DNA of 64,000 nt from a virus: the IMG/VR virus record IMGVR_UViG_3300045125_000040, positions 94,791 through 158,790 of that record, one strand, 5' to 3'. The position numbers were made by a program, and so were the translations under genes. Below, piece after piece: positions 1 to 64,000 of this stretch. The notes under the pieces are model-generated. The model did no database searches. It was given only the letters and a program-made list of their open reading frames with translations, and had not been told where the DNA came from. Numbering within the stretch: position 1 is the stretch's first letter; each line of letters begins with the position of its first letter.

Positions 1-375
1 TTTATTGGTAAGGCAAGATTAACAGAAACACCAATGGGTAAAGTTGCTATTGGTCTTTTGGAATCTGGTGGACAACTTGGCGTATCTACTCGTGGAATGG
101 GTTCTTTAAAAGAATCAAATGGCGTCATGATAGTTCAAAGAGATTTCAGCTTTCAACAGTTGATATTGTATCAGATCCAAGTGGTCCTGATTTGTTTTGT
201 TAATGGTATTATGGAAGGTGTTGAATATTTTTATGATCCAGTAAAGAATACTTGGATGGAAGAAAAATTAGATAATACTAAGAAGAAAATTAAAAAGCTA
301 TCAAGATCACAAATTGAAGAACAAAAGATGGCTATTTTGAGAAATTATATTTCTTCATTGGTAAAGTTCAAATAA
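1..375 (+). CDS. 21: Prohead core protease gp21 (5'-partial)
   Basis: C-terminal part of the T4 gp21-type serine protease that matures the prohead by cutting scaffold, capsid and internal proteins after (L/I)-x-E sites. The reading starts at base 1 without a start codon, so the N-terminus lies outside the window. Visible are the strand GQLGVSTRGMGSL, which fits the segment around the family's nucleophile serine, and a Lys/Glu-rich tail. A one-base indel near 150-210 splits the frame. The position directly before genes 22 and 23 is the canonical T4 order. I am confident of the family; the exact catalytic residue is inferred. Confidence 0.85.
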   Translation, partial: FIGKARLTETPMGKVAIGLLESGGQLGVSTRGMGSLKESNGVMIVQRDFSFQQLILYQIQVVLICFVNGIMEGVEYFYDPVKNTWMEEKLDNTKKKIKKLSRSQIEEQKMAILRNYISSLVKFK

Positions 376-376
376 T

Positions 377-384
377 TATAAATA
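377..384 (+). promoter_or_regulatory. T4-type late promoter before gene 22
   Basis: The octamer TATAAATA matches the T4 late promoter consensus recognised by gp55-loaded RNA polymerase. It lies about 34 bases before the ATG of the scaffold gene. The phage encodes its own gp55 and gp45, so late control is expected. Confidence 0.75.
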
Positions 385-417
385 GTTAAAGCAAATTCAC
401 AATAGGAGACTATTCTA

Positions 418-1582
418 ATGGCTAATTTAGAACAAGAACACGATGTAGAAGACTTCGCCACAATGGATGAGGCAAAGATGAATCTGGTGGAAAGCACGAA
501 GAAGAAGGAAGGAAGAAGAGGAAGAGTCTTCTAAGAAGCATCATCGTGGTAAAAAGAAGATGAAAAAGGTTGAAGAGAAACTGAAGTTTCTGAGGAAGCT
601 CTCGCCGCTGCCTCACTTCATCCCGGTGCTGCTCGAGGTGAAGGAATGTCAAAGATTGGCATGATGTCATCTGTACTTGGTAAAATGCATAATATGTCTA
701 AGGGAGACCTAACCCATTGGTTCAATGCAACCATGGCACTGGTTGGTCCGGTAAGACTCTATGGTGTTGGTGATAATTCTGTTCGTAATCAAGCAACCGT
801 TGATTCCAAAGCTTGGTTCAGGACCAAAGACAAGAGATCCAATGCCACGTCTAAATGTTAAAGAAGACGTAGAAGAAATGTTTGATGGACAGGATCTATC
901 AGAAGAATTTAAAGAAAATGCTGCGACTCTATTTGAGGCTGCTGTTTCTGCACGTTTGATTGCTTTGAAACTGCTCGTCTTGAGGAAGAGTATGAAGCAA
1001 AGTTACACGAAGAACTTGCTGCTTTCGGTGAAGAACTAACATCACAGCTAGATGTATATCTTGATTACGTTGTCGAGAACTGGATGAAAGAAAACGAAGT
1101 AGCTATTGAATCAAGCCTTCGCAATGAACTTGCAGAAGAGTTCATTGAAGGATTGAAGAACTTATTCGCTGAACATTACATTGATGTCCCAGAGAATAAG
1201 GTTGATGTTCTTGAGGCAATGGCTGAAAAAGTCAATTCTCTTGAAGAAAAATTAAATGAAACAATTTCTGAAAACATTGAGCTAAGAAACTATGTTGTTG
1301 AAGGTCAAATGCAGGAAATCTTTGCAGAACTAGCATCTGATCTAGCACTGACACAACAAGAGAAGTTCTCTCACTTGCAGAAGGAATTGAATTTGACGGT
1401 GATCTTGACGTTTATGCCAGAAAGCTAATGATCGTTAAAGAGAACTATTTTAAGAATGAAAGTTCTTCTTATTCTTCAAATATTGAGGAAGAAACCTTGA
1501 GGGCGATGTTGCAGAAATTCGTAACGTTGATCCAGTCGTCAACCGTTATGTTCAGGCTATCGCCAAAACTGTTAAAAAGTAA
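418..1582 (+). CDS. 22: Prohead scaffold core protein gp22
   Basis: T4 gp22-like internal scaffold around which gp23 assembles; it is destroyed by gp21 during maturation. The start is ATG behind AGGAG. The reconstructed protein of roughly 385 residues has a very acidic then Lys/His-rich N-terminal region, an internal stretch GKMHNMSKGDLTHWFNATM, and a long Glu-rich helical C-terminal half (for example EELAAFGEELTSQLDVYLDY) typical of gp22. Indels near 480-600, 760-860, 960, 1395 and 1500 break it into pieces. The N-terminal region, after frame correction, reads DESGGKHEEE, a motif also seen in the low-complexity genes at 45-48 kb. Confidence 0.85.
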
Positions 1583-1587
1583 ATTTT

Positions 1588-1595
1588 TATAAATA
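1588..1595 (+). promoter_or_regulatory. T4-type late promoter before gene 23
   Basis: TATAAATA in the 46-base gap between genes 22 and 23, 34 bases before the gp23 ATG, the same spacing as for gene 22. It would give extra late transcription of the most abundant virion protein. Confidence 0.8.
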
Positions 1596-1628
1596 AAATA
1601 AAGCGTATTTCTAAGAAAGGAAATCTAA

Positions 1629-3025
1629 ATGTATCTAGCCGAAGAAATTCAAAATAAGTGGGCACCCGTCCTAGACCATGATGCTCTTGGTACCATTAAG
1701 GACCAGCATCGTCGTTCAGTTACTGCAGTTATGCTTGAGAATACTGAGAAGGCACTCCGTGAGTCAGCTGCTCATGGTTCTTATCAGACTCTAACAGAAA
1801 CTGATTCACTAACTCCTGTCAACATGATGGGTGCTTCAAGTTCAACAGCTGGTGCTGGTGGTATTGATACCTTCGACCCAGTTCTAATTTCACTAGTTCG
1901 TCGTGCAATGCCTAACCTCATTGCTTATGACATCTGCGGCGTACAGCCAATGACAGGTCCAACTGGACTTATCTTTGCTATGCGTTCAAAGTACAACAAT
2001 CAGGGCAATGGTTCTGGCAACACTTCATTCGCTGGTGTTCAGGCCAACGAAACCTTCTATAATGAAGTTGATACTTCATTCTCAACTCGTGTTGATAACA
2101 AGACTGGTTTCGGTAACGCTCATATTGGTACCTATTCGAGTGCAACTAATACCACACCACTAACTGCTGTTTCACAGTATAACACTGGTTCTGGTATGTC
2201 AACTGCACAGGCAGAAGCTCTTGGAACTAGATTCCAACACAGCTTCCCACAGATGGCATTCTCAATCGAGAAGGTTACTGTTACTGCAAATACTCGTGCT
2301 CTAAAGGCAGAGTATACTCATGGAACTAGCACAGGATCTCAAGGCTATTCATGGTCTAGATGCTGAGACAGAGCTAGCCAATATTCTTTCTGCTGAGATT
2401 ATGGCCGAAATCAACCGTGAGGTTGTTCGTACCATCAATATCACTGCAGTTGCTGGCGCACTAGGATAATGTTACTACTGCTGGCGTCTTCGATCTTGAC
2501 ACCGACTCAAACGGTCGTTGGTCAGTTGAGAAGTTTAAGGGCCTAATGTTCCAGCTAGAGCGTGAAGCTAACCAGATCGCCAAGCAGACACGTCGTGGTA
2601 AGGGTAACATCGTTATCTGTTCTTCAGACGTTGCTTCTGCACTACAGATGGCTGGTGTTCTTGATTACGCTCCTGCTCTTAATTCAAACAACCTACAGGT
2701 TGACGATACTGGCAATACCTTCGCTGGTGTTCTAAATGGTCGTCTACGTGTTTACATTGATCCATATGCCATTGGTGGTAACTATATCACTGTTGGTTAT
2801 AAGGGTTCAAGTGCATTCGACGCTGGCCTATTCTACTGCCCATACGTCCCACTACAGATGGTTCGTGCAGTTGATCAGTCAAGCTTCCAGCCAAAGATCG
2901 GCTTCAAGACTCGTTACGGAATGGTTGCAAACCCATTCGCAGAGGGTCTTAATAAGGGTCTTGGTGGTCTTACTATCAATACTAACAAGTATTATCGTCG
3001 TGTGATTGTAAATAATCTCATGTAG
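1629..3025 (+). CDS. 23: Major capsid protein gp23
   Basis: T4 gp23-type major head protein (HK97 fold in the family) that builds the capsid lattice after gp21 cleavage. The start is ATG after AGAAAGGA. The N-terminus carries the family-like segment LAEEIQNKWAPVLDHDALG and, further in, FDPVLISLVRRAMPNLIAYD followed by GVQPMTGPTGLIFAMRSKY, both hallmark gp23 blocks. The C-terminal part includes YADPYA-like and GFKTRYGMVANPFAEG blocks. The total is about 465 codons. An indel between about 2350 and 2470 splits the frame. A terminator follows. The candidate cleavage site LRE-S near residue 59 fits the gp21 rule (inference). Confidence 0.95.
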
Positions 3026-3049
3026 GACACGGAAAAACCATATTTGTGG

Positions 3050-3057
3050 TATAAATA
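3050..3057 (+). promoter_or_regulatory. Late promoter just ahead of terminator
   Basis: TATAAATA lies in the gap after gene 23, immediately before the terminator hairpin and 45 bases before the endonuclease ATG. A transcript from it would begin at or in the hairpin, so the hairpin would not stop it in the usual way. Confidence 0.6.
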
Positions 3058-3059
3058 TT

Positions 3060-3086
3060 ACCGGGAAGAAATTCCCCGGTTTTTTT
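3060..3086 (+). terminator. Rho-independent terminator after gene 23
   Basis: The stem ACCGGG/CCCGGT (extended by AA/TT with one bulged C) is followed by seven T. It closes the head-gene transcript. Confidence 0.85.
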
Positions 3087-3101
3087 ATTTGGAGAATAAC
3101 A

Positions 3102-3761
3102 ATGGAAAAATATGGGTTTGTATATATCTGGTATGATAAAAAAACGTAATATGTTTTATATTGGATCTCATTGGGGAACAGAAGATGATGGATATGTATG
3201 TTCATCAAACTGGATGCGTGATGCATATAGATATCGTCCACAAGATTTTAAAAGACGTATTGTGACAAAAGTTTTTACTAATAGAGTTGATCTTTTGAAA
3301 GAAGAAGAACGTTGGTTGTCTATGATAAAAGATGAAGAAATGGTAAAAGCTAATACCACATATGAGTCAAGAAAGAATGTTAAATATTATAATATTTCAA
3401 AGGTTATTAAAAATCCTTGGCATATGACAGAAGAAGGTGTTAAGACTATAGGTCAAAAAATTTCACACTCTAAAAAAGGAAAAAGTGTTCCGGCCCCACT
3501 AGAAGAGGAGCAGCTATATCAGCCGCTAAAAAAGGAAAAGCACTTACAGAAGAGCATAAAGAAGCTTTACGTGGAATAAAGAAAAAACCACACACTGATG
3601 AATGGAAAAAGAATAATTCTACTATGATGAAAAAAACATGGGCTAATGATGAAGAAAGAAAAAGAAAACATTCAGAAAGAATGAAAAAACGTTGGGAAGA
3701 ATATAGACTAAATAAATCGTTAGACAAAGATCTAACAAATTCAAACTTTATGGGGGAGTAA
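3102..3761 (+). CDS. GIY-YIG homing endonuclease with NUMOD3-like repeats
   Basis: Free-standing homing endonuclease inserted between capsid and downstream virion genes. The start is ATG after GGAG. Residues 5-20 read FVYIWYD and, after an indel near 3150, NMFYIGSHWG, the GIY and YIG parts of the nuclease core. The C-terminal half has NUMOD3-type DNA-binding repeats (ISAAKKGKALTEEHKEALRG and similar) and is Lys-rich. A second indel near 3490 moves the frame. It is probably selfish DNA that spreads into phages lacking it. The stop codon lies inside the following terminator stem. Confidence 0.85.
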
Positions 3762-3774
3762 TCCCCCTTTTTTT
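3752..3774 (+). terminator. Terminator after homing endonuclease
   Basis: GGGGGA/TCCCCC stem followed by seven T. It overlaps the stop codon of the endonuclease. Confidence 0.85.
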
Positions 3775-3775
3775 A

Positions 3776-3783
3776 CATAAATA
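3776..3783 (+). promoter_or_regulatory. Late promoter before internal head protein gene
   Basis: CATAAATA directly after the terminator and 24 bases before the next ATG; a one-base variant of the T4 late consensus. Confidence 0.6.
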
Positions 3784-3807
3784 GTTGAAATAATACCAGG
3801 AGAAATT

Positions 3808-4540
3808 ATGAAATCTTTCTTAGAATATATATTAGAAGAAACACATAATGCTCCATCCGGAGTTATATTTGATGGTGATAAAAAAGCATATGTAGGTTCT
3901 CATCATGGGAAACCAATAATTTTATCTAATGATTTAAAATCAAAAATTCTAAATTTAGCAAAAGAATATGGAATTTGGTATGAAGGAAACGGTGATGACA
4001 TTGCTCCGAATATTAAACTATTTGGTAATAAAAAAGCATATGAAGGTTCTTGGGATAAAGAATTCGCTAAAACAGTAAAAGGTTATCCTATACATTTTAT
4101 AGGTGGTATATTTTCTAATGTAAAAGAAAACAATAGAGTTAAAAAACTTACATCACCAAATTTATCTATATTTGATGCTATAATAAAAAAACAAAAGGGT
4201 AATAAGTATTTTGAAGATCGTAGTTATAATGAACATGATCTTACTAAATTTCTAATTGCGGCTAGTGAAAACAATGTAGATTTTTTAAAAATGTCACAGT
4301 TGTCTGCAACAGAAGAAAATATGCGTAAATTTCTTACTACTGGTGAAAAATTAATGTGGCCTGATAACTGGCAAGAGTATCCAAATAAACTAGGTAAATT
4401 GGCAAAGAAAGCCGAAGATGAAAGAAATAGGTTTGTTCTAAAACAGAAACAAGGGGTTTTTGTTTTTAGGTTCTGGACACTTATTAGAATTAAAAGCATT
4501 AGATAAAAGTCTTAAAATGATAGGCGGGGAAAAAGCATAA
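3808..4540 (+). CDS. Probable internal head protein with capsid targeting sequence
   Basis: The N-terminus MKSFLEYILE-E matches the ten-residue capsid targeting sequence of T4 internal proteins (MKTYQEFIAE) at the key positions, including the final (I/L)-x-E cut by gp21. T4 proteins with this tag are packed in the head, trimmed and injected with the DNA. The remaining ~230 residues (blocks KAYVGSHHGKPIILS, LMWPDNWQEYPNK, and after an indel near 4465 GSGHLLELKAL) form a conserved phage family of unknown function that I cannot name. It has its own late promoter and its stop overlaps the next ATG. The packaging role is inferred; the function of the mature part is unknown. Confidence 0.65.
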
Positions 4541-5061
4541 TGTCAGCAATAGATAACACGCCACAGAATAAAAATTTCTTATCACCATTAAACTTTAAAT
4601 TTTTTATAAAACGTTCACCCCATGTTAACTTTTTTATCCAGAAGGTTAATATTCCTGATCTTGTATTGAAAAATGTAAATTACCCTAATCCTCTTGTAAA
4701 TATACCTATTCCTCGTGAACACCTTGATTATGGAACTCTGAATATAACATTCAAAGTGGATGAAGATTTACAAAACTATATGGAATTACACAATTGGATT
4801 AGAGCATTAGGTAAACCAATAGATTATGATGAACATAGAGTATTAGCTCAAAAAGCTATTGTCACAGGAGAAGGTATCTTTTCAGATATCTCTTTGATGG
4901 TATTATCAAGCACTAAAATGGCGAATTACGAAGTTGTATTTGCAGATGCACATCCTGTCAGTTTAACCGGAATGGTATTTAATACTACAGATACAGATGT
5001 GAATTATATTGAGGCATCAGCATCATTTAAATATACCTATTATGAGATTAATAATATTTGA
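4540..5061 (+). CDS. Tail-tube-fold structural protein (gp19-like)
   Basis: Protein of 173 residues with the pattern LSPLNFKFFIKRSPHVNFFIQKVNIPDL at the N-terminus (split here: NFKFFIKRSPHVNFF, then QKVNIPDL), found in tube-type proteins of T4-like phages of marine bacteria. The body is beta-rich with few charged helices, as expected for a tube or tube-cap protein. The start overlaps the stop of the preceding gene, implying coupled late translation. It could be the tube itself or a tail completion protein; homology alone does not decide. Confidence 0.6.
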   Translation: MSAIDNTPQNKNFLSPLNFKFFIKRSPHVNFFIQKVNIPDLVLKNVNYPNPLVNIPIPREHLDYGTLNITFKVDEDLQNYMELHNWIRALGKPIDYDEHRVLAQKAIVTGEGIFSDISLMVLSSTKMANYEVVFADAHPVSLTGMVFNTTDTDVNYIEASASFKYTYYEINNI

Positions 5062-5086
5062 CAAGTCCTATAAAGTATGATATGAT
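5058..5086 (+). promoter_or_regulatory. Early-type promoter for uvsY operon
   Basis: TTGACA, 17 bases, TATGAT, placed 25 bases before the uvsY start. It resembles a host sigma-70 promoter and would start the recombination and replication operon. Confidence 0.7.
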
Positions 5087-5110
5087 ATGTTGTTTACAAT
5101 GGAGTGATAT

Positions 5111-5542
5111 ATGAATATTGAAGATATATTATCTGAATGGAAAGCTGATGGTAATATTGATAAAACTGAATTAGGTGATGAAGCATTAAAGAAGGCTAAA
5201 CTTCATCACAAATATTATCAGATTTTAATCACAGAAAGACTAAAACTTAAAAAGCTTGATTCTGAATTAAAAATTCTCAAGCTTGAAAAGTATGAATATT
5301 ACACTCAAGGCGCATCTCAAGAGCATATTGAAAAGGGATGGAAGCCTCTTAGTAAAATAATAATAAAATCAGAGATTCCTTTGTATATGGACAGTGATGC
5401 AGATATCATTCGTAAAAATCTTATCATTTCACAACAACAAGAAAAAGTAGATCTTATTATGGATATTTTAAAAGTGATTCACAATAGAGGATATGATGTG
5501 AAGAATGCCTTGGAATGGCAGAGATTCACCATGGGAGGATAA
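5111..5542 (+). CDS. uvsY: Recombination mediator UvsY
   Basis: UvsY loads the UvsX recombinase onto gp32-coated single-stranded DNA. The 143-residue length equals the family norm (T4 137). The architecture is a helical N-terminal half (EDILSEWKADGNIDKTELG, then KHHKYYQ-like and KKLDSELKILKLEKYEYYTQG) and the C-terminal pattern ending in IHNRGYDVKNALEWQRF, which parallels T4 UvsY's IKSRGFAIKHIQDMRAF. The ATG follows a GGAG box. The stop overlaps the uvsW ATG (TAATG). It is intact, without frameshifts. Confidence 0.85.
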   Translation: MNIEDILSEWKADGNIDKTELGDEALKKAKLHHKYYQILITERLKLKKLDSELKILKLEKYEYYTQGASQEHIEKGWKPLSKIIIKSEIPLYMDSDADIIRKNLIISQQQEKVDLIMDILKVIHNRGYDVKNALEWQRFTMGG

Positions 5543-8037
5543 TGAAAGAAATTATTCAAATTGAAAAATATAATGAAGTTTATAATAGGATAAAAGCAGA
5601 TCCTGGTATAATCATGGAGATGAGTGATTATTTCACTTTTTCTGTGCCCGGAGCCAAATTTACTCCAGCATATAAGAACAAATATTGGGATGGTAAAATA
5701 CGCCTTCTGAATTCAATGACTGGTTTATTATATGGTGGACTTCTGAACTATGTAGAAGAATTTTGTAATTCAAGAAATTATGATATTGAATATATTTCAG
5801 ATTTTTCTACACAAGAATTTTCTTTAAAAGAGGCCAATGATTTTGTCATAAATATTAAACCTGCGATGCAACCTAGAGATTATCAGCTAGATGCATTCGT
5901 TCATGCTGTGAGGGAAAGACGAGCATTGCTCCTTTCTCCCACAGCGTGTCATATGGCCGGGGATAAAGTTTTGATGTATTCAGGAGAATGGAAAAATATT
6001 GAAGATATTAAAATAGGTGAATATGTTATTGGTGAAGATGGACTACCAAAGAAAGTAATCAATACATTTAATGGAGAAGATGATTTATATCACATTCAAC
6101 CAAAAAACAATTCTTCTAAAATAACTGTCACTGGAAATCATCTTCTTCCTCTTAAATTTTCTGATTATTCTAAAAAATATGGTTATGGAAAAGGAGATAA
6201 AAATTTTATAGAAAATTTAAGTGTCGTTGAATATATTAACAAATCAAAATATTATAAACATTCTGCTAATATATTTTATAACAATAAAATTATTAATTTT
6301 GAAAATCAAAAAGATCCAGAAACTTTGTTGTCTCCATACTTTATTGGCTGTTATTTAGGTGATGGTCACTGTGGTTCTTGTGCTATAACAAATATAGATA
6401 AAGAAATTATTGATGAAATATATAAACAAGCAGAAATATCATCTTGTAATGTTGTTATTAATCAAAACATAACTTATTTTTTAAGAGGTAAAATAGGAAA
6501 AAAATAAAATATTAGTCGAATTTGAAAAATGTGGTTTGTGTTTTTCTGGTAAAAATAAATTAAACTGTGGTAATAAATTTATACCAGACACATTATTAAA
6601 ATCAACACCAGAATTTCGTTTTGAATTATTAGCTGGATTAATTGATACAGATGGAACACTTGATAAAAACACAAGTTTTGTTTTTACATCAAAATCATAT
6701 ATTTTAGCAAATGATGTTTTGAAATTAGGAATTTCCTTGGATTTAGATGCAGTATCGCATCAAAATTAAATAAAAAATATAATAAAATCTATTATAATGT
6801 GAGAATATGTGGTGATATTGAAAAAATACCAGTAAGAATATCTAGAAAAAAATGTGTAAAAAAACTATAAAGGATAGTTATAGATCAAAGTTTGATGTGT
6901 TATACCATGGAAGGGATAAATACTATGGAATTCAGGTTGAAGATCATCTATACATAACAAATGATGGAATGATCACACATAATTCTGGTAAGTCCTTTAT
7001 CATCTATTTACTTGTGAGGTATTATGCGAAAAGAACTCTTATTATTGTACCAACTACTTCTCTTGTTAGTCAGCTTGCCAGTGATTTTGCTGACTATGGC
7101 TTCGACTCTGATGCTTACGTACATCGTGTCTTTGCTGGACAGGATAAGGGATCAACAAAACCAATCACAATCACAACTTGGCAGAGCATATACAAATTAC
7201 CTAGCGAATTCTTTAGTGACTTTGATGTTGTCATCGGAGACGAAGCTCATCTCTTCAAAGCAAAATCTCTTACTTCTATACTTGCTAAGATACCCAATGC
7301 ACGCTACCGTTTTGGATTTACCGGAACATTGGATGGTACTCAAACCCACCGCCTCGTTCTTGAAGGACTCTTTGGACCAGTCAGAAAAGTAATTTCTACT
7401 GCAGAACTGATTGAAAAGAAGCATCTAGCAGAGTTTAATATCAAAGCCATTGTTCTTTCTTATCCAGATGACATAAGAAAGATGATAGCAAGATCAAAAT
7501 GATTATCAATCAGAGATTGACTATCTTGTTAGGTGTGAAGCCAGAAATAAATTTATTACAAACCTTGTACAATCATTAGAGGGTAATACTCTTTTACTTT
7601 TTCAGTTCGTTGAGAAGCATGGAAAGGTATTATATAATAGTCTGATTAATGAATCAAGTGATAGAAAAATATTTTTTGTTTCTGGTTCAGTTGATGGTGA
7701 ACAACGTGAAGAAATAAGAAGGATTGTTGAGAATGAACGGAACGCTATTATTGTTGCTTCTTTTGGTACTTTTTCTACCGGCGTCAATATTAAGAATTTG
7801 CATAATATTATTTTTGCTAGTCCTTCAAAGTCAAGAGTTAGAAACTTGCAAAGCATCGGTAGAGGCTTACGTAAGTCGGATAGTAAAAACAGTTCCACTC
7901 TCTACGACATCAGTGACGACTTATCCTGGAAGTCCAAACGAAACTTCACGCTCTTACACTTCATGGAGCGAATAAAGATATATAATGAAGAAAAGTTCAA
8001 TTATAAACTGTATAAAGTTTCACTGTGTATTAAATAA
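5542..8037 (+). CDS. uvsW: ATP-dependent helicase UvsW, interrupted by an intein
   Basis: Superfamily 2 helicase that unwinds R-loops and branched recombination intermediates. The start is ATG after GGAGGA. The N-terminal domain (about 130 residues) leads into QPRDYQLDAF (Q motif region) and the Walker A site SPTA-SGKS, which is split exactly between A and S by an intein. After the intein come RTLIIVPTTSLVSQ (motif Ia), VIGDEAHLFKA (DEAH box), RFGFTGTLDG (motif III) and, past an indel near 7500, ASFGTFSTGVNI and SIGRGLRKSD (motifs V and VI). The mature helicase is about 485 residues, close to T4 UvsW (502). Confidence 0.95.
5947..6983 (+). mobile_element. Intein with LAGLIDADG homing endonuclease in uvsW
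   Basis: A protein-splicing element of about 346 residues inserted in the Walker A loop of UvsW. Residue 1 is Cys (CHMAGDKVLM), the block A start; block B is KITVTGNHLL; two LAGLIDADG helices are visible (FIGCYLGDGH and LLAGLIDTDGTL); the end is HLYITNDGMITHN followed by the extein Ser, giving the canonical His-Asn/Ser junction. Two indels (near 6505 and 6765) break the endonuclease frame. By family precedent the protein excises itself and the nuclease spreads the insertion. Confidence 0.93.
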
Positions 8038-8058
8038 TATCTTCATGGTCACAGTATT

Positions 8059-8086
8059 ATTATACAGGGAATAAAAAATATGTCAA
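8059..8086 (-). promoter_or_regulatory. Minus-strand early-type promoter at end of uvsW
   Basis: On the minus strand: TTGACA, 16 bases, TATAAT, then the tail AATACTGTGA. The same -10 and downstream bases occur in the promoter of gene 61 (41,882-41,909). It points leftward, against the surrounding plus-strand operon, so its product would be antisense to uvsW. Confidence 0.6.
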
Positions 8087-8112
8087 GTTAAATTTTGTTA
8101 ATGTGAGGAAAA

Positions 8113-8693
8113 ATGAAAAGTACAGATAATGATTACAATCAGCCTAGTCCTTCCAAGAAGAGAAAGACCAACTATATCAATAACAAAACTTTATATGGAG
8201 CTATGATTCATTACAAAAATGACATACAACACGCTTTAGAACATGATGCGGATAAACCAAAAATTCCTAACTATATTGGTGAATCTATTCTTTTGATTTG
8301 TAACAATTTAGCAAAGAAACCAAACTTTTCTGGGTATACATACAAACAGGATATGATTAATGACGGTATCATGGATTGTGTTGCAGCTGTAGACAATTTT
8401 AATCCAGATAAAACAAACAACCCTTTTGCGTATTTTACACAGATTGCATGGAATGCGTTTTTACGTAGAATACAAAAAGAGAAAAAACAGACATATATAA
8501 AGCATAAGAATTTTGAGAATTCATACCTATTCACAGAGATTTTTGAAGATGCTAATCATGCTATGCATTTGAAATCCAATGATTATTCTAATGAGATTGT
8601 AAAATCTTATGAAGAGAAATTGACAAAGACGAAAAAATCTGTTAAACTGGTTGGACTTGAAAATTTGCTGAAGGAGTTAAAAATGAAGAATGA
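8113..8693 (+). CDS. 55: Late-transcription sigma factor gp55
   Basis: T4 gp55-type sigma that directs host RNA polymerase to TATAAATA late promoters with gp33 and the gp45 clamp. The sigma region 2-like core includes IGESILLICNNLAKKPNF, YKQDMINDGIMDCVAAVDNF and NPFAYFTQIAWNAFLRRI. The raw frame runs on to 8871, but adding one A in the AAAA run at 8660-8663 gives the end GLEKFAEGVKNEE-stop at 8693, about 193 residues, near T4's 185, and the overlapping ATG of the next gene. I therefore end it here; the longer fusion is the alternative. Confidence 0.85.
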
Positions 8694-8871
8694 ACATCTT
8701 GTTCCTGTTAACATTCAGGATATTGTAGGAAGACTTAGCGAGAATAATCTAACTCAGAACGAAAGGTTTGTTCTGATTCAGCGTCTTGAAGCCATTCGTG
8801 ATTATTGCACAGATGCTGTAAAGAAGCATAACTTTGTTGATATGGGTCAGGTTTGGTCAAGAAAGAAGTAA
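8683..8871 (+). CDS. Small conserved phage protein after gp55
   Basis: A 62-residue protein starting MKNEHLVPVNIQDIVGRL and ending near VWSRKK, mainly helical. AAGGAG sits six bases before the ATG, a much better start signal than expected inside a gene. In the raw sequence it is in frame with gp55 and would look like a C-terminal extension; a single missing A restores two overlapping genes. I recall similar short proteins in T4-like marine phages but cannot name a function. Confidence 0.6.
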   Translation: MKNEHLVPVNIQDIVGRLSENNLTQNERFVLIQRLEAIRDYCTDAVKKHNFVDMGQVWSRKK

Positions 8872-8880
8872 GATAAATCT

Positions 8881-9936
8881 ATGAAAATAGCAGTAATTAC
8901 TGATTCACATGCGGGAGTCAAAAATGACTCCCTTGCTTTTCATGACTATATGAAGAGGTTTTATGATTTTTTTTATGAATACCTTGACGCTAACAATATC
9001 TCAACTGTCATCCATTGCGGGGATATTATTGATCGTCGTAAGTATATTAACATTTATACTGCTTATCGTTTACGCAAGGACTTGATTGATCCTGCGATGC
9101 AGCGTAATATTAAATGGCATCAGATCCTTGGTAATCATGATGTTTCCTTTAAAAATACTAATGATGTCAGTTCTTTTCGAGAGCTTTTTCATGCATATCC
9201 CCTAAATATATATGATCAGGCAACAGAGATTGAACTAGGTGGTATTAATATTCTTCTGTTGCCTTGGATCAATGAAGAAAACAGGGAACATGCCCTAAAG
9301 CTAATTAAGGAAACTAATGCTCAAATTTGTTTCGGACATCTTGAAATTCAAGGTTTCGAAATGTATAAAGGATCTCCCGTATCTCATGGAGACGATCCTA
9401 AATTGTTTGAAAGATTTGATTTCGTTGCTAGTGGTCACTATCATCATAGGTCAAGCCGTGGTAATATTAATTATTTGGGGAGTGCTGCAGAGTATACTTG
9501 GTCTGATTATAATGATCCACGAGGCTTTAATATATTTGACACAGAAACCAGAAAACTAACATTTATTGAAAACCCATTTAAAATGTTTCATAAGTTTTGG
9601 TATAATGATGAAAAGACTAATTTCCTAGAACAGGAAATAGATTACACGCAGTTTGCTAACAAATGTGTGAAGGTAATCATTCAAACCAAAAACAATCCTT
9701 ACTTTTTTGAAACATTTATTGATAAGGTTCAGAAACAAAATCCGGTAGATTTACAGGTAGTTGAAGATCATCTTAATCTTGGATTAGAAGATGATCAAGA
9801 GATTGTGGATGAAGCAGAATCAACATTACAGATATTTAAGAATTATATTAATAATGTTGATGCTAAAGGAATTGACAAAACCAAATTAGAAAATAAAATT
9901 AATGAACTATATCATGAAGCTTTGACGCTGGAGTAA
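8881..9936 (+). CDS. 47: Recombination endonuclease subunit gp47 (SbcD/Mre11-like)
   Basis: Metallophosphoesterase subunit of the gp46/gp47 nuclease that resects double-strand breaks and degrades host DNA. The phosphodiesterase motifs are in order: ITDSHAG (motif I), VIHCGDIIDR (II), ILGNHD (III), CFGHLEIQG and SGHYHHRSSRGNINYLGSA (IV-V). At 351 residues it matches T4 gp47 (339). It is intact. The partner gene 46 follows after one small insert gene, an interruption of the usual 47-46 pair. Confidence 0.95.
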   Translation: MKIAVITDSHAGVKNDSLAFHDYMKRFYDFFYEYLDANNISTVIHCGDIIDRRKYINIYTAYRLRKDLIDPAMQRNIKWHQILGNHDVSFKNTNDVSSFRELFHAYPLNIYDQATEIELGGINILLLPWINEENREHALKLIKETNAQICFGHLEIQGFEMYKGSPVSHGDDPKLFERFDFVASGHYHHRSSRGNINYLGSAAEYTWSDYNDPRGFNIFDTETRKLTFIENPFKMFHKFWYNDEKTNFLEQEIDYTQFANKCVKVIIQTKNNPYFFETFIDKVQKQNPVDLQVVEDHLNLGLEDDQEIVDEAESTLQIFKNYINNVDAKGIDKTKLENKINELYHEALTLE

Positions 9937-9939
9937 ATT

Positions 9940-10356
9940 ATGTCTGTTCTTGATGATATTATTATGAAACATTGTCTTATTAGTAAGAATCAACCAGATG
10001 CGCTTGGTGAAATTCTCAGGAGTTGGGCATTCAAAAAAGAATACGGATGTTATTCTTGTTTTGATTTGATTGAAGAGTTTCAAAAGGTAGAAGTCACACC
10101 ACGAGAATTTAAATTACTTTGGGGTCGTGAATATGATTCAAACAATAAAGATGATTATTGGGGGTTTGATGAAAAAAATGCATTTGAAGAAATTGAATGG
10201 TTCAAGCATCCTAATGGTATTGAAGTAGGGTGGCACTGGGATGGTGATGGTCTATTAGGTTTTTATATTCCTGAAATGGAAGATGAATATTATGATGGAA
10301 CTCTGACTAATTCTGATTGTAAAAAGAATTATGGATGGGAATTTGGTGAGAAATGA
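9940..10356 (+). CDS. Unknown protein inserted between genes 47 and 46
   Basis: An acidic protein of 138 residues with no motif I recognise. It is Trp- and Asp-rich in its C-terminal half (IEVGWHWDGDGLLGFYIPE, then DEYYDGTLTNSDCKKNYGW). The start is four bases after gp47 stops, and the stop overlaps the gp46 ATG, so it is translated with the nuclease. It might modulate or accompany gp46/47, but that is only suggested by position. Confidence 0.7.
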   Translation: MSVLDDIIMKHCLISKNQPDALGEILRSWAFKKEYGCYSCFDLIEEFQKVEVTPREFKLLWGREYDSNNKDDYWGFDEKNAFEEIEWFKHPNGIEVGWHWDGDGLLGFYIPEMEDEYYDGTLTNSDCKKNYGWEFGEK

Positions 10357-12057
10357 TAAAATTCAAAAAGATACGATGGAAAAATTTTCTTTCAACTGGC
10401 AACGTCTTTACAGAAATTACTCTGAACAGTTCGGAGACTACGCTTATTGTTGGCACGAACGGGGCTGGAAAGTCTACACTTCTAGATGCACTGTCTTTTG
10501 GAATGTTTGGAAAACCATTCCGAAAAATCAACAAGCCTCAACTTCTAAACTCAATCAATCAGAAAAACCTGGTTGTTGAGGTAGAATTTTCTATTGGTAC
10601 AAACGAATACAAAGTCATTCGTGGTATCAAACCAAGTGTCTTTGAAGTCTATAAGAATGATAGTCTATTAAATCAATCTGCAGAATCAAAAGATTACCAA
10701 GAGATCCTTGAAAATCAAATCTTAAAAGTTAATCATAAATCTTTTTGTCAAGTAGTAATCCTTGGCTCTGCAACATTTCAACCTTTTATGCAGCTTCCTG
10801 CTGCACAGAGACGTGATATCATTGAAGATCTATTGGACTTACAGATCTTCTCTACTATGAATGTCTTATTAAAAGATAAAGTTTCTCTTAATAAAGAAGA
10901 ATTAGAATCAATCAATTCTGATAAAAAGGTTCTAGAGTCAAAGATTGAAATGACAAAAGAACATATGAAAGAAATTCAGATCAATAATGAAAAATTGATT
11001 GAGGAGAAGAAAGCTTTAATTAAAGATGCAGATGACCAGATTAAAGAATATACAGAGAAATATAATTTCTTTTTGGACGTTATTACTACTCTAAAACTAG
11101 AGCTTGATGATGATAACTCAATCAAAGATAAACTTAACAAATTATCAAAATTACGCAATCAAATTGAGATTAAAATTGATCTTTTAAACAAAGAAGTAAA
11201 ATTTTTAAATGATCATACTAGTTGCCCAACATGCAAAACAAGATATTGATGAGTTTTTTGAGTGAAGAGTATTGAAAAAATAAAAAAGATATTACTGTTA
11301 AAAAAGATGGGATCAAAAAGCTTAATGAAGAGTATGAAAATCTAAACGATAAACTGAATCAGATTATTAAAAAGAATGATGAAATTCAAAGACATGAAAT
11401 GAAAAAATTGAATTAAGAACATCAATTTCTTCTTTGTCTAGGTATATTGATCAGTTAGATTCAGATATTAAAAGATTGATCTTGTTCATAAAGAAAGATC
11501 AGACACCAAATTATTGGATTATGAAACTGAACTAAAAAGAATTGAAGAGAAATTTAATGAACTAACGGATGAAAAAAACATTCTTTCTGCTGCTTCTGTT
11601 CTATTGAAGGACAATGGCATCAAGTCAAAGATTATTAAACAATATATACCAATTATTAATAAACTTATTAATAAGTATCTCGCTTCAATGGATTTCTTTG
11701 TATCCTTTGAATTAGATGAAAATTTCAATGAGGTAATCAAGTCAAGGTATAGGGACGAATTTACTTATGCATCTTTTTCAGAAGGTGAAAAACAAAAGAT
11801 TGACTTGGCTCTTTTGTTCACGTGGAGAGCAGTTGCAAAGTTAAGAAATTCTATTAATACAAATCTATTAATTATGGATGAAGTATTTGATTCTTCTCTG
11901 GATCAAAATGCAACGGATTATCTAATGACATATCATACGTGAAGTTTCTAATGACAATAATATAATTGTTATATCACATAAGGAACATATGAATGAGAAA
12001 TTTACAAATGTTATCAAGTTTGTGAAACATAAAAGTTTCTCAGAGATAGGAGAATAA
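10353..12057 (+). CDS. 46: Recombination endonuclease subunit gp46 (SbcC/Rad50-like)
   Basis: SMC-type ATPase partner of gp47. The N-terminus has the ABC Walker A loop VGTNGAGKSTLLDALSFGMFG and the conserved FCQVVILGS Q-loop; the central coiled coil (about residues 170-430) carries the zinc hook CPTCKTRY near 11,225-11,248; the C-terminus has the signature FSEGEKQKIDLALLF and the Walker B LLIMDEVFDSSLD. Indels near 11,250, 11,410, 11,480 and 11,940 split it. The stop TAA lies at 12,055-12,057. Length about 568 residues, as in T4 (560). Confidence 0.95.
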
Positions 12058-12063
12058 TACGAC

Positions 12064-12533
12064 ATGAATTTAAATAATACATATTTATTAGAACCATGTG
12101 AATCTTTTGATTTTAAAATCCTCCATTTGATGCTATTCAATATGCACAAACTTTAATGAAGTTTATGTATGAAAAGAATGCACTTGGCTTGGCAGCGAAT
12201 CAGGTAGGAACACCATACAGAATTTTTGCTATGAGAGGGTCTCCAGAAAATTTCGTATGTTATAATCCAAGGATTGTAGAAAAAAGTCAAAAAGAAATAG
12301 TTTTAGAAGAAGGGTGTTTATCATATCCTAATTTAATTATTAAGATAAAAAGACCGGAATCAATTAGAGTCAGGTTCTCAACACCTAATGGCGATACTAT
12401 AACAAAACAATTCACGGGAATGACCGCCAGAGTATTTCAACACGAATATGATCATTTAGAGGGTATTCGTTTTTATGATAAAGCTAATAGATTTCACCGT
12501 GACCAAGCTATGAGAAAGTGGAAAAATAAATGA
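12064..12533 (+). CDS. def: Peptide deformylase
   Basis: Phage-borne metalloenzyme that removes the formyl group from nascent proteins. The three family motifs are present: GLAANQVG (G-x-G-x-A-A-x-Q type), EGCLSYP (EGCLS) and QHEYDHLEG (HExxH type). The family is known in T4-like phages of marine bacteria, where it is thought to sustain turnover of host membrane proteins. The start is ATG; one missing A in the run near 12,118 shifts the frame after residue 18. Reconstructed length is 156 residues. The stop overlaps the following methyltransferase start (ATGA). Confidence 0.92.
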
Positions 12534-13231
12534 AAGAAGATCATTTTACACAAGACGAAATTGATGAAATGATTTCAGATTATGAAAATCTGTCTAAAAA
12601 AATCATCACTATAAATCTTAATGATACTCCAACAGATTTTGTTTGGCCAAAACATGATGTTGAATGTATTTCAGTTTTGTTGCATGATTGGCCCAATCAT
12701 AATAAAGCACTTGATAAACATGTTAAAGATGGTAACGCAGTATTAATTGCTGGAGGTAATGCAGGTCTTTATCCGTTTTTTTATTCATTAAGATTTAAAA
12801 AAGTATATACATTTGAACCAGAAATTTTGAATTTCTCATGTCTAGTAGATAATTGTAAATCCGCTAATGTGATAAAATTTAATGCAGGTCTTTCTGATAA
12901 ATCAGAATTTGTTGGATTTCATTTATCTCTTAATAATAATGGAATGCATCGTATAACTGATACCAAGTCTGAATCTGCTTTTGAAATTTTTACATTAACA
13001 ATTGATTCTTTAAATATCCCTGAATTGTCTTTAATTCATCTGGATACAGAAGGATGTGAATTAAAAATATTTAAAGGTGCTATTGAGACTATAAAGAGAT
13101 GTAAACCAATCATTTTAACTGACCTGACAGTTGATGAAGAAGAAATAACTAAATTATTGACTGAACTTGGTTATGATAAAAAAGAAGAATATGGCATAGA
13201 AAAGACTGCCATCTTTGTTCCCAAGGAGTGA
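12530..13231 (+). CDS. FkbM-family methyltransferase
   Basis: SAM-dependent methyltransferase of the FkbM type, usually an O-methyltransferase of glycans or small metabolites. Motif I is AGGNAGLYPFFY with the acidic end of strand 2 at VYTFEPE; the family motif IHLDTEGCELKIFKGA lies near residue 170. 233 residues, intact. It overlaps the deformylase stop by four bases. The substrate is unknown; with the glycosyltransferase at 15.6 kb and the heptose cassette it may decorate surface sugars. Confidence 0.8.
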   Translation: MKEDHFTQDEIDEMISDYENLSKKIITINLNDTPTDFVWPKHDVECISVLLHDWPNHNKALDKHVKDGNAVLIAGGNAGLYPFFYSLRFKKVYTFEPEILNFSCLVDNCKSANVIKFNAGLSDKSEFVGFHLSLNNNGMHRITDTKSESAFEIFTLTIDSLNIPELSLIHLDTEGCELKIFKGAIETIKRCKPIILTDLTVDEEEITKLLTELGYDKKEEYGIEKTAIFVPKE

Positions 13232-13233
13232 TT

Positions 13234-13367
13234 ATGAAATATTTTCCATTTGACACATTAAATAAAATGGTTTATTATCAAGCCAAATTCGAAGAAACTT
13301 TTTATTAGTTTTTATTCTATTGGTCATTTTTACTTTAATTAAAATTTTTAATTTATTTGACAAATGA
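13234..13367 (+). CDS. Small single-span membrane protein (frameshifted)
   Basis: About 44 residues with AAGGAG before the ATG. The first 22 residues are polar (MKYFPFDTLNKMVYYQ); after an indel in the T run near 13,298 the frame gives FLLVFILLVIFTLIKIF, a clear membrane span, then NLFDK-stop. The stop overlaps the next ATG (ATGA). Function unknown; small phage membrane proteins of this size may act in lysis timing or superinfection exclusion, but nothing here shows it. Confidence 0.55.
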
Positions 13368-13555
13368 CAATAGAAAAATTTTTAAATTATTGTGAATATT
13401 CTAATATTCAAATCGCACTAGACTTAAACCCATTCACATGGGGGTTTAAATATTATTATACTGGTCCAGATGATTTAGACCCCGGAATGTATTATTTGAC
13501 ATTTAAATTTATTTGTGTTAGAATGACATTTCTATTCGATGATGGGAGTTGGTAG
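13364..13555 (+). CDS. Small unknown protein
   Basis: A 63-residue protein rich in aromatic residues (NPFTWGFKYYYTGPDDLDPGM, seen in two adjacent pieces). Its start overlaps the previous stop and its stop overlaps the next GTG start, so it is part of a coupled string. No family recognised. Confidence 0.6.
   Translation: MTIEKFLNYCEYSNIQIALDLNPFTWGFKYYYTGPDDLDPGMYYLTFKFICVRMTFLFDDGSW
13496..13524 (+). promoter_or_regulatory. Early-type promoter inside the preceding gene
   Basis: TTGACA, 17 bases, TAGAAT at the 3' end of the small gene, 31 bases before the next GTG start. Confidence 0.5.
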
Positions 13556-14099
13556 TGAACATTTTCTATATTGATCATGACCCTGTTCAGGCTGCACAGT
13601 GGATGGTAGACAAGCATGTTGTTAAGATGATTCTTGAATCAGCACAACTATTGTCTACTGCCCATCGTGTTCTTGATGGCATGGAAAGTATTGGAACAAG
13701 TCCTTCTGGAAGAAGTAAAAGATATGGGAGTTATTTGATGCTCGTGAACCAATTGTTTATCAAGCTACGCATATTAATCATCCATCTGCTGTATGGTGCC
13801 GCAGTAGCATCCAGAATTATGATTGGTTGGTAGAACACATGTTTGCTCTTATGGAAGAGTATACACATCGTTATAATAAAACTCATAAGTGTTATGGTGA
13901 ACTATCATACACTCTTCAGTCACCTCCCAAGAATCTACAGGAATATGACTGGACTCCTATGCCATCTTGTATGGACGAACAGTATATAATCTCAAATGAT
14001 CCCATAATTAATTACAGGAATTACTATATAAACGGTAAAACCAATCTTCATAAATGGACAAATCGTGAGGCACCACTTTGGATCTCAAGCCAACATTAA
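13555..14099 (+). CDS. Conserved phage protein of unknown function
   Basis: It begins GTG with NIFYIDHDPVQAAQWMVDKH and contains KMILESAQLLSTAHRVLDG, a pattern I know from many T4-like marine phages where it is annotated only as hypothetical. An indel near 13,720 moves the frame; the second half includes INHPSAVWCRSS and LQSPPKNL, and ends EAPLWISSQH. Total about 180 residues. The conserved His/Asp/Lys set suggests an enzyme, but I do not know the reaction. Confidence 0.7.
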
Positions 14100-14656
14100 T
14101 TATTGATGATTTAATCCCATCAGATAAACAACAAGAATTTCATGACATCATCATGTCTCAAAGAGCATGGTGTTTTGTTAAGGATATGACATATTCACGT
14201 GGAGATGTAAAATATCCATCATACGGATTTAATATGTTGTTTAAACATCCAGAATATGGTATAATGTCTGAATTGTATGAGGCCGTGTCAGTTCCTATTA
14301 TTAATGCTCTATTGGAAAAGACAGACATATCTATCAATGACATATTTTTCAATAGAGCGTTTCTTCAATTGCCTTTGTCTCCTTCGTTTTATAAAGGTCA
14401 AAATGGTCTTCATGTTGATTTGGCAGAACCACATTATGCATGTGTATACTATCTAAATGATAGTGATGGAGATACAATTATTATGGAACAATCTACTGTA
14501 GATACTGCTCCTGGTTCTCAAGGCGTTGATGTTAAAATTCATAGAAGCGTAACACCAAAAAAGGGTAGGATGGTTATCTTTGATGGTCGGAGATATCATT
14601 GTTCAAGCCAACCAAAAGAAAATTATCGTGCAATAATAAACTTTGATTTAACTTAA
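14078..14656 (+). CDS. 2OG-Fe(II) oxygenase
   Basis: Non-haem iron, 2-oxoglutarate-dependent dioxygenase. Iron ligands are visible as HVDLAE (HxD) near residue 109 and the distal His in RRYHCSSQ near 175, followed by the 2OG-binding Arg in NYRAIINF. 192 residues, intact. It starts at TTG, 21 bases inside the preceding gene. Such enzymes are frequent in T4-like marine phages; substrates are mostly unknown. Confidence 0.8.
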   Translation: MDLKPTLIIDDLIPSDKQQEFHDIIMSQRAWCFVKDMTYSRGDVKYPSYGFNMLFKHPEYGIMSELYEAVSVPIINALLEKTDISINDIFFNRAFLQLPLSPSFYKGQNGLHVDLAEPHYACVYYLNDSDGDTIIMEQSTVDTAPGSQGVDVKIHRSVTPKKGRMVIFDGRRYHCSSQPKENYRAIINFDLT

Positions 14657-14668
14657 AGGATGTATAAT

Positions 14669-15052
14669 ATGAATATGTTCCAAGATGTGAAAGAATTTCA
14701 AACACTTATGGGTCAACTTGTAGGAACAAGACCAGAGTTTCCTGATGGTCCAGAACGTGCTCTACGTATGAGACTTCTAGAAGAAGAAATGAAAGAATAC
14801 GAACAGGGTGAGTATAATAATGACCTCGAAAACATCGCTAAAGAGCTTGCTGATATTATTTACATTGTCTGTGGCACTGCTGTATCCTATGGAATCCCTC
14901 TTGACGAAGTATTTGCCGCCGTCCATGCGAGTAACATGGCAAAACTAGTTGATGGTAAACCCATTCGTCGTGAAGATGGTAAGATTCTAAAACCAGAAGG
15001 TTGGACTCCACCAAACATCAAGGCTATTTTATATGACAAGGAAGGTGATTGA
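14669..15052 (+). CDS. MazG-like nucleotide pyrophosphohydrolase
   Basis: All-alpha NTP pyrophosphatase fold. The metal-binding pattern is LLEEEMKEYEQG followed by AKELADIIYIVCG (ExxE then ExxD). About 127 residues. I place the start at the second ATG, eight bases behind AAAGGA, instead of the one at 14,660. It could clean the nucleotide pool or lower (p)ppGpp-like signals, as proposed for cyanophage MazG; this copy is closer to short dCTPase/PRA-PH-like members. Confidence 0.8.
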   Translation: MNMFQDVKEFQTLMGQLVGTRPEFPDGPERALRMRLLEEEMKEYEQGEYNNDLENIAKELADIIYIVCGTAVSYGIPLDEVFAAVHASNMAKLVDGKPIRREDGKILKPEGWTPPNIKAILYDKEGD

Positions 15053-15408
15053 TGAAGACTATTATATATGATGAATCCGGATTTTCAATTGGTGAGGTGG
15101 GACCATTGTTAAATACAAATACGCATAATATTGAATATAAATATGCAGAAGATAAAATCATTGCAGACTTCAAGTCATACATTGATAAGACTTACCAAGA
15201 GCATTACAAAACCGACAATGACAAAGGTATTGAGTGCTTTGACGCTTGGATTGCTCTTGGGAACTCTTCAAGTTCATTTCGTGATACTGCTATCAAGTAT
15301 CTTTGGAGATATGGTAAGAAGAATGGACTAAATAAGAATGACCTACTCAAAGTAATACATTATGCTTTGATGATGTTATATGTAGATCATTATAAGGATC
15401 ATAAATGA
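15052..15408 (+). CDS. DUF3310-family protein
   Basis: 118 residues. The C-terminal half matches the DUF3310 pattern: ECFDAWIALGNSSSSFRDT, then AIKYLWRYGKKNGLNK and DLLKVIHYALMMLY. The family is common in phages and lies among nucleotide-metabolism genes; its function is unknown. The start overlaps the MazG stop (ATGA), and its own stop overlaps the next ATG. Confidence 0.75.
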   Translation: MKTIIYDESGFSIGEVGPLLNTNTHNIEYKYAEDKIIADFKSYIDKTYQEHYKTDNDKGIECFDAWIALGNSSSSFRDTAIKYLWRYGKKNGLNKNDLLKVIHYALMMLYVDHYKDHK

Positions 15409-15601
15409 AATCTATTGATGAACATAATAAGAAAGAATAAATTCTTTCAGAGTGTTAGAAAAAGTTGGAACTGGTATTCAATGTCCTCAATGTGGTGATG
15501 AATTATTAGAAACTAATCCCGGCACATTATTGATGTCAAATCCTCCACAGAAAAATGTTCATTGTCCCACTTGTAAATATAAAAGTTATATTATAGCATA
15601 A
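15405..15601 (+). CDS. Small zinc-ribbon protein (frameshifted)
   Basis: It starts MKSIDEHNKKE, and after an indel near 15,440 continues VLEKVGTGIQCPQCGDELLE and HCPTCKYKSYIIA. Two CxxC knuckles about 30 residues apart form a zinc ribbon. About 65 residues. Start overlaps the preceding stop. Role unknown. Confidence 0.6.
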
Positions 15602-15618
15602 AGAAAGGGTGAATAATA

Positions 15619-16639
15619 ATGGAAATTAAAATCCCAATTGAAAAGTTACGTGAGAGAAAGCTTTTTGTAGCCACGCCAATGTATGGTGGACAGTGCGCCG
15701 GTATGTTTGCCAAGTCATGTGCAGATTTATCAGCTATTTGCACACAGTATGGAATTCCTCTACAGTATTATTATCTCTTCAACGAATCACTAATTACACG
15801 TGCTCGTAATTATTGTTGCGATGAATTCATGCGTTCTGAAGCAGAACATATGATGTTTATTGATTCTGATATTGGTTTCAACCCACAAGACGTTATTGCT
15901 CTTATGGCGCGCTACAGGCTAATGATGAAGAAAAGTATGATATCATTGGCGGTCCATATCCCAAAAGTGTATTTCTTGGGAAAGGTAAAACACGCTGTTG
16001 ATAAGGGTATCGCTGATGACGATCCAAATATTCTAGAAAGATTCGTTGGTGATTATGTTTTCAATCCCAAGGGTGGTCAGCAATCTATCCCACTCCAATG
16101 AACCAGTAGAAGTTCTTGAGAGTTGGAACAGGATTTATGATGGTCACTAAGAAGGCCATGCAGAAGTTTTATGATGCTTATAAGGATCAGTATTCATATA
16201 AGCCAGATCATGTTCGCACAGAACATTTTGATGGTTCAAGAGAAATTCTACAATTTTCCAGGCAGAGGTTGACCAAATCGACTTTGGGCGTTATTATGAG
16301 TCTGAAATGAAGCGGTTGGCTTCTCTAAAGCTAAATGATCCAGATGCTATTCAGAAAGAAATCACAAAGATTTTTGATACAGCAAAGGAACTTAATAGCA
16401 AAAAGTCAAAGCGTTATCTTTCAGAGGATTATTGGTTCTGTCAGAAGGCACAAGATATTGGTCTTAAGACATGGTTCTGTCCATGGATGAAGATGCAGCA
16501 TGTTGGAACTTATATATTTGGTGGATCATTGGCTGACTTGGCTCAGATTGGTGCTTCTGCAACTGCTGATCCGAGGTGCTATTGGCGGGAAGCCAAAGAA
16601 AAAGAATTAAGATTGAAGGGGTTATATTATGAAAATTGA
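15619..16639 (+). CDS. Putative GT-A-type glycosyltransferase (frameshifted)
   Basis: Reconstructed protein of about 340 residues. The N-terminus KLFVATPMYGGQCAGMF and MFIDSDIGFNPQDVI show a nucleotide-binding strand and a DxD metal site of GT-A glycosyltransferases; the C-terminal part has LSEDYWFCQKAQDIG and MKMQHVGTYIFGG, typical of this family in T4-like phages. Indels near 15,930, 16,090 and 16,260 split it. It may glycosylate phage DNA bases, virion or host surface; no modified-base pathway is seen here. Confidence 0.7.
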
Positions 16640-17284
16640 TGCTGATACTATCAATGTGTTGAAGAGTTTTTCTAAAATCAATCCTTCTATTGTGTTTTCA
16701 GAGGGAAATATCATAAAGTCAACATCTCCCAAGAAGTCTGTTAAGGCTATTGCCAGAGTCAAGACTAACTTTCCCAAGAGATTTGCAATCTATAATCTGG
16801 ATCGTTTCATTGGTATTCTTAGTACTTTTAATGATCCAGATATGGAATTTAATGATACTTCTGTTATTATTTCTGATAATAATAAGAAAATCAATTATGT
16901 ATATGCTGATGAAAGCACATTAAAAATCTTTGACAAAAGAAATTCCTTTTCCGTCGCCTTATATCACATGCACAGTTACAAATGAAAATTTGAAAGATGT
17001 AGAAAAAGGCGGCGGGTATTTTGGCGTTTCCTGAAATTGTTATTTCTGGTGATGGAAGTAACCTATATATTCAGGCAATGAATTCGGCTAATCCATCAGC
17101 GGATGTTTATTCAATTAACATTGGATATACTGACAAGGTGTTTAGGGCTGTGTTTAATTGTGAGAATATTAAATTTCTACCAAGGAATTATGAAGTTAAT
17201 ATTGCATCATCAGGAATTGCACATTTCGTAAGTGAAGATGTTGAATATTATATTGTGATTGAAGCAAAACCTTCAATGTTCTGA
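16629..17284 (+). CDS. 45: Sliding clamp gp45
   Basis: DNA polymerase processivity clamp, also the enhancer-tracking activator of T4-type late transcription. Begins MKIDADTINVLKSFSKINPS; the central part includes RFAIYNLDRFIGILSTF; after an indel near 16,935-16,985 it continues FPEIVISGDGSNLYIQAMN and ends YYIVIEAKPSMF, typical of gp45. About 218 residues, as in T4 (228). It is followed by a strong terminator. Confidence 0.93.
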
Positions 17285-17307
17285 TGGGGGTTATTCCCCC
17301 ATTTTAT
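17284..17307 (+). terminator. Terminator between genes 45 and 44
   Basis: Stem ATGGGGG/CCCCCAT with a five-base loop TTATT followed by TTTTAT. It would lower clamp-loader expression relative to the clamp. Confidence 0.8.
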
Positions 17308-17326
17308 ATTATGATGGAGATATAGT

Positions 17327-18263
17327 ATGAATGAAGAATTCTTGTGGGTAGAAAAGTATCGCCCTAAGACTATTGAAGACACGGTTCTTCCATGTGATCT
17401 TAAGAAAACTTTCAGCTGTTTGTTTATCAGAAGAATATTCCAAATTTGATTCTATCAGGCACATCAGGTATTGGTAAGACTACCGTTGCACGTGCTATGC
17501 TGGAGCAGTTGGAGTGTGATTATATTGTAATTAATGGATCTATGAATGGAAACATCGACACTCTCAGAAACGAAATCCTCAACTTTGCCTCAAGCGTCAG
17601 TTTTTCTGGTGGAAGAAAATACGTCATCCTTGATGAGGCAGACTACCTCAATGCCAACTCAACACAACCTGCACTCCGTAACTTTATGGAGGAGTTCTCC
17701 AGAAACTGTGGTTTCATTCTCACTTGTAACTTCAAGAACCGTATTATCGAACCGCTCCACTCAAGGTGTTCGGTAATTGATTTCAAGATTAACAAGAAGT
17801 CAATGGCCAAACTTGCTACACAGTTTTTTCAACGTGTCTGTGATATTCTACAGAATGAAAATGTAGAATATGACGAGTCTGTTGTGGCAGAAGTCATTAA
17901 TAAATATTTTCCAGATTGGAGGAGAGTATTAAATGAACTTCAAAGGTATTCTACGATTGGTCGTATTGATTCTGGTATTTTGGTTAATCTACAAGAAACT
18001 TCAATCAAGGAACTTGTTAAATACCTAAAGGACAAGAATTATACAGAAGTTCGTAAATGGGTAAAGAACAATCTTGATACAGACGTAAATGAACTTTTCA
18101 ATCAATTTTATGAAATTTCATCTGAAATCTGTACAAAGCAGACTACCCCTCAACTTGTATTGGACCTAGCGAGGTATCAATACCAACATGCATTGTGGCA
18201 AATCCAGAAATCAATTTTCTTGCTTTCCTTGTTGAGGTCATGATGAACTGTGAGTTTGTCTGA
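17327..18263 (+). CDS. 44: Clamp loader large subunit gp44
   Basis: AAA+ ATPase that opens the gp45 clamp with gp62. N-terminus FLWVEKYRPKTIED; Walker A SGTSGIGKTTVARAM; Walker B KYVILDEADYL; SRC motif HSRCSVIDF. Indels near 17,420 and at 18,210 shift the frame; the final residues are FLAFLVEVMMNCEFV. About 312 residues, as in T4 (319). The gp62 ATG overlaps its stop. Confidence 0.94.
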
Positions 18264-18645
18264 TGACATATGATTGGAGATATGAAAATAGTATTATAAA
18301 TGGTAAAGAGATTCCCGTTGATGATGATTATTCACAATGGAGAACCAATAGTATCCTTGCTAATCCAAGGATACGGTTTTATATGCGAATGAAATTAACA
18401 TGGTTAATGTTAAGATCAGATGCATTATGACTATTTGTTTAATTCTATTCGTAAGTATAAACGATGGTCTAAGCCATTATCAATACGCAGAAAAAAAGAA
18501 AAAGAGAAAGGAAATGGAGTTAATTTCTTTAATTTCAGAATATTATAAATATAATACACTTCGTGCTAAAGAAGCAATTAAAGTTCTTTCGGCAGAGGAT
18601 ATAGAAATTATAAGAAAAAAATTAGATAAAGGTGGAGTAAAATGA
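18263..18645 (+). CDS. 62: Clamp loader small subunit gp62 (frameshifted)
   Basis: The weakly conserved gp62. The start MTYDWRYENSIINGKEIPVD is followed by FYANEINM,  then in the corrected frame SDALYDYLFNSIRKYKRWSK, a block conserved in gp62 of marine T4-like phages, and KYNTLRAKEAIKVLS near the end. At least three indels (near 18,375, 18,410 and 18,530). Position between 44 and regA supports it. Confidence 0.8.
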
Positions 18646-19042
18646 ATGAATATTTGGACTCTCTAATTGAGGTTAAGATAGCCGAAGAAGAAGATTTTCT
18701 TAAAATAAAAGAAACATTGACCAGGATTGGTGTAGCTTCACGTAAAGAAAAGAAATTATTTCAATCTTGTCATATTTTTCCACAAGCAGGAAAATATTAT
18801 ATTATTCATTTAAAGAAATGTTTATTATTGATGGTAAGCCATCTAATTTTTCTGAGGAAGATAAAGGCCGAAGAAACAAGATTATAAGTCTCCTACAAGA
18901 ATGGGGATTATTGAAGATCGTTGAACCTGAAAGAATTCAGGAACCAATGGCCTCCATGAGTCAGATCAAAATTATCAATCATAAAGAAAAGAATGATTGG
19001 AATTTAGAATCAAAATATAATATGGGCAGAAAAAAGAAGTAA
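18642..19042 (+). CDS. regA: Translational repressor RegA
   Basis: RNA-binding autogenous and early-gene translational repressor. The block LKIKETLTRIGVASRKEKK and, across an indel near 18,805, HIFPQAGKYYIIHFKEMF-type sequence align with T4 RegA; the C-terminus WNLESKYNMGRKKK matches the family end. About 133 residues. Start overlaps gp62 stop. In T4 gene 43 follows regA; here gene 43 is on the opposite strand at 59-62 kb. Confidence 0.92.
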
Positions 19043-19051
19043 GGATATATT

Positions 19052-19373
19052 ATGGCAAGAAAAGTCAGCCGCTGATTTAAAACTACGGAAAATCTCTCAA
19101 ATTCTATTTCCAGAAACAAAAGTATTTGAGAGAGTAGAAGATAGTTGAAAAAATAAAATATATGGTTGATTATTCAATAGATAACAATCTATACGCAGTT
19201 CTTATTGATCTACAAGAAGGTAATAACACCAAGCTTGTCAGAATACAATTAATAAATGTATTGAGGCTCTTAACAAGGTCAGAGACATTCTAGAAGCCAG
19301 TATGTATTTGGAGAAAGACGCCAGATATATTATGGTGGACATGATAGAGGATAAGAACGTTGAAGACATTTAA
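19052..19373 (+). CDS. Unknown protein downstream of regA (frameshifted)
   Basis: About 105 residues once three indels are bridged (near 19,070, 19,145, 19,245). Visible pieces: AADLKLRKISQILFPETKVF, YSIDNNLYAVLIDLQEG and CIEALNKVRDILEASMYL. Helical and acidic; no family recognised. The start is ATG behind AAGGA. Confidence 0.5.
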
Positions 19374-19596
19374 TCCAAATAATTGTGAACAGAAAGAAAT
19401 TTCTTTAGAGTCACTTGACATTTTGGAAAAAATGATAGATACTAGGTTTGAGTATTTGATAGAAAAAATGTATGAGAACCATTCTTATGCATTAAACATA
19501 TATGAAAACAAATACTTACCACAAAAACAAAAAATGTATGAAATTCTCAAAAAGAGATTGACAATACCAAAAATAAGTAGTATACTGTATAAATAA
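19360..19596 (+). CDS. Small unknown helical protein
   Basis: 78 residues from a TTG start that overlaps the previous gene. Charged helical sequence (LESLDILEKMIDTRFEYLIE). No family recognised. Confidence 0.5.
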   Translation: MKTFNPNNCEQKEISLESLDILEKMIDTRFEYLIEKMYENHSYALNIYENKYLPQKQKMYEILKKRLTIPKISSILYK

Positions 19597-19619
19597 TCGA
19601 GATTGAAGGAGATTATAGT

Positions 19620-19826
19620 ATGGGTGATGTGAATATTAATACAGTATCTAACATGTTTTCTGCGGTAAATGATAGCGTAACACTATATCGTTTTGAAAAT
19701 GGTTGGATGGTTGAGATCAATGGACGAGATCACTTTGATGAATGGCCAACAATAAAGATTGTCTGCTCTGATCTAAAAAGTGTCTTGACTCTTCTAGAAG
19801 AATATAGTAAGATTAAACTCACTTAA
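19620..19826 (+). CDS. Small unknown protein
   Basis: 68 residues behind AAGGAG. Contains YRFENGWMVEINGRDHFDEW, a beta-hairpin-like pattern. Intact; no known family. Confidence 0.6.
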   Translation: MGDVNINTVSNMFSAVNDSVTLYRFENGWMVEINGRDHFDEWPTIKIVCSDLKSVLTLLEEYSKIKLT

Positions 19827-19847
19827 ATCTTGAAACGGAGATATACA

Positions 19848-20022
19848 ATGGACGGTATTCAGATTCAGATGCAAGATCCCTCCGGTAACTGGAGAACGTA
19901 TAATCTCACAACGAATTTTTCCATGCCAGATTCGTATGGAAATGGAGAATCTTCGGCGTCAGTTCCCTGAAAGCAGGGTACGTGCCGTTGATATGAACGG
20001 TCGGCTAATCGACATTCTTTAA
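19848..20022 (+). CDS. Small unknown protein (frameshifted)
   Basis: Starts MDGIQIQMQDPSGNWRTYNL after CGGAG and, past an indel near 19,945, ends LRRQFPESRVRAVDMNGRL plus IDIL. About 57 residues. Sequence style differs from neighbours, with more Arg and GC. No known function. Confidence 0.5.
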
Positions 20023-20041
20023 CATGAAAGGGTAATATATA

Positions 20042-20261
20042 ATGACAAAGTATCAGAAGGCTTATGATGCACTAGTTAATAAGGGTCTGGAACTAACGAC
20101 GAAGCAGATTACGTCACGTTTTGGTGTTGCTAATCCCTATGACGTGATCTATATGCTCCGTAATAACGGTTTTCAATATTGTCAATGAGAAGGTTACAAA
20201 TCGTAATGGTACAAAGACTTCGAAGTATCGTTACGTAGCCGCAAAGACAAAGAAGCGGTAA
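20042..20261 (+). CDS. Small helix-turn-helix DNA-binding protein (frameshifted)
   Basis: About 72 residues. The pattern ELTTKQITSRFGVANPYDVI followed by MLRNNGF is a winged helix-turn-helix of the type found in short phage proteins; after an indel near 20,175 it ends NRNGTKTSKYRYVAAKTKKR, a basic tail. It may act as a transcription factor; target unknown. Confidence 0.6.
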
Positions 20262-20265
20262 TATA

Positions 20266-20339
20266 AGCGGGTGGGAGGTATAGTTATCTTGCCGGTTTCA
20301 TACGCCGGTAAAAGTGGGGGCAGTTCCCACCCGCTTCCA
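20266..20339 (+). ncRNA. Candidate structured RNA with tRNA-like outline
   Basis: An 11-base perfect stem (AGCGGGTGGGA with TCCCACCCGCT) encloses a central hairpin CCGGT-TTCATAC-GCCGG, whose seven-base loop looks like a Met-type anticodon loop (CAT), and ends TTCCA. A normal T-arm cannot form without using bases of the long stem, and no TTCRA loop is present. It stands directly before the tRNA genes. It may be a degenerate or miscalled tRNA or a different small RNA. Confidence 0.45.
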
Positions 20340-20444
20340 ATAATACGAACTTCCTGATTGTATTCTTTTTTTACCTCTATTTCTCGAATACAATTTTCGT
20401 GCAGGTTTTCTGTGATCCTGTGGAAGAAAAACAGACAAGTTTAC
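20340..20444 (+). other. Short intergenic stretch before tRNA-Lys
   Basis: No convincing gene. An 8-base inverted repeat TTGTATTC/GAATACAA with a 22-base loop is present; no clear promoter. Confidence 0.3.
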
Positions 20445-20520
20445 GGACTCTTAGCTCAGTAGGTAGAGCATCGGACTTTTAATCCGCTGGTCTTGGGTTC
20501 GAACCCCAAAGAGTCCTCCA
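20445..20520 (+). tRNA. tRNA-Lys (anticodon TTT)
   Basis: Full cloverleaf: acceptor GGACTCT/AGAGTCC, D-arm GCTC/GAGC, anticodon loop CTTTTAA, T-arm TTGGG-TTCGAAC-CCCAA, encoded CCA. It reads AAA/AAG, frequent in this AT-rich genome. Confidence 0.97.
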
Positions 20521-20521
20521 C

Positions 20522-20529
20522 TATAAATA
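20522..20529 (+). promoter_or_regulatory. Late promoter after tRNA-Lys
   Basis: TATAAATA two bases after the tRNA CCA end and 17 bases before the next start codon. Confidence 0.7.
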
Positions 20530-20546
20530 GGGCAAGGAGATTGCCC
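20530..20546 (+). promoter_or_regulatory. Hairpin presenting the ribosome binding site
   Basis: GGGCAA and TTGCCC form a six-base stem with GGAGA, the ribosome binding site, as the loop; the ATG follows the stem directly. A longer transcript would fold this way, whereas one initiated at the adjacent late promoter could begin inside it. Confidence 0.55.
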
Positions 20547-20748
20547 ATGAGTGTAATTGATTTTACAAAGTTAAAAGAGAAGCAAGAACTTCAGCGTGAA
20601 CTAAAAAGAATGGCAAGAGCGTTTACGTTTGGCTTATGAATATGATTGGAAAGATCCTTCAAGAGCTATCTGCCATTCTGAAGTTAAAAGATTAAAAGAA
20701 CTTTTGGAACCAGAAACAATTATTGACAAGATAAGTAGATTGAGTTAG
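20547..20748 (+). CDS. Small unknown protein between tRNAs (frameshifted)
   Basis: About 66 residues: MSVIDFTKLKEKQELQREL, then past an indel near 20,630 LAYEYDWKDPSRAICHSE and LKELLEPETIIDKISRLS. Helical. It sits between a late promoter and tRNA-Asn. No known family. Confidence 0.5.
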
Positions 20749-20753
20749 TATAT

Positions 20754-20828
20754 TGGAGTGTGGCGCAGCGGTAGCGCAGGTGACTGTTAATCACTTGGTC
20801 GCAGGTTCGAATCCTGCCTCTCCAGCCA
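20754..20828 (+). tRNA. tRNA-Asn (anticodon GTT)
   Basis: Acceptor TGGAGTG/CTCTCCA with one mismatch, D-arm GCGC/GCGC, anticodon loop CTGTTAA, T-arm GCAGG-TTCGAAT-CCTGC, discriminator G, encoded CCA. Confidence 0.95.
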
Positions 20829-20840
20829 GTTTAGAGAAGG

Positions 20841-20951
20841 CAGTATCGCATCACGGCTATGGATCTGCGGAGCTATAGCGAGGTCGGGAGATGAACCGTG
20901 AGGAGGCCATCGTAACCTTGGAAACCCGGATACTGAAAAGAGGATGCATAC
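20841..20951 (+). ncRNA. Candidate structured RNA after tRNA-Asn
   Basis: No open frame. Nested stems: CAGTATC (20,841) with GATACTG (20,929), inside it TCACGG with CCGTGA, inside that GCTAT with ATAGC. The outer 5' strand can instead pair with GATGCATAC at 20,943, so two folds compete. Base content is GC-richer than the flanks. No known family recognised. Confidence 0.4.
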
Positions 20952-20989
20952 TCGTTCCTTTCTAATTTAATAGACTATGGGGTGGACGC

Positions 20990-20997
20990 CATAAATA
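20990..20997 (+). promoter_or_regulatory. Late promoter before exported protein genes
   Basis: CATAAATA, 47 bases before the next ATG. Confidence 0.6.
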
Positions 20998-21004
20998 GTC
21001 CCGT

Positions 21005-21026
21005 GAGGGTCCACGGTTAGACCCTC
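21005..21026 (+). promoter_or_regulatory. 5' leader hairpin
   Basis: GAGGGTC/GACCCTC stem with eight-base loop between the late promoter and the GGAGA ribosome site. Only CTTT follows, so it is a weak terminator at most; a leader stem protecting the mRNA is equally possible. Confidence 0.4.
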
Positions 21027-21043
21027 CTTTAATGGAGAGAAAG

Positions 21044-21320
21044 ATGAAGAAGTTTTTAATTGTTCTTACGTTTCTTGGTTTAATTGCTGCAACTCCAGCT
21101 AATGCATGAGTATCGCTATGGGTATGGTGGATACTATGGAGGATGGGGTCCAGGTGCAGCAGTTGGTGCGATGGCTGGTGCCGCTATTCTTGGTGGTGTA
21201 ATTGGTGGTGCTATTGCCTCGCAGCCCTATTATGGTGGATATTATAATGGATACTATCCACGTAACTATTACTATTATAATGCTCCTCCTCCTGTTTACA
21301 ACTATTATTATGGATGGTAA
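21044..21320 (+). CDS. Exported Gly/Tyr-rich small protein (frameshifted)
   Basis: Signal peptide MKKFLIVLTFLGLIAATPANA, ending in an AxA-type signal peptidase I site, then (after an indel near 21,107) a mature part with glycine-zipper-like AVGAMAGAAILGGVIGGAIA and Tyr/Pro-rich repeats. About 91 residues. Behind GGAGAGAAAG and a late promoter. The mature part could insert in or lie on the envelope late in infection; function unknown. Confidence 0.65.
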
Positions 21321-21321
21321 A

Positions 21322-21588
21322 ATGAAAAAGCTTCTATTGGCTTCGGTTTTTGTCATGATTTCTACAAGTTCTTTTGCACAGTATATTATTTCTGGTTATG
21401 GTCCTGTTACAGGAAATGTATATATTGCAGAGCCATATGTATATCCTGTACCAGTTCCTGTGGCTGTGCCTCAACCAGTTCCTGTTCCTGTTCCAGCCCG
21501 TAGACCAGTTTGTACTTCATATCCTGATCCATGGGACACACTAGGATATATTTTTGGTGATCCCTTTATGATCACTACTTGTTATTAA
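21322..21588 (+). CDS. Exported Pro/Val-repeat protein
   Basis: 88 residues: signal peptide KKLLLASVFVMISTSSFA, then a mature chain with repeated PVPVPV and two Cys near the end. Starts two bases after the preceding stop, so it is co-translated with the other exported protein. No known family. Confidence 0.65.
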   Translation: MKKLLLASVFVMISTSSFAQYIISGYGPVTGNVYIAEPYVYPVPVPVAVPQPVPVPVPARRPVCTSYPDPWDTLGYIFGDPFMITTCY

Positions 21589-21596
21589 CGGCTAGT

Positions 21597-21669
21597 GCGG
21601 GTGTAGCTCAACGGTAGAGCAGTCACTGCTCGCAGTGACAGGGTGTTGGTTCAAGTCCAGCCACCAGCA
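21597..21669 (+). tRNA. tRNA-like gene with abnormal anticodon arm
   Basis: Acceptor GCGGGTG/CACCAGC (one mismatch), D-arm GCTC-AACGGTA-GAGC and T-arm GTTGG-TTCAAGT-CCAGC are normal. The anticodon arm is a perfect inverted repeat GTCACTGC-TC-GCAGTGAC, leaving an eight-base loop at most and no U33-anticodon pattern. No CCA is encoded. The identity cannot be read. A base-calling error, a decayed gene or a non-decoding tRNA-like RNA are all possible. Confidence 0.6.
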
Positions 21670-21795
21670 CTATAAAAAAAGAGTTTAATTATGGATAAAA
21701 GTATCTTCAAATTATGTGGATGAAAGTTCTAGCGTTTTTCTTCTAATGATAACAATGGGATTTATTCTACAAGATTTATATACCTTTGGATAATT
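21670..21795 (+). other. Spacer between tRNA genes
   Basis: About 125 bases, AT-rich, no supported gene or promoter. Confidence 0.4.
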
Positions 21796-21870
21796 GCGGG
21801 TATAACTCAGGGGTAGAGTGTCAGCCTTCCAAGCTGTTCGTCGCTGGTTCGAATCCAGTTGCCCGCTCCA
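21796..21870 (+). tRNA. tRNA-Gly (anticodon TCC)
   Basis: Acceptor GCGGGTA/TGCCCGC, D-arm ACTC/GAGT, anticodon loop CTTCCAA, T-arm GCTGG-TTCGAAT-CCAGT, encoded CCA. Confidence 0.96.
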
Positions 21871-21874
21871 TTTT

Positions 21875-21905
21875 AAAGAGAGAGTGAAAACTCTCTCTTT
21901 TTTAT
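21875..21905 (+). terminator. Bidirectional terminator after tRNA-Gly
   Basis: AAAGAGAGAG/CTCTCTCTTT stem with six-base loop, then TTTATT. It ends the tRNA-region transcript just before a new promoter. Confidence 0.85.
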
Positions 21906-21930
21906 TGACAATTTTTATATTTGGTATAAT
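21905..21930 (+). promoter_or_regulatory. Early-type promoter for the deaminase
   Basis: TTGACA, 14 bases as read (a T run may be miscalled short), TATAAT followed by AATATCATGA, similar to the other early promoters here. Confidence 0.6.
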
Positions 21931-21949
21931 AATATCATGATAAACAATC

Positions 21950-22357
21950 GTGACGAAAAAATATATGGCCTTCCTTAGACGACTGGCCATAAACAATCAA
22001 ATGAAAATGAAACTCGCTGCGTGTCTTGTTATACGCAATGAGATCATTTCTATTGGTCTTAATTCTGATAAGTCACATCCTATGCAGAAAAAATTCTCAA
22101 AGAATAGTGATGCGATCTTTAAACATGCAGAGGTTGACTGTATTATCAATGCTCTGCGTCATGTTGATCAAGAGGATTTGAAGTCTGCCACTCTTTATGT
22201 CCACCGTGTCAAGAGACAATACAAAGGAGATAAAGAGTGGTCTGATGGAATGGCTGAACCGTGCTGTGGTTGTTATAAAGCCATAGAGCATTTCGGTATC
22301 AAAAGGACCGTCTTTTCAACTGATGAAGAATCTAAATTTGGAGTCAGTTGGGTCTAA
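21950..22357 (+). CDS. Deoxycytidylate/cytidine deaminase-family enzyme
   Basis: Zinc deaminase signature: KHAEVDCIINALRH (HAE) and AEPCCGCYKAIEHFG (PCxxC). 135 residues from GTG. It probably converts dCMP to dUMP to feed ThyX (encoded at 39.8 kb), but a cytidine-type substrate cannot be excluded. The 3' end overlaps the convergent exonuclease gene by 14 bases. Confidence 0.82.
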   Translation: MTKKYMAFLRRLAINNQMKMKLAACLVIRNEIISIGLNSDKSHPMQKKFSKNSDAIFKHAEVDCIINALRHVDQEDLKSATLYVHRVKRQYKGDKEWSDGMAEPCCGCYKAIEHFGIKRTVFSTDEESKFGVSWV

Positions 22358-23006
22358 AAATCTCAATTACTTTATTGATATAGTGTTTTCTGTCTTTCAC
22401 AAATAGTTGTGGTAATTCGTCATCAACGGCGATCATCACAACTATTTGTGGAATTTCTATTTTATTGCAACCATTCAAACATCATAGAATAACAGGTTGT
22501 CTGTAGAAAATAATCTGTGATCCAATCTTCCTTCTTCATCTTTCTGGATGTCTTAAAATCAATAATAGAAGGTACGCCATCAAATTCAGCAATCAGATCA
22601 CATCTTCCTGCTGTTCTGAGGACCAATAGAATGTAGAGGAAGTTCAACACCATAGATATTATCTACGTGTTTATCAAGATATTGCTTTAATGATTTGAAC
22701 GAATCAAGCCCAGAAGGCATAGCTCCTTGGGCATAATTGTCTTCATTTAAAACATATTTTTCCGCAATTCTATGAACTGCTGTTCCACGTCTGGAAGCTT
22801 GAACCATAATCTTTTTGGCTTCTTCTTCGCCTACTCTTTTTTCCATTCTAACAAAGGTTTCATATCTTTGTTTCTGGATAGAACAGTGGTCACAGATGGG
22901 AATTTTGACCAGTAGGAAGAACATAATGACGACTGCCATCAATATATTCTTCCCCTAGTTCTATTTCTTTCACAAACTTATGATTAAAAGTTTTCTCATA
23001 TATCAC
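22344..23006 (-). CDS. RecB-like PD-(D/E)XK exonuclease (frameshifted)
   Basis: Begins GTG overlapping the PhoH stop: IYEKTFNHKFVKEIELGEEY, then FPSVTTVLSRNKDMKPLLEW, RGTAVHRIAEKY, GRCDLIAEFDG and PSIIDFKTSRK (D-x-E/D-x-K nuclease core), FLQTTCYSMMFEW. After a further indel near 22,465 the frame continues IEIPQIVVMIAVDDELPQLF and ends KVIEIFRPN. About 220 residues. Such nucleases are common in T4-like marine phages, where they act in DNA degradation or recombination. Confidence 0.78.
22398..22450. repeat. 14-base perfect inverted repeat in convergent overlap region
   Basis: CACAAATAGTTGTG and CACAACTATTTGTG separated by 25 bases, inside the C-terminal coding part of the exonuclease and about 40 bases after the deaminase stop. 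It could end the plus-strand transcript although no T tract follows directly. Confidence 0.6.
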
Positions 23007-23756
23007 ACAGTTATCCTCATTTTATCCTTTAGAATTATATATTCTTTAACTAGAGCGGATCTTACAATATCTGCTGCTTCAAACTCTATTAGATTGAAAG
23101 ACTTCATACTACGAACAACTCGCATGAAGTCAGTCAATCCGTTTCTTTCATGTTCTCTTGTAAAAGTCACTCTGACGGAAGTCTCCACAGAATATAACTT
23201 TACAGTTATAACCCACTCTAGTAATAACAGAATCAAGTTCATGTAATGTCGCATTCTGCATTTCGTCTACGATGACAATGCAATTGTTAAGAGTAATACC
23301 ACGAATGAAAGATGTAGACATAAACTCAACAAGACCTTTATTCTTAAGGTAGTCGTATGCGTCTCCTCTTCCAAACAATTCTGAACATATTGCATAATAA
23401 GGTGCTTCATATACCTTAGTCTTTTCTTTAGAGTTTCCTGGAAGAAATCCCATATCTCTCGTGGGAACTACCGATCTAACGATAACAATCTTTTTATAAG
23501 AACTGTCTGGATTAGTTAGTATCTGTTTCAGCGAAAGATACATCGCCATAAAGGATTTACCTGTTCCGGCGATGCCATGTAACATCAAATTCTTATCATT
23601 ATCAAATGCATTAAAAGTATGTCTTTGATTTTGAGTTAATGGATCAAAATGTTTTAAATTAAAATTCAGTTTCTCTTGATAATTTTCTGATTGTTTTCCT
23701 TGTTGGCGAAGAAGTCTTTTTTCTCTACGTGTTAATCTTTTGGTTTCTTCTTCCAT
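23003..23756 (-). CDS. phoH: PhoH-family ATPase
   Basis: P-loop protein: Walker A GIAGTGKSFMAMYL, Walker B NCIVIVDEMQNATLHE, and the downstream KVIFCGDFRQSDF. N-terminal 40 residues are basic. About 250 residues with an indel near 23,160; the C-terminal piece EHERNGLTDFMRVVRS completes the domain. Widespread in marine phages; its role in phage is unknown and a phosphate link is not demonstrated. Confidence 0.9.
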
Positions 23757-23763
23757 TTTACCT

Positions 23764-24006
23764 CTAAAATGTGTTGATGGTGCTCCTTGATATGCCTTTT
23801 TGATTGCCCTTCTTCATATGTTTAAGCAGATCACGGAAACCCTGATCAGGTTTACCCATACCTCTGCCAGAATGGATCATTGGTGCACCATTTACGAGTT
23901 GAGTTATGTGCTTATTCTCTTCAAGGAAAGAGTCTAGTTCTGATATAGACATAAACTCTTCATACTCTTCACCAGTTTCATTATTTAAAAACTTATATGT
24001 AGGCAT
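23764..24006 (-). CDS. Conserved phage protein (FmdB-like N-terminus)
   Basis: 80 residues from MPTYKFLNNETGEEYEEFM, reminiscent of FmdB-type proteins but lacking their zinc cysteines, then APMIHSGRGMGKPDQGFRDL and a Lys-rich tail. I use the third-residue Met as start because it overlaps the preceding stop. Function unknown. Confidence 0.6.
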   Translation of the reverse strand: MPTYKFLNNETGEEYEEFMSISELDSFLEENKHITQLVNGAPMIHSGRGMGKPDQGFRDLLKHMKKGNQKGISRSTINTF

Positions 24007-24347
24007 TAGCACACCGCCTTAATATCTTGATCTCGCAACCTAGAAATTGTTACTTCATTTATAGGTATATATATCTTTGAAGGAGGTTTCTCCGGTTTTT
24101 TCCAGATGTCTTCCACGGGTTCATTCCAAATTGTATCTTCTATAGGAAGTGTTTTCTTTACTGGTTCTGGATTTGTATAACAAGTATCTGCTTCGTTATA
24201 CTGAGTTGTTGGGCGATCTGGCGTAACTTTCATGAAAACAAGATTTAAATGATCTTGAATTATATTCCATTGTTCTTGTGTTGGCGCTGCTCCACCATTT
24301 ATTTCAGAAAATCCTTGTAACCAATAAACAAATTGTAAAGAATCCAT
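24006..24347 (-). CDS. Conserved small phage protein
   Basis: 113 residues starting MDSLQFVYWLQGFSEINGG and QWNIIQDHLNLVF, a pattern frequent in T4-like phages of marine hosts; the C-terminal part is Pro-rich. GGAGG precedes this ATG, which decides the start against a longer frame. Function unknown. Confidence 0.65.
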   Translation of the reverse strand: MDSLQFVYWLQGFSEINGGAAPTQEQWNIIQDHLNLVFMKVTPDRPTTQYNEADTCYTNPEPVKKTLPIEDTIWNEPVEDIWKKPEKPPSKIYIPINEVTISRLRDQDIKAVC

Positions 24348-24348
24348 A

Positions 24349-24549
24349 TTACCTCCACGTATCTTCTGATACATCGTCAACGAAGTCCTGATCTTCATCT
24401 TCGATTAATGCTGAGATATCTTTAGTTCTCAAAGCACGTTCAACACGCTTTGCCTTGCGCTTGTTTTCCCTCTCACGAGGATCATCATGATATTCATCAT
24501 GGTCTGAATAATCGTTCTTCTTAAACTTCTTTAGTGCTGACTTGCTCAT
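24349..24549 (-). CDS. Small highly charged protein
   Basis: 66 residues: MSKSALKKFKKNDYSDHDEY, then RENKRKAKRVERALRTKD and an acidic end. Its start overlaps the corrected stop of the upstream gene. No known function. Confidence 0.55.
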   Translation of the reverse strand: MSKSALKKFKKNDYSDHDEYHDDPRERENKRKAKRVERALRTKDISALIEDEDQDFVDDVSEDTWR

Positions 24550-24967
24550 TCTGCGATTAACCCTGGTAGCCCTTCCTTGACATGTTCGATTGTGATACCT
24601 GGAAATGGTAACTTCTTGTCCTTCATTGAACAAAGAAGTTTTGCATCATTGGAGAAACTCTCTCCAAAAGTTCCACGAACATCATTTCCCTTTTTGCTTG
24701 GGGAAGATTATCATGAAATCCTTTAACGAAATAACGTAGCTTTTCTGCTTCTTTCTTTAGAACGTGTTCTTGATCTACTAATTCATTTGGTGTATATGGT
24801 GGCACTCCTTCTGGGAGCAACCATACGACATTTGGATCAAACACACCCTGTAAAATGATTCTCAATGGAACACTATCATTCTCTCTGAGAGCGTCAATCT
24901 TTTCTTGTGTCTTTCGCTTTTTGCCAATTTTTTCAAGCAATTCATATAAACTAGTTACCATACCCAT
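24546..24967 (-). CDS. DUF6433-like conserved phage protein (frameshifted)
   Basis: About 140 residues: SLYELLEKIGKKRKTQEKID, ENDSVPLRIILQGVFDP, VVWLLPEGVPPYTPNE, EKLRYFVKGFHDNLPQAKRE, then after an indel near 24,635 KKLPFPGITIEHVKEGLPGL. These blocks match a family well conserved in T4-like marine phages. Function unknown. Confidence 0.7.
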
Positions 24968-24978
24968 TTATTGTCTCC

Positions 24979-25853
24979 TTAAAATTCACTTAAATGTTCT
25001 GTTAAATTTCGAAGTTTCTTTTCCATAAAATAACCTAGCATTTTACTGCGATCACGATTGGTTTGTTCAGCATACTGAACCATGACTTGTTCTTTAATTT
25101 TATTTGGAATAAAAGACAAGTCTATTAGTTGTCTATTGCGATCAAAGTTACGTGCAATAGATGTTTCTATTTGAGATTGAATTGTATTGATTAGTTCATT
25201 AGTTTTCTTAGATGTAAGGCGCTTCTGTCTATCGCCTTTTTTCCTAGTGACAAAATAATCGTCTTGTGTTAGCACGTTAGGAATTCCATCTCCTTCATCC
25301 CCGTGCATTATGTGCTCGCAAAGATACATATTGGGGTCTTCATGACTAATCCATTTTTTACGTGTAGGATCATATTGTTTAACATTTTTTGTATTTATGT
25401 AACTGAATGAAATCTTTGTCTCCAGAAAGTATAAGAATAGTTGGTCTATCAACTTGTGATGGATTCGATCCAAACTCTTCACATAAAGTAGCAATAATAT
25501 CATCTGCTTCGGCTTAGATTCTACATCAATTACTCTGTATGGAAGGAACTCTTTAATTTCTGCTCTAATCTTATTTAGATATTTGAAGATTTCTTTCAGT
25601 TTATTTCTGATTCTTGTATGTTCTTTTTACGGTTTGCTTTGTAATAAGGGAAGATTTTCTCCCGCCAGTAATTAGTATTATCACAGGCGATTATCATTTC
25701 ACCATATTCACTACCAAACTTAACTTTATATGATCTTAAAGAATTTAAAACCATATGACGAATCATATTTTCATCTAATGGAGCATTAGTATGCTTACCC
25801 AACTGCATTAGCATATTAGATAGCATTACCTGATTCAAATCTACAATAATCAC
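24979..25853 (-). CDS. rnh: RNase H / 5'-3' flap exonuclease
   Basis: T4 Rnh-type 5' nuclease that removes Okazaki primers. N-terminus MIIVDLNQVMLSNM, then CDNTNYWREKIFPYYKANRK, the acidic SKAEADDIIATLCEEFGS (read in the corrected frame) and LSGDKDFIQLHKY, and the helix-hairpin-helix region HGDEGDGIPNVL. About 290 residues (T4 305). Indels near 25,405, 25,510 and 25,595. Confidence 0.9.
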
Positions 25854-25861
25854 AAAATCAC

Positions 25862-26248
25862 CTATTCAGTTTCTGGGTTTTTCAAATCAATTGCTAGTTC
25901 TTCTACGATTTTAAATGCACCCTCTTCATCATCTTTAGGAATAAAAACATTTTCTGCTATGATCTGAAAAGGATGATATTCTCCGTAATATTTGCACATA
26001 TATGATCTTAGTGCTTCTATTATCAGAGCGCCATCTTTAACATCATCTGTTTCTTCATCTGATAAGCCAAAACCTGCTATATCTAAATTATTAAAAATAA
26101 TAGGAGCAAGATTTAATATTGTTTCTTGAATATGATAATGTTTCATCATATCTACATTACGCTGAATGTCTTCTACTGTTTTTAATTCTTTTTCTATTTT
26201 TACGTTAGCCTTGGGAAAGACTATAACATTATCTTGTTTATCTTTCAA
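25862..26248 (-). CDS. Conserved phage protein of unknown function
   Basis: Up to 128 residues from a TTG codon. The conserved part is HIQETILNLAPIIFNNLDIA, EETDDVKDGALIIEALRSYM and HPFQIIAENVFIP. A promoter -10 (TAATAT) abuts the TTG, so if that promoter is real the functional start is further in. Function unknown. Confidence 0.6.
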   Translation of the reverse strand: MKDKQDNVIVFPKANVKIEKELKTVEDIQRNVDMMKHYHIQETILNLAPIIFNNLDIAGFGLSDEETDDVKDGALIIEALRSYMCKYYGEYHPFQIIAENVFIPKDDEEGAFKIVEELAIDLKNPETE

Positions 26249-26249
26249 T

Positions 26250-26278
26250 ATATTACCCTATTGGTCTAGAGTTGTCAA
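26250..26278 (-). promoter_or_regulatory. Early-type promoter before the 26.2 kb gene
   Basis: TTGACA, 17 bases, TAATAT on the minus strand. Confidence 0.5.
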
Positions 26279-26281
26279 TGA

Positions 26282-26289
26282 TATTTATA
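26282..26289 (-). promoter_or_regulatory. Late-type promoter overlapping gmhA stop
   Basis: TATAAATA on the minus strand, three bases upstream of the early-type -35; could give both early and late expression of the downstream genes. Confidence 0.45.
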
Positions 26290-26872
26290 GTTTTAAACTC
26301 TTTCTATCTTTATTTGTATACACTAATCTAATTTGTTGTGCTAAAGTATGCATTAGAATCTGATGACAATCTTCAACTACACCGTAATTGTTTGATTTTA
26401 CATGTATAATTTTTTCACAAAGGGAGTCTGATACAACCTTTCCACCATCAAAACCAACAAAAGCAATACTGGTGTAATTCTTTTTATTTGCCGCTTCAAG
26501 ACCTTTTATGATATTAGGAGATCTTCCAGATGAAGAAATAGCTATCACCAGAGCATGTTCTTCGTTTATCCATTCAATTTGTTTTGAAAAAATTTCATCA
26601 TAAGAAATGTCATTAGCAATAGCTGTCATAAGTGACATGTTAGCGGCCAGATTACGAATATTAGGGAACAAATCATGAACATCCGTTCTAATACCCTTTG
26701 TATGATCACATCCCCAATGTTCGGCAATGGCAGCAGAACCACCATTACCCATGACAACAATAGGCATTTTGATTTCCATACTGATAACTAGTTTATCAAA
26801 AATATTTTTTAACATGTCTTCGTCAACAGTATCTAATGCATCATTGATCATTCTCTGATAATTTTTTATCAT
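26285..26872 (-). CDS. gmhA: Sedoheptulose-7-phosphate isomerase (SIS domain)
   Basis: GmhA-type phosphoheptose isomerase, first step of activated heptose synthesis. SIS-domain signatures: VVMGNGGSAAIAEHWGCD, AIANDISYDEIFSKQIEWI, ALVIAISSSGRSPNIIKGLE and HQILMHTLAQQIR. 195 residues, intact. It overlaps the hddA stop (TAATG) in the heptose cassette. Confidence 0.88.
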   Translation of the reverse strand: MIKNYQRMINDALDTVDEDMLKNIFDKLVISMEIKMPIVVMGNGGSAAIAEHWGCDHTKGIRTDVHDLFPNIRNLAANMSLMTAIANDISYDEIFSKQIEWINEEHALVIAISSSGRSPNIIKGLEAANKKNYTSIAFVGFDGGKVVSDSLCEKIIHVKSNNYGVVEDCHQILMHTLAQQIRLVYTNKDRKSLKL

Positions 26873-27849
26873 TAGATAGTCTCCAAAGTAGAGCCACTTT
26901 TTGTGAATTTGAAATTAAATCTATCATAGTTTTCATGGCTTCTAACAGTCTGTTTTTATGTTTATCCTGTACATATAGAAGTAGATATCCTCCACCACCA
27001 GCGCCAAGAATCTTACCACCAAGAGCACCATTAGACATGGCTCTATGATACATTTCATCTATCTTATCATTAGATACGTTGTCTGTCAACTGCTTTTTTA
27101 TCTGCCAAGCCTGATCTAATAGATTACCAAAATCATCAACTTTTCTTTTCTGTAAAAGTTTTAGTCCTGTTTTGGCTACACTCAACCATAGCTTTAGTCT
27201 GTTCTATGGTAACAACATTTTTTAAATTTTCTACCTGTTTTGTTAGAACAGAAGCAGTACCTGTCGGTTTATACCTGTATTAAAACAAACAAGATTGTTT
27301 GTTTAGCTCAAGTAATGCAAGTTGATCTACATCAACCGGCTTGACTTTTTATATGATTTTACTAAAATAAATTGCATTGAATCCACCAAAAGCAGCGGCG
27401 GACTGATCTTGTTTACCAATAGGTTCATTACATTTTACAATTTCAATATAAGAAGCTAGTTCTGCTAGTTCATTATGATCAATGTTTCTACCAGTTGTTA
27501 TCCTATGCAAGGCATTAATAAGACCCACTGTGAATGTTGATGATGATCCTAGACCTGTTCCTCTCACCGGAACGTCAGAGAAAGAACAAATTTCAATATT
27601 GGACGGCAAGTCAAAATGTTTTAAACATTCTCTTACACGATTATGTTTTACTTCCTCAATGTTATTAACATGTTCTAATTCTGAATAGATAACTTTTAGA
27701 TGAGGAGCAACACATCTATTAATAGCCAAATAGATATGACTATTAATAGTTGTTGAAAGAACCATTCCATCATTTTCATCATAGAATTGAGGAATGTCAG
27801 ATCCACCACCAAAGAATGAAATTCTTAAAGGAGTTTTTGAAATAATCAT
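26872..27849 (-). CDS. hddA: D-glycero-D-manno-heptose 7-phosphate kinase
   Basis: GHMP kinase of the HddA type. N-terminus IISKTPLRISFFGGGSDIP; ATP motif PVRGTGLGSSSTFTVGLINA; C-terminal GALGGKILGAGGGGYLLLYV. Second enzyme of the heptose route. About 325 residues; indels between 27,185 and 27,349 and near 26,915 split it. HddA-type kinases phosphorylate at C1, as in the GDP-heptose branch. Confidence 0.88.
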
Positions 27850-28834
27850 ACTTTATACACAAACATTTGTCCAGAGTTTTTCTTGACTCGACTGTTGGAT
27901 ATTGATTCAATAGTTCTCTTAGTGTTGATTCCCATTGTGAACTGATCTTTTTAATATTAAATCTGTTATCAGCATATGCTTTAACAAATTTTAAATAATT
28001 TTGTGCTTCGTCGGTATTAACAACATTAATAGCATGTTCAAGATATCTATAAAACATTTGTGCATGTTTATTGATATCTTCATTGTATTGATACATGGTT
28101 GTTAGCATACCAGAAGTATCAGAAAGAGCAGCTAGATTAGGATGAACACACATTAGTCCTGCTGACATTGATTCAATAAGAACTCTACATGCGGTTTCTT
28201 TCCAAATATTAGGATATGCTAGAATATGTGCGTTCTCCACATGCTTTCTCAATACCTCTTGTGAGGCAAATCCATGATATGTCATGTGTGAATGATTTCT
28301 GATTTTATCATATAACGGTTCAAAATTCTTATCAGCATCTTCCCATCCATAAATCTTGAATGAAGAAAATACATCAAGATGAATGTTATCATACTTCTTT
28401 GATAGACTATCAACTACAGGATATAGAAGTTCAAGACCTCTCTGTGGTGTTGAGAAATAAATCAAATTTATTTTATTTTTATCTTTTGGTAAAAGATTTA
28501 AAGGCTCAAATGGAGTTTCAATAATATCAACCTTTTCGTTCAAAGGAATATTTAATTTTAGATTGAAATCATTAAGATGCCAATTACAATTGAAAATCAT
28601 TTTGTGAAATCTATTACGACTATTTTCATCCTTGAGATGATTTAATTCAGGATCTTCTGGTAGATCATGGCACCAGTAAATACGAATCTTATCCTCTTCA
28701 AGATCTCTGAAACGTGAAGGAATGATCTGAAATTCTTTTAATAGTTCTTCAGGAACATACTTAGCAAGTGTTCTCTTGGTAATCTCAGTACCGCCATTTG
28801 CATTCTTTGATACTTCATTTTCTTCAAAGCCCAT
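27846..28834 (-). CDS. Glycosyltransferase (GT4-like)
   Basis: About 330 residues. Motifs: NLIYFSTPQRGLELLYPVVD (start of the C-terminal Rossmann domain) and HILAYPNIWKETACRVLIES followed by MSAGL, the E-x7-E donor site of GT4 enzymes. The raw frame runs into hddA; one indel gives an end SGQMFVYKV with ATGA overlap. It likely transfers the sugar made by the neighbouring enzymes (inference). Confidence 0.8.
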
Positions 28835-29368
28835 TATTTAACTCCATTATTAATTTACATGCAGACCATAAGTCTTCTTTTATAAAATCTGGTTTGATAT
28901 CTCCATATTCATCTGGAATATTCCAAACTTTAATACCAACGTATATAGTAGTCAAGCCAGACTTATTTCCCGGCACGATATCTTTCCAACGATCACCAAT
29001 CATATAACTTTTAGATCTATCAATTTCATATGTTCTTATCAATGCTTCTATCATACCATTATTTGGTTTATACAAGTCTGAATCTTTATTAAGAGCATAT
29101 AGGACATGATCTACACCAGCCTCATCTTCAAGAAATGTACATATATCATCTAGGTCGGTCATATACATTTCGCCATCCATAACGCCTCGGCTTGGTTTGT
29201 AACCACAAATACCATATAGTTATTTTTTTGAATTTTTCAATAGCTTCAAAGACATTAGGATATAATTTTAATTCATCTAATGTCCATGGGGATCATCATT
29301 CTTCCATCTGGTCGTGAAACCAGATGATTGATAACTCCATCTTTATCTATGAATACTGCTTTGCGCAT
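28824..29368 (-). CDS. gmhB: Heptose bisphosphate phosphatase, GmhB-like (frameshifted)
   Basis: HAD phosphatase: motif I AVFIDKDGVINHLVSRPDG, motif II region MVFVVTNQ, motif IV KSYMIGDRWKDIVPGNKSG with TTIYVG. Removes the C7 phosphate in heptose synthesis. About 180 residues with indels near 29,280, 29,225 and 29,190. The start lies inside the preceding gene. Confidence 0.82.
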
Positions 29369-29763
29369 CTTTCTCTCAATTCACTAGATGAATAGTTATG
29401 TACTCTTTTAATAAATTCAATCTTTATACCACGATCATTACATACTTCTGATCCTGTAATTTTTTTATTTTCATAATCAGAACCAATAAATCTTTTATCA
29501 ATATTAAGTGTTGCTAACATATTGATAATATCTTGTTCCGACTCATATGGAATAATTTCATCAACTGCTTTCATAGCATTGAGCTGTTTCCATCTTTCAT
29601 ATACAGATTGAATTGGTTTATTTTTCGTATCTGGTCTCTCAGTTGTGGGGTCAAAGTGTAACCCCACAATGAGAAAATCACATTTTCTTTTGGCCTCTTC
29701 AAGCATAGCCACATGTCCTGCATGAAGTAGATCAAAAGCACCAAAAGTAATTCCTATTATCAT
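29347..29763 (-). CDS. Nucleotidyltransferase, HldE/RfaE C-domain-like
   Basis: HxGH-type nucleotidyltransferase: GITFGAFDLLHAGHVAMLEE and later VHNYSSSELRER (ISSTxIR-like). 138 residues when started at the ATG four bases after AAGGAT... region, two bases from the previous stop. In this cassette it most likely activates heptose-1-phosphate (ADP- or CDP-), but a glycerol-phosphate cytidylyltransferase role cannot be excluded. Confidence 0.75.
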   Translation of the reverse strand: MIIGITFGAFDLLHAGHVAMLEEAKRKCDFLIVGLHFDPTTERPDTKNKPIQSVYERWKQLNAMKAVDEIIPYESEQDIINMLATLNIDKRFIGSDYENKKITGSEVCNDRGIKIEFIKRVHNYSSSELRERCAKQYS

Positions 29764-29764
29764 T

Positions 29765-30329
29765 TTATATAATCCTAAAACATCCGCCAAAGTCGTGTGG
29801 TTTACCAATATAATCTATTTTATATTTCGTTTCTGATAAAAATTCTTCAAACGCTTTAAACTCATGATTTCTCCAAGGTTCTGTATCTCCACCATAACCA
29901 ATAATTTCATCAAAAACCAAAATTGTTCCCTTTTGCATTCTTGGTTTCAAACAATCAAAAATTGTTTTGGTTGAAGAATATAAATCGCAATCTATATGAA
30001 CAAAGGCAACTTTTTCCTTGTGTTTTTTTAAAAATTCAGGCAAAGATTGTTCCATACCACCCGTCAATATATACTACATTTTCTGGTATATCAATTGGTT
30101 TTGCAGACTTAAATTCTCCTTTTTTATGCGTATATCCTTCCCAATCTTCTGGTAATCCTTCAAAAGAATCAAAAGAATATAAAATATTTTCTTTTAAAAC
30201 AGATGATAATATTTGAGTACTCCCACCACTACCAAATTCTAATATCAATCCATCTGTATTAATATATGATATAAAATCTTCTAAACTTTTATTTTCAGAA
30301 GATTTAATTTTATCTACATCTATTATCAT
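29765..30329 (-). CDS. TylF/MycF-family sugar O-methyltransferase (frameshifted)
   Basis: Class I methyltransferase of the TylF type: LILEFGSGGSTQILSSVL (motif I), YSFDSFEGLPEDWEGYTH, AFVHIDCDLYSSTKTIFDCL, ILVFDEIIGYGGDTEPWRNH. About 188 residues; indel near 30,065. The family methylates hydroxyls of glycan sugars, in keeping with the heptose and glycosyltransferase genes beside it. Confidence 0.85.
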
Positions 30330-30688
30330 GCTTGCCTTTCCAAAAATTCATGATTCATTCTTGATGGGAGAAAATATTCATCAATTAATGTTAATACAAC
30401 ATTCTTATCATATGGTTTACAAGAAAACACATCTATATAGGCATCCCCTGTGTCATCACAGAAATGAGCACAAATATTACTAGTCTCAATAAGCTGAACT
30501 AATGTATATCCAGCTTTATTATCTTCTCCAAAATGAATGACCTGTGGCTCGCCATATGCTACCATGTCAATCTGTTCAACCAAGTCCTTGGCAAACTTTC
30601 GGATAATTTCTGCATTTGTTACTGCATTTCTGTTGCAATTTCCTGCATTAATTATTAGGTGATACCCCCAATAGGTGTTTTCTTTCAT
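30326..30688 (-). CDS. speD: S-adenosylmethionine decarboxylase proenzyme
   Basis: SpeD-type enzyme of polyamine synthesis, self-cleaving to a pyruvoyl form. Visible: MKENTYWGYHLIINAGNC, VEQIDMVAYGEPQVIHFG, YTLVQLIETSNICAHFCDD (the processing Ser in the ETS motif) and YIDVFSCKPYD. 120 residues, as in T4-like cyanophage SpeD. Intact; overlaps the TylF start by four bases. Confidence 0.82.
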   Translation of the reverse strand: MKENTYWGYHLIINAGNCNRNAVTNAEIIRKFAKDLVEQIDMVAYGEPQVIHFGEDNKAGYTLVQLIETSNICAHFCDDTGDAYIDVFSCKPYDKNVVLTLIDEYFLPSRMNHEFLERQA

Positions 30689-30710
30689 TTCTACCTCTGT
30701 CCGTTAAGAG

Positions 30711-30986
30711 TTAATATTGGTATGAATCAATAATTTGTACATAATTAACATGTGAAACATCAAAATTAACCCACATACCTTTTGAAATATTCCAAGCGGC
30801 AATCATATTTGGGTTATCATTATGATACTTACGTTCATCTTCCATTTCATTTATATAAGTTTTTGGGAGATGATCGGGCATAAGTGTGCAACGAATTTCG
30901 TGTTTATTACCAGCAGTATCTGTGAAATATAATGCCATAGCATTTTCACGAAGATCCTTTAGAAGAGTATCACGTTCATAAATCAT
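30711..30986 (-). CDS. SH3-fold (WYL_2/DUF2693-like) phage protein
   Basis: 91 residues: YERDTLLKDLRENAMALYF, KHEIRCTLMPDHLPKTYI, NMIAAWNISKGMWVNFDV. This small beta-barrel family is common in T4-like phages; function unknown. In the raw read it is fused in frame to glutaredoxin; GGAG seven bases before this ATG and a nearby stop in the corrected frame show two genes. Confidence 0.7.
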   Translation of the reverse strand: MIYERDTLLKDLRENAMALYFTDTAGNKHEIRCTLMPDHLPKTYINEMEDERKYHNDNPNMIAAWNISKGMWVNFDVSHVNYVQIIDSYQY

Positions 30987-30988
30987 AA

Positions 30989-31268
30989 TTAAGCTCCAAA
31001 ATAATTTTTCAGATTCCAATAGTATCTTTCTCTTGTCGCCTGTCTCTTCATTAATCTGTTGCTGCAATTGATGATATCCTCCAATATGGAAACCATCAAT
31101 TACTATTACAGGAAAAGTTTTTGCTTCTGGAAATTTGCTAAGAAGAATATCACGTGTGAAATCTTCATCTAATTTGTATTCAATAAAATCTTTACCATGA
31201 ACACGAAGTAGCTGTTTTGCTTGATCACAAAAAGTGCAATTTGTTTTTGAATAAACCTCAATTGCCAT
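30989..31268 (-). CDS. Glutaredoxin
   Basis: Thioredoxin-fold reductant: EVYSKTNCTFCDQAKQLL (CxxC with second Cys kept), TFPVIVIDGFHIGGYHQL (cis-Pro and GG). After one indel it ends RERYYWNLKNYFGA. About 92 residues. It could reduce ribonucleotide reductase (nrdJ at 37-38.7 kb). Confidence 0.85.
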
Positions 31269-31370
31269 TTAAAAGTTCCTCCCAATACAATTCAATATCT
31301 TTTTTGAGGACGGATCGTATCCTTTATCATACATATCCGCCATTACTAACATTTCAAGGTCGCTGAACAT
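31258..31370 (-). CDS. Short conserved phage protein (frameshifted)
   Basis: About 37 residues: MFSDLEMLVMADMYDKGYDP, then after an indel in the A run DIELYWEELLNGN. Too short for domain assignment; overlaps the glutaredoxin start. Similar short proteins precede glutaredoxin-type genes in related phages (recollection, not tested). Confidence 0.5.
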
Positions 31371-31381
31371 CAATAAGTCTC

Positions 31382-32083
31382 TTATTTAGTTTTTACATAA
31401 CTGGCTTTGATATTCTTCTTTTCAAGAACTTCAAATCCATTAGCGAATAGATAATCCTTTTCAATCATATCATGATCATACATCCAGATATCATCAAATA
31501 CCCATACAGCACCAATTGGAGACTTTAAGGAAAAGAAAGAAATTTCTGTAATAACTGCTTCATTTGTATGAGGACCATCATAGAAAACAAAAGCATATTC
31601 ATTTACAAGCTTCTTTTCTTCATCATATACTGGAACACCAGTTGAATAACGATTAAAGAATTCAGTGTCTTCCAAACAGAAGAATGTAAAATTTAATCCT
31701 GCATTATATGCATAATAATATAGAGAAGGAATAATACGATTTCTCATATCATTTGTATAATCAAATTTTGTAGGGAACTTTACGTCTTTTGACATAGGAT
31801 CGCCCTCTACTTCATACTTACCCGGATAATGAATAGAGGCATTAATGTTTGTAATATCAAGATCAATATTACCATATGGATCAATACAGAACATCGCACG
31901 ATTGTTGTTATGTGTATTGACCAATGTATCAATAATCATCTTAGCAGAACCACCACGACGAGTACCAATTTCCACAATAGCGCCTGGTGTATGTCCAACA
32001 TGAGCTACTGCATTTACAAGAATTTCATATTCCTGTGAATCAACAGCAAAAACTTCTTCATCACTAAACCTAATAATAGCCAT
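31382..32083 (-). CDS. SAM-dependent methyltransferase
   Basis: 233 residues, intact. Motif I IVEIGTRRGGSAKMIIDTL, acidic strand MFCIDPYGNIDLD, FVFYDGPHTNEAVITEI and GAVWVFDDIWMYDHDMIE resemble methyltransferase family 24 (TylF/CmcI-like). Substrate unknown; likely a sugar or small molecule. Confidence 0.72.
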   Translation of the reverse strand: MAIIRFSDEEVFAVDSQEYEILVNAVAHVGHTPGAIVEIGTRRGGSAKMIIDTLVNTHNNNRAMFCIDPYGNIDLDITNINASIHYPGKYEVEGDPMSKDVKFPTKFDYTNDMRNRIIPSLYYYAYNAGLNFTFFCLEDTEFFNRYSTGVPVYDEEKKLVNEYAFVFYDGPHTNEAVITEISFFSLKSPIGAVWVFDDIWMYDHDMIEKDYLFANGFEVLEKKNIKASYVKTK

Positions 32084-32084
32084 T

Positions 32085-32324
32085 TCAACCTCCGTATAAA
32101 ATTTTAATCATACCAACCAGATATATCAATAATACCACAGATTGTATAATTGTCAACGATAGTTTTTTCCAATGTAATGCCATGAGAAACCATAAGAAAT
32201 TTCCTATAACACTCATATATATGTTAGCTGGATATAGATTCCATGATGTTAGAGCAACGCCTAACATCAATGTTATTGTTGCAGCCCACTCAATAAAAGT
32301 CCACCACTTGGTCTGCGATTCCAT
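32085..32324 (-). CDS. Small membrane protein
   Basis: 79 residues with three hydrophobic segments: FIEWAATITLMLGVALTSW, YMSVIGNFLWFLMALHW and IIQSVVLLIYLVGMIKIL. Starts inside the ClpP-like gene. Seen in other T4-like marine phages; function unknown. Confidence 0.65.
   Translation of the reverse strand: MESQTKWWTFIEWAATITLMLGVALTSWNLYPANIYMSVIGNFLWFLMALHWKKLSLTIIQSVVLLIYLVGMIKILYGG
32129..32156 (-). promoter_or_regulatory. Early-type promoter before the 31.4-32.1 kb methyltransferase
   Basis: TTGACA, 16 bases, TATTAT on the minus strand, within the 3' part of the membrane protein gene. Confidence 0.5.
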
Positions 32325-32856
32325 ATTTTATTGCCTCTCTGGATGTGAGCCAAATATCTTCTGCAGGTAGTAGATATTTTTTAATAGTTGCTTCTGATTG
32401 ACCAGTACAACGCTTATAATGGTCAATAATTCTACGACTCGTATTATTGAACTCTTTTACTGATGCCATAAGTTCATGTTCTTTACCAATTGAACCCCAA
32501 GAGAATTGGTGAGAAAGAATGGCGGTATTACGAGTAATGAACCTCTTTCCTTTTTGTCCTGCCATAAACGTAAGTAAACCACAAGAAGCAATTTCACCCA
32601 AACCATAGGTATACACCGGAATCTTAGAGCCTTTGATAGTATCAATGAGAGCAAATGCTGCTGGAACTGAACCACCAGGTGAATTAATAATCATTTTGAT
32701 TTGTTTTGGTTTATCCTTGCTAGTCATTAGATTTCTTGCAAGGATGAATGTCATAGCATCTGAACAGGAACTATTATTAAAATCTTGTGAGAAAATATAA
32801 TAATGATGTTCATCTAGGCTTGGAACTGGTTTATCTTCTTCTTTTACATTAATCAA
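32290..32856 (-). CDS. clpP: ClpP-like serine protease
   Basis: 188 residues. MIINSPGGSVPAAFALIDTI (oxyanion region), GEIASCGLLTFMAG with the nucleophile Ser, FITRNTAILSHQFSWGSIGK with the catalytic His, and DIWLTSREAIKYGIADQVVD at the C-terminus. Intact. It may be partnered with a host Clp ATPase or act in head maturation; no ATPase partner gene is seen nearby. Confidence 0.85.
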   Translation of the reverse strand: MINVKEEDKPVPSLDEHHYYIFSQDFNNSSCSDAMTFILARNLMTSKDKPKQIKMIINSPGGSVPAAFALIDTIKGSKIPVYTYGLGEIASCGLLTFMAGQKGKRFITRNTAILSHQFSWGSIGKEHELMASVKEFNNTSRRIIDHYKRCTGQSEATIKKYLLPAEDIWLTSREAIKYGIADQVVDFY

Positions 32857-32870
32857 TTATGCCTCCATGA

Positions 32871-32901
32871 TAAAAAGGGTGGCACGGACCTGCCACCCTT
32901 T
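32871..32901 (-). terminator. Terminator between lysis-type genes and ClpP operon
   Basis: AAGGGTGGCA/TGCCACCCTT stem, six-base loop, T run on the minus strand. It separates the exported-protein genes from the ClpP operon. Confidence 0.85.
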
Positions 32902-32907
32902 ACTTAG

Positions 32908-33429
32908 TTATCTCTGAATGTGCATGTGGTTAAAGTGACCAGCAACACGCCAGAGGACTGTATAACCTGCTCGTCGGGCAGATGCCGCAATGCGGTCAAA
33001 CTTACCTCCATAAGCAGAATGTGCTTCATTCACGCCACGACCAACATTAATGTCAATCGCACGACCAGCATAATGCGCCCAACCATGATGAACATGGTGA
33101 ACACCACCGAATGCTGGATGTTCGGACACTCTTAGTCCCATATTCTGAAGCATATGTCCATATGATACAATAGATTTTGACATAGGTCCAGAATAGTTGT
33201 GAGTGTAAGTATGATAACGGCTGCTATGATGGGCAGCATGTTTTGGTGAATGTACTCGAAACTGTGGTGTTACAGTCCAATTACTTCCACCTAGAAGATC
33301 ACCAATAGGATCAAAGGTGACTTCTTCGTGTTTTGAATACTGAGTATTCTGACTACGACTTGCTTCTGCTACATTGCTGAATGCAAAAATAGCTGATGCT
33401 GTCATCGCAGCAAAAATAATCCTCTTCAT
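32908..33429 (-). CDS. Exported peptidase M15/VanY-like wall enzyme
   Basis: Signal peptide MKRIIFAAMTASAIFAFSNV ending AEA. The C-terminal domain has HHGWAHYAGRAIDINVG (His...Asp zinc ligands) and GHFNHMHIQR (final His), the DD-peptidase/Hedgehog-type metallopeptidase pattern. 173 residues, His-rich middle. It probably cuts peptidoglycan peptides in the periplasm. A second M15 enzyme without signal peptide lies at the right end. Confidence 0.72.
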   Translation of the reverse strand: MKRIIFAAMTASAIFAFSNVAEASRSQNTQYSKHEEVTFDPIGDLLGGSNWTVTPQFRVHSPKHAAHHSSRYHTYTHNYSGPMSKSIVSYGHMLQNMGLRVSEHPAFGGVHHVHHGWAHYAGRAIDINVGRGVNEAHSAYGGKFDRIAASARRAGYTVLWRVAGHFNHMHIQR

Positions 33430-33462
33430 TTTATTACCTTTCTGTTATGTGTAACTGACACA

Positions 33463-33858
33463 TTAGCACGGATGATAATTTAAATGTGCTGTTCCATTAA
33501 ATCCAAGGGCACTTCTTACATTTTGGTTTACGTCAATAGTTCTACCTCTGACGAATGGCCCTCTATCAGTTACAACGGCTACTACTGATCTACCATTCGA
33601 AGGGTTATGAATACAAACCCTTGTACCGAATGGTAAAGTTCTATGCGCCACCCCATAGTGATGACGCATACCCGAAGCTGTCCGTCCACTTCGGTCATTA
33701 TACCACGAAGCATTATGTCCTGCTCCAGCGGAATAATTATTTATATGCTTGTTTTTAGCATAGTTAACTGGTTTAAAAATGTTTGTCAAATCATCTAAAA
33801 AAGATGCTTGTGCTGTACCACAAAATAATGTGATAATTAATACCATAAAATATTTCAT
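33463..33858 (-). CDS. Exported RlpA-like double-psi beta-barrel protein
   Basis: Signal peptide ending GTAQA, then ASWYNDRSGRTASG, HRTLPFGTRVCIHNPSNGR, VVAVVTDRGPF and RTIDVNQNVRSALGF: the RlpA barrel. In bacteria RlpA is a septal lytic transglycosylase; in phage it may aid wall opening or entry. 131 residues. The catalytic Asp of DRGPF is kept. Confidence 0.78.
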   Translation of the reverse strand: MKYFMVLIITLFCGTAQASFLDDLTNIFKPVNYAKNKHINNYSAGAGHNASWYNDRSGRTASGMRHHYGVAHRTLPFGTRVCIHNPSNGRSVVAVVTDRGPFVRGRTIDVNQNVRSALGFNGTAHLNYHPC

Positions 33859-33873
33859 AACATTTCCTTATGT

Positions 33874-33949
33874 TGGTTGTCGTACCGGGAATCGAACCCG
33901 GATCGGACGCTTATAAGGCGTCTGCTCTGACCTATTGAGCTATACGACG
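33874..33949 (-). tRNA. tRNA-Ile (anticodon TAT)
   Basis: Cloverleaf with D-arm GCTC/GAGC, anticodon stem GACGC/GCGTC and loop CTTATAA, T-arm CCGGG-TTCGATT-CCCGG, encoded CCA. The first acceptor pair is C-A as read. It reads AUA, rare in many hosts and common in AT-rich phage genes. Confidence 0.9.
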
Positions 33950-33953
33950 ATAA

Positions 33954-34030
33954 TGGTGCCCTTGGTCGGATTCGAACCGACACTTGGTTGATTTTGAGTC
34001 AACTGCCTCTGCCTGTTGGGCTACAAGGGC
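33954..34030 (-). tRNA. tRNA with CAA anticodon (Leu by codon), short variable loop
   Basis: Acceptor GCCCTTG/CAAGGGC, anticodon arm GTTGA-CTCAAAA-TCAAC, T-arm GTCGG-TTCGAAT-CCGAC, discriminator A, encoded CCA. The variable loop has only five bases, whereas leucine tRNAs normally have a long arm, so the charged amino acid is not certain. Confidence 0.85.
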
Positions 34031-34031
34031 A

Positions 34032-34107
34032 TGGTACTCCGGGTAGGATTCGAACCTACGGTAGGGCCGTTATGAGCGGCTGGCCTTGACCACTTGGCGA
34101 CCGGAGT
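34032..34107 (-). tRNA. tRNA-Met-type (anticodon CAT)
   Basis: Acceptor ACTCCGG/CCGGAGT, D-arm GCC/GGC, anticodon arm AGCCG-CTCATAA-CGGCC, T-arm GTAGG-TTCGAAT-CCTAC, encoded CCA. CAT can mean elongator Met or, if lysidine-modified, Ile(AUA). Confidence 0.93.
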
Positions 34108-34113
34108 GTATTA

Positions 34114-34569
34114 TTATGCCAACAAACGGTCAGCAGCAATAGAAGCAGCAAAGGCGTTTGGTTTAACAAAAGGAATAACGTTACACATACCTTTAATATA
34201 TCCAACCGCCTCTGAGATTACACAATGTGAACTATACTTGATATTTGGATTGATGTCAAGATGTATTTCACAATGTTTATTACCAATTGCTTCTTCTAAA
34301 TCAAGATACATTTGTGCTGTCTTAATAACTTCATTCATAAGACGCATACGTGGTTTGTCTTTTTTCTGGTCATAATCTATTTCTGAAACTACTTGACCAA
34401 AAATTTTACACCCTCTACACCCATCATAATGTATAACAACTACAGTTGCATATTCGGCAAACCACGTATTTCTTTTTAAAAATCTGGCTGAATCTGAACC
34501 AATATAGATTTTGGTTGTATCAGATGTATTCATAATAAAGTTTCTAACTTCGTCCAGATCCAGATTCAT
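34114..34569 (-). CDS. RNase H-like protein (YkuK/DUF458-like)
   Basis: 151 residues: TKIYIGSDSARFLKRNTWFA, TVVVIHYDGCRGCKIFGQVV, IHLDINPNIKYSSH and a C-terminal helix. The D-S-D and D-x-N spacing fits the RNase H-like YkuK family. Intact; it lies between tRNAs and exported proteins. Function in phage unknown. Confidence 0.65.
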   Translation of the reverse strand: MNLDLDEVRNFIMNTSDTTKIYIGSDSARFLKRNTWFAEYATVVVIHYDGCRGCKIFGQVVSEIDYDQKKDKPRMRLMNEVIKTAQMYLDLEEAIGNKHCEIHLDINPNIKYSSHCVISEAVGYIKGMCNVIPFVKPNAFAASIAADRLLA

Positions 34570-34572
34570 TTA

Positions 34573-34812
34573 TCACCTAATCTGATAAACTGCTGTACCA
34601 CAAGATGGCTTAATAACTACGGTGCCTTCCCATGGACGTAGCCAACCACTGTGCCAAGTTCCACGAACACAATACATTCCACGATGAACAGGAACAGACC
34701 AGTCGCCTGTAAATGGTGGGTCCTGAACCGGATTATAATAGGTACCATATGGTGCCTGTGCCATAGCAGACGTGCTAAACATCAGTGCAGCTAGAATTAA
34801 AATCTTTTTCAT
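34573..34812 (-). CDS. Small exported protein
   Basis: 79 residues: signal peptide MKKILILAALMFSTSAMAQA, mature part with two Cys (GMYCVRGTWHSGWLRPWEG, KPSCGTAVYQIR) that may form a disulfide. No known family. Start overlaps the preceding stop. Confidence 0.65.
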   Translation of the reverse strand: MKKILILAALMFSTSAMAQAPYGTYYNPVQDPPFTGDWSVPVHRGMYCVRGTWHSGWLRPWEGTVVIKPSCGTAVYQIR

Positions 34813-35099
34813 AGTCCTAGAACTCCTAGACCTAGAACACCACGATTACGTGGGGCGATATCAATCTGCAGATCACCACCATCATTATCAACATCAACAT
34901 CAACGTCAGCGCCCGGAGGAGCAGTTACAACCATACCATGTGGCGTAACCTGAACTGCTGGAGCCAGAACACCCTTGCTCTTTGTTGGACTTGGAACTGC
35001 AACAGTCTTACCATTGTGGGTCTCATCATGAGTATGGAGAGCAAAAGCTGATCCAGTTAGACCAAACACAATAGCAGTAGTTAGAAAAAACTTATTCAT
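34809..35099 (-). CDS. Small exported acidic protein
   Basis: 96 residues: signal peptide MNKFFLTTAIVFGLTGSAFA, mature part with GADVDVDVDNDGGDLQIDIA, an acidic repeat that could bind calcium, and a repeated GVLGL end. Function unknown. Confidence 0.6.
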   Translation of the reverse strand: MNKFFLTTAIVFGLTGSAFALHTHDETHNGKTVAVPSPTKSKGVLAPAVQVTPHGMVVTAPPGADVDVDVDNDGGDLQIDIAPRNRGVLGLGVLGL

Positions 35100-35269
35100 T
35101 TTTTATTCCTTTTCATTTCATTATATTCATTAGGAGTTAAATGTTGATGATCTTCGCAAGGTTGATAATTAAACCAAGAATCAAATGTTATTGATCTCTT
35201 ACCACAAATCTCGCAACGAACATCATACTTTTCAAGAAAACTTTTATTTTTCTCGTCAAGATTTTCCAT
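35096..35269 (-). CDS. Small zinc-finger-like protein
   Basis: 57 residues: MENLDEKNKSFLEKYDVRCE, then CEICGKRSITFDSW and PCEDHQHLTPNEYNEM. CxxC with a downstream C/H pair suggests a zinc knuckle, similar to homing-endonuclease-associated fragments. Start six... bases after the neighbouring stop; the stop overlaps the next ATG. Confidence 0.55.
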   Translation of the reverse strand: MENLDEKNKSFLEKYDVRCEICGKRSITFDSWFNYQPCEDHQHLTPNEYNEMKRNKK

Positions 35270-35270
35270 A

Positions 35271-35372
35271 TTATCCTCTACGCTTACGACCCTTCAAACG
35301 ACGAGCCTTACGCTTCTGACTGCCGACTTTACGGCGACCCTTACGTGGTCTATTTTTTCTTGCCCAACTCAA
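35271..35372 (-). CDS. 33-residue highly basic protein
   Basis: From TTG behind GAAAGGA: SWARKNRPRKGRRKVGSQKR then KARRLKGRKRRG. More than half of the residues are Arg or Lys. Stop and next ATG overlap closely. Short basic proteins with the RPRKGRRKVGS pattern occur in related phages. It may bind nucleic acid; untested. Confidence 0.5.
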   Translation of the reverse strand: MSWARKNRPRKGRRKVGSQKRKARRLKGRKRRG

Positions 35373-35608
35373 TGTTTTTATCCTTTCTGTTTTTTGATCT
35401 GCCTAAATAAAATCCTTCTGGAATATTATCAGGATAACACATTTTATCTTCATTACCATTAGTGTACCATCTAGAGCCTTTCCCATTAAGGACAGGTTTT
35501 ATTCCTTTTTCCTTTCACCATTTGACGCCATACATCTCTTCCTTCATTCTTACCAAGTTGATTCTGTAGCTTGATAAGTAACTTTCGCATCTTCTTACCT
35601 TTTTTCAT
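35350..35608 (-). CDS. Small protein with W-x-x-N-G...GFxxGR motif (frameshifted)
   Basis: About 86 residues: MKKGKKMRKLLIKLQNQLGK, then after an indel near 35,505 RWYTNGNEDKMCYPDNIPEG and FYLGRSKN. The WYxNG...PEGFxxGR motif is common in phage homing-type nucleases and their fragments. No catalytic domain is visible. Confidence 0.5.
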
Positions 35609-35620
35609 AATACCACTCCT

Positions 35621-36019
35621 TCATATATTTGTCAAGTATTTTGTCTTATGTATTTTTGCTGATATCCACTGGTTATAGTATTCTTCTGTCTCTAAAACTC
35701 TACGATCTATTTGTTCCCGTAGTTCCAGATAAGACATTTGAGATTTATTAGTACAGAGATAGAGAATTTCTCTTTTGAAGTTATTGATTCCAAACAATTC
35801 CACGTGTTCATTAAGTTCTTTATTAGAACCATAGTAGGTTTGCCAATCGCTTTCTACTTTAGATTTTTCTTTTTACCTTTAACTTGTTTAGTTCTTGTAA
35901 AATGAAAAAATCTTTTTACCAATATATTTTTTATTGGTAGCTATATTGGTGATCATATAGACCATTCCAACATAGCCTTCTGGTATTTCTTTTAAATATT
36001 CACCTTTGTATTCCCACAT
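35621..36019 (-). CDS. GIY-YIG-type endonuclease (frameshifted)
   Basis: Starts MWEYKGEYLKEIPEGYVGMV with GAAGGAG ahead; the core is VYMITNIATNKKYIGKK, then VESDWQTYYGSNKELNEHVE, NNFKREILYLCTNKSQMSYL, LEREQ-like and YYNQWISAKIHKTK. About 133 residues with two compensating indels near 35,905 and 35,875. This compact family is common in T4-like marine phages; likely a homing-type nuclease. Confidence 0.7.
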
Positions 36020-36234
36020 CCCAAAGTCTCCTTCGGGATATTTATCCTACCAGCGGTGATATTTTTTTGTGCTCTTATATCTTTATTGTTCCAAGTCCAA
36101 CATTCACCAGTTTCATCCTGAAAACATACCCAATGTAAATCGTGTTCAAATCCGTAATCAACAAGGAAGTGTGCCATTGCTTTTCCTTTCGGAGTAAGCA
36201 ATGGCAATGGAGGATCAATCCTCGTAATCGTCAT
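35992..36234 (-). CDS. Conserved small phage protein
   Basis: 80 residues: MTITRIDPPLPLLTPKGKAM, HFLVDYGFEHDLHWVCFQDE, TGECWTWNNKDIRAQKN. A pattern I know from T4-like marine phages without function. Overlaps both neighbours. Confidence 0.65.
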   Translation of the reverse strand: MTITRIDPPLPLLTPKGKAMAHFLVDYGFEHDLHWVCFQDETGECWTWNNKDIRAQKNITAGRINIPKETLGCGNTKVNI

Positions 36235-36430
36235 CCGGATTCATTTCTGACCAAACTTCATCAAACGCTTCATCAACAGATTTATAAACATCATAAAGTT
36301 CTGCGCCATTATCTTCAAAAATTGGAATCAATTCTCTGTATATGTCACATCTTGCTTCATAATCAGCAACGTTTGCTCTAATTACTGTGGCAATTTCTTC
36401 AAATATTTGTGAACCTGTTGACCATGCCAT
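36215..36430 (-). CDS. Conserved small acidic phage protein
   Basis: 71 residues: MAWSTGSQIFEEIATVIRAN, RCDIYRELIPIFEDNGAELY and an Asp/Glu-rich end. Known as a widespread hypothetical in phages. Intact. Confidence 0.65.
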   Translation of the reverse strand: MAWSTGSQIFEEIATVIRANVADYEARCDIYRELIPIFEDNGAELYDVYKSVDEAFDEVWSEMNPDDDYED

Positions 36431-36847
36431 TTATTTTTCCTTCTTATTATTTTGTTGATAAATTACTGAACCGTAAATCTCCTCATAAGATAAACCATCT
36501 GTCACTGGTCCTGGATCTGATATAGAAAATTGACCAGTAGTAACATTACTAAAAGTTTTAATATGTCCTACGTTATCAACAATATGATCTGTTGAACATG
36601 TTATTCTAGATGGGCAATTATCATGTGGACATACGTATCCATAAGATTTACCATATTCAAAAAACATATCACAAATAGGACATCTAGTTCCTGCGTTTTT
36701 AGTTCTTAACCAATCTTGTTTTGGTTTCCATCCTTCTTGTGGAATAGTTGTGAATGGATTAGGAACAGGTGGTTGTTGCCACCTTTTTCCTAATTCATAT
36801 CCATCTTTGAAACCTTGTTGGTATCCATCTTTCCATTCATCACTCAT
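36431..36847 (-). CDS. Zinc-ribbon protein
   Basis: 138 residues: repeat-like EWKDGYQQGFKDGYELGKRW at the N-terminus, then CPICDMFFEYGKSYGYVCPH and CPSRITC. Two pairs of Cys suggest a zinc ribbon. Its start overlaps the nrdJ stop. Function unknown. Confidence 0.6.
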   Translation of the reverse strand: MSDEWKDGYQQGFKDGYELGKRWQQPPVPNPFTTIPQEGWKPKQDWLRTKNAGTRCPICDMFFEYGKSYGYVCPHDNCPSRITCSTDHIVDNVGHIKTFSNVTTGQFSISDPGPVTDGLSYEEIYGSVIYQQNNKKEK

Positions 36848-38730
36848 ATTTCACAGTTCCCTGCTGAACAAGCCAATGTTTGAGCACCTTCTACGTTATC
36901 AACCATTTCGATAAGATTATCCCAATCAACATTAGTAGGAATATTTATAATAGCTTTATTATATTCCTCTTCTGTAATGGTCTCATATGGTGCTTGTTTA
37001 TATGAACCACCATCATATGGTAGGAATGAAACACCTGACATTTCATCAAAATGATCATAAACCCATGCACCAACACGTGGCCATTCTGCTTCAGTTACAT
37101 TAATTGTAACAGATGGCTTATGTTCACACCAATGACGCTGATACTTCAACCAAAGTTCAAGATGATCAATAGCAGTTACTGACTCTCTAGTAATTGAAGT
37201 TTCTGGTAACTTCATTGGGAAAGAAAAAGACAGTAGTAGAGTGGGGTTTTGTAACGTCTGGCTCATGAGGAACACCGGAAGCGATAAGATGCCCAGTAAG
37301 AGGATCTTTGTTATCCGATCTAACCCGCCTAATGTAAAAGCGATCGTGACCGGGATGGATACCGCTAGGGAGATAACACAAGCTGAGATACAGTGCCGGA
37401 TGGCTTGACACAGGTAATAGCAACTGACTGACTGATTCCAAGTTTTTCGCTCCATTCTTTATTGGTATCAATAGAAACTTGCTTCAATCTTTCTAGACGA
37501 GCAGGAAGTTCTGGATCATTATAATCATTCATTAATGGACTATCATAGATACCAGTTAATGAAACACCAAGAAGTCTTTCTTCCTCTGTATTCTTCTGCC
37601 AAATCTTACGAAGATATGGGAAGTTTGTTAGGGTTGACTGGAACGTTCCAAGGATTGTTGCAATTCTAATCTTTGTTGCAAGGCTCTTTTCAGTGTCATC
37701 AGATCTAATAACAACTTCTGTGAGATTACAGAATTGATAAGGGCGAAGGATAATCTCCGAGCAGGGATTAGTTCCAAATTCATGGTTAGGGTCTCTTCTT
37801 CCAGACTTCTTAGCCACTCGTTGAGATGCATCTCTACTAAAGATTCCTCGCTCTCCTGACTTTGATTCATAGATAGAGAGCCATTCTTGCATGAACTGCC
37901 CGACTTCTGGCTTTTCTGTGTAGACTGCCGAATTGTTGGATAATGCTCTTTGGACATTTGCTTCCCACCATGCTCCTGCTTTTGCATGACGCATACGATC
38001 ATCTGAAAGGTTTGATAATGAAATCATTGCTGAACGACGAACGCCACCAACAACTACAACCTCACCAATCTTACACATAATATCATGGCACTCAAGAGAA
38101 GTCAAACGACGACCTCTAGCATTCTTAAAAATCTTAATAACAAACTTGAATAGATCATTCAATGGTTCTGGACCAGATGAACGGCCACCAAAGGTCTTAA
38201 GAACAGCGCCAGCTGGACGAAGTTGAGATAGATCCACTTTGGAACTTCTCCAGCATAGAGCAATGAAATAAGCATATCGAAGTGCTTTGGACCAACCTTC
38301 CTTGGAATCACGAACTGTAATCACAGTATCGCAATCATAAGTTGTTCTGGAATCTCTGGTAGCTTGTTTACATACTGACGTTCAACAGAGAAACCAACAC
38401 CTGTGCCATTCATAAGAATACACATGGCTTCATCAAATGCCTTGGGATCATCAATAGGTAAATAGAACAATTATAACCAGCAACATTATCACGATCTAGT
38501 GCCTTACCAGCGGTCATCAATGCTCGCATAGAAGGCATAACTTCTAGATTAAGAATAGCATTAAATACTTCTTTCTTTAGCTTTTCATCATCAATCTTAA
38601 CCTTATCAAACATATAGTCAACATAGCGTTGGACTGTTTCATGCCAATGTTCTCTACGATTCTTCTCTGGTAGAAAACGTGCATATCTTGACTTGTGGAT
38701 GTACTGCTGGTATACGTTCATATCTGTCAT
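36844..38730 (-). CDS. nrdJ: Class II (B12-dependent) ribonucleotide reductase
   Basis: Monomeric adenosylcobalamin-type reductase (RTPR family). N-terminal YIHKSRYARFLPEKNRREHW; MPSMRALMTAGKALDRDNVA with GYNCSYLP; ILMNGTGVGFSVE; central FGTNPCSEIILRPYQFCNLT (active-site Cys and Glu); PSGTVSQL; C-terminal redox pair CSAGNCEI. About 628 residues. Indels near 38,460, 38,335, 37,390 and 37,215. It makes dNTPs without oxygen or a small subunit but needs host cobalamin. Glutaredoxin at 31 kb may reduce it. Confidence 0.92.
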
Positions 38731-38740
38731 ACTTTTACCT
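38722..38740. repeat. 19-base direct repeat, copy 1 (nrdJ start)
   Basis: ATCTGTCATACTTTTACCT covers the nrdJ ribosome site and first codons (minus strand AGGTAAAAGTATGACAGAT). The second copy is at 39,081-39,099; the pair brackets the SLOG gene exactly. Confidence 0.85.
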
Positions 38741-39066
38741 CATAAACTGGTTTGCTTTAATTTCTTCATCTGTTCGATCATATTTAATGATCCTCTCGAA
38801 CCATTATGTATTACTATTGCAGCATCAGCATATTCTGCCATCTGCCTATTTCTGATTGGTCCTGCTGCTTTACCGTGTTTCTTCCAATCAGCAGGAAACA
38901 TTTTTACTGGAGTATCGGATATCTCGCCTATTTCCCAACCTAATTGGTCTACACCTTTGGCGCATCCGCATACTATCTCTGATATATTTTTAATAAAAGG
39001 CTGAACTACGTCATTAACAATTTTGAAGTCAGTAATATCTCTACTTCCTGCTATGATTACTTTCAC
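38740..39066 (-). CDS. SLOG-type nucleotide-binding protein (DUF2493/YspA-like)
   Basis: 108 residues: MKVIIAGSRDITDFKIVNDV, VCGCAKGVDQLGWEIGE, PADWKKHGKAAGPIRNRQMA and VIHNGSRGSLNMIEQMK. Rossmann-like SLOG fold that binds nucleotides; phage members may act in nucleotide signalling or ADP-ribose chemistry. Flanked by a direct repeat, it appears to be a recent insertion. Confidence 0.8.
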   Translation of the reverse strand: MKVIIAGSRDITDFKIVNDVVQPFIKNISEIVCGCAKGVDQLGWEIGEISDTPVKMFPADWKKHGKAAGPIRNRQMAEYADAAIVIHNGSRGSLNMIEQMKKLKQTSL

Positions 39067-39080
39067 TAATAATCGCCTTC

Positions 39081-39099
39081 ATCTGTCATACTTTTACCT
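39081..39099. repeat. 19-base direct repeat, copy 2
   Basis: Same 19 bases as at 38,722. Here they form the end of the upstream gene (IKVKV-stop) and a vestigial start ATGACAGAT followed by a stop after seven codons. Confidence 0.85.
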
Positions 39100-39349
39100 T
39101 GATGTTTGAATTATGAAGCAATTCTATTGATGCTACATATTTCTTCCATGTAATAAATGGTTTATTTTCTCTGATAGCAAAATACAATGTTGGTTCAAAT
39201 GTAATTTCATCAAACTTTATCGCAACTACGAATAGGTCGTTTTCAGTATGACCTTCCATAATATTCTTTACTTCTTTTTCATCTTTAACTACATGAAAGT
39301 AAAATTCAGCAACAACTGTGGTTGTTTCTGGTCTTTCAATTATTTTCAT
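39086..39349 (-). CDS. Unknown protein
   Basis: 87 residues with alternating beta-type pattern: TTTVVAEFYFHVVKDEKEV, LFVVAIKFDEITFEPTLYFA. No family recognised. Its stop overlaps a remnant of the nrdJ start, which suggests it was once directly upstream of nrdJ. Confidence 0.6.
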   Translation of the reverse strand: MKIIERPETTTVVAEFYFHVVKDEKEVKNIMEGHTENDLFVVAIKFDEITFEPTLYFAIRENKPFITWKKYVASIELLHNSNIKVKV

Positions 39350-39636
39350 TCTTTATCCCTCTTGTAAATATACTTTTTCTTCTGTTCCGGCGTCCATGAT
39401 ACTGTGTGGTCATTCATCTCATCGAACACCTTTATATATTCTTCTTCTGTAATGACTCTATGTGAAAATATATCTTCGCTGATGTGCTGTTGTGCAAACT
39501 CTTCTAGTTTTTCAGAATTATACATATCGTAATTAACATCATCAAGCGCATACTCATTCGGTTCATCGTCATTTAGTTCGACTGCATAAACATGACGAAA
39601 CATAGAAACGGTTTCAACCAATACTATTTTAGGCAT
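39346..39636 (-). CDS. Unknown acidic protein
   Basis: 96 residues: MPKIVLVETVSMFRHVYAVE, then a long acidic helical region and SWTPEQKKKYIYKRDKE. Overlaps its neighbours by a few bases. No family recognised. Confidence 0.6.
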   Translation of the reverse strand: MPKIVLVETVSMFRHVYAVELNDDEPNEYALDDVNYDMYNSEKLEEFAQQHISEDIFSHRVITEEEYIKVFDEMNDHTVSWTPEQKKKYIYKRDKE

Positions 39637-39805
39637 CTTTCACCTCAATAAGCAAATATTCCTTATCATACATTGGATAGATATACCATCCTGCTTGTAG
39701 ATCAAGTAGCCATGACTGTGACTTTTTGAAATTAACTGGCATATGAAAATAAAATGTCACATGCTTATGCATATTTGATATACCACCAGCAATATTATAA
39801 CTCAT
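39629..39805 (-). CDS. Small unknown protein
   Basis: 58 residues starting [21 protein letters not shown] chose this ATG because it overlaps the thyX stop; a longer frame has no ribosome site. Function unknown. Confidence 0.5.
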   Translation of the reverse strand: MSYNIAGGISNMHKHVTFYFHMPVNFKKSQSWLLDLQAGWYIYPMYDKEYLLIEVKDA

Positions 39806-40573
39806 GACCACCACTTCCACCACCAATCTCTTGATGACTTTTCTAGTTCTTCTTTGATTTCCTGTTCAAACCAGTAATCATTCAATGATGGGAACTGCTT
39901 TAAGATTTCTTCACGGGCAGCAATAGCAATCTCACGATGTTCCTTCTGTGTGCCTTCTTCTGCACGAACATCAATGTAATGAATCCAAGAACGAAGCGTC
40001 CCTGACATATATAGACGGGTCTTGGTTAGACCTTCTGGTAAAACTGCTCTTGCTTGTTCCTTTGCAATACCATTTCTGATTGCCCATTCATATGTTGATT
40101 TAGCATGAACTTCAACATTGTGTTGTTTAATTTCCCATTCGTTTTGTAATGGAAAATCCTGAACTTCAATGCTATTCTGTCTATTCTTCTGATCCTGTAG
40201 TCGTGCTTCTCTTGTTACGAAACCCATGTCCCTTTGTTGGGTCGGCATAACGCTGACTAAACTCCTGAAATGAGAATGAACGATGACGAACAATCTGATG
40301 AGCAATGTCACGGGTTGTTTCAATGTCCATAGTAATAGACACCATCTCAAAAGGAGACCAGTGCTTATGTGCGATTAGATACTTTAGGAGTTTTGGTGCG
40401 GTTAGTGTGTTGTGCTGATTAGATGGGTTTGATACTCTTGCTGTATATGCGATAAACTCTTCTGGAGACATGCGTCTAGTTTCATCTGCCCTACCATACT
40501 TACCTCTTCCTGTTGTGATTTTAAATTCTTCTCCAACAGGAACTGTAATTCCAATAATCTTCGCTGTGTTCAT
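39802..40573 (-). CDS. thyX: Flavin-dependent thymidylate synthase ThyX
   Basis: The ThyX signature [14 protein letters not shown] (RHRxxSxxxxSxR) is present, with [12 protein letters not shown] before it and [20 protein letters not shown] near the C-terminus carrying the second dUMP-site residues. About 256 residues; an indel near 40,225 splits it. It makes dTMP from dUMP with FADH2, complementing the deaminase at 22 kb. Confidence 0.94.
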
Positions 40574-40825
40574 ACTTCAATGACCTCATAAGTCTGTTCA
40601 AAGATACCAGGATGACATGGATAAAACTCTCCATGAACGCCTCGAATAATATAATCTCGTAGTCGTGCAGTCATTACACCTTCTAGAGTCATAATCTGAA
40701 TAGAAGGTTCTGCATTGTCATCTCTTCGGAAGCAACAATCCCTTACACCAATCAGCGACGATTGGAGCATTACTATCTAGTAGCTGCATAACTTCAACTT
40801 CAACTGGTTTCTTACGTGCTCTCAT
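40570..40825 (-). CDS. Conserved phage protein (KARKKPV family, frameshifted)
   Basis: About 85 residues: [20 protein letters not shown], then after an indel near 40,725 [20 protein letters not shown] and [20 protein letters not shown]. The two blocks are typical of a small protein spread over many phages and prophages; function unknown. It overlaps both thyX and primase genes. Confidence 0.7.
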
Positions 40826-41847
40826 ACTTTACTCCATTTCTGTAATGCTAGTTTCGCTGCAAGGTCTTTATGTGTATTCTGATCAATTATATACTTTATG
40901 AAGTCAGATGTCAAGCCCGCCAGAACCATATCATTAATATCTTTATGATGTAGATTTTCTGGCCAGATACAAACACTATATCCCTGCATAATCGCCTTAT
41001 CTAACTTCTTATAAGTCTCTTTACTTCTTGGTTCATTATCATATACAATTACCACGTTCTGACTTGCTGAGAGTGCTGATTGCAGATACCAGGTCGCCGC
41101 CAGCAGTAGCAACAGAATTTGGAATAAACATAGAATCGAGCGGACCTTCCACGACATATATGCGCTTTGAACCATCCAGAGTGTCCAGACCATACAATTT
41201 AGGTACATCAGACCTAAGTATAATTGTAATGTATTTAACTTTCGAAGATCCCCGAAGAGATCTTCCTTGGAAGGCATGAACGGACTTATTAACATCCAGA
41301 AAAGGAATAAGAAGTCTTGTCTCATCCTTAACCAAAGCTTCAGTTGAAAACTTGTCGGGAATGTGATCATTGACGAAATGCATAAAATTAGGACAAGCAA
41401 ATAACTTGGCATGATATTCATTAGGTATCTTTCTGGCTACAACAAACTTTTTAATTGGATTATCAGGATTTAACTGACTAACCTTCTTCAAACCTTTAAG
41501 AATACCTGATCGCATGTATACAGGTTTCTTTAGTTTTTCAACAAACCTTTCTAGGTCTAATTGCTGTTCTGATTTTGCATCTTTTAGTTTTTCAAGCTGG
41601 TATTCATTGTAGATATTCTCATCAATCAGTTTAATAAATTTAGGAATGCCCATTGTAGCATTACAATTGTGACAATGGAACATTAATTTACCTTCTTTTG
41701 GTAAATATATCCTCGTGCTTTAGTTTTATTGGTTTCAGAGTCGCCACAAATGGGACACCTGAAGTTGTAAAGGGTTGGACCTTTTCTCTTGAACTTCTCT
41801 AATCTAGGAGAGATAATACCAATATACTTATGAGCCAACCAATCCAT
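40822..41847 (-). CDS. 61: DNA primase gp61
   Basis: T4 gp61-type primase. Zinc finger: FRCPICGDSETNKTKARGYI and MFHCHNCNATMG; TOPRIM region: RIYVVEGPLDSMFIPNSVAT and, after an indel near 41,055, VVIVYDNEPRSKETYKKLD; end [10 protein letters not shown]. About 341 residues (T4 342). Works with gp41 (encoded at 54.8-56.2 kb). Confidence 0.93.
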
Positions 41848-41881
41848 TAAATAATCCTTTATATTTCACGATCACAGTATT

Positions 41882-41909
41882 ATTATACCATGAGAGAAAT
41901 ATTTGTCAA
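41882..41909 (-). promoter_or_regulatory. Early-type promoter for primase-thyX-nrdJ operon
   Basis: TTGACA, 16 bases, TATAAT and the tail AATACTGTGA shared with the antisense promoter at 8,059. It lies 35 bases before the gp61 ATG. Confidence 0.75.
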
Positions 41910-41910
41910 G

Positions 41911-42324
41911 CTAAACTTTTAGGATTATTTCTAATAATTTGTGACCATAAGCAATCAAAAATCCTGCAATGGCAATGCCGCCCATGTATGTATACATTAC
42001 CTTTTCCATGTCAGATATTTTTTTGGAAATTTTCTCATACTGCTGATTATTTTCCTCACTCATCTTTTCGATTTCTGATAATATACTTTTGTCTTCTGAT
42101 CGCATAGTATTGTAAACAATATTAAGTTTACCATCAACTTCATCTCTTCTTCTCTCAAGAACATCGACAAGACTATCCATAGTTTTTTCTTGATGTGAAA
42201 GTCTTAGTTCATGTACTGCTATCATTTTATTAAGATCAGCAGAAATTTCTGTTAATTTTGTTATAGCATCTTCAATTTTTTCTTGTCTATATTCTAAATT
42301 TGTATATGCTTTTTCATCTGCCAT
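41911..42324 (-). CDS. Coiled-coil protein with C-terminal membrane anchor
   Basis: 137 residues from MADEKAYTNLEYRQEKIEDA. Long heptad-rich coiled coil, then VMYTYMGGIAIAGFLIAYGH as membrane span. It resembles small anchored proteins of the DUF7201 type in T4-like phages, suspected to be holin- or spanin-related; not shown. The start overlaps the stop of the metalloprotease gene. Confidence 0.6.
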   Translation of the reverse strand: MADEKAYTNLEYRQEKIEDAITKLTEISADLNKMIAVHELRLSHQEKTMDSLVDVLERRRDEVDGKLNIVYNTMRSEDKSILSEIEKMSEENNQQYEKISKKISDMEKVMYTYMGGIAIAGFLIAYGHKLLEIILKV

Positions 42325-42820
42325 TATTCTTCTCTCTTCGTGTTTTACGAGGACCAATAATGTCTGATAAAGGCTTTCTCTTAAACATTTTAAAATTTAA
42401 AAGAGGACTATAGGTTTCTATCCCGCCATCACCAATATTATTAGTAGCAATAGCAGATTCGGTTTCAACTATATTTGATGGAATTAGCTTTTAATTTAAA
42501 CACATTTGTAAAAGTTGTATTATACTTTCTCATAATTCTTCCGGCAATAGCATTAGCTTCGTCTTCTTTTTGCCCCTCTGACTTTCTGACTTTCATTATA
42601 TTTTGTTTATAATGAAATAACTCATGAGCAATTGTTCTCATAGTATCATCAGGATGTCTATCAGTTATTCTAATAAAAATGTCGTGATTTATTGAATGCC
42701 CAAATGCATTTTTAGCATTTTCAGACTTGCCAACGAAATGAATTTTTGGTAATGTAGTGAGACCTAATTCTCTGGCCGCAAATTTTATAAATTTTTTAAT
42801 TCTAAAATTTCTCTGGCCAT
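42314..42820 (-). CDS. Zincin-type metalloprotease (frameshifted)
   Basis: About 168 residues: MAREILELK, AARELGLTTLPKIHFVG, FIRITDRHPDDTMRTIAHEL with HELFHYKQN (HExxH) and the helper EDEANAIAGRIMRKY. After an indel near 42,480 the tail continues to GPRKTRREKN. Indels also near 42,795. A virion or maturation protease is plausible given the structural neighbours; substrate unknown. Confidence 0.65.
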
Positions 42821-43209
42821 TAGATCTTCCTTAAGATATCAACTATTTTTTGATCCATCTCTATTTCATCAGTATTTACAATTTTATCATCGCCTACATC
42901 AAATAATTTATCAGGTAATATATTTAATAAAATAAGAAATGGTTTAATAAATTTCATTTGTGGTTTTAGTTTTAAATAAAGTATTTTACATGTCGCAGGT
43001 GAACCAAAACAATTATACAATATGATTATGTGATTGAGAATTAAACGTTCTTTTAATTCCCCATTATCAGTGTATCTTGTGATAAGTTTTTTAATATATT
43101 TGATTCTATTTAGATCTTCAATAAAATCTTCAGTTGATGTGTATTTCATATTGTCATAATGAGATGCACAATATAATAAAAAGTTTTCTTCTGTCAGTTT
43201 TTCATTCAT
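42820..43209 (-). CDS. Conserved phage protein (DUF7207-like)
   Basis: 129 residues: LTEENFLLYCASHYDNMKYT, FIEDLNRIKYIKKLITRY, LKERLILNHIIILYNCFGSP and a C-terminal helix. Strongly conserved hypothetical next to tail genes in T4-like phages. Intact. Confidence 0.65.
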   Translation of the reverse strand: MNEKLTEENFLLYCASHYDNMKYTSTEDFIEDLNRIKYIKKLITRYTDNGELKERLILNHIIILYNCFGSPATCKILYLKLKPQMKFIKPFLILLNILPDKLFDVGDDKIVNTDEIEMDQKIVDILRKI

Positions 43210-43210
43210 A

Positions 43211-43484
43211 TTACCAAGTATTCAATGTTGCACGTTTCCATGTATTATTACTGACACAAACATAAAGATAATCAGTATCTCTGGCTATTGTTCCGGCAAC
43301 ACCATTAGAAGATGAATTTGCCGGAACAGTCGTTTGAAATGACAAGATTTGCAGCAAAAGTACTGAAATTAACAGTTCTAACTGAAGCATTACCAGAAGG
43401 GTCTCGGAGGACTAAGACCCTATCAGTTGCAGCTACATTAGCAGCTGTCGCTAATTGCGAGACTTTTATACTGTTATCTGTCAT
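43211..43484 (-). CDS. Small tail-fibre or structural protein (frameshifted)
   Basis: About 90 residues: MTDNSIKVSQLATAANVAAT, DRVLVLRDPSGNASVRTVNF, then after an indel near 43,330 GTIARDTDYLYVCVSNNTWK. The YVCVxNNTWKR ending is typical of small virion or tail proteins in marine T4-like phages. Function inferred from context. Confidence 0.55.
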
Positions 43485-43494
43485 AAATTACCTA

Positions 43495-44494
43495 TTAGTT
43501 TGAGTCAGGTAGAATAGTATCTTCAGTGCTATTAGAATCAGCAGTTGTTGCTGGAGTTCCATAAGCTGCTGTCTGAGCACCAAGTGAACCCATAGCTACT
43601 AGTGTCTCGTAATGAACACGACCAGCACGACCACCAGTTCCTTCTCTACGAACTACCCAACCGGCATGTGCAACACCACTTGTTTTTACCACCACCAGCA
43701 ACAACATAGCCAGTGGCTGTATCACCCTTGATAGTGTGTGTTTCACCGGGATTAGTTGTTCTTGCATCTGTGATATCAATATTAGCACCACCAGATGTTG
43801 CTGATAGTTTAAGAACAGTTGTGTTAGCAAATGAAACATAATAATATGTATTGCCCTGTTAATCGGTGCAATAGGAGTATTACCTGTTGGAACACCATAG
43901 AATAGTCTATCACCAGCTTGCCATATTGAATTTGCAGTTGATACTAGTAGGTATCATTAGTGTTGCTAAATCCAGTTGGAATTAGCTGTAATATTAATTG
44001 CTGATGGAGCAGCAATTGCAACAGATGGATTGCTAACAATATTAGCACCAGCCTGATTAATCTTTAATGTAGTAATCTTACCAGCAAGGGTAGTTGAATT
44101 GGCAAAAGCATTAACTGCAGTTGCATTAGTTGAACCATTGGCCCAAGTTAATGTTACCGCTGCATTAGCGCCACATCCAGAACCTTGTGATGTTACATAA
44201 GTAAGAGCTAGATTACCACCGGTAACACCGGCTTCTGCTGCACTAACACCAAAAACACCAACTGCAATGTTTGCCATGAAGGCACCAACAGTAGTGTTAT
44301 TAAACATGTTAACATCTACGCCAGCACGTGAACCGGCAGAAGTGTTGCCAAAGTGTGCATTAGCACCATTCACTCTATTTACCTGATCACCCTTGACAAG
44401 TGTATATGTGCCGATTGGAGCACCATTAGATGTTTCTTTTGTAGTAGTGCTATTAGCTGTTACTGACTGAGTCGTTTCTTCCCCACTGGGCCAT
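43495..44494 (-). CDS. Virion structural protein (frameshifted)
   Basis: About 333 residues: starts MAQWGRNDSV, Ala/Asn/Thr-rich beta repeats (NTTVGAFMANIAVGVFGVSA, NLALTYVTSQGSGCGANAAV), and the family end GVAHAGWVVRREGTGGRAGR then VHYETLVAMGS with an acidic tail, a known structural-protein signature in T4-like marine phages. Indels near 44,450, 43,965, 43,860 and 43,680. Confidence 0.7.
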
Positions 44495-44519
44495 GATAGT
44501 TATCCTTTCTTAATTCTTT

Positions 44520-45008
44520 TTAGTCTTCCAGGGAATATCCTTGGGGTTGCTGATTTTCAAAACAATATATTTCTTTATTATTTATAGAATCGTAATACGC
44601 ATTTCTTTCCAGCAGAGGCTCCTGTTTTCCATATTTTGGATGAGACTCGCCTTTAACACCATAAAGATGATTATTTTTACCAGTATTAAGAATGCTTAAT
44701 TTTTTCTTATTTCTGGCCTTTTTGCAGGGTTGTTTTCTAAATTAGTTTTAATGTTTCTTAAAGATACATCTGGTCTTTTACAACCTTTTCTTTTTTACCA
44801 TTAATCCTAGAAATTTCTCGGATAATTTCTTCTTTGTCTATACAACCAGTCAAACCTTTCCATGCAATATAATCTTCTACACCAACCATGTTTTTCAAAT
44901 AAAATACGATGTGCTTCCGCATGTTCTTCAATAGATAATTCAATTATATTTGAAGGATCATTAGATCCATCCCATATGTTTAGGTATTATATGATGTTTA
45001 TGGGCCAT
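44520..45008 (-). CDS. HNH homing endonuclease (frameshifted)
   Basis: HNH core MAHKHHIIPKHMGW, NDPSNIIELSIEEHAEAHRI and LFEKHG, then EDYIAWKGLTGCIDKEEIIR and a modular region with KNNHLYGVKGESHPKYGK. This HHIIPKHMGG...EEHAEAH type is common in T4-like phages. At least four indels across about 162 codons, so it may also be decayed. Confidence 0.75.
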
Positions 45009-45074
45009 AAGTTACCTTTTATCTATTTATTATTTTCAAAATCTAACATATCTTTTAAATAGTCAGATTTTGTG

Positions 45075-45338
45075 TTAATCTTTTTCTAAATCACCATGTA
45101 CTTGATTGACATAATGTGATGGTGGTTCTACTGTTTCTTTTTGTACAACTTGTCGGTGAATTACTTGTATTTTCTTTGGTTCAACAACAGGTTGTTTTAC
45201 TTCTTGTTTTACTTCTGGTTTTGGTTCTTCAACCTTAACTATTCTTTTTTCAATAGGGTCCCATCTGTAAGTGCCAGCCTGTGGAGTGTTTTGCTCCACA
45301 GTTTTTACTGTCATTTGCCCTTTCACAATAATAGGCAT
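45075..45338 (-). CDS. Unknown Val/Lys/Pro-rich protein
   Basis: 87 residues: IIVKGQMTVKTVEQNTPQAG, YRWDPIEKRIVKVEEPKPEV and a low-complexity middle. Intact; ends the low-complexity gene cassette. No known family. Confidence 0.5.
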   Translation of the reverse strand: MPIIVKGQMTVKTVEQNTPQAGTYRWDPIEKRIVKVEEPKPEVKQEVKQPVVEPKKIQVIHRQVVQKETVEPPSHYVNQVHGDLEKD

Positions 45339-45371
45339 TACTTAACCTTTTTAGAATCAGTTAAAGTCTTT

Positions 45372-47469
45372 CTATCCATTTTTTGAAACACCATCAGACA
45401 TATTCTCTTCGGGTGCTTCTGGAGCAAAGGCTTCAAATACAGAATTTAGATGTGCAATTTCTTCATCAGAAAATGTTACTTCTTCTTTAACTCTAGTTGG
45501 TTTGTTATCTTTAGTAACTTCACCTGATCCTTGATAATCACTGCTAGTCTTTCTGGGAGCAGTTGTCTTAGAAGATTTTGCTGGTGTTGATGTAACAGCG
45601 CCAGCACCAAGATAATCAGCTGAATCTGAATTATCTGCCTCTTCCATTTTCTTACCGGCACGAAGTGCTTTGAAATCTTCTGCATCAATCTTATCTGGAT
45701 GTCCAGCTAAAGAAGCAATTTTCTTTTGTTTATCAGATAACTTCTTAGCAGCCTCAAAGACGTTACCGGCTTTTGTATTTTGTAGTTCAAGGAATGAATC
45801 AATAAATGGATTACCAGTTGATTCTTTCATCTTCTTCTTTCCACCAGATTCTGTTCTACCAACAGATGAAACACTACCAAATCCAAATCTTGAAGTTGGG
45901 CTTCCAACAACATCCTTTGCAGAACCAGAGCCAGACATTGATGTTGGAACTCTCATGCTTGGAGGAACAGAACTTGATGGTGTTGAAGCTGGAGGTGGTG
46001 AAGAATCGGACTTCATTGGTGACTGACCAAGTTCTCTTCTTACGAAATCACTGGCTGCAGCACCGGGAGCTTCTTGTCCGGGTCTTGGTCTATTTGAAAC
46101 CAATCCTGAATCTGATGGTGAAGATACCTTTGGAGTCTGTGCTGGTCTTTCAAGAGAAGAGTTCCACCGGGAGTGCCTACACCCTTTTCGCCACCACCAG
46201 GAAGTCTTTGAACGCCACGTGCTGGATCTTCAGCAGAATCACGTGTTGTACTTGGTAATGTTTCTGGCTTACCTTGATTGTTTTTTGAATAATCAATCTT
46301 AGCTGGATCTCTTCCGGGGCTAATACTTGAAAGTGATTTATCTGGTCTTGGTCTTAAAAACTGTGGGTTTGCACTTCTTAGACCTGGATTATCCTGTGGT
46401 CCTTTTGGTCCAGCTGCTTTTGGTACAGATTGACCCGGTGCTTTTGGTTTATTTTGACCATACTTAAGAAGAATGTCTTTGCCTGTGCCTGGATCACGAT
46501 AAGTCTTTCCTGGTCCAAGCTGCTTCATTTTTTGTGCAAATGTTTTTTCAAATGGTGTCATTTCGTCAATATATTCTTCTGACATTTTTTTCTTTCCTTT
46601 TGTCTTTCCGCCACTTTCTGTGTCCCATGGCATTTTAATTTGAAATCCGGGTGCTTTTTCTGTTTCACCACCAATACTCTTTGGCATTCTCATTGGCTGT
46701 GCAGTTTCTGGTGATGCCATTGCTGGTAGAGATGTAGTCTTTGGTGCTGGTGTTGCAGCAGTATTAGCTTTTGGTGTTTCTGGTTTTGGCGTCTCTGCTT
46801 TGGGTGCAGGAACACCAACTTTAGTCTGCTTACCCATAGAAACATATTTTCTGCACCCTTTGCTGGTGCAAGATTTGTTTGATATTTCTTACCAGAATAT
46901 TCGAATTGACCTGTAGCTTTTGCGCCTTTTTCAGCAGCAGCTTTTCTGGCAGCAGCGAATGCTTGTTTGAAAGACTGTTTTGTTTCTGGTGAAACTTTGG
47001 GTGTTTCAGTCTTTGGTGTTTCCGCTGATGTAGCAGCATCTCCTGATGGAGCCTCTGCCTTTGACTCTTCGCCACTTTTAGCGCCTATTACACCAAGACC
47101 TTTTAATGCTTCGTTACCAGCAGCCAATCCTAATCCTACAACAGCGCCTCTTGCTATTTTTGTACCAAGAGAAGTTTTTGGTTTTTCTGGTGCAGGAGCT
47201 TTTTCTCCTTTTGGTGGTTCAGATGGTTTTTCTGTTCCTTTTGGTGGTTCAGGTGGTGGTGTTGTTCCACTTCCTCCACCGCTTGATTTTGGCGGTTCGG
47301 GTGGTGTTAATTTTACTTTTCCTACTGACGTGTCTGGTTTTAATTCTGGTATTCTTTCATAACCACCATGTGGCATTTTTCTAAATTTAGGAAGTTTTAA
47401 ACTCATTTCATCAATATTTCTTTGAACTTCAGCAAGAGCTTCAGAAATACTCTTTTTCTTATCAGACAT
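45372..47469 (-). CDS. Long low-complexity protein with repeated ESGGK and GKKYQTN modules (frameshifted)
   Basis: About 700 residues starting MSDKKKSISEALAEVQRNID behind GGAGG. Pro/Lys/Ala-rich disorder surrounds a short helical segment ARGAVVGLGLAAGNEALKGL, the module QAFAAARKAAAEKGAKATGQ with FEYSGKKYQTN, two copies of a linker ESGGKTKGKKKM / ESGGKKKM, FEKTFAQKMKQLGPGKTYRD, FIDSFLELQNTKAGNVFEAA, and the end TFSDEEIAHLNSVFEAF. Indels near 46,850, 46,160 and 45,385. Probably a virion or internal-head accessory protein; function unknown. Confidence 0.55.
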
Positions 47470-48116
47470 TTTTTCTTTCCTCCGCTCTCTTCATCAGAAG
47501 TTTTAAATTGTTTGCCCTTGGCATAACTTGAATAATCAGGTGTTAAAGATTTACTAATATCTGTATTTATTGGTTTTGGTGTTTCAGATGCTTTTGGTGT
47601 TTCAGGTGCATTTGCTATCTCTGGCTCTTTTGGAGTCTCTGGCTCTTTTGGTTGTTCCGGTTCAAAAGAAGATTTCATTCCAATAGCACTTCTAAATTTT
47701 TTAGCTGTTTCTGCAGCAGCTTTTGCTCCAGGAACATAATCTCCTATAGCTTTGCCTATTTTTCTTCCAATGTCTGTTTCAGCGCCCATTTTTGCAAATT
47801 CTAAACCTGCCGCTGTAGGATTTACTGTAGTAATAACGTCCGTGGCAGCGCCCCAATAGTCTTTTTCTTTTGCTTTTCTAATTGGTTCTGTTACAATAGA
47901 TTTAGCACCTTCTATTCCTGCTTTTTTAATATCTTCTTTAGAACCTCCTTTCATAGCAGTATCAGCAGCTGATAACCCACCAGTGACTGCGGCAGTTCCT
48001 GTTGCCATCTTAATTCCTGTTTTTCAAAGCAGAACCAATAGCACCTTCATCAATCTGTTCTTGATTTTTTCAGCTAAAAATTTTTGAAATTCTTTAAAAT
48101 CTTTATTTGTAGTCAT
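47462..48116 (-). CDS. Low-complexity phage protein with helical core
   Basis: About 218 residues: MTTNKDFKEFQKFLAEK at the N-terminus, then GGLSAADTAMKGGSKEDIKK, a helical GAATDVITTVNPTAAGLEFA region, Pro/Glu/Thr repeats (EPETPKEPEI) and the end KGKQFKTSDEESGGKKK. The N-terminus recalls the F..FIAE pattern of capsid targeting tags. Indels near 48,070, 48,020 and the A run at 47,470. Confidence 0.5.
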
Positions 48117-49484
48117 TTGGAACTTTCCCGCTATCTACGTATGTATTGAGATCTACTCTATTTAAATCTGGATTAATAATAACATTAGGATAAACTTTTG
48201 TTTTTCCATCTTCACGATATTCTTTTGCTTCTTTTTAGCATCTTTATGAACTTTTTAATCAAAGAAGACATTTTTCTGGCTTCATCAATAATTTTATGCT
48301 TTATTTCAGAATTTCTTGCTGTCTTTGATCTAATTGTTAATGGGTCAGCATCTCTTCTGCCAACATATTCAATTTCTTTACGATCACCAGCATCTGGTCT
48401 AGGCATATTTTCAATTTTCTTACGTAGCTGACCAGCATCCTCATGAACTAATCTCTTTTTGCTCTATGAGTTAATGTTGGTGGTCTATGTCTATGTTCTA
48501 CATCCATATAATCATCTTTTGAAAGACTTGGTTTGGGCATAGAAATACCGGGAATAGGAACAACTGCAATTTTAGGTTTTGGACCCACCAGCAGGAGGGG
48601 AAGGAGCAGGTTGGAACTGGTGTTTTAGGTGCAACAGCAGGAACAGCTTTAGTGGCTGTGGGTGTTGCAGTTTTGTTGCAACTAATCCAACAGGAACACC
48701 AAGTGCAGTTGCTACTTTAGTAACTATACTTTGTTTTGGTTCTGTTGTAGTAACAGGAGTTGCTGTAGGAATTTCAGTTGCAGTTTTTGTAGCAGTTGCC
48801 GTTGTGGTTGGAACTTCTGCTTTTGTTGCAGTTGCTGTGGTTGTTGATGTTTCTGGTTTTGTAACAACTTTAGTTTCTGGTTTTACTTCAGCAGGAAGAG
48901 TTTCTGTTTTAGATGGAACAGGGAGATTAGTTTTTACTTTTTTCTCAGCTTTTTAACTAATGCAGGTAGTTGTTCTTTACCAACAACAACTAATTGTCCA
49001 AGTGAAGTTGGTTCTTTCAATTCTAATCCAGCTATTCTTTCAAGACCTTTTAATACATCAACTCTACTCTCAGCAACTCTGCCATGAATAGAGGTGATTT
49101 AGTTACCTTTGCAATGTTTCTGGCATTAGAAGCTCTTTCTGATTGTTCATTATGTCCGGGTTTAATTACAGGAGTAACAGTTTGTCTTGAAGTAAACTGT
49201 GGACCTTGAAACTTACTTGTTCCAACTACACCAATTTCTTTTAAATCTTTTTTCTTTTTACCATCTTCAGCATGTAACTTACTCAACACCGGTAGTTCCA
49301 CTACCCATGTATTCCATACCTTCAGTTGACATCTTATCAAAGTCAGCAACTTTTCCCATAGGAGCATCTATGTCTTCTCTTTTTACCTTCACGAACTTTT
49401 CTAATAGTATGTTCTAAAGATTTTTTCTTTTCACAGCAGCATTTGCCTTCATGTACTAATCTAATAGTTTGTTCTAGAGATTTC
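48103..49484 (-). CDS. Long low-complexity protein with tandem N-terminal repeat (frameshifted)
   Basis: About 460 residues. The N-terminus carries a duplicated motif, KSLEQTIRLVHEGK then KSLEHTIRKVREGK, with CCC between. Further on: YMGSGTTGVELSKLHAEDGK, FQGPQFTSRQTVTPVIKPGH, a Thr/Ala/Val-rich stretch (ATATKAEVPTTTATATKTAT) and a basic C-terminal region ending YPNVIINPDLNRVDLNTYVD. At least seven indels. Unknown; context suggests a virion-associated protein. Confidence 0.5.
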
Positions 49485-49488
49485 ATTT

Positions 49489-49935
49489 TTATGCCTTTAT
49501 AAATGAACGTAGCATCCATCCATGCTTTTGATGGGCTGTTAGACGGTCTTGAATTATATTTGATACTGCATAATGTTTATGTTTTTCACATAGTTCATAT
49601 GCACTAGTTAAAGAAGCAATCACTCTTTCATTATCAGCAGCTAATTTGCTCATCATAACTAAACCATCTGGAATAACTGTTGCTTCTTCAATAGTTGTTA
49701 GTTGTAAAAATCTTTTCATTGAACCAGGTGTAAAAGCATCAAATGTTCTAATTGATTCGGCTATCAAATCAATTGCTGGATTTAATTCCTCATATAAAGA
49801 CCCAAGAAACTTGTGGTATTCAGAGAAATGAGGACCAGTAACATTCCAATGAAAATTCTGCACCTTAACTGCAAGTACATAAGTATCTGCTAGTGCAACC
49901 TTTAAAGCATCAACTGGTTCAATTTTACCTATCAT
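49489..49935 (-). CDS. dps: Dps-like ferritin
   Basis: 148 residues, intact. Ferroxidase-centre signature of Dps: VKVQNFHWNVTGPHFSEYHK (His, then D/E), LYEELNPAIDLIAESIRTFD, and the final helix. Dps dodecamers bind DNA and oxidise iron to protect DNA. In a phage it may protect packaged or replicating DNA, or be carried in the virion. A Bfd-like ferredoxin gene lies 4.5 kb upstream. Confidence 0.88.
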   Translation of the reverse strand: MIGKIEPVDALKVALADTYVLAVKVQNFHWNVTGPHFSEYHKFLGSLYEELNPAIDLIAESIRTFDAFTPGSMKRFLQLTTIEEATVIPDGLVMMSKLAADNERVIASLTSAYELCEKHKHYAVSNIIQDRLTAHQKHGWMLRSFIKA

Positions 49936-49938
49936 TTT

Positions 49939-50800
49939 TTAGCCTTTAACATTAGTTGGTTTGGGTGACTTAACATATGGCTCACCTCTGATATTAGTCT
50001 GAAACTTCTTTTTCACCATATGAGAATTCACTACCGGGGCCTTTAGCCTGTGAACGTGCAGCACTAAATGCCTGACCACGAGAGAAGAATTCTGGTCTGG
50101 ATGGTGGAGTTGGAGCATCAACCTTTGGTGCTTCGGTCTTTGGTTTATCATATGTCTTTGGTGTAAGAACGTCAGCTTCATAACTTGAAATAGAACGACC
50201 TTGTGATTTCTCTTTCATTCTGCTTGCAACATCAGAATACTTTTCACCACCAACGTCGTGTGGTTTTAGACCCTGACTATGGCCTCTTTCATATGACTTG
50301 GCTACTTCTTTAGCAGCATATGGTGCAACAACACCAGCAACTGTTCCAGCTACGCCAGTTAATGCTCTTGCACCTGTGGCAACTGCTGGAGCTACCTTGG
50401 TCATAGCCTGTCTACCAGCCTGTGCCATTCCTTTTACAACTGGACTTGTCTGTTTGGCGGCTGCCATCTTTCCACCGACATTGACACCGCCCTGAGAGAA
50501 TGATGTAGAAATTCTTGTTGGTGTTCCTCTCATTGAACCTGCTTGTCCTGCTGGCATTGATGAAGTTGGTGCTCTTGGTGGTGCTGCTCTTGTAGTTTGA
50601 ACTTTACCAGTCATAGGACCACCTTGAGCAGCCAATCTACCTGATGCTCTAGTGGACATAGATGTTGGTCTAGGAGCAGCCCTTTTTACACCGGGAACTC
50701 TTTCACCATAAACTGCAGGAGCTTCTATCTGTGGAGGAGGAGCATAAGCAGCTACTTCTTTAATAACTCTTTTGATAATTTCTATATTTTCTGGTTTCAT
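49939..50800 (-). CDS. Low-complexity protein with GKKFQTN-type module
   Basis: About 287 residues: MKPENIEIIKRVIKEVAAYA, long Ala/Pro/Arg/Thr disorder, an amphipathic AVATGARALTGVAGTVAGVV segment, then SRGQAFSAARSQAKGPGSEF with SYGEKKFQTN (after an indel near 50,000). The last module is homologous to the one in the 45-47 kb protein. Shares the cassette with Dps. Function unknown. Confidence 0.55.
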
Positions 50801-50812
50801 TTGTAATTCCTC

Positions 50813-51164
50813 TTAGCAATTCCATGCACGTAGTGATTTATTAATTCCTGAATTTGGATCACGAGCAGTTTTAGCAGAAGTTAATTTAGCTTTCATGCCT
50901 TTCATTCTTGAACAGAATGATTTGCGGCGTTTTGCTGCTTTACTACCGGGTTTTAGTTTTGGAAGGCTTTGTTGTTACTGCTGTTTTTAGCTTTGAACCG
51001 GGATGTTCTCTACGATATGACTCAACACCTTTTTGGTTTAATCCGCCAGTTTCACGCTTGCCTTCTTTTCTCTGCCATGCAGGAGACTTTGCCTCTTCAA
51101 TATATTCATGAACAACTCTTTTGATTATTTGACCGGGGGTCTGTTTTGCATAAACGTCTACCAA
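50813..51164 (-). CDS. DUF6321-like protein (frameshifted)
   Basis: About 117 residues: N-terminal IIKRVVHEYIEEAKSPAWQR, GGLNQKGVESYRREHPGSKL, then after an indel near 50,950 KRRKSFCSRMKGMKAKLTSA and DPNSGINKSLRAWNC. These Cys/Arg-rich blocks are the recurring phage domain known as DUF6321. Function unknown. Confidence 0.7.
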
Positions 51165-51553
51165 TTCATCGCTCCTATAAATCTTGATGATGGTTTTCTA
51201 AAATCTTTTGAATGCTTCTCTGCATTTTCTGAAATAACTGCTTTTTTCTTGATTTGTCTGACTACACCGGGAGATAAATCGCCTCTGTGATTAGGAACAG
51301 ATATATTTCTATCAGACTTTGGATGTTTGAAAATAGTATGACCGCCCTTTGTTCTATCTTCAGACCAACCATTTGATTTTAAATGTTTATGGAGGTCTCT
51401 TGTTGTTTCTTCTTTAACTGGACCTTTTTCGACTTTTGCCAATTTCTTGTAATAGTCTGGACGTTCAGACAAGTGATCTCGTGCAATTTCTGCAGCGTCT
51501 CTAGTATTACTTGTATGTTCTTTTTCAACTTTAATGCCTTTCTTTAAAGCCAT
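51158..51553 (-). CDS. DUF5661-like plus HicA-like toxin-domain protein
   Basis: 131 residues, intact. N-terminal domain: GIKVEKEHTSNTRDAAEIAR and LSERPDYYKKLAKVEKG (DUF5661-like). Central domain: LHKHLKSNGWSEDRTKGGHT, IFKHPKSDRNISVPNHRGDL and SPGVVRQIKKKA, the HicA fold with its G-x-H active-site motif. HicA domains bind and cleave mRNA; no HicB partner is adjacent. It could be delivered with the virion or act late; inference. Confidence 0.72.
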   Translation of the reverse strand: MALKKGIKVEKEHTSNTRDAAEIARDHLSERPDYYKKLAKVEKGPVKEETTRDLHKHLKSNGWSEDRTKGGHTIFKHPKSDRNISVPNHRGDLSPGVVRQIKKKAVISENAEKHSKDFRKPSSRFIGAMNW

Positions 51554-52390
51554 TTTGATGTCAGATAAGGAGTATTATGTTTTTTAGCGATTGCATCTAA
51601 AGAAGGTGTAGGAACATTCAATTGTTCTTTTACTGGTACACAATCAGGAACTTCTTTTGTTCCTTTCTTCTTCATACCAACTTGTTTGTAACCAGACCAG
51701 CATTTTTCATCTAATTCTGATTCTTCTGAGACGGATTTCCATCCGCCGCCTTTTGACTTGTACCATTTAGCAGCCCAACCATTAGCATATGCAGATGGAT
51801 ATACATCAAAACTTACTGCGAGCTAATGACTTTGCCTTTGCCCAAAGGGATGGATTAGTAGGAGCATTCTTTTCTTCAAGATATTCTTCTGAAATTTTGC
51901 CTTTACCAAAATTAGAAACGTTTATTGGCTTTCCGCCTTTTCTGATCTATCTGCCACGGGATCATGTCTCCTTTTAGCAGCAACAGCGGCTGCTCTTTCT
52001 TTTAGATAATTTTGCTCTTTTTTCGTTGGACATACATTTTGGTTTAGGTTCGCCGGGTTCTCTAGCACAAGGACCAGCGACATTTCCTTTAGAATCAATA
52101 CGTTTCCATCCACCTTCGGGATGTTTAGGATTGAACCAATTTCTTAAATCTTCGTCTAATTGTGCCGCAAATCCACCAGAAATAAATGAATTTACTCTAT
52201 CAAAAGCAAATGATTCGGGTGATCCGCCAAATGCTTCTGTCCATGTGACAAATCCTCTGCGGTATACTTCTTCCAGTATATCCACAGAAATGCCTGAATT
52301 TGATGATTTTTTGTAAAGAGATAGCTTTGCTTTGTCAGATAAGTCTACGGCAGATGTATCTAGCCTGTTATAATCATTAAAACTTTTCAT
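51544..52390 (-). CDS. Multi-module phage protein with YPSAYANGWAAKWYK motif (frameshifted)
   Basis: About 280 residues. Blocks: MKSFNDYNRLDTSAVDLSDK; VYRRGFVTWTEAFGGSPESF; FNPKHPEGGWKRIDSKG; KPKCMSNEKRAKLSKKERAA; SLWAKAKSLARSKFDVYPSA then YANGWAAKWYKSKGGGWK; CWSGYKQVGMKKKGTKEVPD; and LDAIAKKHNTPY at the end. All are modules known from phage proteins without function (DUF5872/6321-type). Indels near 52,010, 51,945 and 51,820. Overlaps the HicA gene. Confidence 0.6.
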
Positions 52391-52466
52391 ACGGAGTTTC
52401 CCATGGGTTTTCCTATTTTATGTGAGTCTGCCGTAGCCTTATCACACTGACATTTCTATTTAGTTT

Positions 52467-53782
52467 TTATGTGATTTCTTCAAACATCATAGCTCCAGCG
52501 ACATTACTGGTAGATGTTCTACAAGTTACCGCAAGAGTAAATGTTGTTGTAGTATTTGCGAAAGTATTTCTTTCTAATTGATATTTGAATATTTCAGTAT
52601 CAGAAAGACTGAGAGAACCACCACCCTGAACTGTTGAAGTTATATACCCGGTATTTAATTCTTCACCACCTGACATAGTGGCGGTAGTATTAGTATTATA
52701 TTGAACGGTAGATTCTGTCGCAACATTTGCCCATACGGCTCCTGTTATAGTTGCTCCCTTGATGACCTTATATTGATACTCAGCCGCATTTATTGGTAAT
52801 AGATCAATTTGTTTAGGAATAACCACAGAATCAGGAGTATCAGGATTTAATCTTATAGAAATAACAGGATAATATGTTCCTGGAGGATTTAATTGAACAC
52901 CTGAAACAACATTACTTGATATTGACCTTGGAACGCCTGTTAATGTGTAACCGCCTTCTGATATAACAGTCGAACAATTGTTTATATGTGCTATTTGAAG
53001 CTGTTGTTCCCGTGTTTTCAATTTCCATACGAAGAGGCAAACATGCCGTTTGCATATATGCACCTTGGGAGAAGTGTTTGAATTAGCATGATGGAAAGAA
53101 TGACAATGAATTAGTTCACCATTAATAACAAATCCCATACGAACAGAACCAACACCAAGCCATTCAACATCTATGAATAAAATCTGTGGGTTATCTAAAT
53201 TTAAAGTTAATAATGATGCGCCAGTTCCATCTAATTTATCTATGTTCCAATCAGGCTTGATCAACACGAATATCTTGAACAACACCGCTTACCTTTGTTC
53301 TTTTAACAAAACTTACTCCACTGGTTGTTGCAGCAGAACGCTCTAAAAAGAAACCATTATCTGTTCCAAAATATCCAATTCGTTGACGAAGGTTTGTCTT
53401 GGCAGGATTCATGACAAAAGTTGTCATGACTTGTAATGATTTACCTGGCTGATAAGAAAAAACTTTTTAGTTTCACGGTATACATAAGCGCCAGAGGCTG
53501 TCGTTACTGTACAATCGAAATTGATGAAGTATTAGAATTAAATAGATAAGTTCCACCAGCACTATTAGCAGCATTTACTTTACCATTATCTCTATATCTA
53601 TGATAAGAATCAAATAGAGTGAAAGGACTAGAAGTTCTGGCACGACCAAATCCATCAACTGCCATACCTGAAGGATTAGCTGGACCAACTAGATTACCAA
53701 ACTGATCAGAAAGCATAACCACTTCAAATATAGTTTTACCATCTGGTAAATACTGATGTGTATCTTTACGAAATTGCGCCAT
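52467..53782 (-). CDS. Virion structural protein (frameshifted)
   Basis: About 438 residues: MAQFRKDTHQYLPDGKTIFE, NPSGMAVDGFGRARTSSPFT with LFDSYHRYRDNG, YQPGKSLQVMTTFVMNPAKT, LRQRIGYFGTDNGFFLERSA, then a long beta-rich C-terminal part with SIRLNPDTPDSVVIPKQIDL. These blocks mark a tail or capsid decoration protein of T4-like marine phages. Indels near 53,510, 53,465, 53,260 and 53,000. Confidence 0.7.
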
Positions 53783-54027
53783 TATTTCTTGCCTTTAGTT
53801 CTAGGATCAAAGGATTTAAATCCTACAGGATTATATTTTAACTGGCTATTCTTCATCATTTTCATCAAAGCGCCATTTTCTTTGTCTTTTGCTAATTCAT
53901 TTGTTGTTATATATTGTTGTAATGGATCAACATCAACTGCTGGATTTCCTGAAACGTCGCCAAATCCACGAACGCCATCACCGGCTGATTGTGTTTCTTC
54001 TTTGATAAATTCTTTGAATGAAAGCAT
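53782..54027 (-). CDS. Small protein with capsid-targeting-type N-terminus
   Basis: 81 residues: MLSFKEFIKE-E, then TQSAGDGVRGFGDVSG, a helix and FKSFDPRTKGKK. The first ten residues match the T4 internal-protein tag MKTYQEFIAE at M1, aromatic 4, E6, F7, I8 and E10. If gp21 cuts after E10 the mature protein is about 71 residues. It overlaps the structural gene stop-start by one base. Packaging is inferred. Confidence 0.6.
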   Translation of the reverse strand: MLSFKEFIKEETQSAGDGVRGFGDVSGNPAVDVDPLQQYITTNELAKDKENGALMKMMKNSQLKYNPVGFKSFDPRTKGKK

Positions 54028-54055
54028 AATTCGCTCCTGTTTTTATCTTATTTAG

Positions 54056-54088
54056 ATAAAAAAAGAGGGTAGGCTTTCGCCTACCCCC
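54056..54088 (-). terminator. Terminator upstream of the 54 kb virion gene
   Basis: GGGTAGGC/GCCTACCC stem with a four-base loop, followed on the minus strand by TCTTTTTTT. It ends transcripts coming from the helicase-side genes or a short RNA from the 54.1-54.2 kb region. Confidence 0.85.
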
Positions 54089-54104
54089 AATTTCTTCTAA
54101 CGAC

Positions 54105-54202
54105 AATATGTGTTGGGAGGAGACCCCACCTTTTATCCCAACTATTCCGTGGCCCTTCTCTTGTTTAGGCTCGTGCCGCTGACGCTATGCGTCCTACATA
54201 TT
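54105..54202. ncRNA. Candidate structured RNA with cloverleaf-like layout
   Basis: No gene. Four stems: AATATGT/ACATATT closing the element, GTTGGGA/TCCCAAC next to it, a short GGC/GCC, and GACGC/GCGTC. On the minus strand it would be followed by the terminator at 54,056. No anticodon-type loop or TTCRA loop is seen, so it is not a normal tRNA. Confidence 0.4.
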
Positions 54203-54236
54203 TTCGCTAAGACTATTTAGTAAAGATGGTGACTTA

Positions 54237-54406
54237 CTAATAATAAATGTTTGGTGTAAAACCTGAAAGACCACCACCTAAATTCAAAATTTCATCATTT
54301 TTTTAGCATCATTCTGAGTTTCAAAACATTTAATGATATACCCTGTAGCCTTTTCTTCGACACAATAAGTCTCCCCAACCTTTGTAATCTTATAATCAAC
54401 CGCCAT
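54237..54406 (-). CDS. Small unknown protein (frameshifted)
   Basis: About 56 residues: MAVDYKITKVGETYCVEEKA, TGYIIKCFETQNDAKK, and after an indel in the A run near 54,300 LNLGGGLSGFTPNIYY. The start overlaps the Bfd-like gene end. No known family. Confidence 0.5.
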
Positions 54407-54581
54407 GATTCATCTCCTGTATACATTTACGAATTTCATTGGTAATCAGATCTTTACAATAGGAACACTCTGGCGTCCAAGCAAGCATATTGAGAACCTG
54501 TTGTTCTGTTGGCCCTGTGCCATAATTTAGAACCGCCTTGATGTCAACAGTATCAATATAGTTACAGGAACATACAATCAT
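54396..54581 (-). CDS. Bfd-like [2Fe-2S] ferredoxin domain protein
   Basis: 61 residues, intact: MIVCSCNYIDTVDIKAVLNY and LAWTPECSYCKDLITNEI. The CxC...CxxC spacing matches bacterioferritin-associated ferredoxin, which binds an iron-sulphur cluster and helps release iron from ferritin. The Dps gene in the same minus-strand region makes an iron role plausible; that pairing is inference. Confidence 0.72.
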   Translation of the reverse strand: MIVCSCNYIDTVDIKAVLNYGTGPTEQQVLNMLAWTPECSYCKDLITNEIRKCIQEMNHGG

Positions 54582-54582
54582 C

Positions 54583-54787
54583 TTATTCTCCCCGTGACAT
54601 TGCTACTGCTCGATGGTAATAACGGTCAAAAATACCCAATCGGTCTTCCTCGGAATAACAGTCAGGAATAGGAAATCCTTTTACCTTTATCCAGATATCA
54701 TCTGCCATTGCTAATCTAAATTTCCTATCATTTGAAATCCATCAAACTTTTTTCTATCAAATTTAGGTTTTGGTTTGTCTTCGCTCA
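54583..54787 (-). CDS. Small unknown protein (frameshifted)
   Basis: About 68 residues: MSEDKPKPKFDRKKFDGF, then after an indel near 54,740 DRKFRLAMADDIWIKVKGFP and YSEEDRLGIFDRYYHRAVAM. It begins inside the corrected end of gp41. No known function. Confidence 0.5.
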
Positions 54788-56152
54788 TTTTCTTCCTCCA
54801 TGAACTTGCCCTTATCCAATCACTGGGCGATCATCTACTAATCCTTCCTGCGCTGATTGGTCTACATCATAGAGACGCATTTTACTACGATCAATCCCAA
54901 CGATAAACCTCCGATTAGAACTAGGGTCGGAGTAACGATTTTTAAGCTGTTTAACCATAATTTGGCTGAGCGATTCGAGTTCTTCTGACGAGATGAGGGC
55001 GAACATGAAGCCAGCAGTGGCTGGTAGACCGAAAGATTCTGATGTGTCTTCAAGTCCCACGTCGCTATTCGAATATCCCGAACGAGTTGTCTGTGTTGCT
55101 GACACGATAGGAACGCCGTATCTCGACTGCAAGACCTTCTAAGTTCTTCGGCGATTGCTTTGACGAGCGTGTAGGAATTGACGTTTGCTCCATGTTTAAT
55201 CCTCGATGATAAACAAACAGCTTAGATAGTCAATGTAAATAATGTACTAGGTATAAAGTCTCTTTCTTAATCTTCAAATTCATTCAGAAGATGACGGAAG
55301 TTTGCTGAACCAAAGCCACAGGCAGTGGGATATTCCTTGATGATAAGTTTACCTGTAACCTTAGTCTTCAACTTCTCTAATTTTAGCATCATAAGACTGC
55401 TCTGGGTAGCAATGCTAGTTCATCAACAGCAACATCTAGTAAGCTGGCATCAATCCTTTTCGGCAATACGTTCCTCCGCCATTTCCAATGTGATGTATGG
55501 GTGACGTTATTGCCCCTTGAGAGATTGGCGGCTGCACAGTGACACATGAATAGACTTTTGCCAACTCCGGTTCCGGCGAGGGCAATGTTGAGGGTCTTGT
55601 TGGGAAGACCGCCGTTTGTGATGACATTAAGGTAGTCGAGATCAAATGGCACTCTCTTTTCTTTTCTATGGTAGAACTCATAGCGTTCACTGGCATCGTC
55701 AATAAAGTCATGGCCAATGGGAGTGTCGAAAGAAACTGCCAGCGCATCTGTGAGAATTTGTGGAATAGAACCTTTAGATATCGAACCATTCTTTTCATCC
55801 ATAATTTTAATAGACTCTCATAATGCCAAGATACAATGCTTTATCTTGACAAAACTTTTCAGTCTCGATCTAGCAACCATCCAGCTTAGAATTGGTTGCC
55901 TCAAGAGAAGTGATAATCTCTTTTCCGTTCTTGAATGTTTCTTCATTCAATCCATCTTTATTGGACAGATCAATTGCTAGTGCTTCAATACTAGGAAAAG
56001 AGTTATACTTCTTAACATAATCATCAACTAGATCAAATACAACACGCTCTGAATAATCCCTGAAAATACTCTGTCTTTAGAAAAGGGATAACCTTTCTAG
56101 CATACTCATCATTATGTAATAGATTAGATAGGATTACTCTTTCAATGCTCAT
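54763..56152 (-). CDS. 41: Replicative helicase gp41 (DnaB-like)
   Basis: Hexameric 5'-3' helicase of the primosome with gp61. N-terminus SIERVILSNLLHNDEYARKV; N-terminal helical domain; Walker A LNIALAGTGVGKSLFMCHCA; motif 1a/2 THSHWK-region (ITLEMAEERIAERIDA in the corrected frame); YIDYLNCLF (Walker B); C-terminal PATAGFMFALISSEELESLS, QLKNRYSDPSSNRRFIVGID. About 463 residues (T4 475) with many indels. The corrected C-terminus is GKFMEEENERRQTKT. Its first 17 codons are duplicated upstream. Confidence 0.9.
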
Positions 56153-56154
56153 TC
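56101..56154. repeat. 54-base direct repeat, copy 1 (start of gene 41)
   Basis: Identical to 56,406-56,459. It covers the ATG and first 17 codons of gene 41. Confidence 0.92.
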
Positions 56155-56408
56155 AGGCTCCTTTACTCTTCTGATATCATCAACTCTAATGACAAAACGA
56201 TCAGTAAAATCAGCAAAAGATCGTTCTGCCATTACCCTAGTCTCAATATCCTTCATTGCTTCTTCAACGATACCGACAATATCATCACGAACAGACTCCA
56301 TCACTTTTTCAGTGATCTTCCTCTTGATATCAGATCGAATCCTGTCATTTACTGCTGTTAGAAAATAACCATCCGTGATGTCTGGATCTAGAGTATGCCA
56401 TCATTCAT
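56149..56408 (-). CDS. Unknown protein inserted before gene 41
   Basis: About 86 residues: MNDGIL, LDPDITDGYFLTAVNDRI, IKRKITEKVMESVRDDIVGI, VEEAMKDIETRVMAERSFAD and FVIRVDDIRRVKEPE. One indel near residue 6. Helical and charged. It lies exactly between two copies of the gene 41 start. No known family. Confidence 0.6.
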
Positions 56409-56459
56409 ACTCATCATTATGTAATAGATTAGATAGGATTACTCTTTCAATGCTCATTC
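56406..56459. repeat. 54-base direct repeat, copy 2 (vestigial gene 41 start)
   Basis: Copy of the gene 41 start reading MSIERVILSNLLHNDEYE-stop, a mini-frame of 18 codons that overlaps the ATG of the inserted gene. Confidence 0.92.
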
Positions 56460-56723
56460 CGTCTCCCTTGATTCAAAGTATTTTGCCTTTGTACCGCAGA
56501 AATGTTCTCTACTGTCCTTTCTGAATGTTTCACAGAAATAGAAGTTATCAGCAGTAGCCTTTTCGCCTCGTTACTGGTGAAAATAGTTCCTTATCATCAA
56601 ATATTGCTTTGACGTGCAAACAGTGCGGAAAAAGGAATCTGAACAAAAGCCAGACCTCCAAATCTGCCACCACTTCTTTGGTGATTTGTATGTTGACCAC
56701 TTACAATCTTTACATAGTTTCAT
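56454..56723 (-). CDS. Small Cys-rich protein after uvsX (frameshifted)
   Basis: About 90 residues: MKLCKDCKWSTYKSPKKWWQ, CLHVKAIFDDKELFSPVT, then NFYFCETFRKDSREHFCGTK and YFESRETE. CxxC and further Cys suggest zinc binding. Similar short proteins accompany uvsX or 41 in marine T4-like phages. Indels near 56,650 and 56,575. Overlaps the uvsX end. Confidence 0.55.
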
Positions 56724-57767
56724 TCTCATCCTCATCATTATAAACTAAACTGCCCTCTGTATCAAGTGAATATTTACGCTTGATATATGAAGCGAAGTCT
56801 GTTTCCTTAAAGATAGTCATCCAAAAGTCTCTATTGTCCACGATTTCATTCGCTCTATGGTTCTTTCCAGAGACTTCACCAGTCGTGCGATCCACAACGG
56901 CATACCATCCCACTTTAGGCTTAACGATATAGCCTCCATCAATGGCCACGTCAAGAAGACCACTCCAACGATTAATCCCGCCCTCATAATTAACAGTGAT
57001 TGGGATTTTAGATTTTTCACGGACATAACGAGACTTTTCCACGTTGATAACAAAGTGATAACCAGCGATTTCTGTTCCATCTTTCTCCTCGCTGTCTTCC
57101 TAGAATCCAAATATTGTCAGCACCATAATATGCGCCAGTGCCACCACCAACGACATCTTTAGGAAACATACCAATTTCTTTGTAAGTATGATTAACTGCC
57201 ACAAGCGGAATATCTTCAATGTCAGATGGGGAGTGATCATTCGGAATAGTGATTTCAATTGCTTGGCACGAGACATGTCAGCAACTGACTTCTCATTCAT
57301 AGCATCTTCAACTTCCTTCTTAGAAGCTAGATTACCAATAGAATCAATAATAATTAGAACCTGATCGTCCCTCTGTAAATCCTTTAGCTGTTTCATAATA
57401 TCAAACTTTAGTTCTTCAACATCAGTAATTGGCGTATGAACAACAGAGTCCAATGGAATGTTAAACTTGTTAAAGTATGATTGTGGTGTTCCAAACTCTG
57501 AGTCATAAAATAGAATGACACCATCAGGATACTTCTTTAGGAATGATGATGCTAGAAGCAAAGCAAACCCTGTCTTGAAGTGCTTTGATGGTCCAGCAAG
57601 CATTGTTAGACCCGAGTGATACCACCATCAACAGCACCAGATAGAGCCACATTAATCATTGGCACTGGTGTAGGGATCATATCTTTCTTTGTGTAAACCT
57701 TACTATCTGTTAATGTTGATGTAAGATCAATTGTAGAATTTTTAATTAGACGATCTTTTAATGACAT
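56710..57767 (-). CDS. uvsX: RecA-like recombinase UvsX
   Basis: Strand-exchange protein. N-terminus MSLKDRLIKNSTIDLTSTLT; Walker A region LAGPSKHFKTGFALLL; ILFYDSEFGTPQSYFNKFNI; Walker B VLIIIDSIGNLASKKEVEDA; VAVNHTYKEIGMFPKDVVGG with GTGAYYGADNIWILGR; C-terminal IKRKYSLDTEGSLVYNDED. About 352 residues (T4 391). Indels near 57,600, 57,225 and 57,095. Own early promoter. Confidence 0.94.
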
Positions 57768-57806
57768 TATTAATCCTTCTTTCTAAAAACATTCTCATCA
57801 AGTTCT

Positions 57807-57835
57807 AGTATATTATAGTTCCTATCTTCTGTCAA
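57807..57835 (-). promoter_or_regulatory. Early-type promoter for uvsX-41
   Basis: TTGACA, 17 bases, TATACT on the minus strand, 40 bases before the uvsX ATG. Confidence 0.75.
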
Positions 57836-57845
57836 GGTAGATTTT

Positions 57846-58577
57846 CTACTTTTTTATTCCTATATTCGCCGCCATCAACAATGAGACAGCCAAAGGATCA
57901 AAAACCAAAACAATCAATATGATAACAAATCTAACCGCTTTTTCTAATTGATTGTTATCAGCTTGACCATATATTATATCAGCTATATATTTTACTGGAC
58001 CAACTTCGGCTTCAATCTTACGAACAGCAGTTTCTATCTTAACTTTTTCTATTGTCAGTTCAGAAATCTTTTTAACCTCTTCTTCTTCTTCTTACGAAGT
58101 TGATCTCTATTCTTTTTCTGACCATCCGCCGCTCTTAGTGAAGATTCTCCACGACCTTTTTCTGTTATTTTATTGACTGCATTATCAATTTGTCCTAGTT
58201 GTTTATCAATATCATTTATATTTTGTTTTTCAAAATCAATTTTTTGATTTAATATTTGTAACTGTTCTGTATTACCAGAAGACATATTAACAGTTTGATC
58301 AATGTGTGCTTTTGACAGAAAACCAAATGTTCCCATAGATGAGATAAACATTAATATAATTACAATAACAGTTAAATAATATCTTAATACTTTTGGACAT
58401 ATGTTCCAGTTATTATATAACCATGATGCAGTTACTAATTTACCTACTTCTAAAGCGCCTCCCATAAAAATAACAGGATAAAACGCACCAGCAAATAGTG
58501 CTGTTAATCCATAAACTGAGTAAAACCCCGAAACCCAGAGAGTATCAGGCAGTTAATAATGCTATGTAATTAATCAT
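57846..58577 (-). CDS. Conserved phage membrane protein (frameshifted)
   Basis: About 243 residues. N-terminal spans GLTALFAGAFYPVIFMGGAL and LRYYLTVIVIILMFISSMGT; long coiled coil with QNINDIDKQLGQIDNAVNKI; C-terminal span LEKAVRFVIILIVLVFDPLA then VSLLIAANIG. The MGGALEVGKLVTASWLY and FDPLAVxLLIAAN blocks are shared by many T4-like marine phages, but the function is unknown. Indels near 58,545 and 58,085. Confidence 0.7.
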
Positions 58578-58876
58578 TCTTCTATTATTTCATTAAGTTT
58601 TTTAATGAAATAATTTACTTGTGGAACTCTGTTTTCCCAATGAATATAATCTTTATCAGGTTCTTCCGAAAGATTTTGTAGTAGTGGCATAACATGTTCA
58701 CGTATTTTAGATATTTTATTATTTAAAACCGTTTCTTTATTTTTAACATCATCTATAAGAAGAGTTAATTCATCAACATGTCTTAATGTGTCTTCTATTC
58801 TTTTTTTAAGTATTTCTTCGTTTGCTTTGATATCATTTTCTGATATCAACGAAAATTGGAATTCATTGTCTGCCAT
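58574..58876 (-). CDS. Conserved phage protein, paralogue 1
   Basis: 100 residues: MADNEFQFSLISENDIKANE, a coiled coil, then REHVMPLLQNLSEEPDKDYI and HWENRVPQVNYFIKKL. Shares the MPLL-NL-PDKD-I-W-R-FI-K signature with its neighbour. Known in T4-like marine phages; function unknown. Intact. Confidence 0.65.
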   Translation of the reverse strand: MADNEFQFSLISENDIKANEEILKKRIEDTLRHVDELTLLIDDVKNKETVLNNKISKIREHVMPLLQNLSEEPDKDYIHWENRVPQVNYFIKKLNEIIEE

Positions 58877-58920
58877 AATATTTCCTCCTTTATTATTATT
58901 TTTATCGGAAATTTATTATT

Positions 58921-59190
58921 TTAATTATTAATATATGCATCCATCTTTTTGATGAATGTATCTATTTGTTTTACTCTTTCTGTGCCACTCCATTTAATAA
59001 TATCCTTGTCAGGGTTTTTCTTAAGATTAAGTAATAGTGGCATAATCATTTTTCTTAATCCCTGTAGCTTCACCTGTGTAGCTCCAAGTTGGTCTTGAAG
59101 CTCCATTTCACCAGCTTGTAGTTCATCACTACTAATCATATCAAAATTAAAATCTTCGGACGTAAATCCGAAATCGTCTTCTGTGCTCAT
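58921..59190 (-). CDS. Conserved phage protein, paralogue 2
   Basis: 89 residues: [20 protein letters not shown], a coiled coil, IMPLLLNLKKNPDKDIIKW and ERVKQIDTFIKKMDAY. Paralogue of the next gene. The start overlaps the corrected stop of gene 43 (TAATG). Intact. Confidence 0.65.
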   Translation of the reverse strand: MSTEDDFGFTSEDFNFDMISSDELQAGEMELQDQLGATQVKLQGLRKMIMPLLLNLKKNPDKDIIKWSGTERVKQIDTFIKKMDAYINN

Positions 59191-61697
59191 TAGAAGTCCT
59201 CCAGCGAAAGTTTTTTTTTCTGTTTTCCAGTTGATAATATTTGTTATAGACTGTAGTGGTTCAAGAAATGTCTTTTAAATTGCATTTCACGATCAACATA
59301 CTTATCTATATAATTTAATTCATCAGGCAAAATATCAGGAACAGCAATTACTGTTTCATGAGTTGGATTTGGTAACTTGAGATATGCAAATTTAATCTTA
59401 TCACCCTCAGATATAGGAGGGATAGTTTTGATATTAAGATTTTTTAACATCTTATTGAACGTCAAAGCTCCCTTTACATGAATTGGTGTTCTGTCTTTAT
59501 ACCCATCCTCAATAGAACCATCAAGAACTGATTTGTTGCTCATAAAATATTCTGATAATCCATTCACACCACGGGGGAATGCAACTTCATCAAATGGTAG
59601 TGTAATAAATTTATCATGAAAGTCATTTACTAGCTTTATTAGTTCATTTTCATCCTTATTCATAATTATATCAAAAGACTTCTTGAGATATTCTCTGACA
59701 ATATGAGGTTTGTCAGAACGCACAGCCTCAATTCCATGGATCTTTAGTTTAGGATGTTCGTATTGAACGCCTTCAACATTCCATGCATTAAGAATATACA
59801 TCTTCTTCTTTCGCCAAATGCCCTTATTGGCGATAGTCTCACGCTTCATCTGCATCTTTTGTTGATATGCATTCATATAAACAGCAAGTCCTTGATAGCA
59901 ATTATCAATATATGGCTGTATCTTTTGTTCACAAAACTGATCAATAGCACTAACGATTTTCAATTCATCATACTCTTCTCCAAGAAAAGCATTAGAAACC
60001 AGTTCTTTCATTTCAATATAGATTGAGTCAGTGTCAGAGGCAATAACATACACCTTTATTCTCTGTCTTCATTGCCTTGTTCATAAACTCATTCATTTTC
60101 TTTTCAATCCATCGAATAGACACCATTGACGAAGATGTAATTGCTTCTGCAAGATTGAAGTCGAACCAACGTAGAAAATACTGATTGCCTAAAGCGCCAT
60201 ATGCAGAGTTTAGCTGAATTTTCTTGGCCATTTGCATATTATGATAACGTGCAATGAGTTTTGCATCTTCAAGTGACTTGGTATTCTCATAACGTTGCTT
60301 GGCTTCAAGCATCAACTTCTTATACTTGGTACGATCATTATACATCTTTTCCATTAGCGCGGTAGAAACCCTTGTTCGTCCTTACGAAAAGTACAACCAT
60401 TAGCAGCATATGATAATTCAGTAAAACACTGATATTCTTTTTCATTCAATAAATCATCAATTGATGGCATACCTTCATATCTATGAAAGAAAGTCTCTGG
60501 ACTGATATTATACTGCATGATTAGATGTGGATATAGGCTGTTCAAGTCAAATGACACAACCCATCTATACATATCAGGAATTGGATCGCTGGCATGACCT
60601 CCCATAAGTTCTTTATCCATTACATGATTTTTCGGCGGGGAGAAGCAGCGATATTCTTATCCATAAGATAGTTATGAATAATAATATCCCATGGACGAAC
60701 AGTTGTCATTGTGTCATTGAAATTGAATCTTGGCGTCATAGGCCAAGAGCCATGACTTGTTCAAGAAACTTCAATTTGTCATCTAGTTTGTCAACCAGAA
60801 ACAGCATCGTGGATGTTATACTCAATGAACTTCTGAAAGTTATTCTTATAAAGTTGTAGTAGATTTCCACATTCAGAATAATCAATCTTATTCTCACCAA
60901 GTTCAATATTGGCAATGAAATCAAGTTTATATGATTCCTGATTACCAAATGTAAACTTGCGATACAATTGATAATAGTCTAGAACTGAAATTCCTTCAAT
61001 AGAATAACTTTGGTTTTCTTTACCACGGAATTCAATTGTCTTTCTCTGACAAATCTCCATGGTGATAATTTTTTAATCTGATCTTCATCAAGAACTGACT
61101 TGATACGATTACAGATATAAGGAATGTCGAAGAATTCAATATTCCATCCGGTAACAATATCCAGTGTCTAATGCTTTCCAGCAAGCCAGAAACTTTTTAG
61201 CAACTGAACTTCATTATCACACTGAATGTAAAATGTCTTATCATCATCCGTATTAAATTCATCACAACCAAATACATAGTTACGATTGCGGCAACGAATA
61301 GTAATGGCGGTGATTGGTTTATCTGCTTTCTGAATATCTGGAAACCCTTCATCAGCAGCACACTCAATATCCAGTGAACCAATCTTAATTAATTTGGGAT
61401 CATAATCAATATCACCACCATAATTCTCATAAATATAAACATATGAAAAGTTGGTCAGACCATAAACTTCTCTATTAACGACAGTTTCGTTTTCTGTGAG
61501 AAACTCCCGTGCTTTACCCATGGTTTCAAAGTAAATTTTATCTACTGACTTACCATCAATAGTTTTATAAGCCCCACCTCTTTTTTCTAGAAAGAGATAA
61601 GGCTCATATTTAATTTTTTCTTCAAAACGAAGTCCCATGTCATAACCACGGACATAGATATTATTACCCCTTGAGAAAAGTTTGTATAGAATTTCAT
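59190..61697 (-). CDS. 43: DNA polymerase gp43 (family B)
   Basis: Replicative polymerase with proofreading. Start MKFYTNFSQ; exonuclease motifs [17 protein letters not shown] (Exo I DIE), [15 protein letters not shown] (Exo II) and YNIHDA (Exo III); polymerase motifs [20 protein letters not shown] (motif A), [20 protein letters not shown] (B), [13 protein letters not shown] (C, DTDS). Clamp-binding end [12 protein letters not shown]. About 836 residues (T4 898). Indels near 61,660, 61,170, 61,070, 60,800, 60,640, 60,355, 60,050 and 59,235. Confidence 0.96.
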
Positions 61698-61724
61698 ATA
61701 TCCTCCAATTCGGAACAAGGGGTA

Positions 61725-61753
61725 ATAATACTATATGGTTATGGTTATGTCAA
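61725..61753 (-). promoter_or_regulatory. Early-type promoter for gene 43
   Basis: TTGACA, 17 bases, TATTAT on the minus strand, 28 bases before the gene 43 ATG. Confidence 0.75.
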
Positions 61754-61759
61754 GTGATA

Positions 61760-63560
61760 CTATTCACGAATTGGGATTTTACCCTCTAATAGATCCTTAA
61801 TCTCTTCGCCTGATAATGTTTCATATGTCAATAGACCATTAGCAAGAGTATCTAACTGATTTCTCTTTTTAGTTAGAATATCCTTTGCCGTATGATAAGC
61901 ATTATCAAGGATCTTCTTAATTTCAAGATCAATAAGTCTCTGAGTTTCTTCAGCAACCTTTGGACCATGAAATACGTCAGCATTAGGGTCAGTATATGCA
62001 ACGTTACCTAGTGGAGAGAACCCATACTGAGTAACCATAGCACGAGCAATCTTTGATGCCTGTTGAATATCAGCAGCAGCACCAGATGTAACATTATCTG
62101 ATCCAAACACTAGTTCTTCGGCAGCACGTCCACCCATTGCCATAGCCAGATAAGCAATCATTTCCTTATAAGACTGAGAAATTTGATCACGCTCTGGTAG
62201 AGACTGAACCATACCTAATGCACGTCCACGAGGAATAATAGTTGCCTTGTGAATCGGAACAGATCCTTCCATATTCAGAGAGACAAGAGCATGGCCACCT
62301 TCATGATAAGCAGTTATCTTCTTTCTTCTTCTGACATTAGAAGAGATCTACGTTCTGCACCCATAAGAATCTTATCACGAGCATCATCAAACTCTTTTGC
62401 TGTGACAATTCTCATAGAACGACGAGCAGCAAGCAATGCAGCTTCATTAACAAGGTTTGCTAGATCAGCACCAGAGAAACCCGGAGTGCCTTTTGCAACT
62501 GTTCTAAGATCAACATCCGCACCTAGTGGAACTGCTCTACTATGAACCTTTAGAATTTTCTCACGTCCCATAATGTCTGGATTGCTAACAGTAACCTGTC
62601 GATCAAAACGGCCAGGACGAAGCAAGGCAGGATCAAGCACATCCACACGATTTGTCGCAGCGATAATGATGATACCTTCATTGTCATTAAAGCCATCCAT
62701 TTCTACAAGTAGAGCATTAGAGTCTGTTCACGTTCATCGTTACCGCCACTAATTCCAGCATTACGATTACGACCAACAGCATCAATTTCATCAATGAAGA
62801 TAATGCAAGGAGCATTCTTCTCTGCCTGTTCAAACATATCACGAACACGTGATGCGCCCACGCCAACAAACATTTCAACGAAATCTGAACCTGATAGATG
62901 AAAGAACGGAACTCCTGCTTCACCAGCAACTGCTTTGGCTAACATAGTCTTACCAGTTCCTCGGAGGACCAACAAGCAGAACTCCCTTGGGAATCTTACC
63001 ACCAACTGCCTGAAACTTATGTGGTGCTGATAGAAATTCTACAACTTCCTGTAGATCTTCCTTGGCCTCATCAACACCGGCAACGTCATCAAGCTTTAAC
63101 ATCAATCTCTTCCTCAAGAAAGAAGTTTTGCCCTTTGACTTACCCATGCTCAAAGTGGACCACGACCACCCATACCACCAGTAGTTCTACAGGATAGCCA
63201 AATCCAAAGACCAAAGAAAACTAATACTGGCAATAGATTAATGAAGATACTAGTAAAGATACCTGTTTCTTCTGGTGGTCTAGCATTAATTTAGAACTTT
63301 TCTTATTCTTAATCTGTTCCATGAAACTTCCAATCGATGGAAACATACGTCTGAAAAGTCCTGTTTGTCAGAAAAATGACCAGAAACTTCATTACCAGAA
63401 ATTGTTAGGTCATGAACACGATTTTCGTCAATCTGGGTAATCAATTCACTGAAACTAACTTTCTTGAAACAGTCCTGTGATTTGTATTATCCCAGAGAGA
63501 ATACAGGAAAATTCCTGTGATTGAAAACAACACCCAAGGAGTAACCTTTCTCCAATCCAT
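61760..63560 (-). CDS. ftsH: FtsH-like membrane AAA+ metalloprotease
   Basis: Complete FtsH layout in about 600 residues: span 1 [17 protein letters not shown]; periplasmic domain; span 2 [20 protein letters not shown]; Walker [17 protein letters not shown] (frame-corrected); pore and [19 protein letters not shown]; Walker [39 protein letters not shown]; zinc site [13 protein letters not shown] (HExxH); third ligand region. Indels near 63,440-63,290, 63,110, 62,985, 62,715 and 62,320. Chromosomal FtsH degrades membrane proteins such as damaged photosystem subunits or lambda CII; phage copies are uncommon. Role here unknown. Confidence 0.9.
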
Positions 63561-63592
63561 AATACTTTCCTTCTGTATATTACCGCATCTTC

Positions 63593-63621
63593 ATTATATA
63601 CTATGCTTAAAAATATGTCAA
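63593..63621 (-). promoter_or_regulatory. Early-type promoter for ftsH
   Basis: TTGACA, 17 bases, TATAAT on the minus strand, 33 bases before the ftsH ATG. Confidence 0.75.
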
Positions 63622-63628
63622 ATATTTA

Positions 63629-63912
63629 TTATCCAACACGAGCAGCACGGAAGTGCATACCATCTGGTCTGGACCAATCACCACCCCAAATCCAACCTTC
63701 TTCTTTGAATGCTTTAACAATAAGAGAATCATTAGTAAATGAATACTTATTGTAACCTGGTTTCTTACCTAACATATTCCATGGAGCAGCAATATCTACT
63801 GCCAATGCCCATGAATGAACTGATGCTGTAGAACCACCACGCTTTGTTCTGATATTCCAGCAACCAGAAAATACATGTAGTTGTTGTGCCTTAATCTTGT
63901 CATAGTCCTTAT
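63629..63912 (-). CDS. Endolysin, peptidase M15/VanY-like (5'-truncated)
   Basis: C-terminal 95 residues of a peptidoglycan peptidase. Zinc ligands: TASVHSWALAVDIAAPWN (His and Asp) and GWIWGGDWSRPDGMHFRA (final His); WGGDW...DGMHF is the family hallmark. The apparent start (MRRFNK) lies in adapter sequence, so the true N-terminus is cut off by the end of the phage DNA. Lyses the host late, or helps entry if virion-bound. Confidence 0.82.
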
Positions 63913-64000
63913 TGAAGCGGCGCACGAAAAACGCGAAAGCGTTTCACGATAAATGCGAAAAAACGGTTAAACACCCAAATCGATGTAACCGAACGAAGCA
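63913..64000. other. Sequencing-library adapter (Mu transposon end plus nanopore adapter)
   Basis: From TGAAGCGGCGCACGAAAAAC onward about 49 bases equal the phage Mu right end recognised by MuA transposase, as used in nanopore rapid library kits. The last 40 bases (GGTTAAACACCCAA, TGTAACCGAACGAAGCA) resemble the reverse complement of the rapid adapter and Y-adapter with miscalls. Not phage genome. Confidence 0.95.

What the first reader, a model, noticed from the sequence alone, without database searches (positions are those of the whole stretch)
53782..54027. Second capsid-targeting-type tag 50 kb away
MLSFKEFIKE followed by E fits the same pattern in a small protein beside a structural gene and the low-complexity cassette. 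Weaker relatives of the tag start the genes at 52,390 (MKSFNDY), 49,484 (MKSLEQTI) and 48,116 (FKEFQKFLAE). Together they suggest a set of head-packaged proteins.
Basis: partly seen in the sequence, partly recalled or inferred. Interest (0 to 1): 0.65.

Follow-up and report, generated by a model that had tools for sequence, protein, structure and literature searches.

The report
Phage head-targeting tag on small protein
A small protein of an uncultured T4-like phage starts with the ten-residue address tag that T4 uses to load proteins into its head, and the same tag precedes dozens of unrelated proteins, including likely counter-defence enzymes, in other environmental phages, so it can be used to predict what these phages inject into their hosts.

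Summary
ORF 53782-54027(-) begins MLSFKEFIKE-E and scores first of 1,212 ATG starts in the 158.8-kb phage record. Only three strict tags exist in the record; none arose in 100 shuffles once a ribosome site was required. The four positions mapped by published mutagenesis of the T4 capsid-targeting sequence (4 and 7 targeting, 8 and 10 processing) are met, and the phage has the S77 prohead protease and gp22-like scaffold. The tag is modular. In other phages the body of this protein is the C-terminal domain of larger, mostly tagged proteins just 5' of the same virion-structural gene, and the junction always keeps [L/I]-K-E, the prohead-protease motif. The enzyme core is absent from this phage, so the gene looks like tag plus tail domain. 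Other bodies behind such tags include SAM lyase, cytidylyltransferase-like, DUF6267, P-loop/zeta-type and HicA proteins. Of the 'weaker relatives', 52,390 keeps targeting but not processing residues, 49,484 fails, 48,116 is inconclusive. The second tag and the cargo idea are supported; the full 'set' only partly. Packaging and injection are not shown here.

The parts
53998..54027 (-). capsid-targeting tag MLSFKEFIKE (residues 1-10); predicted prohead-protease cut after E10
   Evidence: sequence; rank 1 of 1,212 starts; F4/F7/I8/E10 match the functional positions of the T4 tag
53785..53997 (-). mature part, 71 aa: ETQSAGDGVRGFGDVSGNPAV... 'tail' domain
   Evidence: homologous to the C-terminal domain of larger proteins, most of them CTS-tagged (CTP_transf-like or DUF6267-CTP_transf), in the same slot of other phages
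54034..54038 (-). ribosome-binding site AGGAG
   Evidence: sequence
54065..54088 (-). intrinsic terminator hairpin upstream of the gene, probably the end of the preceding transcription unit
   Evidence: 10 pairs, then a run of T
52467..53782 (-). virion structural protein gene (phrog_1645), 439 aa in relatives, broken by frameshifts in this window
50943..52390 (-). multi-domain gene starting MKSFNDYNRLD (targeting residues F4/Y7 only), with DUF5661, HicA and DUF6321-like stretches; broken by frameshifts
3808..4506 (+). first tagged protein MKSFLEYILE-E, just after gp23; body homologous to domains of untagged or fused proteins elsewhere, homology starting right behind the tag
1..375 (+). S77 prohead protease (gp21-like), split by a frameshift and running in from the record to the left
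1084..1428 (+). prohead scaffold (gp22-like), the presumed docking partner of the tag
   Evidence: phrog_237, E=6.7e-34

Best explanation
The 81-aa protein is a small internal head protein. Its first ten residues are a T4-type capsid-targeting sequence: F4 and F7 dock it onto the gp22-type scaffold core while the prohead forms, and the gp21-type protease then cuts after I-K-E(10). That leaves a 71-residue protein (ETQSAGDGVRG...) loose in the head, to be packed with the DNA and probably ejected into the next host. Evolutionarily it looks like a tagged nucleotidyltransferase-type cargo reduced to tag plus C-terminal domain: relatives keep [enzyme]-[L/I]KE-[same domain] in the same slot. Shown here: tag, modularity, conserved cleavage motif, protease and scaffold genes. 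Inferred: packaging, cutting, ejection. What the mature domain does is not shown; I rate an ejected host-takeover or counter-defence factor (about 45%) slightly above a head-assembly role of IPIII type (about 35%).
For: Rank 1 of 1,212 starts and absent from shuffles. F4, F7, I8, E10 are the positions that published mutagenesis of T4 IPIII assigns to targeting (4, 7) and processing (8, 10) (PMC9026906), and gp21 cuts after L/I-X-E. S77 protease and gp22/gp23-like genes in the record. Tag identical in L008-L010. Same slot in cyanophage S-RIM50 holds an unrelated body behind MKSYNEFISE. Same slot in 78 environmental loci: tag on CTP_transf-like 17/19 and DUF6267 16/19, RegA 0/17. Body is the C-terminal domain of larger, mostly tagged proteins with an invariant [LI]KE junction. 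Free positions are non-random: S/T at 3, 41/63, p=2e-22; A/S after the cut, 25/63, p=8e-7.
Against: No virion proteomics or cleavage data for this or any near relative. P1' is Glu here, against the Glu-Ala bond named for T4 gp22, although Glu occurs in 8 of 63 tags. No exact late promoter TATAAATA at this gene and no general late-promoter enrichment before tags (9/63 against 27/246). Only four relatives of the stand-alone gene were found, three of them the same sequence, and one (L011) lacks the tag because it is fused.
Confidence: 0.78

Rival explanations
1. The protein is packaged and cut, but acts inside the prohead only (an IPIII-like assembly or core factor, or a partner of the neighbouring phrog_1645 structural protein), and is not an effector.
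For: The domain was found directly 5' of the phrog_1645-type gene; it persists when the enzyme is lost. T4 IPIII is thought to act in head morphogenesis (PMC9026906).
Against: Other phages with the same structural gene do without the domain: RegA or unrelated cargo in the slot.
Confidence: 0.35
2. The N-terminus is simply a short amphipathic helix of an accessory structural protein; likeness to the T4 tag is chance or convergence.
For: Ten residues are few; other starts in the record reach middling scores without being genes.
Against: Shuffles and motif rank; the same tag on dozens of unrelated bodies; permuted controls 4 and 19; tag E10 invariant across 19 DUF6267 proteins that are 28-62% identical to the first.
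Confidence: 0.08
3. The tag targets the protein to the head, but it is a relic: the protein is a remnant of a lost tagged nucleotidyltransferase gene with no function now.
For: Shorter C-terminus than L008 (81 against 109 aa) and enzyme core missing from the record; many genes in this record carry frameshifts.
Against: 73% identity to L008 over the shared part, intact frame and ribosome site, tag letter-perfect; the stand-alone form is found in other contigs.
Confidence: 0.12

Closest known systems
T4 internal proteins IPI, IPII, IPIII and their capsid-targeting sequence (Mullaney and Black; reviewed in PMC9026906, PMC3012670)
   Same: ten-residue N-terminal tag with aromatic residues at 4 and 7, I/L at 8, E at 10; unrelated bodies behind one tag; gp21-type protease and gp22-type scaffold in the genome
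   Different: no detected relation of the body to a T4 protein; here the body is a detachable domain that in relatives is the tail of a larger, mostly tagged enzyme, with a second protease motif at the junction
T4 Alt
   Same: also a head-packaged protein processed by gp21
   Different: Alt is an ADP-ribosyltransferase with a 7-residue propeptide; no such domain here
Phage P1 DarB capsid-targeting signal (PMC9024508)
   Same: N-terminal address signal that can carry a foreign protein into the head
   Different: the P1 study reports no consensus among Dar N-termini, and P1 does not appear to have a separate T4-like scaffold system

Membership tests
T4-type CTS-tagged internal head protein | N-terminal ten residues with aromatic 4 and 7 (targeting) | tested here: met
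   MLSFKEFIKE: F4, F7; positions from PMC9026906
T4-type CTS-tagged internal head protein | L/I-x-E at 8-10 (processing site) | tested here: met
   I8-K9-E10; [LI]KE invariant in all 11 aligned sequences, fused or not
T4-type CTS-tagged internal head protein | same tag on unrelated bodies in related phages | tested here: met
T4-type CTS-tagged internal head protein | genome encodes the S77 protease and gp22-type scaffold | tested here: met
   also S77 in 4 of 4 tagged records over 90 kb
T4-type CTS-tagged internal head protein | late expression from TATAAATA-type promoters | tested here: inconclusive
   exact match in L008, one mismatch in the window; not enriched overall
T4-type CTS-tagged internal head protein | protein present in virions, cut after E10, ejected | not testable with these tools
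   needs virion mass spectrometry
Same family, gene at 52390 (MKSFNDYNRLD) | targeting residues and processing residues | tested here: inconclusive
   targeting residues present and kept in the ortholog MKTFNNFNGLD; processing residues absent
Same family, gene at 49484 (MKSLEQTIRLV) | aromatic 4 and 7 | tested here: not met
   L4, T7; score -7.2, rank 68
Same family, gene at 48116 (MTTNKDFKEFQKFLAE) | F-x-x-F-L-x-E kept in the ortholog | tested here: inconclusive
   ortholog MITNKDLVRVKLIESGE keeps only an L-x-E

The most novel reading that the evidence does not exclude
Environmental T4-like phages use one portable head-address tag to pre-load a large, exchangeable set of enzymes (SAM lyase against restriction, cytidylyltransferase/NMNAT-like, DUF6267, zeta/P-loop kinases, HicA RNase, phosphatases) that reach the host with the DNA, some made as head-cleaved polyproteins of which this gene is a reduced form.
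Probability: 0.55. Interest if true: 0.78.

Novelty: new member of a known kind. Interest (0 to 1): 0.56.

Why it matters
The functions of T4 IPII and IPIII and of many 'hypothetical' genes of marine and freshwater T4-like phages are open. A ten-residue tag with known functional positions turns raw sequence into a list of predicted injected proteins, which can be tested directly by virion mass spectrometry. A SAM lyase or a HicA RNase delivered with the DNA would act before any phage gene is expressed.

Tried and rejected
Annotated phage genomes hold no tblastn relative of the 81-aa protein or of the 3808 protein. Late-promoter enrichment before tagged genes: not found. DUF6267 as a ligase (invariant K-x-D-G): good model (pLDDT 86.7) but no PDB fold match, so not claimed. 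3808 body: model pLDDT 80.7, no PDB match. ADP-ribosyltransferase-like look of some tagged proteins (L026, L052): no Pfam hit, and no PDB hit for L026, not claimed. First 50 kb of phiM12 and HTVC008M gave no convincing tag; those genomes were not finished. A loose motif with L allowed for F gives false hits in RegA, so F/Y was required. Literature: 15 papers in the held library use 'capsid targeting sequence'; the only one with 'capsid targeting' that also mentions cyanophages is the T4 review PMC9026906. The held library lacks most subscription journals.

Full report
What is there. The window is the last 64 kb of a 158.8-kb uncultured T4-like phage record with gp21-, gp22-, gp23-, gp55- and RegA-like genes. 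ORF 53782-54027(-) reads MLSFKEFIKEETQSAGDGVRGFGDVSGNPAVDVDPLQQYITTNELAKDKENGALMKMMKNSQLKYNPVGFKSFDPRTKGKK. It stands behind a terminator hairpin and a ribosome site, and its stop codon overlaps the start of a virion structural gene, phrog_1645. Many genes of this record are broken by frameshifts, so clean relatives were used for gene structure.

Is it chance? Three strict tags exist in the record, all with ribosome sites; shuffled records give 0.05 on average and none with a ribosome site. A score matrix built from other phages, without the window or its close relatives, puts this start first of 1,212, with the two other strict tags next (24.4, 23.7, 18.1) and a gap to 11.7, an internal Met in the gp47-like gene without a ribosome site. 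Part of the training set was itself collected with a tag-shaped pattern, so the score is a ranking, not a probability.

What the tag is. In T4 IPIII the first ten residues suffice for packaging; residues 4 and 7 carry targeting, 8 and 10 processing (PMC9026906), and gp21 cuts after L/I-X-E. A T4 internal protein read from the record starts MKTYQEFIAE. MLSFKEFIKE meets all four positions. The bodies behind the tag are largely unrelated: across 68 representatives only M1, F4, F7, E10 and nearly K2 are conserved, positions the search pattern fixed. Positions the pattern left free are non-random: S/T at 3 and A/S after the cut. Every tagged record over 90 kb that was checked has the S77 protease (4 of 4).

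The slot. In cyanophage S-RIM50 the gene just 5' of the phrog_1645 homolog is an unrelated 108-aa protein that starts MKSYNEFISE. In 78 environmental loci the gene in that position is a tagged CTP_transf-like protein (17 of 19 with tag), a DUF6267 protein (16 of 19 with tag), untagged RegA (0 of 17), or other (7 of 23). Many of these loci are close copies of each other, so the counts are not independent. In one (L177) the tag MKSFKTFVSE heads a HicA domain.

What the body is. Behind the tag, the window protein is homologous to the C-terminal domain of CTP_transf-like and DUF6267-CTP_transf proteins in that slot, and in all 11 aligned sequences the junction reads [LI]-K-E-[EDQ]. The record has the tail domain but no CTP_transf core and no detected DUF6267 (the latter search had no positive control). 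The simplest reading is that the window gene is such a tagged gene with the enzyme lost, the tag now abutting the tail at the ancestral cleavage motif; the direction of change is inferred. In L011 the same domain sits at the end of a tagged cytidylyltransferase-like protein, beside three more genes with tag-like starts. The 'first' tagged protein shows the same modularity: homology of its body to fused or untagged proteins of other phages begins right behind the tag. In both AlphaFold models of tagged proteins the tag lies outside the confident part (pLDDT below 50).

52,390 keeps only the targeting residues; since an Asp at position 10 blocks processing but not targeting in T4, it may be packaged uncut. 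49,484 is not a tag. 48,116 is unclear. In the relative, the 'low-complexity cassette' genes are one 899-aa frame, so several of the window's small ORFs there are pieces of one gene.

Mechanism and limits. Best supported: co-assembly through the tag with the scaffold, cutting after E10, retention in the head, probable ejection. Not shown: any of these steps in this phage. The function of the mature 71 residues is open; effector and assembly roles are both kept. The idea that the CTS lets T4-like phages pack varied proteins is published (PMC9026906, PMC3012670); the wide enzyme repertoire in environmental phages was not found in the held literature, which is incomplete.

Noticed in passing
window 51158-51553 (-) and L177:1458-1706: A HicA toxin domain (Pfam PF07927, E=6e-15) sits inside the DUF5661/DUF6321 gene of the window; in L177 a HicA domain is headed directly by a capsid-targeting tag in the slot 5' of the structural gene. 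The L008 ortholog of the window gene shows no HicA hit.
   Followed up: partly
L017, L054, L074: Proteins with tags MKTFKEFIQE, MKTFQEFIVE and MKTFQEFMTE match the S-adenosylmethionine lyase family above its cut-off (best E=2.4e-17): possible head-delivered anti-restriction enzymes.
   Followed up: partly
window 45372-48116 (-) versus L251: Low-complexity genes with repeated ESGGKKK joints are pieces of one 899-aa frame in a relative, which also holds a LysM-like stretch.
   Followed up: partly
window 49489-49935 (-): Dps/ferritin-like protein (phrog_3636, DNA binding) in the same cassette; might be a head or injected DNA-protecting protein.
   Followed up: no
window 1-3025, 50943-53782, 55389-57767: Many core genes (gp21, gp23, helicase, recombinase, structural) are split by frameshifts, which suggests sequencing errors in homopolymers or a decayed genome.
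   Followed up: partly
window 5515-7502 (+): The UvsW-like helicase gene appears to be interrupted by an intein-like insertion.
   Followed up: no
L245-L250: Relatives of the 3808 body lie in large fused proteins with linkers such as DGGSVYNALRLA, which may be another joining or targeting element.
   Followed up: no
L252 (Methylophilales phage Melnitz-3): Published isolate with a run of tag-like starts (MQGFKTFLSEA, LINFSKYITED, MKKFSELTSEL, MKNFKNHIAEE), a good system for virion proteomics.
   Followed up: partly

What the first reader, a model, noticed from the sequence alone, without database searches (positions are those of the whole stretch)
63913..64000. Nanopore transposase adapter left on the end of the sequence
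The final 88 bases match the Mu right end and nanopore adapter from memory, so the endolysin gene is truncated by the read end and its apparent start codon is artefactual. The adapter also explains the indel pattern in the window.
Basis: partly seen in the sequence, partly recalled or inferred. Interest (0 to 1): 0.6.

Follow-up and report, generated by a model that had tools for sequence, protein, structure and literature searches.

The report
Untrimmed nanopore adapter on contig end
The last 88 bases of this phage sequence are not phage DNA but a leftover piece of the lab adapter used in nanopore sequencing, so the gene it cuts into is merely incomplete and its listed start is false; this is an ordinary, already documented artefact.

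Summary
Confirmed: an artefact. Window 63913-64000 is the untrimmed transposase (MuA) adapter of a nanopore rapid kit, at the right end of a 158,790-base viral contig. Its first 49 bases match the right end of phage Mu at 100% (E 1e-16). They then depart from Mu into the synthetic arm GGTTAAACACCC and the motor-adapter end CGAACGAAG. The contig's first 91 bases are an inverted copy, so these are contig ends. The same adapter sits on 28 other contig ends (23 contigs), all from one IMG dataset (3300045125). Homology to four related phage contigs stops exactly at 63912, and 34 relatives lack the adapter. The cut gene is an M15-type endolysin: 221 aa in a relative, about residues 129-221 here. Its GTG start (63923-63925) is adapter. 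The many indels probably share a cause (uncorrected long-read errors) but are not caused by the adapter: FtsH, intact (597 aa) in a relative, lies here in three frames, while substitutions still fall mainly on third codon positions (47/16/168). The phenomenon is known (PMC13293122). Low interest, except as a data-quality warning.

The parts
63913..63964 (-). Mu right-end (R-end) segment of the MuA transposon adapter; 50 nt by design, 52 here (two extra A's in the A run)
   Evidence: 100% over 49 nt to phage Mu AF083977 36669-36717, E 1e-16; alignment to the Mu end and 28 other copies
63965..63976 (-). Synthetic adapter arm GGTTAAACACCC (reverse complement GGGTGTTTAACC), joined directly to the Mu end with no barcode
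   Evidence: GGGTGTTTAACC is part of the published ONT Y-adapter top strand (PMC9965538); phage Mu has a different sequence here; same junction in other copies
63977..63989 (-). Garbled linker between arm and motor adapter; variable in sequence and length (9-18 nt between the search anchors) among copies, probably basecalling across the click-chemistry linkage
   Evidence: click-chemistry attachment in SQK-RAD004 described in PMC9284968; cause of the variability is inference
63990..64000 (-). End of the motor-adapter sequence, reverse complement TGCTTCGTTCG of (T)ACTTCGTTCAG, with errors
   Evidence: PMC7490894 and PMC9965538; consensus of copies
63923..63925 (-). False GTG start codon of the ORF 63629-63925, lying inside the adapter
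63629..63912 (-). Truncated endolysin gene (Peptidase_M15_4): C-terminal residues, about 129-221 of a 221-aa protein; the rest lies beyond the contig end
   Evidence: PF13539 E 1.1e-15; 94% identity to residues 128-221 of the L028 ORF at 4443-5108
61763..63560 (-). FtsH gene broken over three frames by indels (intact 597-aa ORF in relative L030); probable long-read errors

Best explanation
The segment is laboratory DNA. In a nanopore rapid (MuA tagmentation) library, the transposase cut the phage DNA inside the endolysin gene and joined its 50-nt Mu right-end oligonucleotide to the 5' end of the fragment; the arm and motor adapter were attached to that. Adapters were not trimmed, so the read that defines the right edge of the assembled contig contributed its adapter in reverse complement. 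A second read did the same at the left edge. Shown: sequence identity, the exact junction, copies at both contig ends and across the dataset, absence from relatives. Inferred: the specific kit (rapid, non-barcoded), that trimming was skipped, and that the frameshifts are errors of the same uncorrected long-read data.
For: Mu right end 100% over 49 nt, E 1e-16. Departure from Mu at its base ~51 into GGTTAAACACCC, while three genuine Mu elements in the same viral collection continue TTTAGCTTTC. Published adapter pieces match. Inverted copy at contig bases 1-91 and no other copy in the contig. 28 more copies at the ends of 23 contigs, all of one dataset, always pointing inwards. Homology to L027, L028, L029 and L030 all ends at 63912. 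No adapter match in 408 kb of 34 relatives. The endolysin N-terminal half is absent from the contig apart from one weak match and present in L028 and L034.
Against: No raw reads, kit record or assembly log was available. The full ONT rapid-kit oligonucleotide was not found as one published string in the library; it was pieced together from the Mu end, two adapter papers and the dataset's own consensus. The linker stretch does not match a fixed sequence.
Confidence: 0.99

Rival explanations
1. A genuine Mu or Mu-like transposable phage is integrated in the endolysin gene, and the contig stops just inside its right end.
For: The first 49 bases are identical to the Mu right end.
Against: The sequence leaves Mu at about base 51 and enters adapter sequence, unlike three genuine Mu-family contigs. 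An inverted copy sits at the other contig end. The same composite sequence is on 28 other contig ends of one dataset.
Confidence: 0.003
2. The inverted copies are natural terminal inverted repeats of the phage genome.
For: They are inverted and at both contig ends.
Against: The same sequence occurs on many other contigs of the same dataset, contains the published adapter pieces, and is absent from close relatives. The right junction cuts a conserved gene.
Confidence: 0.002
3. The adapter is an artefact, but the frameshifts in the window are real gene decay rather than sequencing error.
For: Indels are mostly insertions (51 against 21 deletions), not the homopolymer-deletion bias I would expect of nanopore data from general knowledge.
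Against: FtsH keeps a strong third-position substitution bias (47/16/168) although it is broken over three frames. Long-ORF density is low across the window (26% of bases in ORFs of 200 aa or more) and in other adapter-bearing contigs of the dataset (median 18%) against a median of 65% in relatives.
Confidence: 0.03

Closest known systems
Oxford Nanopore rapid sequencing kit (SQK-RAD series) MuA transposase adapter
   Same: Mu right-end 50-mer, GGGTGTTTAACC arm and TACTTCGTTCAG motor-adapter end, pointing into the insert; no barcode between arm and Mu end
   Different: A few base errors (two extra A's; CGTTCGG for CGTTCAG) and a garbled linker; kit not documented for this sample
Adapter and barcode remnants in public assemblies (Barbell study, PMC13293122)
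   Same: Untrimmed rapid-kit sequence left in phage, plasmid and bacterial records, also at contig ends
   Different: That survey counted barcoded hits and set flank-only hits aside because of possible genuine Mu; here the arm beyond Mu base 50 separates the two without a barcode
Phage Mu right end (AF083977)
   Same: 49 of 49 bases identical
   Different: Everything beyond the Mu end is adapter, not Mu

Membership tests
Nanopore rapid-kit (MuA) adapter | 50-nt Mu right end ending ...GCGCCGCTTCA directly at the insert | tested here: met
Nanopore rapid-kit (MuA) adapter | Synthetic arm GGGTGTTTAACC and motor-adapter end ACTTCGTTCAG outside the Mu end | tested here: met
   arm exact, motor end with errors at the window end; published pieces; consensus
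Nanopore rapid-kit (MuA) adapter | Located only at molecule or contig ends, pointing inwards | tested here: met
   contig bases 1-91 and 158703-158790 only; 28 other copies at contig ends
Nanopore rapid-kit (MuA) adapter | Absent from related genomes at the same place | tested here: met
   homology to four relatives ends at 63912; no match in 34 relatives
Nanopore rapid-kit (MuA) adapter | Sample was in fact sequenced with that kit | not testable with these tools
   no sample metadata or raw reads; dataset id not found in held papers
Phage Mu / Muvirus element | Mu sequence continues inward from the right end | tested here: not met
   diverges after Mu base ~50
Peptidase M15 endolysin (the truncated gene) | Peptidase_M15_4 domain | tested here: met
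   PF13539 58.4 bits, cut-off 25; catalytic activity not testable here

The most novel reading that the evidence does not exclude
The phage carries a naturally acquired Mu-derived inverted terminal sequence. The evidence leaves practically no room for this.
Probability: 0.002. Interest if true: 0.5.

Novelty: not a real feature. Interest (0 to 1): 0.06.

Why it matters
It matters only as data hygiene. Viral contigs of IMG dataset 3300045125 carry untrimmed adapters on at least 23 contigs besides this one, and those checked tend to have broken genes as well. Adapter ends create false start codons and could hide terminal repeats from circularity checks. Gene-content claims from these contigs, such as 'pseudogenes', 'split genes' or 'short ORFs', should be discounted.

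Tried and rejected
Genuine Mu insertion: rejected, because the sequence leaves Mu at base ~51. Natural terminal repeats: rejected, because the same sequence is on other contigs of one dataset and absent from relatives. Barcoded rapid kit: rejected, because the arm joins the Mu end directly in the copies examined, while a Streptomyces plasmid record shows a ~24-nt insert there. A single MuA cut opening a circular genome (would give a 5-base duplication and put the endolysin's missing half at the contig start): rejected. The insert starts ATAAT and ends CTTAT, and the contig start does not encode the missing half. Searches of the paper library for the dataset id gave nothing, and the entire adapter string was too long for the tool.

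Full report
What is there. The window is the right end (94791-158790) of a 158,790-base viral contig. Its last 88 bases, 63913-64000, begin TGAAGCGGCG and end CGAACGAAGCA. A blastn search of annotated phages matched the first 49 bases to the right end of phage Mu at 100%, E 1e-16; no record covered the rest. Read in reverse complement the segment is TGCTTCGTTCG / garbled linker / GGGTGTTTAACC / Mu right end. A paper that trimmed residual nanopore adapters from a phage assembly gives the Y-adapter top strand as GGCGTCTGCTTGGGTGTTTAACCTTTTTTTTTTAATGTACTTCGTTCAGTTACGTATTGCT, which holds both non-Mu pieces (PMC9965538). A Mu-transposase library paper lists oligonucleotides built on the same Mu right end (PMC5517011).

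It is not phage Mu. Genuine Mu continues inward as AAAACTTTAGCTTTC; the window goes AAAAAACGGTTAAACACCC. The pattern scan of the viral collection served as an internal control: three hits (L003, L009, L021) carry true Mu flanks and are internal, while the other twenty carry the synthetic arm and lie at contig ends.

Dataset-wide. Scans with the Mu 28-mer and with the synthetic junction found 28 copies at the ends of 23 contigs, all from IMG dataset 3300045125, five of the contigs at both ends. One hit from another dataset (L067) matches the 19-mer only, with unrelated flanks, and is probably chance. One contig (L070) has two adapters in tandem at its end. Among the 30 copies including this contig's two, the Mu end and arm are nearly constant while the stretch between arm and motor adapter varies in sequence and length (9-18 nt). 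Some of the constancy is by selection, since most copies were found through exact words in the Mu end. Rapid-kit adapters are attached by click chemistry (PMC9284968), so basecalling noise across a non-natural linkage is a likely reason for the variable stretch (inference). No barcode lies between arm and Mu end, unlike in a Streptomyces plasmid record (L076), which points to a non-barcoded kit (inference).

Both contig ends. An inverted copy occupies contig bases 1-91 and no other copy was found in the contig. MuA joins its oligonucleotide to 5' ends (general knowledge), so one read should carry it at its start; inverted copies at both ends fit a contig whose two edges come from reads of opposite strands. 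'Truncated by the read end' should therefore be 'truncated by the contig end'.

Junction and truncated gene. Against four related contigs (L027-L030) blastn alignments all end at window base 63912. The ORF 63629-63925 (minus) encodes a Peptidase_M15_4 protein. Its relative in L028 is 221 aa (4443-5108); the window holds about residues 129-221, 94% identical. The GTG start at 63923-63925 is adapter. The missing N-terminal half is not at the contig start; a search of the contig gave one weak hit elsewhere (E 0.012). The contig start shares homology with the region just upstream of the endolysin in L034 and L031, so the two ends probably lie within a few kilobases of each other on the phage map and the contig may be nearly complete (inference). 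An Hsp20-like gene found next to the endolysin in L028 and L034 (named from memory of the family, not tested) was not found in the contig (an empty result is weak evidence).

Indels. Against L030 the window has 72 non-triplet gaps in 6,751 aligned ORF bases (10.7 per kb), against 2.7-4.3 per kb for four other relatives. FtsH, an intact 597-aa ORF in L030, is spread over three frames here, while substitutions fall 47/16/168 on codon positions 1/2/3: the protein has been under selection, so the breaks are best read as sequencing errors. Only 26% of the window lies in ORFs of 200 aa or more, against medians of 18% in 16 adapter-bearing contigs and 65% in 34 relatives. The bias to insertions (51 against 21) is unexplained. 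The adapter does not cause the indels; both most likely follow from untrimmed, uncorrected long reads.

Known or new. Leftover nanopore adapters in public assemblies, including phages and plasmids, were surveyed in PMC13293122. The finding is an artefact of a documented kind.

Noticed in passing
contig G000 1-91 (locus L002): The left end of the same contig also carries the adapter, with more errors; not visible in the window.
   Followed up: yes
L078 (PQ065999.1, Proteus phage vB_PmiA_PM1, record 41911-42159): A nanopore rapid adapter (Mu end, barcode-like stretch, GGTTAAACACCC) lies inside the record, and an annotated hypothetical protein (XES61207.1) overlaps it.
   Followed up: partly
L076, L077, L079, L080: Adapter or Mu-end remnants in records of a Streptomyces plasmid end, Streptococcus phage 36L (first 29 bases), Borrelia miyamotoi cp26 and E. 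coli plasmid pUTAK-3.
   Followed up: partly
L072 (JAUZRZ010000023.1, Sulfurimonas MAG): Adapter junction at the start of a contig in the GTDB genome collection.
   Followed up: no
window 46831-46974: Weak match (51% over 41 aa, E 0.012) to the N-terminal part of the endolysin of L028, far from the truncated gene; perhaps a shared N-terminal segment in another protein.
   Followed up: no
window 54700-63500: Single-base indels against relative L030 are mostly insertions (51 against 21 deletions), unlike the deletion bias expected of nanopore data.
   Followed up: partly
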